From a bacterium (GTDB taxonomy: Bacteria > ARS69): 19,369 nt of DNA. Below, piece after piece: positions 1 through 19,369 of the stretch (position 1 is its first letter; every line of letters starts with the position of its first letter). The position numbers and the translations under genes are program-made. The notes below the pieces were generated by a model. That model did no database searches. It was not told the origin of the DNA and saw only the letters and a program-made list of their open reading frames with translations. The stretch is taken from contig JALGZO010000776.1 of the NCBI GenBank assembly GCA_025774865.1, forward strand, positions 1 to 19,369. The letters run 5' to 3'.

Positions 1-147
1 CAATGGATCGCGAGGAACACTCAAAGGAAACATGGGGGGGTCGCGGGTCCTGGGTAGTGTCAACCGGAGTACGCCCGCAGCGGGAGTGGCCCGAGGCCCA
101 CGCGAGGCAGCGCGGATTGCGCCGGCCGGCTGGTCTCTTTGACGGCT

Positions 148-2328
148 CTACTCCCGGATCCGGATCCTGGCGTCCACGATGCGGCACGCGTCCGCCTCCG
201 GAGCCATTAGGAACGGGTTGAGGTCGATCTCGGCGAATCGGTCGAGGTCGGTGATCATCGCGGAGAGTCGCAGCAGGGCATCGTGAATCACGGGTAGCGC
301 GACCGGCGCGTCGCCGCGGACGCCTTCGAGCAGGGGGTAGCCGCGAATCGACTCGACCATTTCCCGCGCCTCCACGTCCGTGATCGGATGCACGCGTAAC
401 GCCACGTCCCGGAACACCTCGACGTACTTGCCACCCATCCCGAAGAGGAGCACAGGCCCGATGACCGGGTCCCGGTTCATGCCGAGAATCACTTCGCGCC
501 CCGGAGTCATCATCTTCTGCACGAGGAAGCCGCTTTCCTCCGGGTCGTGTCCGAGCTTCCGGAGCGAGCGGGTCATGCTCCCGACAGCTCCCTCCATCTC
601 CAGGCGATTCAGGATGTCGAGGATCACCCCACCCACGTCCGACTTGTGTACGACCTTACGCCCCGCGACCTTCAACGCGACGGGATAGCCGAGCGCGTCG
701 GCCGCCCCCACCGCCTCCTCCGCCGTACCGACCCACCTCCACGGTGCCAGCGGGAAGCCGTACGTCTCGAGAAGTCGGAGCGCGTGGACGGCGTCGAGGT
801 ACTCGCCGGGAACCGCCGTCTCGTTCAGCAACCGCTGAGCTTCTTCACGATCCGCGTGGATCACCGGGATCGAACCGCCGTCCCGCTCGATCCACGCGGC
901 GTGATTCGCCATCTCCGTCGCGGCGAGCGCGGCCGTCTCGGGGTAGCGATAGATCGGCGGGCACTCCGGGATTTCGCGCGGGATACGGTCGTAGTACTGC
1001 TCCTCCGCCATCAGCACCATGTAGACGGGCTTGCCGGCGTGGTGCATCGTCTCTGTCACCGCTCGCACGACGCGCATCGGGTCGACCATGATGGGCGGCA
1101 CGAACGCGACGATCGCGATGTCCACCTCATCGGCCTTCAGGAGGATCTCGAGGCAGTCGCGGAAGCTGTCGGTGTCGGCGCTCGCGATCATGTCGATGGG
1201 ATTCGAAACGCTCGCTTCCGCGGGGAGCTTCGACGCGAGCCTCTTCTGCGTCTTGGCGGAGATCTCGGCGAGCTCCATCCCGTGTCCCACGAGCGCATCC
1301 GTCGCCATGATACCGGGCCCGCCCGCGTTCGTGAGAACCGCGACCCGCCGCCCTTTCGGCAGTGGGCAGCGGGAAAAGCCCAGCAGAAGCGCCATCATTT
1401 CGTCGATCGTGCGCGCGCGGATGACGCCGACCTGTCGCAGCAGCGCGTCGGTCGCGGCGTCGAGGCCGGACAGCGCGCCGGTGTGGGACGACGCCGCCCG
1501 CGCCCCCGCCTTCGTGCGCCCGGACTTCACCATGAGAATCGGCTTCGACCGGGAGATCTGCCGCGCGAGCTTCGTGAAGCGCTCTGGCGTTCCGAGGTCC
1601 TCGATGTAGAGCGCGATGATCTTCGTGAGGGAGTCGTTCTCCCAGTACTCGATCAGGTCGTTGCCGGTGATGTCGATCTTGTTGCCGATGGACACGAACT
1701 GCGAGAAGCCCACGTTGCGCTTCTGCATCTCGGTCCAGATGGCGATGCCGAGGGCCCCGCTCTGGGAAACGAAGCCCACCGGCCCGCAGAGCGGAACTCC
1801 TGGCGCGAACGTGGCGTTCAGCGAGACGGCGGGCTCCGCGTTGAAGACGCCGAGGCAGTTCGGGCCGACGGCGCGCATGCCGTATTTCCGACAGGTGGCG
1901 AGCAGCTCGGCCTCCCGGGCGGCGCCCTCGGAGCCGATCTCGCGGAAGCCGGCCGTGATGATGACGAGTCCCTTGACGCCCTTGCGCCCACACTCGTCCA
2001 CGACCCTGCCGACGAGCGCGGCGGGCACGACGATGATGGCGAGATCCACCGGATCGGGGATTTCGAGGATTGATGGGTACGCCTTGATCGAGTGGATGTA
2101 GTCGGCGTTCGGGTTCACGGGGAAGAGCTTCCCGTGGAAGTCGCCGCTGATGAGGTTGTGAACGATCTCGCGGCCGATCGCGCCGGGGCGCTTGGATGCG
2201 CCGATCACGGCGATCGACTTCGGCCGGAAAACGGCGTCGAGGGAGGCCAGGCGCGCGGCGGCGGCGGCCGGGTCGGTCGAGTCGATCGGGCGAGCCGCCG
2301 CAGCGGCCGGAGCGCCGGCGTCAGCCAT
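148..2328 (-). CDS. ADP-forming acyl-CoA (acetyl-CoA) synthetase, fused alpha-beta subunits
   Basis: This 726-residue protein has the fused architecture of NDP-forming acetyl/acyl-CoA synthetases, which convert acyl-CoA, ADP and phosphate to acid, CoA and ATP. The N-terminal Rossmann CoA-binding domain covers about residues 30-160 (motif SIAVIGAS near 38). Succinyl-CoA-ligase-like domains follow, with the motif SSHTGALSG at 280-288, whose His282 is the expected phosphohistidine. A C-terminal ATP-grasp domain runs from about 505 to 726, and its motif HKSDVGG has the second conserved His at 561. The ATG overlaps the lipA stop by 8 bases, so translation is probably coupled and the gene is last in the operon. 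By position it would turn the acyl-CoA product of the upstream dehydrogenase into ATP. The acyl substrate (acetyl, or branched-chain or aryl acyl) cannot be decided from sequence. Confidence 0.95.
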   Translation of the reverse strand: MADAGAPAAAAARPIDSTDPAAAAARLASLDAVFRPKSIAVIGASKRPGAIGREIVHNLISGDFHGKLFPVNPNADYIHSIKAYPSILEIPDPVDLAIIVVPAALVGRVVDECGRKGVKGLVIITAGFREIGSEGAAREAELLATCRKYGMRAVGPNCLGVFNAEPAVSLNATFAPGVPLCGPVGFVSQSGALGIAIWTEMQKRNVGFSQFVSIGNKIDITGNDLIEYWENDSLTKIIALYIEDLGTPERFTKLARQISRSKPILMVKSGRTKAGARAASSHTGALSGLDAATDALLRQVGVIRARTIDEMMALLLGFSRCPLPKGRRVAVLTNAGGPGIMATDALVGHGMELAEISAKTQKRLASKLPAEASVSNPIDMIASADTDSFRDCLEILLKADEVDIAIVAFVPPIMVDPMRVVRAVTETMHHAGKPVYMVLMAEEQYYDRIPREIPECPPIYRYPETAALAATEMANHAAWIERDGGSIPVIHADREEAQRLLNETAVPGEYLDAVHALRLLETYGFPLAPWRWVGTAEEAVGAADALGYPVALKVAGRKVVHKSDVGGVILDILNRLEMEGAVGSMTRSLRKLGHDPEESGFLVQKMMTPGREVILGMNRDPVIGPVLLFGMGGKYVEVFRDVALRVHPITDVEAREMVESIRGYPLLEGVRGDAPVALPVIHDALLRLSAMITDLDRFAEIDLNPFLMAPEADACRIVDARIRIRE

Positions 2329-3403
2329 CGGCGCCGTCCGCGTGGCGGCGTGCGTGGTAGCTCGAGCGCACGAGCGGACCCGATTCGGCGAAGCGGAAGC
2401 CCATCGCGAGCGCTTCCCGCCGAAGGTCTTCGAACTCGTCGGGGCGATAGTACTTCTCGACGCCGAGGTGCTTCTTCGTCGGGCTCAGGTACTGGCCCAT
2501 CGTGATGATGTCGACGTCGACGTCGCGAAGGTCGCGCAGGGTCGTGAGAAGCTCGGGACGAGTCTCGCCGAGGCCGAGCATGAGACCGGACTTCGTGAGC
2601 AACCTGCGTGCGCTCTGCTCACGCCGTGGTTTCTCGACCGCCGCACGCGCAAGCAGTTCCAGTGATTGCCGGTATTCAGCGTCCGGCCGTACCTGGGGAT
2701 AGAGCCTCTCGACCGTCTCCGTATTATGATTCAGAACATCGGGCTCGGCGGCGAGCACGGTGGCGAGGGCGGACGCGTCGCCGCAGAAGTCGGGGATCAG
2801 GACCTCGATCCGGCAGTCGGGGTTGAGCCTCCGGGCCTCCCGGATCGTCTCCGCGAAGTGCGTGGCGCCCCCGTCGGCGAGCTCGTCGCGATTCACGCTC
2901 GTGATCACGGCGTGAGCGAGATCGAGATGCCGGATGGCCTCGGCGACGTTCCGCGGTTCTCCGGGATCGAGCGGCTGTCCCGCCTTCGCGCGGCGGACCG
3001 CGCAGAACGTGCAATGGCGCGTGCACGTGTCACCGAGGATCATGAACGTCGCGGTCCGATCGGACCAACACTCGTAGATGTTCGGGCAGCGGGCTTCCTG
3101 ACACACGGTATTGAGGTTCATTCCGTCGATCAGCTTCCTCACCTGGTGGAACCCCCGACCGGTGTCGAGGCGGATGCGCAGCCACTCGGGACGCCGCGGC
3201 TCGGAGCCGCGATGCGCACGGCTGCGAGGCGTCGTCGCGATCTCGTTCGACCCGAAGATCGGGAAGGGACTCGGCCGATCGCCCGATCGGGCCGGTGCGG
3301 GCGCGAGCACCTCGGCCGGCCGACCCTTTACGACGAACGGCGAGTCGGTCACGCCGGTAGCTGGCGCTCGAGTCTTTCCAACGCCTTCCGGTTTCCATTC
3401 CAT
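2321..3403 (-). CDS. lipA: Lipoyl synthase LipA (radical SAM)
   Basis: LipA inserts two sulfurs into octanoyl groups on E2 or GcvH proteins. From the ATG at 3403 the product has 360 residues. All six cluster ligands are visible with family spacing: Cys101, Cys106 and Cys112 (auxiliary 4Fe-4S, CQEARCPNIYEC) and Cys127, Cys131 and Cys134 (radical SAM CxxxCxxC, CTRHCTFC). The C-terminal RSSY motif that caps the auxiliary cluster is at about 346-349. I chose this start because AAGGAG lies 8 bases upstream; the frame is also open up to 3439. The gene therefore begins 55 bases inside the lipB-Nudix gene. About 70 Pro/Arg-rich residues precede the conserved PEWLRIRL segment, longer than in E. coli LipA. 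It lies between the LipB fusion and the acyl-CoA synthetase. Confidence 0.96.
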   Translation of the reverse strand: MEWKPEGVGKTRAPATGVTDSPFVVKGRPAEVLAPAPARSGDRPSPFPIFGSNEIATTPRSRAHRGSEPRRPEWLRIRLDTGRGFHQVRKLIDGMNLNTVCQEARCPNIYECWSDRTATFMILGDTCTRHCTFCAVRRAKAGQPLDPGEPRNVAEAIRHLDLAHAVITSVNRDELADGGATHFAETIREARRLNPDCRIEVLIPDFCGDASALATVLAAEPDVLNHNTETVERLYPQVRPDAEYRQSLELLARAAVEKPRREQSARRLLTKSGLMLGLGETRPELLTTLRDLRDVDVDIITMGQYLSPTKKHLGVEKYYRPDEFEDLRREALAMGFRFAESGPLVRSSYHARRHADGADG

Positions 3404-4437
3404 CGGAGAAGCTCCTTCGCGTGATCGGGCGCGACCCACTGATACTCGTCATGCTCCTGCGGGGAAAGCCGTACGGAGTCGCTCTCGACCCTCAGAGCGA
3501 ACGCGGTCTCGCGGTTGATCTTCGGGCGGATTCCCCCCTCGTCCGTGAGGAGCTCCGGATCGATGCGGAAATCACGCTCGTACCCGAGTCCCCGCAGCTC
3601 TCCCCGAAGGCCGGTTTCCTCGGCGACCTCGCGGGCGGCCGCCTCCACGGGCGCCTCGCCCGCCTCGACGGCGCCCGTCACGGGCTGCCAGAAGCCACCC
3701 CGGGAAGCCGACCGTTTCAGCACGAGCACCTTCGTCTCGTCCCCTTCCTGACGCCAGATCCAGACCTGGACGGTCCGGCTCGCGATCTCACGCCGGCGGA
3801 GCCGCCGCCCGAAGACCTCTGCGAAGCGGCCCGTGAGATGTGGCCGCACCTCGTCGATCGTGATCGTGCGGCCGAGAATGCGCGACAGGCTCGTGACCCC
3901 GCGATCGGGGATCCCGCAGGGAATGATGACCCGAAAGGAGTCGAGGTCCGTCGCGATGTTGAACGCGAAGCCGTGCGTCGTCACCCAGCGGGAGATCCGG
4001 ACCCCGATCGCCGCGATCTTCAAATCGCCGATCCACACTCCAGTGAGCCCGGAAATCCGTCCCGCGCCGACGCCGAAGTCGCCGAGCGTGCGGATGATGA
4101 CCTCCTCGAGGTCGCGAACGTACCGATGCACGTCACGCCGGTCGGGGTTCAGGTCCATGACCGGGTAGCCTACGAGCTGGCCGGGTCCGTGGAAGGTGAC
4201 GTCGCCGCCGCGCCCCGTGGGGTGGAGCTCGATGCCGCGCGCTCCGAGGTCTTCAGGAGAGGCGACGAGGTTCTGGTGGTCCGCGCGACGCCCGAACGTC
4301 ACGACCGGCGGATGCTCGAGGAGCAGCAGCTGATCGGGCAGCCTGCCGTCCGTCACGGCTCGGCGCAGGTCGTCTTGCAAGTCCAGCCCGTCTTTGTACT
4401 CGACGGTTCCGAGATTCGTCACCTCGAGCTCGCGCAT
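3349..4437 (-). CDS. lipB: LipB octanoyltransferase fused to a C-terminal Nudix hydrolase domain
   Basis: The product has 362 residues. Residues 1 to about 212 are LipB (octanoyl-ACP:protein N-octanoyltransferase): RGGDVTFHGPGQ at 76-87, the catalytic Lys140 in GDLKIAAIG, and the catalytic Cys174 in PCGIPDRGVTSL. Residues about 221-362 form a Nudix domain with a complete Nudix box from Gly255 to Leu277 (G-x5-E-x7-REV-x-EETGL). The flanking FWQPVTGAVE and the C-terminal YQWV...NRKAL pattern resemble NudB, the dihydroneopterin triphosphate pyrophosphatase. No stop or frame change separates the two domains. I chose the ATG at 4437 because GGAGGAGA lies 7 bases upstream. The open frame extends to 4710, but that stretch is the E2 gene read out of frame. 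The fused domain's substrate is unknown. Confidence 0.93.
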   Translation of the reverse strand: MRELEVTNLGTVEYKDGLDLQDDLRRAVTDGRLPDQLLLLEHPPVVTFGRRADHQNLVASPEDLGARGIELHPTGRGGDVTFHGPGQLVGYPVMDLNPDRRDVHRYVRDLEEVIIRTLGDFGVGAGRISGLTGVWIGDLKIAAIGVRISRWVTTHGFAFNIATDLDSFRVIIPCGIPDRGVTSLSRILGRTITIDEVRPHLTGRFAEVFGRRLRRREIASRTVQVWIWRQEGDETKVLVLKRSASRGGFWQPVTGAVEAGEAPVEAAAREVAEETGLRGELRGLGYERDFRIDPELLTDEGGIRPKINRETAFALRVESDSVRLSPQEHDEYQWVAPDHAKELLRWNGNRKALERLERQLPA

Positions 4438-4499
4438 GGAAGCTCTCCTCCCCCGGCGCCGCCGCGGCTTCATCACCTCCAACTGAGCGACCGGGGGAT

Positions 4500-5876
4500 T
4501 CACAGAGCGGCGGCCGTCATCGCGCCGAGGCTCTTTTTGATCTCGCCCATGAACTCCTCGGCGACGGAACCGTCGATGAGTCGATGATCGAAGGAGAGCG
4601 ACAGATACATCATGGGGCGGATCGCGATCGCGTCGTCGATGACGACCGGGCGCTTCTCGATCGCGCCGACTCCGAGGATCGCGGCCTGCGGCTGGTTGAT
4701 GATCGGACAACCCCAGAGACCCCCGAAGATGCCGGGGTTCGTGATCGTGAACGTGCCGCCGGTGACCTCGTCCGGGGAGAGCTTCTTGGATCGCGCGCGC
4801 GCGGCGAGATCGGTGACGGACTTGCCGAGCCCGGCGAGGTTCATGTCGCCGGCGTTCTTCACGACGGGAACGATGAGACCCCAGTCCAGCGCGACCGCGA
4901 TGCCGAGGTTCACGGTGCCGTGATAATGGATGTCGCTACCCGAGATCGAGGCGTTGACGATCGGTATCGCCTTCAGGGCGTCACACGTGGCCTTCGCGAT
5001 GAACGCCGTGTACGACAGCTTCACGCCGTTGCGGGCGAGGAAGTCCGCGCCGTGTCGCTCGCGCATTTCCGCCAGGTTGGAGACGTCGATCTCCCAAAAC
5101 GTCTGGACATGTGCCGACGTTTGACGCGAGTGCACCATGTGCTCTGCGATCTTCATCCGCATGATCGACATCGGCTCGACCCGATCGCTCATCTGCGGGG
5201 TGACGACAGGCGCCGGGGTCGGGGGGGCGGCGGCGGCAGAGGCGGGAGGAGCCGGCGGAGCCGCAACGGGAGCGCCGGTCGGTGCCGGGGCGGAAGCCGC
5301 GACGGCGGCGGGAGCGCCCTCGAGAAACGACTGCATGTCCTGCTTCGTCACGCGGCCATGAATGCCGCTGCCCGACACCTGCGTCAGGTCGACGCCGTGC
5401 TCGGCCGCCATCTTGCGCACGAGCGGGGAGGATTTTGTCTTGATGCGCTCTTCCAAAGTGGCGATCCCGCCGCTGTCCGTCACGAGGCTGGGCGTCGAGT
5501 CGGTCGGTACCGCGGGAACGGGCGCCGCGGGTGCGGGCGCCGGCCGTTCGGGCGCGGGCTCGGCGGGCGCCGGGGTTTCGGTGGCGGCAGCCGGCGTGGC
5601 GGCTGGAGCAGCGCTCGGCGCGGCGGCCGGCGCGGCGCTCTCGCCCACGCCTCCGATCCGCGCCACGACGCTGTTCACCTCGACCGTGTTGCCTTCGTCC
5701 ACGAGGATTTCCGTGAGCGTGCCGGACTCTGGCGCGGGGATCTCGGCGTCGACCTTGTCCGTCGAGATCTCGAAGAGCGGCTCGTCCTTCTCGACCGTGT
5801 CGCCGGGCTTCTTCAGCCACTTGACGATGGTCCCTTCGGCGATGCTCTCGCCCATCTGCGGCATGATCACGTCCAT
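4500..5876 (-). CDS. pdhC: 2-oxo acid dehydrogenase E2, dihydrolipoamide acyltransferase
   Basis: This is the core of the dehydrogenase complex and transfers the acyl group from lipoyl-lysine to CoA. The 458-residue product has one N-terminal lipoyl domain (1-76) with lipoylated Lys41 in ISTDKVDAEIP. A long Ala/Pro linker follows, then a peripheral-subunit-binding domain at about 148-188. A second Ala/Pro linker leads to the catalytic domain (about 230-458), which ends with the active-site motif SFDHRLIDG (His431, Asp435). The ATG at 5876 has AGGAGG 6 bases upstream; the GTG codon just before it is too close to that site. It begins 10 bases after the E1 beta stop. The symbol assumes a pyruvate substrate. 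A branched-chain 2-oxo acid complex is equally compatible with the motifs. Confidence 0.95.
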   Translation of the reverse strand: MDVIMPQMGESIAEGTIVKWLKKPGDTVEKDEPLFEISTDKVDAEIPAPESGTLTEILVDEGNTVEVNSVVARIGGVGESAAPAAAPSAAPAATPAAATETPAPAEPAPERPAPAPAAPVPAVPTDSTPSLVTDSGGIATLEERIKTKSSPLVRKMAAEHGVDLTQVSGSGIHGRVTKQDMQSFLEGAPAAVAASAPAPTGAPVAAPPAPPASAAAAPPTPAPVVTPQMSDRVEPMSIMRMKIAEHMVHSRQTSAHVQTFWEIDVSNLAEMRERHGADFLARNGVKLSYTAFIAKATCDALKAIPIVNASISGSDIHYHGTVNLGIAVALDWGLIVPVVKNAGDMNLAGLGKSVTDLAARARSKKLSPDEVTGGTFTITNPGIFGGLWGCPIINQPQAAILGVGAIEKRPVVIDDAIAIRPMMYLSLSFDHRLIDGSVAEEFMGEIKKSLGAMTAAAL

Positions 5877-5886
5877 CACAATCCTC

Positions 5887-6858
5887 CTAGTAGCTCGCCA
5901 GGCGGCGGGCCGCTCCCAGCAAGTCCTCGGCCCCGGGAAGGAACGCGGCTTCCAGGGGGGGTGCGTAGGGCACCGGCGTGTCCGGTGCCGTGACTCTCAC
6001 GAGCGGACCGTCGAGATGCTCGAAACATTCCTCGGCGAGGATGGCGGCGAGCTCCGCCCCGAGGCCGCCGGTCCGCTGCGCCTCGTGGTAGAGAATGACC
6101 TTGTTGGTCTTCCGGGCCGTCGCGAGGAGTGCGTCCTTGTCGACGGGCAGGAGCGTGCGCAGATCCACGACCTCCATCGAAACGCCTTCGGCGGCGAGCG
6201 TCTCCGCGACTTCCAGCGCCGTGTGCACGCAAGCTCCGTACGTGACGACTGATAGATCCGTCCCCTCGCGCCGAATCCGGGCCTTGCCGATCGGGACGAC
6301 GTAGTCGTCGTCCGGCAGGTCTTCCTTGATCCGCCGGTACAAGAACTTGTGCTCGAAGTACAACACCGGATCCGGGTCGCGGATCGCCGCCTTGATCAAG
6401 CCCTTCGCGTCGTATGCCGTGGCCGGCTCCACGATCTTGAGCCCCGGCGTGACGTAGTGAGACTCCGGATTCTGCGAGTGGAACGGGCCGCCGTGAACGC
6501 CACCGCCGCAGGGCCCGCGGATGACCAGGGGTACCCCTGCGTTCCAGCGGTAGCGGGCCTTCGCCGCCATGTTCACGACCTGGTTGAAGCCGCACGACAG
6601 AAAGTCGATGAACTGCATCTCGGCGACGGGCCTCAGTCCGTTCATCGCCGCGCCGACCGACATGCCGACGATGCCCGACTCCGAGACCGGCGTATCGACG
6701 ACCCGGTCCTTCCCGAACTCGTCCAGGAATCCGGCCGTCACGCGAAACGCCCCCCCGTAGGTTCCCACGTCCTCTCCGATCACGACGACCGCGGGATCGC
6801 GGCGCATCTCTTCGGCCATTCCGTCCCGGATCGCCTCGAGGTAGGTCGTGACGGCCAT
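5887..6858 (-). CDS. pdhB: 2-oxo acid dehydrogenase E1 component, beta subunit
   Basis: This is the beta subunit of a heterotetrameric thiamine-diphosphate E1. The product has 323 residues, usual for the family. Visible family motifs are GEDVGTYGGAF near 28-38, PVSESGIVG with the cofactor-activating Glu60, the EMQFIDF segment, and RGPCGGGVHGGPFHSQ near 114-129. The C-terminal transketolase-like domain contains the HEAQRTGGLGAE segment. The start is the ATG at 6858, which overlaps the E1 alpha stop by one base (TGATG), so translation is probably coupled; the longer open frame upstream lies inside E1 alpha. The gene ends 10 bases before the E2 start. The YRRIKEDLP segment also occurs in branched-chain enzymes, so pyruvate is only the default assumption. 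Confidence 0.95.
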   Translation of the reverse strand: MAVTTYLEAIRDGMAEEMRRDPAVVVIGEDVGTYGGAFRVTAGFLDEFGKDRVVDTPVSESGIVGMSVGAAMNGLRPVAEMQFIDFLSCGFNQVVNMAAKARYRWNAGVPLVIRGPCGGGVHGGPFHSQNPESHYVTPGLKIVEPATAYDAKGLIKAAIRDPDPVLYFEHKFLYRRIKEDLPDDDYVVPIGKARIRREGTDLSVVTYGACVHTALEVAETLAAEGVSMEVVDLRTLLPVDKDALLATARKTNKVILYHEAQRTGGLGAELAAILAEECFEHLDGPLVRVTAPDTPVPYAPPLEAAFLPGAEDLLGAARRLASY

Positions 6859-7949
6859 CAGAGGGCCCCCTCGGGACCCGGCCCCCGCGGACCGCCGTCG
6901 TCCGCGTAAACCCGGCCTGATGCGAATCCGGGATCGGGAGCGGGCGAGCTCACCGCGAAGTCGGCGTCCGCGTCGATCTCGGTCTTGAGCTCGGCGGTCC
7001 GGAAATCCCGTTCGCGCGCCGTCAGGACCCCGTCGGACTCGAGCACCGCGTCGTAGCGCAAGAGCGGATCCTTCTTCTTCCACTCCTCGAAGAGCTCGTC
7101 CGGAACGTACTTCGCGTCGTCGTGCTCGGCGTGACCCTTCATCCGAAACGTCTTCATCTCGAGCAGCACCGGGCCGCCCCCGCCCCGAGCCAAGTCCACG
7201 GCGCGCTTCGTGGCGTCGTACACCGCGAGGACGTCGTTGCCGTCGACGATCTCTCCCGGGATCCCGTACGCGTCCGCCTTCACGACGAGATCCGGCACGC
7301 GGGTCTGCCGATGCGTCGGCGTGGAGTACGCGTACCCGTTGTTCTCCACGATCAGCACGAAGGGGAGATTCAGGACGGCGGCCAGGTTGACGCCCTCGTG
7401 GAAGTCACCGGTGGAGGTGCCGCCGTCGCCGATGTACGTCATCGCGACGATCGACTCGTCCCGACTCTTCGCCGCGAACGCGATCCCTGCCATCACGGGA
7501 ATGACGGCGCCGAGGTGCGAGATGGGCGCGACCATGCGCCTCTCGAGATCGCCGAAGTGCGTGTTCCCGTCGCGGCCGCCCGTGGGGCTCGTGGCCCGGG
7601 CGCAGTACTGAGTGAAGACCTCTCGCGGGCGCACGCCCCGCACGAGCATCGCGCCGAGATTCCGGATCAGCGGGCCGACCCAGTCCTGGGGCTCGAGAGC
7701 GTACGAGGTGCCGACCGAGATCGCCTCCTGCCCGAGCGACGTGTACAAGCCGCCGACGACCTTGCCGGTCCGGTACAAAAGGCCGAGCCGCTCCTCCACC
7801 ATCCGATTCCGTTGGAGGTGCTGCCAGATCTCGAGCTTCTGGCGGGCGCCCAACTTCGCGGACTCCGTGCCGGGAACCCCGCCGACGGCGCGGACGGCTA
7901 CGCGGCCGGACATGAAAGCCCGTTCGATCGGTTGCTCGGAAACGGCCAT
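6858..7949 (-). CDS. pdhA: 2-oxo acid dehydrogenase E1 component, alpha subunit
   Basis: This thiamine-diphosphate-binding subunit decarboxylates the 2-oxo acid and reductively acylates E2. From the ATG at 7949 it has 363 residues. The cofactor motif begins GDGGTSTGDFHEG at 174 and ends with the Asn pair VENN at 201-204. Other family segments are GLYTSLGQEAISVG near 68 and the KTFRMKGHAEHDD phosphorylation-loop region near 266. I prefer 7949 over the open frame to 8045 because the extra N-terminus matches no family sequence and GGGAG lies just upstream. An alternative ATG is at 7913. The roughly 105-base gap to lpd is the largest in the operon and could hold a secondary promoter, but I see no convincing boxes. 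Confidence 0.94.
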   Translation of the reverse strand: MAVSEQPIERAFMSGRVAVRAVGGVPGTESAKLGARQKLEIWQHLQRNRMVEERLGLLYRTGKVVGGLYTSLGQEAISVGTSYALEPQDWVGPLIRNLGAMLVRGVRPREVFTQYCARATSPTGGRDGNTHFGDLERRMVAPISHLGAVIPVMAGIAFAAKSRDESIVAMTYIGDGGTSTGDFHEGVNLAAVLNLPFVLIVENNGYAYSTPTHRQTRVPDLVVKADAYGIPGEIVDGNDVLAVYDATKRAVDLARGGGGPVLLEMKTFRMKGHAEHDDAKYVPDELFEEWKKKDPLLRYDAVLESDGVLTARERDFRTAELKTEIDADADFAVSSPAPDPGFASGRVYADDGGPRGPGPEGAL

Positions 7950-8054
7950 GGAGGCTCCCGGGCGCGGTGTCCCCGCAGCCCGCGTAAGTTCAACAACCCG
8001 CGGCAGTTTACAGAACGCGCGAGCAACGGGGAAGGCTCGAGCCACCCTGGACGG

Positions 8055-9458
8055 CTAGATGTGCACCGCGCTCCCGTGCACGGCGTGAGCCGCTTCCAGC
8101 ACGGCTTCGGAGAGAGTGGGATGTGGGTGCATCAGTCGCGCGACTTCCTCGGTGGTGCTCTCGGTCTGGATCATGAGTCCGGCCTCGGCAATGAGCTCGG
8201 TCGCCTTCGGACCGATGATGTGCACGCCGAGCACCTCGTCGTAGCGCTTCTCGGACACGATCTTCACGAAGCCCTCCGTGCGCTCGAGAATGCGCGCCTT
8301 GCCGGAGGCGGAGAACGGGAACTTGCCGACCGCGACGTCGTAGCCAGCCTCGCGGGCCGCCGCTTCCGTCAGCCCGACCGACGCCACTTCCGGGTCCGAA
8401 TACGTACAGCTGGGCGTCGTCGCGTAGTTGATCGGACGCGTCTGGACACCGGCCATGTGCTCCGCCGCGACGATCGCTTCGGCCGATGCCACGTGAGCGA
8501 GCTGCGGGGAGTCGATCACGTCTCCGATGGCGTAGATGCTGGGAACGTTGGTCTGGCCGAACTCGTTCACGGGAACGAATCCGCGGTCGCTGACGGTCAC
8601 GCCGGCTTCCTTCGCGCCGAGACCCTCCGTATAAGGCGCGCGGCCCACGGCGACCAGCAACATCGCGGCCGTCAAGGTGGTCTCGCCGCCGCTCTTGCCC
8701 TGAACCGTGCATTCCACGCCGCCGTCGGTCGCGACGATGCGTCCGGCCCGCGTCCCCGTCATGCACTCGATGCCACGCTTCTTGAACGTCCGCTCGAACT
8801 CCTTCGAGACTTCCTCGTCCTCGATCGGCAGCATCCTCGGCAGGAGCTCCACCACCGTGACCCTCGATCCCATTCGCACGAACACGGACGCGAACTCCAC
8901 ACCGACCGCCCCGGCGCCGAGCACGATCAGGCTCTCCGGCACGGCGTCGAGCTCGAGGATTTCGTCGGAGGTGACGATGCGCTTGCCGTCGAGCTCGATT
9001 CCCGGGAGGAGCCGCGGGACCGATCCGGTCGCGATCATGATGTTCTTCGCGGCAATCGACACGGAGCCGGCTTCGCTCTCCACCGCGACGCGCCCGTCTC
9101 CCTCGATGCGACCGAGGCCCTTCACGACCTCGATCTTGTTCTTCTTCATGAGGTAGTTCACTCCGGCCGTCGACTTGTCGACGATCTTGCCCTTTCGGGC
9201 CATTACCGCTGGAAAGTCCACCTCCACGCCGCTCGCCCGAATGCCGTGGGTCTCGGCGTGACGCATCTCGTCGAGGAGGTCGGCAGAGTGCAAGAGGGCC
9301 TTCGTCGGGATGCATCCGCGCAGGAGACACGTTCCGCCGAGCCTGGAGTCCTTCTCCACGATGCCGACGCGGAGCCCGAGCTGCGCGGCGCGGATGGCGC
9401 CGACGTAACCGCCCGGTCCACTTCCGATCACGACGAGATCCTTCTCGAGGTCACTCAC
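8055..9458 (-). CDS. lpdA: Dihydrolipoamide dehydrogenase (E3)
   Basis: This FAD flavoprotein reoxidises dihydrolipoamide on E2 and passes electrons to NAD+. The 467-residue product has the FAD-binding GSGPGGYVGA motif near residue 13 and the redox-active disulfide in GGTCLLRGCIPTKA (Cys44, Cys49). A central NAD-binding GAGAVGVEFAS motif follows, then an ATPSCTYSDPEVASVG segment, and the C-terminal HPHPTLSEAV motif carries the catalytic His. The start codon is GTG, preceded by GGGAGAG, and overlaps the stop of the AhpD-like gene by 8 bases (GTGAGTGA). That overlap supports read-through of the upstream TGA, because the selenoprotein frame ends exactly there. The gene serves the E1/E2 genes downstream and may also reduce the AhpD-like protein through lipoyl groups. 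Confidence 0.97.
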   Translation of the reverse strand: MSDLEKDLVVIGSGPGGYVGAIRAAQLGLRVGIVEKDSRLGGTCLLRGCIPTKALLHSADLLDEMRHAETHGIRASGVEVDFPAVMARKGKIVDKSTAGVNYLMKKNKIEVVKGLGRIEGDGRVAVESEAGSVSIAAKNIMIATGSVPRLLPGIELDGKRIVTSDEILELDAVPESLIVLGAGAVGVEFASVFVRMGSRVTVVELLPRMLPIEDEEVSKEFERTFKKRGIECMTGTRAGRIVATDGGVECTVQGKSGGETTLTAAMLLVAVGRAPYTEGLGAKEAGVTVSDRGFVPVNEFGQTNVPSIYAIGDVIDSPQLAHVASAEAIVAAEHMAGVQTRPINYATTPSCTYSDPEVASVGLTEAAAREAGYDVAVGKFPFSASGKARILERTEGFVKIVSEKRYDEVLGVHIIGPKATELIAEAGLMIQTESTTEEVARLMHPHPTLSEAVLEAAHAVHGSAVHI

Positions 9459-10014
9459 CGTTCTCTCCCGGTTCGGGGCCGCCTTCCCCCGGCTGCGTTG
9501 GCGTCAAGCCGAACGCGACCGAGAAACGGTTCAAGTAGCAGAACATCCCGGCGACGCACATCAGCTCCACGACCTGCTCCGGTCGCCAGTGTTCCGTCAA
9601 AGCGTCGATGTCCTCCCGGCCGATCTCGTCGTGGGCGACCGCCACCTTTTCCGCGAAACGGACGGCCGCCTTCTCGGATTCGTCCAACGGTCCCCGGCCG
9701 ACATCCCCGAGGGTGTCGAGCATCTCGTCCGTGGCTCCGTACCGTCTTGCCAAGACGGTGTGAGACGCGAGTCAGTATCGGCTCCCGTTCAGCTGCGAGA
9801 CTCTCACGGCCACGAGCTCCTTGAGCCGGACGTCGAGCGTACCCTCGCCGAGCGCGGCGTCGAAGTGCGCGTTGAACGTCCGGAAGAGCTCGGGGCGGAG
9901 CGCCAACACGCGAAACAGGTTCGGCACGTTCCCGCGGGCCTCCCAGAACTTCTCGAAGACGTCCTGAATGGACTCGTCGACTTCGCCCCAACGGGCACGT
10001 GGAAGGAAGGACAA
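9451..10014 (-). CDS. AhpD-like peroxidase-related protein, probable selenoprotein (in-frame TGA = Sec81)
   Basis: This is a carboxymuconolactone decarboxylase/AhpD-fold protein of the peroxidase-related type. If the TGA at 9774-9772 is read through, it has 187 residues. The catalytic array of mycobacterial AhpD (E118, C130, C133, H137) aligns with identical spacing to Glu66, Ser78, TGA-codon 81 and His85 (NGSRY-U-LASH). The TGA therefore replaces the second, peroxidatic Cys. The frame continues with family-like residues (ARRYGATDEML through CYLNRFSVAFGL) and ends overlapping the lpd start by 8 bases. The start is TTG with AGGAG about 6 bases upstream; no ATG fits. A conventional gene caller would split it at 9772 into an 80-residue piece and a fragment starting near 9753. 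It may accept electrons from dihydrolipoyl E2/E3. A nonsense mutation or sequencing error is the alternative. Confidence 0.85.
9741..9759 (-). promoter_or_regulatory. Candidate bacterial SECIS hairpin
   Basis: On the coding strand the sequence ACCGTCTT-GGC-AAGACGGT forms a perfect 8-bp stem with a three-base loop. The stem begins 12 bases after the TGA and the loop 20 bases after it. Known bacterial SECIS elements lie directly downstream of UGA, with the apical loop about 16-37 bases away and a G among the first loop bases, and this hairpin fits all of these. The stem is built partly from codons unusual here: GCA occurs nowhere else in this gene and AGA only once more. That suggests selection on the RNA rather than the protein. 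It would bind SelB to recode UGA. Confidence 0.75.
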
Positions 10015-10043
10015 AGAGCTCTCCTGGTCGCGGCCGGTCCGGG

Positions 10044-10072
10044 AGTGTAGCGGAGCGGGGCGAGGCGGGGAA
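10044..10072 (-). promoter_or_regulatory. Possible sigma-70 promoter for the AhpD-like/lpd/dehydrogenase operon
   Basis: On the minus strand TTCCCC (-35-like, 3 of 6) is followed after 17 bases by TACACT (-10-like, 4 of 6). Transcription would start about 22 bases before the TTG start codon at 10014. The surrounding 109-base divergent spacer is otherwise very GC-rich, so TACACT stands out, but the match is weak. Confidence 0.35.
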
Positions 10073-10123
10073 GGCCTCGACGAGGGGTGGAGGGGGCGTC
10101 AAGATGACCGAGAGGAGGTGCTG

Positions 10124-10792
10124 ATGTCTGACGCCCGTTTCATCGAGGTCAGTCACGTCGTCGAGGCGGGGATGAAGACGTATCCATGGCTCCCCGAGCC
10201 GGAGCGGGTCGTCCTTTTCGACTACGACGAATCGCGCGTGAAGTACGAGGACCAGGCGGAGTTCCTGATCGCGTCGCTGCATCTGTGCGGCAACACCGGC
10301 ACGTACGTGGACTCGCCGATGCACCGGCACCGTCAAGGCGCGGACCTTTCGGAGTTGCCGTTGGAACGGCTGGCGGCGCTCGAGACCGTGCTGGTGGATG
10401 CGACCGGGTCGCCCCAACGCGGAATCGGGCCGGACGCGTTCCGTGGGATGGACGTTCGGGACCGGGCGGTGCTCGTCCGGACGGAGTGGTCGCGTCACTG
10501 GCGGACGGAGCGCTACTTCGAGCCCGCTCCGTTTCTCACGGGCGACGCTTGCGATTGGTTGCTCGACGCCGGCGTGCGATTCGTGGGGATCGACTCGCTC
10601 AACATCGACGACGTCCAGGATCTCTCTCGCCCCGCCCACACGAAGCTCCTCGGGGCCGGGGTTCCCGTTTGCGAGCACATGGCGAACCTCGTCGCCGTTC
10701 CGAAGGAGGGCGGGCGGCTGCACGCGGTGCCGATCGCGTGGAAGGGCGGCGCGACCTTTCCCGTGCGGGCCTACGTGATGGTCGGCGACTGA
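10124..10792 (+). CDS. Cyclase-family (kynurenine formamidase-like) hydrolase
   Basis: This 222-residue protein has the length and fold signature of the cyclase/kynurenine formamidase family, metal-dependent amidohydrolases. The family metal motif HxGTHxDxPxH is present in altered form as NTGTYVDSPMH at 57-67. Asp63 and His67 are kept, but the first two His positions are Asn57 and Tyr61. The C-terminal family segments GIDSLNIDD (near 155) and VCEHMANL (near 182) are also present. I chose the ATG at 10124 because AGGAGG lies 5-6 bases upstream; the open frame further upstream runs into the operon on the other strand. It is transcribed divergently from the AhpD-like gene and ends 4 bases from the convergent PHP gene. 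The substrate is unknown, and membership of a Tyr-containing subfamily is likely. Confidence 0.88.
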   Translation: MSDARFIEVSHVVEAGMKTYPWLPEPERVVLFDYDESRVKYEDQAEFLIASLHLCGNTGTYVDSPMHRHRQGADLSELPLERLAALETVLVDATGSPQRGIGPDAFRGMDVRDRAVLVRTEWSRHWRTERYFEPAPFLTGDACDWLLDAGVRFVGIDSLNIDDVQDLSRPAHTKLLGAGVPVCEHMANLVAVPKEGGRLHAVPIAWKGGATFPVRAYVMVGD

Positions 10793-10796
10793 GAGC

Positions 10797-12272
10797 TCAG
10801 CCGGCCACGATCCAGACGGGTGTCGTCCAGAAGCGCTCGCCGTTCGTCGACTCTCCACGCAGCCAGAGTGCGGTGTCGCCTTCGAGCGGACCGATCTCTC
10901 GCGAGAACTCCAGCGTGGGGCCGCCCGGGTCGAGTCGCGTCGCGACATCGGTCCCGAGCATGATCTCCACGGTGCGCCAGCCTTCGGTCGCGGCCGCGAG
11001 CCCCGTGACGAGGATCGTCCTCCCTGCGGCCACCGGAAGCGTCTCGCCCATGACGCGATCCCCGGCACGGAAGTCGATCAGAAAACGCTCGCCCGACGTG
11101 GCGTAACAACGCCCATCGCGCAGGGCGGCGAACACCTCCGCCTCGGTGGCGTCCGGCGCGTACACGGCGGTGAGCCCGCCGCGATAGGGAGCGTCGCGGA
11201 TCGGAGGCGGCCAGGGGTTCCCCGGCGTCGAGAGGTGCGTGTCGCTGAAGCCGACGAAGGCGAAGCGGTGCCCCCGACGGACGGCCTCGATCGCCGAGGT
11301 GCCGGGTCGCGGCTCGGAGGTGGGGCGGAAGGCAGGATCTCCGTCCATCGTGCCGTGCCCGGAGTAGATCTCGATCGCGCGATCGAAGCCCGGCTCGACG
11401 GTGTCCCAGTCGATCGTCGGCGTGAGCTCCGACCCCGAAGGATGTGCGATCACCGAGAAAGCGCCGGTCCCGTCGAGCGCGGCGGCCAGATCGGCCGGGG
11501 AGGATGCGTCTTGAAACGAGACGTAGCGCGACCGATCGTCGGGAAAGAACACGACACGGTGGCCGTGAAACCGTGACGACCACTCCCAGCCGAGCAGCAC
11601 CGCGAAGCCCGGCCGCCGCCACTTGCGGGCCGTCGCGGCGACCTCGTCCCAGCTCCCGACGATCTCGTCGAGGCCGACTTCGAGGAACTGCTGGTAGTCG
11701 TGCTCGGAAAGGCACGTGAAGTCGAGGTGCGCGATCTCGCGGGCGTAGTGGAAGTACTGGCGGGGCGGATGCGTGCCGTCGCCGACGTCGGAGTGTCCGT
11801 GCGCGTCTCCCCACCACACTCGGAGGGCCGACTCGCCGTCGCGCGGGCGCAGATCCTCTTCCGACCGGACCACTCGGATCGGTCCGGCGATCGCGACGTC
11901 CCCGGAGTCGCTCTTCACCGTGATCCGATGCAGCCCGGGAGTCGCGAATGAGACGCCTTCCATGACGAGCGACCCCTGGCCGGTGGGGCGAAACGGGGCA
12001 GGGAAGCCGAGCGCGCGATCCGTCGCGTCGATCTCGAGGCGGCTGCTCCACGCTTGGTTCGGCGTTCCGATGTCGGTCAGGGGCGACACGATGAGGTCGA
12101 CGGGCTCCCCTACGATCGCGATCGAAGGGAGAACCGCGTGAAGCCGCCCTCTCGGGACGTCGCGGCCCGAGCGGCCGTCGCCGCACCCCAGCGTCAGCGC
12201 CGCCGCCACGATGAACGTACGGAGAGTCTGGCGCCCGGCGCGGCTCCGCTCGTGATACAGAAAGGACGGCAT
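10797..12272 (-). CDS. PHP-type metal-dependent hydrolase, DUF3604-like, probable lipoprotein
   Basis: The 491-residue product begins with a short basic region, a hydrophobic stretch and a lipobox (AAALTLGC, Cys30), so it is probably a lipoprotein outside the cytoplasmic membrane. A beta-rich region of about 120 residues precedes a PHP-like core. The core motifs are WWGDAHGHSDVGDG (His158, His160), LSEHD near 188, IAHPSGSE and VGFSDTHL, all likely metal ligands. This pattern matches DUF3604 proteins, whose function is poorly known. The start is uncertain: ATG at 12272 or TTG at 12287, neither with a clear ribosome site; the ATG gives the more typical lipoprotein leader. It is convergent with the cyclase gene at 4 bases. 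No partner gene is apparent. Confidence 0.85.
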   Translation of the reverse strand: MPSFLYHERSRAGRQTLRTFIVAAALTLGCGDGRSGRDVPRGRLHAVLPSIAIVGEPVDLIVSPLTDIGTPNQAWSSRLEIDATDRALGFPAPFRPTGQGSLVMEGVSFATPGLHRITVKSDSGDVAIAGPIRVVRSEEDLRPRDGESALRVWWGDAHGHSDVGDGTHPPRQYFHYAREIAHLDFTCLSEHDYQQFLEVGLDEIVGSWDEVAATARKWRRPGFAVLLGWEWSSRFHGHRVVFFPDDRSRYVSFQDASSPADLAAALDGTGAFSVIAHPSGSELTPTIDWDTVEPGFDRAIEIYSGHGTMDGDPAFRPTSEPRPGTSAIEAVRRGHRFAFVGFSDTHLSTPGNPWPPPIRDAPYRGGLTAVYAPDATEAEVFAALRDGRCYATSGERFLIDFRAGDRVMGETLPVAAGRTILVTGLAAATEGWRTVEIMLGTDVATRLDPGGPTLEFSREIGPLEGDTALWLRGESTNGERFWTTPVWIVAG

Positions 12273-12302
12273 CCAGTGAGGGTACAACGGAAGGCGCGAG
12301 AA

Positions 12303-12362
12303 GCGGGAAGCCTTCCCCCTCGCCGACCCCTCCGCGATTCGACTCGAGTTCAGGCTTCCCGC
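12303..12362. repeat. 11-bp perfect inverted repeat upstream of the PHP gene
   Basis: GCGGGAAGCCT at 12303-12313 is repeated inverted at 12352-12362, separated by 38 bases. It lies 31 bases upstream of the PHP-type gene start. It could be an operator pair or a long-loop stem in the leader; no known regulator site is recognised. Confidence 0.5.
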
Positions 12363-12381
12363 GATTTGTTGGGGGGGGAGG

Positions 12382-12413
12382 GCCGGGCGTTCGGCGGGTG
12401 GGAACCGCCCGGC
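12382..12413 (-). terminator. Strong GC hairpin after the outer-membrane protein gene
   Basis: GCCGGGCG and CGCCCGGC form a perfect 8-bp stem with a 16-base loop, beginning 19 bases downstream of the outer-membrane protein stop. It is followed by CCTCCCCCCCC rather than a U tract, so it is not a classical intrinsic terminator. It may still end or protect the transcript. Confidence 0.4.
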
Positions 12414-12432
12414 TTGTCTCTCGCTCCTCCCC

Positions 12433-13140
12433 CTATTGAAAGTCGAAGCGCACTCCGAGGCGGGCGAAGTCGCCTCCCGCGTTCACGCGCCCGGTCAGCG
12501 GAGTGCCATCGATCAACAGTCCTTTCGTCGGCTCGGACTCGTGCACGCCGGCTTCGAACAGAAGCCCGAACGTGGAGTCGAGCCTCGCTTCGAGGCCGAG
12601 GGCGACGGTCGTGCCCCAGCCGTGGAAGTACTCGCTTTGCCGATCGACGCGTTGCACGTTCCCATCGGTCCGGACCTCGTGGTACGCCAGCCTCAGGAAA
12701 TCGTAGGTCACCTGGCCCGAAATGAACGGGACGAGGCGGTCGTTCGCGACCGGGAACCGCAGCCGGAGGATCCCCCCGAGGGGGACGAGGTCGGTGGAGG
12801 TGCCCTCCAGATCGATGACGCCCTCGACCGGCAACTCGTAAGGCGTCTCGATGATGAGAACGTCGGTCCGACCGTCTCGGCGCCGCAGCCAGTCCGCCGT
12901 CAGGCCGAACTCGAGGTGCCGGGACGGGGCCGAGCCCAATTCCAGCCCGACGAACAGCCCTTCGAGAGAGTCGCGACCCCTCGCCGCTCGGTCGAGGTCG
13001 TAGCCACCGACCTTGAGCGCCGTGTACCCTCTGGCCGAACGAGGGTGACCGCCGTTCTCGGCGTGCGCCGCGGCGGTGGCGGCGGCGAGGATCGGCACGA
13101 CGAGCACCGTCAGGGTTCGCGTCGCGGAGGTCATGGTCAT
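12433..13140 (-). CDS. Probable outer-membrane beta-barrel protein
   Basis: The 235-residue product starts with a clear Sec signal peptide, with likely cleavage after AHA at residue 27. The mature part alternates short amphipathic strands and turns (LEFGLTADWL, RLVPFISGQVTYDF, TVALGLEARLDS, TFGLLFEAGV). It ends in an aromatic strand (ARLGVRFDFQ) as in outer-membrane barrels. I recognise no specific family beyond this. The ATG at 13140 has GAGAGG about 5 bases upstream; the open frame continues to 13488 but the extra residues are not protein-like. A near-consensus sigma-54 site lies 54 bases upstream, so expression probably depends on RpoN and an enhancer-binding activator. It is divergent from the BrkB gene. 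Confidence 0.8.
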   Translation of the reverse strand: MTMTSATRTLTVLVVPILAAATAAAHAENGGHPRSARGYTALKVGGYDLDRAARGRDSLEGLFVGLELGSAPSRHLEFGLTADWLRRRDGRTDVLIIETPYELPVEGVIDLEGTSTDLVPLGGILRLRFPVANDRLVPFISGQVTYDFLRLAYHEVRTDGNVQRVDRQSEYFHGWGTTVALGLEARLDSTFGLLFEAGVHESEPTKGLLIDGTPLTGRVNAGGDFARLGVRFDFQ

Positions 13141-13193
13141 CGCATCCTCTCTCGAGTAGCCGCCGGGAATCGGCGTCGGCTGCCCAGGGGGAG

Positions 13194-13209
13194 TGCAATG
13201 CTCGGGCCA
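13194..13209 (-). promoter_or_regulatory. Sigma-54 (RpoN) promoter of the outer-membrane protein gene
   Basis: On the minus strand TGGCCCGAGCATTGCA matches the -24/-12 consensus TGGCAC-N5-TTGCW with one mismatch, and the GG and GC doublets have the required 10-base spacing. Transcription would start near 13183, giving a leader of about 43 bases before the ATG at 13140. An 8-base palindrome AAGCGCTT lies just upstream at 13228-13235. Confidence 0.65.
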
Positions 13210-13412
13210 TTCCGCGCGCGAGGTGCTAAGCGCTTGATGGAGAATCAGTTGGAAAGAGCACCAGGGTGGCTGGACTCGCCTCGTGACGTGTCGCAAGGAC
13301 GCGCGAGCGTGTCTTTCCTCTCTCCGCGGCCCCGGGGCAGGCGATGTTCCGCGGGCCGCTCGGATCTTCCCTTTCGCTATCGTGGCTCCACTGCCGCGAG
13401 AACGACGACGGC

Positions 13413-14312
13413 ATGACGACCTCCGAGGTCCCGAATCTCGATCCGGGCGGTCGCTCCCAGCGCGGGCCGCGGAGGTGGCTGGCCGCACCGTGGGAGATCT
13501 TCACCGCGTTCCAGGAGCACGGATGCTACTTCCTGGCTGCGGGTATCAGCTTCTACTTCATGCTGTCACTGATCCCGATGCTGTTTCTCCTGCTTGCCGT
13601 CATCGGGTACTTCCTGCGGGGCACCGTGCCGGTTCGCGACGATCTGATGGCGGCCGTGCACCAGTACATTCCGTTCCTCACCGAAGAGATCATCCAGAAC
13701 ATCGAGCAAGTCGTTCAGAATCCCGGACTCCTCGGGTGGATCGGTGGTGCCGGGCTGTTCCTTTCGACGGACCTGGTGTTCGTGGCGATTCAATCCTCTC
13801 TCGACAGGATCTTCGTGCAGAGTCGAAGAAGCTTTCTCAAGTCGAAGATGCTCTCGGTGCTGCTCGGGGTGATGGTCTTCTGCGTGATCCTGCTGACGAT
13901 CGCCGTCAACGCGGTGGACACGAGCCTGGAGAGATTGATGGCGGAGACGGCGGAGTTCGGTGGATTCCCGGTCGGCTTGCACCTCTCGACGTGGACGATC
14001 GGAATCCTGCTGCTGGGGTCGTTCACCCTCGCGATTCGAATGCTGCCCCACACGCACGTGCCGTTCCGCTACGCGATCTGGGGTGGCGCGATGGGTGCGG
14101 CCCTCTGGCTGTTGGTCAAGTCCGGCTACGTTTGGTACCTGGAGAACGTGTCGAAGGTAGGGCCGCTGTTCGGCTCGCTGTCCGCCGTGATCCTGACCCT
14201 CATCTGGGTCTACGTTTCCTCGCTCGTGTTCCCCGCGGGGGCCGAGTTCACGCGGTGGCTGATCGTGACTGACCCGACGCGGGACATGAGCGGAACACGG
14301 CCGGTGTCCTGA
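13413..14312 (+). CDS. YihY/virulence factor BrkB family inner-membrane protein
   Basis: The 299-residue protein has about six hydrophobic segments (near residues 39-68, 104-126, 146-166, 190-210, 220-240 and 252-275), as in the YihY/BrkB family. The family's C-terminal pattern is visible as GPLFGSLSAVILTLIWVY followed by FPAGAEF. The function of the family is not settled: it was once called RNase BN, and a transport or envelope role is usually suggested. The ATG at 13413 is preferred because residues from there look like the usual polar N-terminus leading to the PWEIFTAFQEH helix. An ATG at 13344 would add 23 residues, and neither has a strong ribosome site. It ends 7 bases from the convergent TPR gene and is divergent from the barrel protein. 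Confidence 0.9.
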   Translation: MTTSEVPNLDPGGRSQRGPRRWLAAPWEIFTAFQEHGCYFLAAGISFYFMLSLIPMLFLLLAVIGYFLRGTVPVRDDLMAAVHQYIPFLTEEIIQNIEQVVQNPGLLGWIGGAGLFLSTDLVFVAIQSSLDRIFVQSRRSFLKSKMLSVLLGVMVFCVILLTIAVNAVDTSLERLMAETAEFGGFPVGLHLSTWTIGILLLGSFTLAIRMLPHTHVPFRYAIWGGAMGAALWLLVKSGYVWYLENVSKVGPLFGSLSAVILTLIWVYVSSLVFPAGAEFTRWLIVTDPTRDMSGTRPVS

Positions 14313-14319
14313 CGACGAT

Positions 14320-16080
14320 CTACTTGATGCCCCGGACGAACCCGCCGCCCTCGACCTGTTCCCGGGCGAGGTGGTAGGGGAACTCGCGACCGGCCGATGG
14401 GTTCATCGCCGACATGAAATGAGTGTGCGCGCGGTCCGGCTCGCCGAGGGTGCTCGCCGCGAAGCCCAGGACGAACTGCATGTCGTTCTCGAAGGAGCCC
14501 CCGAGCGAGGTCGTCTTCGCTCGGTATTCCCTCTCGGAGAGATCGCCGGCCAGGAAACTGGCCGATCGCATCGCGGCCTCGCCCGTCGGACCTACGCGAC
14601 TCGCGACATCCTCCGCCACGCGCCGCCACGTCCGCTTGGCGAGGTCCTCCATCCCGAGCGAGGACAGCGCGATTCCCTCCCACAGGCGTGCGAACGCGTA
14701 CTCGTTGGCACTCTTCGTGCCGACTCGATCGAACACGGTGATGGCCGAGCGGGGGTTGGCCTCCGCGAGGTGGGTTCGGGCGATCCAGTTTCGCACGGCG
14801 CCGACTCCGTATCCCGACTCGCGGAACGAGGCGTCGAGCGGGAGGCTCTGGAATTGTCCCCGCGCGTTCTGGAACTCGCTCGACTCGAACGCGATGATGC
14901 CCTCCCACAGGGCGAAGTTCCGCCGGGCCGCTGCGCCCTTGAGGTCTCGACGCCCCATCTCGAGCGCTTTTCGCGCCCGCGGGATGTTCTCGCCGGCGAG
15001 GGCGGAGCGGATCACTTCGATCCGACTCTCGAGCTCCTTCCGGTTTTCGGCCGCGCTCTTCTCCTCCGCCAGCTGGCCCGTGTCGACCCCCGGCTCGCGC
15101 ATCGCCTTCTGCGCCTTCTCGAAGAGAGCCCGCTCTTCGTCGGAGCCGGCCCGCTGCTCGAACGCAGCCGCGAACGCGCGCACCGCACTGCGATGGCGGC
15201 CGAGCGATGTCTGGTAACGTCCAAGAGTCGCCCACGCATCCCCGTGGTCGGGCAGGAGTGCCACGGCCTTCTCCAGGTAGCCGACGCCGTCCTCCCCGGG
15301 GTTCGCGAGGCCGGCCAGGTACAGGTAGTGGGGGTCCTGCGGGTGCTTCCGAGCGAGGGCGGCATAGGTTCGGGCGGCTTCCGCCGTCTGTCCCACCGAC
15401 TGCATCCAGTCGAGCCGCGCGGCCTGGAGCGCCGGGTCGTCCGGAGACGAGTCGAGGTAGAGGGTCGCCTCGGTGATCGCCGACTCCGTGCGGCCGGCGG
15501 CGGCGAGCGCGCGGGCGAGGTTCGGGCGAGCCGAGAGATCGTCGGGATTCGCTTCCACGTACGCCGTCAACGACGGGACGGCCTCCGCCGCCTGACCGCT
15601 CTCGACGAGCGCCCGTCCCGCCACCATGTGAGCGGTCGGTTCGTCGGGGGCGAGCTCGAGCGCTCGTCGCGCGGAAGCGAGAGCCGCTTCCGGCCGATTC
15701 ACGCTGAGCTGCCCGTACGCCAGGTCCACGGCGAATTGCACCGAGGTGGTGTCGAGCCGGGCCGCTTCTTCGAGATGATGGATCGCCAGCTCCGTTTTGT
15801 CCGCCTCGAATGCGGCGCGTCCGAGTCCGTGGTGAGCGGCGGCGTCGTCGGGGTTGTCGTGGATCAGTTGCTGGAACACGACGATGGCCTCGATGGCGGC
15901 ATCGTTGGCCACGAGGACCCACCCGCGTTCGAGCGGCGTCGGCTCCGGAGTCGGGGCCTCACGAGGTGGATGGTCGACGATCGGCGTGGACTGAAAGCTC
16001 CATCCGCCCGGCGCGCCCGAAAGCCAGTACAGGGCGGCGGCGACCGGAAGGACGATCGCGACGGCGGAAATCGGAGCCGC
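14320..16080 (-). CDS. TM-anchored TPR protein, 3' part of a frameshifted GYF-TM-TPR gene
   Basis: In this frame a transmembrane segment (SAVAIVLPVAAALYWL, encoded near 16068-16018) is followed by a Pro-rich spacer and about 530 residues of TPR-like helical repeats (for example AAAHHGLGRAAFEADKTELA, AIHHLEEAARLD, ALASARRALELAPDEPTAHM, AVALLPDHGDAWATLGRYQ). The first ordinary start codon is GTG at 15912, but that start would drop the membrane anchor, and no start codon sits upstream of the TM segment before an in-frame TAG near 16161. The natural N-terminus is therefore the GYF segment in the neighbouring frame. TPR proteins scaffold protein complexes; here the repeats would lie outside the cytoplasm if the GYF domain is inside. 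No specific partner is recognised. Confidence 0.85.
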   Translation of the reverse strand, partial: AAPISAVAIVLPVAAALYWLSGAPGGWSFQSTPIVDHPPREAPTPEPTPLERGWVLVANDAAIEAIVVFQQLIHDNPDDAAAHHGLGRAAFEADKTELAIHHLEEAARLDTTSVQFAVDLAYGQLSVNRPEAALASARRALELAPDEPTAHMVAGRALVESGQAAEAVPSLTAYVEANPDDLSARPNLARALAAAGRTESAITEATLYLDSSPDDPALQAARLDWMQSVGQTAEAARTYAALARKHPQDPHYLYLAGLANPGEDGVGYLEKAVALLPDHGDAWATLGRYQTSLGRHRSAVRAFAAAFEQRAGSDEERALFEKAQKAMREPGVDTGQLAEEKSAAENRKELESRIEVIRSALAGENIPRARKALEMGRRDLKGAAARRNFALWEGIIAFESSEFQNARGQFQSLPLDASFRESGYGVGAVRNWIARTHLAEANPRSAITVFDRVGTKSANEYAFARLWEGIALSSLGMEDLAKRTWRRVAEDVASRVGPTGEAAMRSASFLAGDLSEREYRAKTTSLGGSFENDMQFVLGFAASTLGEPDRAHTHFMSAMNPSAGREFPYHLAREQVEGGGFVRGIK

Positions 16081-16630
16081 CCTCGTGTGGCTCGGGCTGG
16101 AGCTGCGAGGGCTCCGAACCGCTCCAGGATTCCTCCGCCGCCAGGTAAGGACTGCCGGCTACCTCCGGGCGATCCATCGGGGGTGGGGCCGCGTCCGGCG
16201 CGGCCCCGGGGGAAAGATCGTACGGCAATGCCGACAACGGAAGAGGCCGCGGGTCAGGCTCCGGAGGGGTCGCCGGCTCCACACCCTGCGTCATCTCGGC
16301 GATCAGCGGGTCGAGGCTCGGAGGTATCTCCACGGATGTCGGCGGCGCGGCCGGGGGCGAGGCGAGGCCCTCCCCGTCGAGAGGAAAGCTGCCTTCGGAA
16401 GAGTCCGAGGTGCCGCCGCCGATCGTGGCCGCTTCGGTCTCCGCCGGGGCGTGCTCGTCTCGGGTGAGGGCGACATCGGAGATGCTGATCCACTGATCGT
16501 CCCCGACCTCGCAAATGCGAGCGTCCTCCAGGATCACGCCCGCGGCCATCCCCTCCAGAATGTGGATCATCGTCATCGGCCCGAGGACCTGCCGATCCGG
16601 GCTCTCGACGTAGTAGAGCTTGTTCTCCAT
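15959..16630 (-). CDS. GYF_2-domain N-terminal part of a frameshifted GYF-TM-TPR gene
   Basis: Residues 1 to about 55 form a GYF_2-type domain (LYYVESPDRQVLGPM, GVILEDARICEVGDDQWISI). A Pro/Ala/Glu-rich linker follows to about residue 183. After codon 183 (ending at 16082) this frame becomes Arg-rich and runs to a stop at 15959, while the +1 frame encodes a clean transmembrane segment leading into TPRs. Skipping the single G at 16081, within a GGG run, joins the two into a protein of about 769 residues. The ATG at 16630 has GAGG about 5 bases upstream. The break is most simply an indel, either real or in the assembly. GYF_2 domains often sit at the N-terminus of bacterial membrane proteins. 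Confidence 0.8.
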   Translation of the reverse strand: MENKLYYVESPDRQVLGPMTMIHILEGMAAGVILEDARICEVGDDQWISISDVALTRDEHAPAETEAATIGGGTSDSSEGSFPLDGEGLASPPAAPPTSVEIPPSLDPLIAEMTQGVEPATPPEPDPRPLPLSALPYDLSPGAAPDAAPPPMDRPEVAGSPYLAAEESWSGSEPSQLQPEPHEGGSDFRRRDRPSGRRRPVLAFGRAGRMELSVHADRRPSTS

Positions 16631-16639
16631 GGTCCTCGC

Positions 16640-16690
16640 CCCGATTCGGGCCCGGCTCGTGCCGGGCGAGCCGCTCTCGGTTGAATCGGG
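16640..16690 (-). promoter_or_regulatory. Nested stem-loop in the leader of the GYF gene
   Basis: On the minus strand an outer 8-bp stem (CCCGATTC/GAATCGGG) encloses an inner 7-bp stem with a tetraloop (GCCCGGC-ACGA-GCCGGGC at 16667-16650). The 3' arm ends just before the ribosome site GAGG of the GYF gene. It fills most of the 89-base spacer after the DUF4390 gene. It lacks a U tract, so a leader structure or processing site is as likely as a terminator. Confidence 0.45.
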
Positions 16691-16719
16691 CGTTTTCCGT
16701 CAGGACTTGACGACCGGGG

Positions 16720-17436
16720 TCAGCGATTCGGAAGCTCCCGGAGCGCGTCGGCGTGGAACGGCGGGGTCCGCGCGTCGAGGATCGTGTCCCCGAAACCGGC
16801 CCACTTCACGAGGAACCGGAACACGGTTTCGGGAATGCCACCTCCGTCCCCTTCGGCCCCTTCGTCCCCGGTCGCCGCCGGGTCCGGGTCGGAGGGGGCG
16901 CGATCTCCCCGGATCCGACCGGAGATCCACCCGTCGAGCTCCCGGAACTCCTCGAGCGTGAGGGGTCGGATCGCGGCTTCGGCCGTCACGTAGTAGCGGT
17001 GGTGGTTCTCGAGCTCCCAGCGAGGATGGACCTCGACGACGAGCCGGGTGAGTTCCTGAAAGAGGGCGTCGAGGGACTCGAACATCTCGCCGCGCCGGCG
17101 GCCGGTGGCGACGAGTCGAAAGAGCCTCTCTCCGGGATCCCAGCGGACGCGGTAGCTCCGCACGCGCGAGTCGACCTGCTGGTCCCACCAGCGCCGCCGC
17201 TCACGCCAGATCTCCGTGGTGAATCGGACCGTGATCGGGAGCCCCCGCTCGATCGAGCGCCTTCGTTCGGCATCGAAAGCGTCCTGGAGGCGCAGCACGG
17301 CGCACAGCTGGCCGCGCCGCACGCCGAGCTCCTCGATGGTCAGGGACCCGTCCGCGGCCGCGTGGGCCGCGGAGATCCCGAACAGGAAGACTCCGAGGGG
17401 CACGAGACGTGGCGGCGAGATCGAGGCGGCTTTCAT
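16720..17436 (-). CDS. DUF4390-like exported protein of unknown function
   Basis: From the ATG at 17436 the product has 238 residues and begins with a signal peptide (hydrophobic LVPLGVFLFGISAAHA). The rest resembles DUF4390 proteins: ITVRFTTEIWRERRRWWDQ near 80, a SYRVRWDPGERLFRL segment, then FESLDALFQELTRLVVEVHP and a C-terminal FRFLVKWAGFG. An acidic, Gly-rich insert (about 186-208) precedes the C-terminus. The function of the family is unknown; its members are exported and often neighbour signalling kinases, and here a histidine kinase gene is divergent from it. The open frame extends to 17586, but those residues are Arg-rich and overlap the divergent ORF. No strong ribosome site is visible. 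It lies 89 bases upstream of the GYF-TPR gene and may be cotranscribed. Confidence 0.8.
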   Translation of the reverse strand: MKAASISPPRLVPLGVFLFGISAAHAAADGSLTIEELGVRRGQLCAVLRLQDAFDAERRRSIERGLPITVRFTTEIWRERRRWWDQQVDSRVRSYRVRWDPGERLFRLVATGRRRGEMFESLDALFQELTRLVVEVHPRWELENHHRYYVTAEAAIRPLTLEEFRELDGWISGRIRGDRAPSDPDPAATGDEGAEGDGGGIPETVFRFLVKWAGFGDTILDARTPPFHADALRELPNR

Positions 17437-17473
17437 CTGACGCGGGAACCCCGCGGAGGGTGGGAGCGGACTC

Positions 17474-17758
17474 GTGGAAGCGGCAGAATACACCCGATCC
17501 GGCCGGTTTGCCTCCCGTCGCGACCGGCGGTTGAGGCCCGACGCTACGAGCAAGCCGATCGTCCGCAATGGAGTGACCATCGACACGGACCGCCATCAAG
17601 TCAAGATCGACGGGAAGACGACCCCGTTCACGGCGACGGAGTTTCGACTCCTCCACTTCTTCGCCTCGAACCCCGGCCGCACGTTCAAGCGCGATCAGCT
17701 CTTGAGTCGTGTGATCGGAGAATCCTCGGGGGTCGACAAGGGCTTGCGAGCGGTTTAG
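17474..17758 (+). CDS. Truncated OmpR/PhoB-type winged-helix fragment
   Basis: The 94-residue frame contains the first part of an OmpR/PhoB C-terminal domain: GVTIDTDRHQVKIDG, then FTATEFRLLHFFASNPGRTF and KRDQLLSRVIGE. There is no receiver domain before it. After VIGE the sequence becomes SSGVDKGLRAV and stops, so the recognition helix and wing (normally RTVDVHIRRLRKKL and beyond) are missing; neither other forward frame restores them by eye. It therefore probably cannot bind DNA in the usual way. The start is GTG at 17474 or a later non-ATG codon, with no clear ribosome site. It ends 34 bases before the kinase gene. It may be a relic of a response regulator or a small protein with a new role. 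Confidence 0.5.
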   Translation: MEAAEYTRSGRFASRRDRRLRPDATSKPIVRNGVTIDTDRHQVKIDGKTTPFTATEFRLLHFFASNPGRTFKRDQLLSRVIGESSGVDKGLRAV

Positions 17759-17792
17759 CCTCCGCCCCAGCGTGAGTTGGGGAGGAGACGAG

Positions 17793-18974
17793 ATGCCCGA
17801 GTCGAACCCGAGCGTTGCGGATGTGATGAGCGCGCGGGTCGAGCTGGATGACGTCGATCGGTCCGCCCTCGACGCCGCCTGCCGGTTTCTCGCGTTGGAG
17901 TATTCGCCGCCCGCCATCCTCCTCGACGAGAATTTCGAAATCCTGCACCTGTTCGGCCACGCCGCGGATTTCCTACGGCCGGTTCGCCCGGAGGAGGCGC
18001 GCAGCCTCGTCGAGCGGGCACTCCCCGACCTCGACGTCGTGCTGCCGGCCGCGTTTCATCGCGCCCACCGGAATCGGAGCGCCGTCCTGTACCGCGACGT
18101 CGAGATCGGGGCAAGGGGAGAGCAATCGGTCGACGTTCGGGTCCACCCATCGCAGACGGACGACGGCCGGTTGCACTACCTCGTGCTGATCGAGGAGGAA
18201 GGAACACCGCGACCGCGGTCGGACGCCGACACCGCCATGGAGGCGATCATCCGGAAGGACGAGCAGTTGGCCGAGGAGGTTCACCGGCGGCGCAAGGTGG
18301 AGAGGCTGAACCAGAGTCTGCAGGAATTCGCGTCGACGGCGTCCCACGACCTGCGCGAGCCCCTTCGGTCGGTCAGCATGTTCGCCGAAATCCTGGAGCG
18401 AAGTGCGGACCCGCGGCTCGACGCACGTTCCAAGGGACACCTCAAGCGCATCCGAGAAGGGATCGCGCGGATGCGGGAGCTGATCGACGATCTGCTCCGA
18501 TTCTCGAGCGTTCCGAGAGCCGACCTCGATCTGAAGCCGACCGACCTCAACCGGGTGGTGGAAACGACCATCGAGGATCTACGGTCGCGCATTCAGGACG
18601 TGAACGCTGTCGTCGACTGGGAAGCGCTGCCCGTCATACCCGCGGAGACGGTTCTGCTCGAGGACCTGTTCCAGAATCTCATCTCGAACGCCATCAAGTA
18701 CCGGAGCTCACGCCCGCCGCGCATCTTCATCACCGCGGAGGAGGGCGAGGAAGAGTGGTTGATCTCCGTCGAGGACAACGGCGTGGGAATCAGCGAGGAG
18801 GATCGACGGGAGGTCTTCCGCCCGTTCAAGCGCGGAGGCGCGCGCGGCGATCGTCGCGGCACCGGGATGGGGCTCGCCATTGCGCAGCGGATCGTCGAGC
18901 GTCACGAGGGCGAGATCTGGGTGGAGTCCGCGCTTGGCAAGGGCTCGGTCTTCCGTTTCACCATCCCCAAGTAA
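17793..18974 (+). CDS. Soluble PAS-domain sensor histidine kinase
   Basis: The 393-residue protein has no signal peptide or membrane segment, so it should be cytoplasmic. Residues about 30-133 form a PAS-like domain (YSPPAILLDENFEILHLFGH) of the type found in CheB/CheR fusion proteins. A charged coiled-coil-like stretch at about 150-178 leads to a HisKA domain with the phosphorylated His185 in SHDLREPLRS. The HATPase domain shows the N box (LFQNLISNAIKYR, Asn299), the G1 box DNGVGIS (328-334) and the G2 box GTGMGLAIAQRIVERHEG (356-373). The ATG at 17793 has GGGGAGGAG 5 bases upstream; a GTG at 17772 is an alternative. No intact response regulator lies in the window. Confidence 0.93.
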   Translation: MPESNPSVADVMSARVELDDVDRSALDAACRFLALEYSPPAILLDENFEILHLFGHAADFLRPVRPEEARSLVERALPDLDVVLPAAFHRAHRNRSAVLYRDVEIGARGEQSVDVRVHPSQTDDGRLHYLVLIEEEGTPRPRSDADTAMEAIIRKDEQLAEEVHRRRKVERLNQSLQEFASTASHDLREPLRSVSMFAEILERSADPRLDARSKGHLKRIREGIARMRELIDDLLRFSSVPRADLDLKPTDLNRVVETTIEDLRSRIQDVNAVVDWEALPVIPAETVLLEDLFQNLISNAIKYRSSRPPRIFITAEEGEEEWLISVEDNGVGISEEDRREVFRPFKRGGARGDRRGTGMGLAIAQRIVERHEGEIWVESALGKGSVFRFTIPK

Positions 18975-19007
18975 GTCCGTCGTTCCGTCTCGAAAGTCTC
19001 GCTTACT

Positions 19008-19131
19008 CCCGCGCCGCCCGAGGCCGAAGATCCCCTCGCCCGCCGTTGCTGCTCGGCTCGCGAAGGGAATTCTAGCTCGCCTGCGCTGCGCTGACGCGTT
19101 CGAGGGGATCTTCGCCCTCGGGCGGCGCGGG
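19008..19131. repeat. 124-base palindromic element with 31-base arms, repeat copy 1
   Basis: The left arm (19008-19038) and right arm (19101-19131) are inverted copies matching at 30 of 31 bases. They enclose a 62-base centre. The inner part, 19033-19106, recurs inverted at 19294-19365. It starts 33 bases after the histidine kinase stop, so it could also act as a transcript end. It resembles a MITE- or REP-like hairpin element, but no known family is recognised. Between the two copies (19132-19293) I see no gene. Confidence 0.7.
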
Positions 19132-19293
19132 CTTCTCCGGCCGGGAACGCGGTTGTGAGATCGTTCCCCGTCGACGAGCGTCTCTCCGGCTCACGCAACG
19201 ATTGGAGGGTGTCAGGAGCGCCGTCGCCGGCCGGCATGACCGAGGTCAGGTCACCCATCCGAAGGAGCCGAGACTTCGCGAGGTCGGGGGGCA

Positions 19294-19369
19294 CCCTCGA
19301 ACGCGTCAGCGCAGCGCAGGCTCGCTTCGATGTTCCGCGAGCCGAGCAGCAACGGCGGGCGAGGGTGGC
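19294..19369. repeat. Inverted repeat copy 2 of the hairpin element, at the window edge
   Basis: The reverse complement of 19336-19365 is identical over 30 bases to 19033-19062, and that of 19294-19321 is identical over 28 bases to 19079-19106. The 14-16 bases in the middle differ. In this copy the middle closes as a perfect 7-bp stem (GGCTCGC/GCGAGCC), which copy 1 lacks. The ends CCCTCG/CGAGGG pair in both copies. The window ends four bases past the conserved part, so outer arms cannot be fully judged. Confidence 0.75.

What the first reader, a model, noticed from the sequence alone, without database searches (positions are those of the whole stretch)
9772..9774. In-frame TGA at the peroxidatic Cys of an AhpD-like protein: probable selenocysteine
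The TGA replaces the second Cys of the AhpD CxxC motif exactly. Glu66, position 78, codon 81 and His85 keep the E118/C130/C133/H137 spacing of mycobacterial AhpD. The frame continues with family-like sequence for 106 codons and ends in the 8-base overlap with lpd. AhpD-like selenoproteins have been reported in environmental bacteria, so recoding is plausible. Standard annotation would show two broken ORFs and miss it.
Basis: partly seen in the sequence, partly recalled or inferred. Interest (0 to 1): 0.9.

Follow-up and report, generated by a model that had tools for sequence, protein, structure and literature searches.

The report
Selenocysteine AhpD-like peroxidase in dehydrogenase operon
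A bacterial gene that looks broken by a stop codon in fact very probably reads that UGA as selenocysteine, the rare 21st amino acid, at the active site of an AhpD-like redox enzyme; such proteins are already known, but this one heads a pyruvate-dehydrogenase-type operon and has lost the partner cysteine that its relatives keep.

Summary
On the minus strand, a 187-codon CMD/AhpD-like gene (10014-9451) has an in-frame TGA (9772-9774) at the second Cys of the CxxC-xxx-H active site. The genome encodes selA, selB, tRNA-Sec and a selD that itself carries an in-frame TGA. Relatives aligned over this motif have TGA or a Cys codon at exactly this position. All ten TGA genes compared (window plus nine from several phyla) carry the same hairpin 20 nt after the UGA: a 7-8 bp stem with a GGC or GTC loop. 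It meets all four published bacterial SECIS criteria, and five of its seven core pairs show compensatory changes. None of 19 Cys homologues has it. AhpD-like selenoproteins (CxxU) have been known since 2005, so this is a new member of a known kind. Two details are less usual: the first Cys is Ser here (SxxU, unlike the near relatives), and the gene leads a lpd-E1alpha-E1beta-E2 (plus lipB-lipA) cluster, conserved in a second genus. This suggests, but does not prove, reduction by dihydrolipoyl groups, as for mycobacterial AhpD.

The parts
9451..10014 (-). AhpD-like/CMD selenoprotein gene, 187 codons read through UGA (TTG start inferred)
9772..9774 (-). Sec-encoding TGA, codon 81, at the second Cys of the CxxC motif
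   Evidence: homologues have TGA or Cys at the same column
9741..9759 (-). bSECIS upper stem-loop ACCGTCTT-GGC-AAGACGGT, loop 20 nt after the UGA
   Evidence: model in PMC13188914
9781..9783 (-). AGC (Ser78) in place of the first Cys of CxxC; near relatives have Cys
10021..10025 (-). Shine-Dalgarno-like AGGAG, 6 nt before the TTG start
   Evidence: direct reading
8055..9458 (-). lpd, dihydrolipoyl dehydrogenase, overlapping the end of the ahpD-like gene by 8 bases
   Evidence: TIGR01350, 570 bits against cut-off 409
6858..8045 (-). 2-oxoacid dehydrogenase E1 alpha (start uncertain)
   Evidence: TIGR03181, 270 bits, below its equivalog cut-off
5887..6858 (-). 2-oxoacid dehydrogenase E1 beta (start uncertain)
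   Evidence: NF006667, 337 bits against cut-off 321
4500..5879 (-). E2 dihydrolipoyl acyltransferase with N-terminal lipoyl domain
   Evidence: TIGR02927, 441 bits against cut-off 423
3349..4710 (-). lipB-type octanoyltransferase frame with C-terminal NUDIX-like region (start uncertain)
   Evidence: TIGR00214, 165 bits against cut-off 84; NUDIX-type match at residues 324-450
2321..3439 (-). lipA, lipoyl synthase
   Evidence: TIGR00510, 365 bits against cut-off 310

Best explanation
The gene encodes an AhpD-like (CMD superfamily, TIGR01926-like) selenoprotein. The bSECIS hairpin 20 nt after the UGA recruits SelB with Sec-tRNA(Sec), so the in-frame UGA is read as selenocysteine instead of stop (strongly supported by sequence evidence, not shown biochemically). 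Sec81, helped by the conserved Glu66 and His85, is the attacking residue of a peroxidase or other thiol/selenol redox reaction (inferred from the family). In this species the usual partner Cys is Ser78, so an oxidised Sec would be resolved by an external thiol or another Cys, not by a local selenenylsulfide (inferred). Because the gene is the first of a lpd-E1alpha-E1beta-E2 cluster, the most likely reductant is dihydrolipoyl-E2 recharged by Lpd and NADH, as reported for mycobacterial AhpD (inferred from gene order; about even odds). The stated confidence is for the selenoprotein reading.
For: Complete Sec machinery: selA 543 bits, selB 340 bits, tRNA-Sec 72.7 bits with anticodon TCA, selD 369.5 bits with its own in-frame TGA in HTAGUASK. 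tRNA-Sec is in all five genomes of the phylum held and selA in three, which argues against contamination of the bin. TGA is kept at the same codon in nine homologues from the sister genus, Acidobacteriota, Gemmatimonadota and Rokubacteria, while 19 others compared have Cys there. An identical-position hairpin is found in all ten TGA genes: 100% of pairs formed, 5 of 7 pairs with two-sided changes, 0 of 500 shuffles as high on the covariation score. The window's stem uses AGA, seen once among the Arg codons of five neighbouring genes; a stem this long arises in 0.3% of synonymous recodings. Purifying selection on both sides of the TGA. High-confidence AhpD-core fold (pLDDT 93.8) matching 2prr, 6k40 and others. 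The ahpD-lpd-E1a-E1b-E2 order is conserved in G002. [quoted passage not shown]).
Against: No protein evidence. Ser78 removes the resolving residue, and this rests on one MAG. The lpd linkage is seen in only two genomes; in the 51% homologues (L053, L054) and the Gemmatimonadota one (L055) the gene has other neighbours. Total folding energy of the hairpin region is not unusual against synonymous recodings; the signal is in the position, stem and covariation. The protein falls just below the TIGR01926 cut-off (76.7 against 81.8).
Confidence: 0.95

Rival explanations
1. The gene is a selenoprotein, but its chemistry is not peroxide reduction fed by lipoyl groups: it is another CMD/AhpD-type activity (for example reductive dehalogenation as in Bmp8), or a reduction fed by thioredoxin or a small thiol. 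This competes only with the functional half of the best explanation.
For: The fold also matches debrominase Bmp8 (6ohi, 6ohj). Homologues sit in other contexts, e.g. near a thioredoxin-reductase-like gene in L055. Ser78 breaks the standard two-residue mechanism.
Against: Best structural matches are the peroxidase-related AhpD cores (2prr, 6k40, 2oyo); the gene cluster here is the lipoyl one.
Confidence: 0.4
2. The TGA is a genuine stop: a pseudogene or a truncated 80-residue protein with the rest decaying or separately translated.
For: TGA is a usual stop in this genome; a TTG lies downstream in frame (9753).
Against: The TGA is conserved across several phyla at exactly the catalytic Cys; dN/dS about 0.3 downstream of it; covarying bSECIS; complete Sec machinery.
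Confidence: 0.02
3. A sequencing or assembly error turned TGC or TGT into TGA.
For: MAG in 785 contigs with 8.3% contamination; reads not available.
Against: Same TGA in independently assembled genomes from different studies, with a hairpin that Cys homologues lack.
Confidence: 0.01
4. Genome-wide reassignment of TGA (to Trp or Gly) explains the in-frame codon.
For: None found.
Against: Seven of ten genes checked here end in TGA, including this one; tRNA-Sec is present; homologues have Cys, not Trp or Gly, at this position.
Confidence: 0.005

Closest known systems
AhpD-like selenoproteins of the Sargasso Sea and GOS surveys (COG2128 and PF02627 types) and the TIGR01926 CxxU entry in the 2026 prokaryotic selenoproteome review (PMC1088965, PMC2398784, PMC13188914)
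   Same: Sec at the second Cys of the CxxC motif, CMD/AhpD core, bSECIS with G in a small apical loop.
   Different: First Cys is Ser here (SxxU); the gene leads a lipoyl dehydrogenase-complex cluster; it scores just below the TIGR01926 cut-off.
Mycobacterium tuberculosis AhpD (TIGR00777)
   Different: Cys, not Sec; TIGR00777 did not match the window protein; gene order in Mycobacterium was not tested.
NF041238, NF053654 and NF041047 (seleno)protein families of NCBIfam
   Same: AhpD-related families described as (seleno)proteins.
   Different: Window protein scores far below each cut-off (40 vs 175, 57 vs 310, 21 vs 110 bits).
Debrominase Bmp8 (6ohi, 6ohj)
   Same: CMD/AhpD fold with a Cys-based active site.
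   Different: About 20% identity; different reaction; no Sec.

Membership tests
Bacterial selenoprotein gene | In-frame UGA at a position where homologues have Cys | tested here: met
Bacterial selenoprotein gene | selA, selB, selC and selD in the genome | tested here: met
   kin
Bacterial selenoprotein gene | bSECIS: 3-9 nt loop, 4-16 bp stem, G in first two loop positions, 16-37 nt from UGA, MFE at or below -7.5 kcal/mol | tested here: met
   loop GGC, 8 bp, 20 nt, -15.6 kcal/mol; criteria from PMC13188914; covariation
Bacterial selenoprotein gene | Selenium in the purified protein | not testable with these tools
   needs 75Se labelling or mass spectrometry
CMD superfamily (PF02627) / AhpD core domain (TIGR00778) | Score above the curated cut-off | tested here: met
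   63.8 vs 23 bits; 46.9 vs 27.8 bits
TIGR01926 peroxidase-related subfamily | Score above the curated cut-off | tested here: not met
   76.7 vs 81.8 bits, full-length match: closest subfamily, not a formal member
AhpD sensu stricto (TIGR00777) | Match to the family model | tested here: not met
   not among the matches of the window protein
AhpD-type two-residue mechanism | Both redox residues of CxxC present | tested here: not met
   Ser78-x-x-Sec81 here; Cys in all near relatives
Lipoyl-dependent AhpD peroxidase system | Reduction by Lpd and lipoylated E2 | not testable with these tools
   gene order only

The most novel reading that the evidence does not exclude
A selenoprotein peroxidase translationally coupled to the pyruvate/2-oxoacid dehydrogenase operon, which has dropped its resolving Cys and uses a single Sec recharged directly by dihydrolipoyl-E2: a built-in, one-Sec peroxide guard of the dehydrogenase complex.
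Probability: 0.25. Interest if true: 0.55.

Novelty: new member of a known kind. Interest (0 to 1): 0.38.

Why it matters
It is a clear case in which plain gene calling, stopping at UGA, breaks a conserved active-site gene, in a sparsely sampled phylum whose held members all carry tRNA-Sec. Its place in a lipoyl-enzyme cluster gives a direct, testable link between selenium use and the lipoamide-driven peroxide defence known from mycobacteria, and the SxxU motif gives a natural single-Sec variant of AhpD chemistry.

Tried and rejected
Whole-hairpin folding energy against synonymous recodings was not significant; stem length and covariation were used instead. Rfam had no match in the window at gathering scores. 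A viral-contig scan found no relatives. A first alignment was made on the wrong strand for minus-strand loci and was redone. Pseudogene, sequencing error and TGA reassignment were considered and rejected. Conserved lpd linkage beyond the window's own family was looked for in L053-L055 and not found. The name of the organism could not be settled: the phylum has only five held genomes and the nearest named record is 'bacterium isolate M3-44_Bin_119'.

Full report
What is there. The finding lies on the minus strand. A TTG start at 10014, six bases after AGGAG, opens a frame of 187 codons that is interrupted once, by TGA at 9774-9772 (codon 81), and ends in TGA at 9453-9451, overlapping the lpd start by 8 bases. 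The read-through protein matches Pfam CMD (63.8 bits, cut-off 23) and the AhpD core domain TIGR00778 (46.9, cut-off 27.8), and comes close to the peroxidase-related subfamily TIGR01926 (76.7, cut-off 81.8).

The codon across relatives. The nearest relative is a gene in another genus of the same family (G002, the same gene as L052, 'bacterium isolate M3-44_Bin_119'), 65% identical and with TGA at the same codon. A scan of one genome per species gave 80 loci. Of those aligned, TGA occurs at exactly this column in homologues from Acidobacteriota (including Ca. Polarisedimenticola svalbardensis), Gemmatimonadota and Rokubacteria, and the rest have TGC or TGT there. More distant CMD proteins in other genomes show the same pattern. 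Sec and Cys forms cluster on the tree with about three changes (shuffled mean 8.9). Both halves of the gene are under purifying selection: dN/dS is about 0.36 before and 0.32 after the TGA against L052.

Decoding machinery. The genome (a draft of 4.7 Mb in 785 contigs, 92.65% complete, 8.3% contamination) has full-length selA, selB, tRNA-Sec (anticodon TCA) and selD; its selD carries its own in-frame TGA in HTAGUASK. All five genomes of this small phylum that are held have tRNA-Sec and three have selA; the two without selA are the less complete ones. Contamination is therefore an unlikely source of the machinery.

The SECIS. Directly after the UGA the window reads CTCGCGTCTCAC-ACCGTCTT-GGC-AAGACGGT: a perfect 8-bp stem with a GGC loop that starts 20 nt after the UGA. 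The published bacterial model asks for a 3-9 nt loop, a 4-16 bp stem, G in the first two loop positions, 16-37 nt spacing and MFE at or below -7.5 kcal/mol (PMC13188914); all are met (MFE -15.6). All ten TGA genes of the scan have the stem in the same register with loop GGC or GTC, although the encoded residues differ (HTVLARR or HTASAKR). Among nine distinct sequences all 63 cells pair, five of seven pairs change on both sides, and no shuffle of 500 reaches the covariation score; slid controls pair in 35-54% of cells. Nineteen Cys homologues lack the stem. In the window the stem needs AGA, a codon seen once among the Arg codons of five neighbouring genes, and TTG and GCA, both uncommon here. 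Total folding energy alone does not stand out against synonymous recodings, so the argument rests on register, stem and covariation. More distant TGA-bearing CMD genes have hairpins of other shapes, and two (L038, L043) show no clear one in this simple test.

What it probably does. AlphaFold2 gives a confident all-helical AhpD-core model (pLDDT 93.8) whose best matches are peroxidase-related AhpD structures (2prr, 6k40, 2oyo, 3c1l), with debrominase Bmp8 and Sestrin2 further away. Downstream in the same direction lie lpd, E1 alpha, E1 beta, E2 with a lipoyl domain, lipB and lipA. [quoted passage not shown]). The order ahpD-lpd-E1a-E1b-E2 is kept in G002, but not in the more distant homologues L053, L054 and L055. 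The inference is a Sec peroxidase or redox protein recharged by the dehydrogenase complex's own lipoyl groups. The Sec step is near certain; the lipoyl step is about even; the one-Sec (SxxU) mechanism rests on one draft genome and is open.

Comparison with what is known. AhpD-like selenoproteins with CxxU were found in the Sargasso Sea data (27 sequences) and the GOS survey (299 and 70 sequences), and a TIGR01926 CxxU family is listed in the 2026 review. This gene is therefore a new member of a known kind. No paper in the library tying AhpD-like selenoproteins to lipoamide or a pyruvate dehydrogenase operon was found, but only open-licence papers were searched.

Noticed in passing
G000:C477:1420-2355 (L048, L134): selD of the same genome is itself a selenoprotein gene, with TGA in HTAGUASK.
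   Followed up: partly
L038 (G003) and L043 (G004): Other members of the window's small phylum carry different AhpD-like genes with TGA at the same catalytic position (GCRYU, GCVHU); the AhpD/CMD superfamily seems to be a repeated site of Sec use in this group.
   Followed up: partly
L022 (G052), match 1501-1992: A distant CMD homologue also has Ser before the Sec (NKSSHU), so SxxU may have arisen more than once.
   Followed up: no
L141, L143, L145: Further Sec-type AhpD paralogues (CHYU) in genomes that also hold a relative of the window gene.
   Followed up: no
window 3349-4710 (-): The LipB-type octanoyltransferase frame appears fused to a C-terminal NUDIX-like domain.
   Followed up: no
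window 9538-9540 (-), Cys159 in MFCYLNR: The window protein has an extra Cys in the last core helix where near relatives have Asn or Ser; it could stand in for the lost resolving Cys.
   Followed up: no
window 12350-13488 and 15959-16630 (-): An outer-membrane-like protein and a protein starting MENKLYYVESPD (GYF-like) have counterparts near the ahpD-lpd cluster in G002 (L132), so wider synteny seems kept between the two genera.
   Followed up: partly
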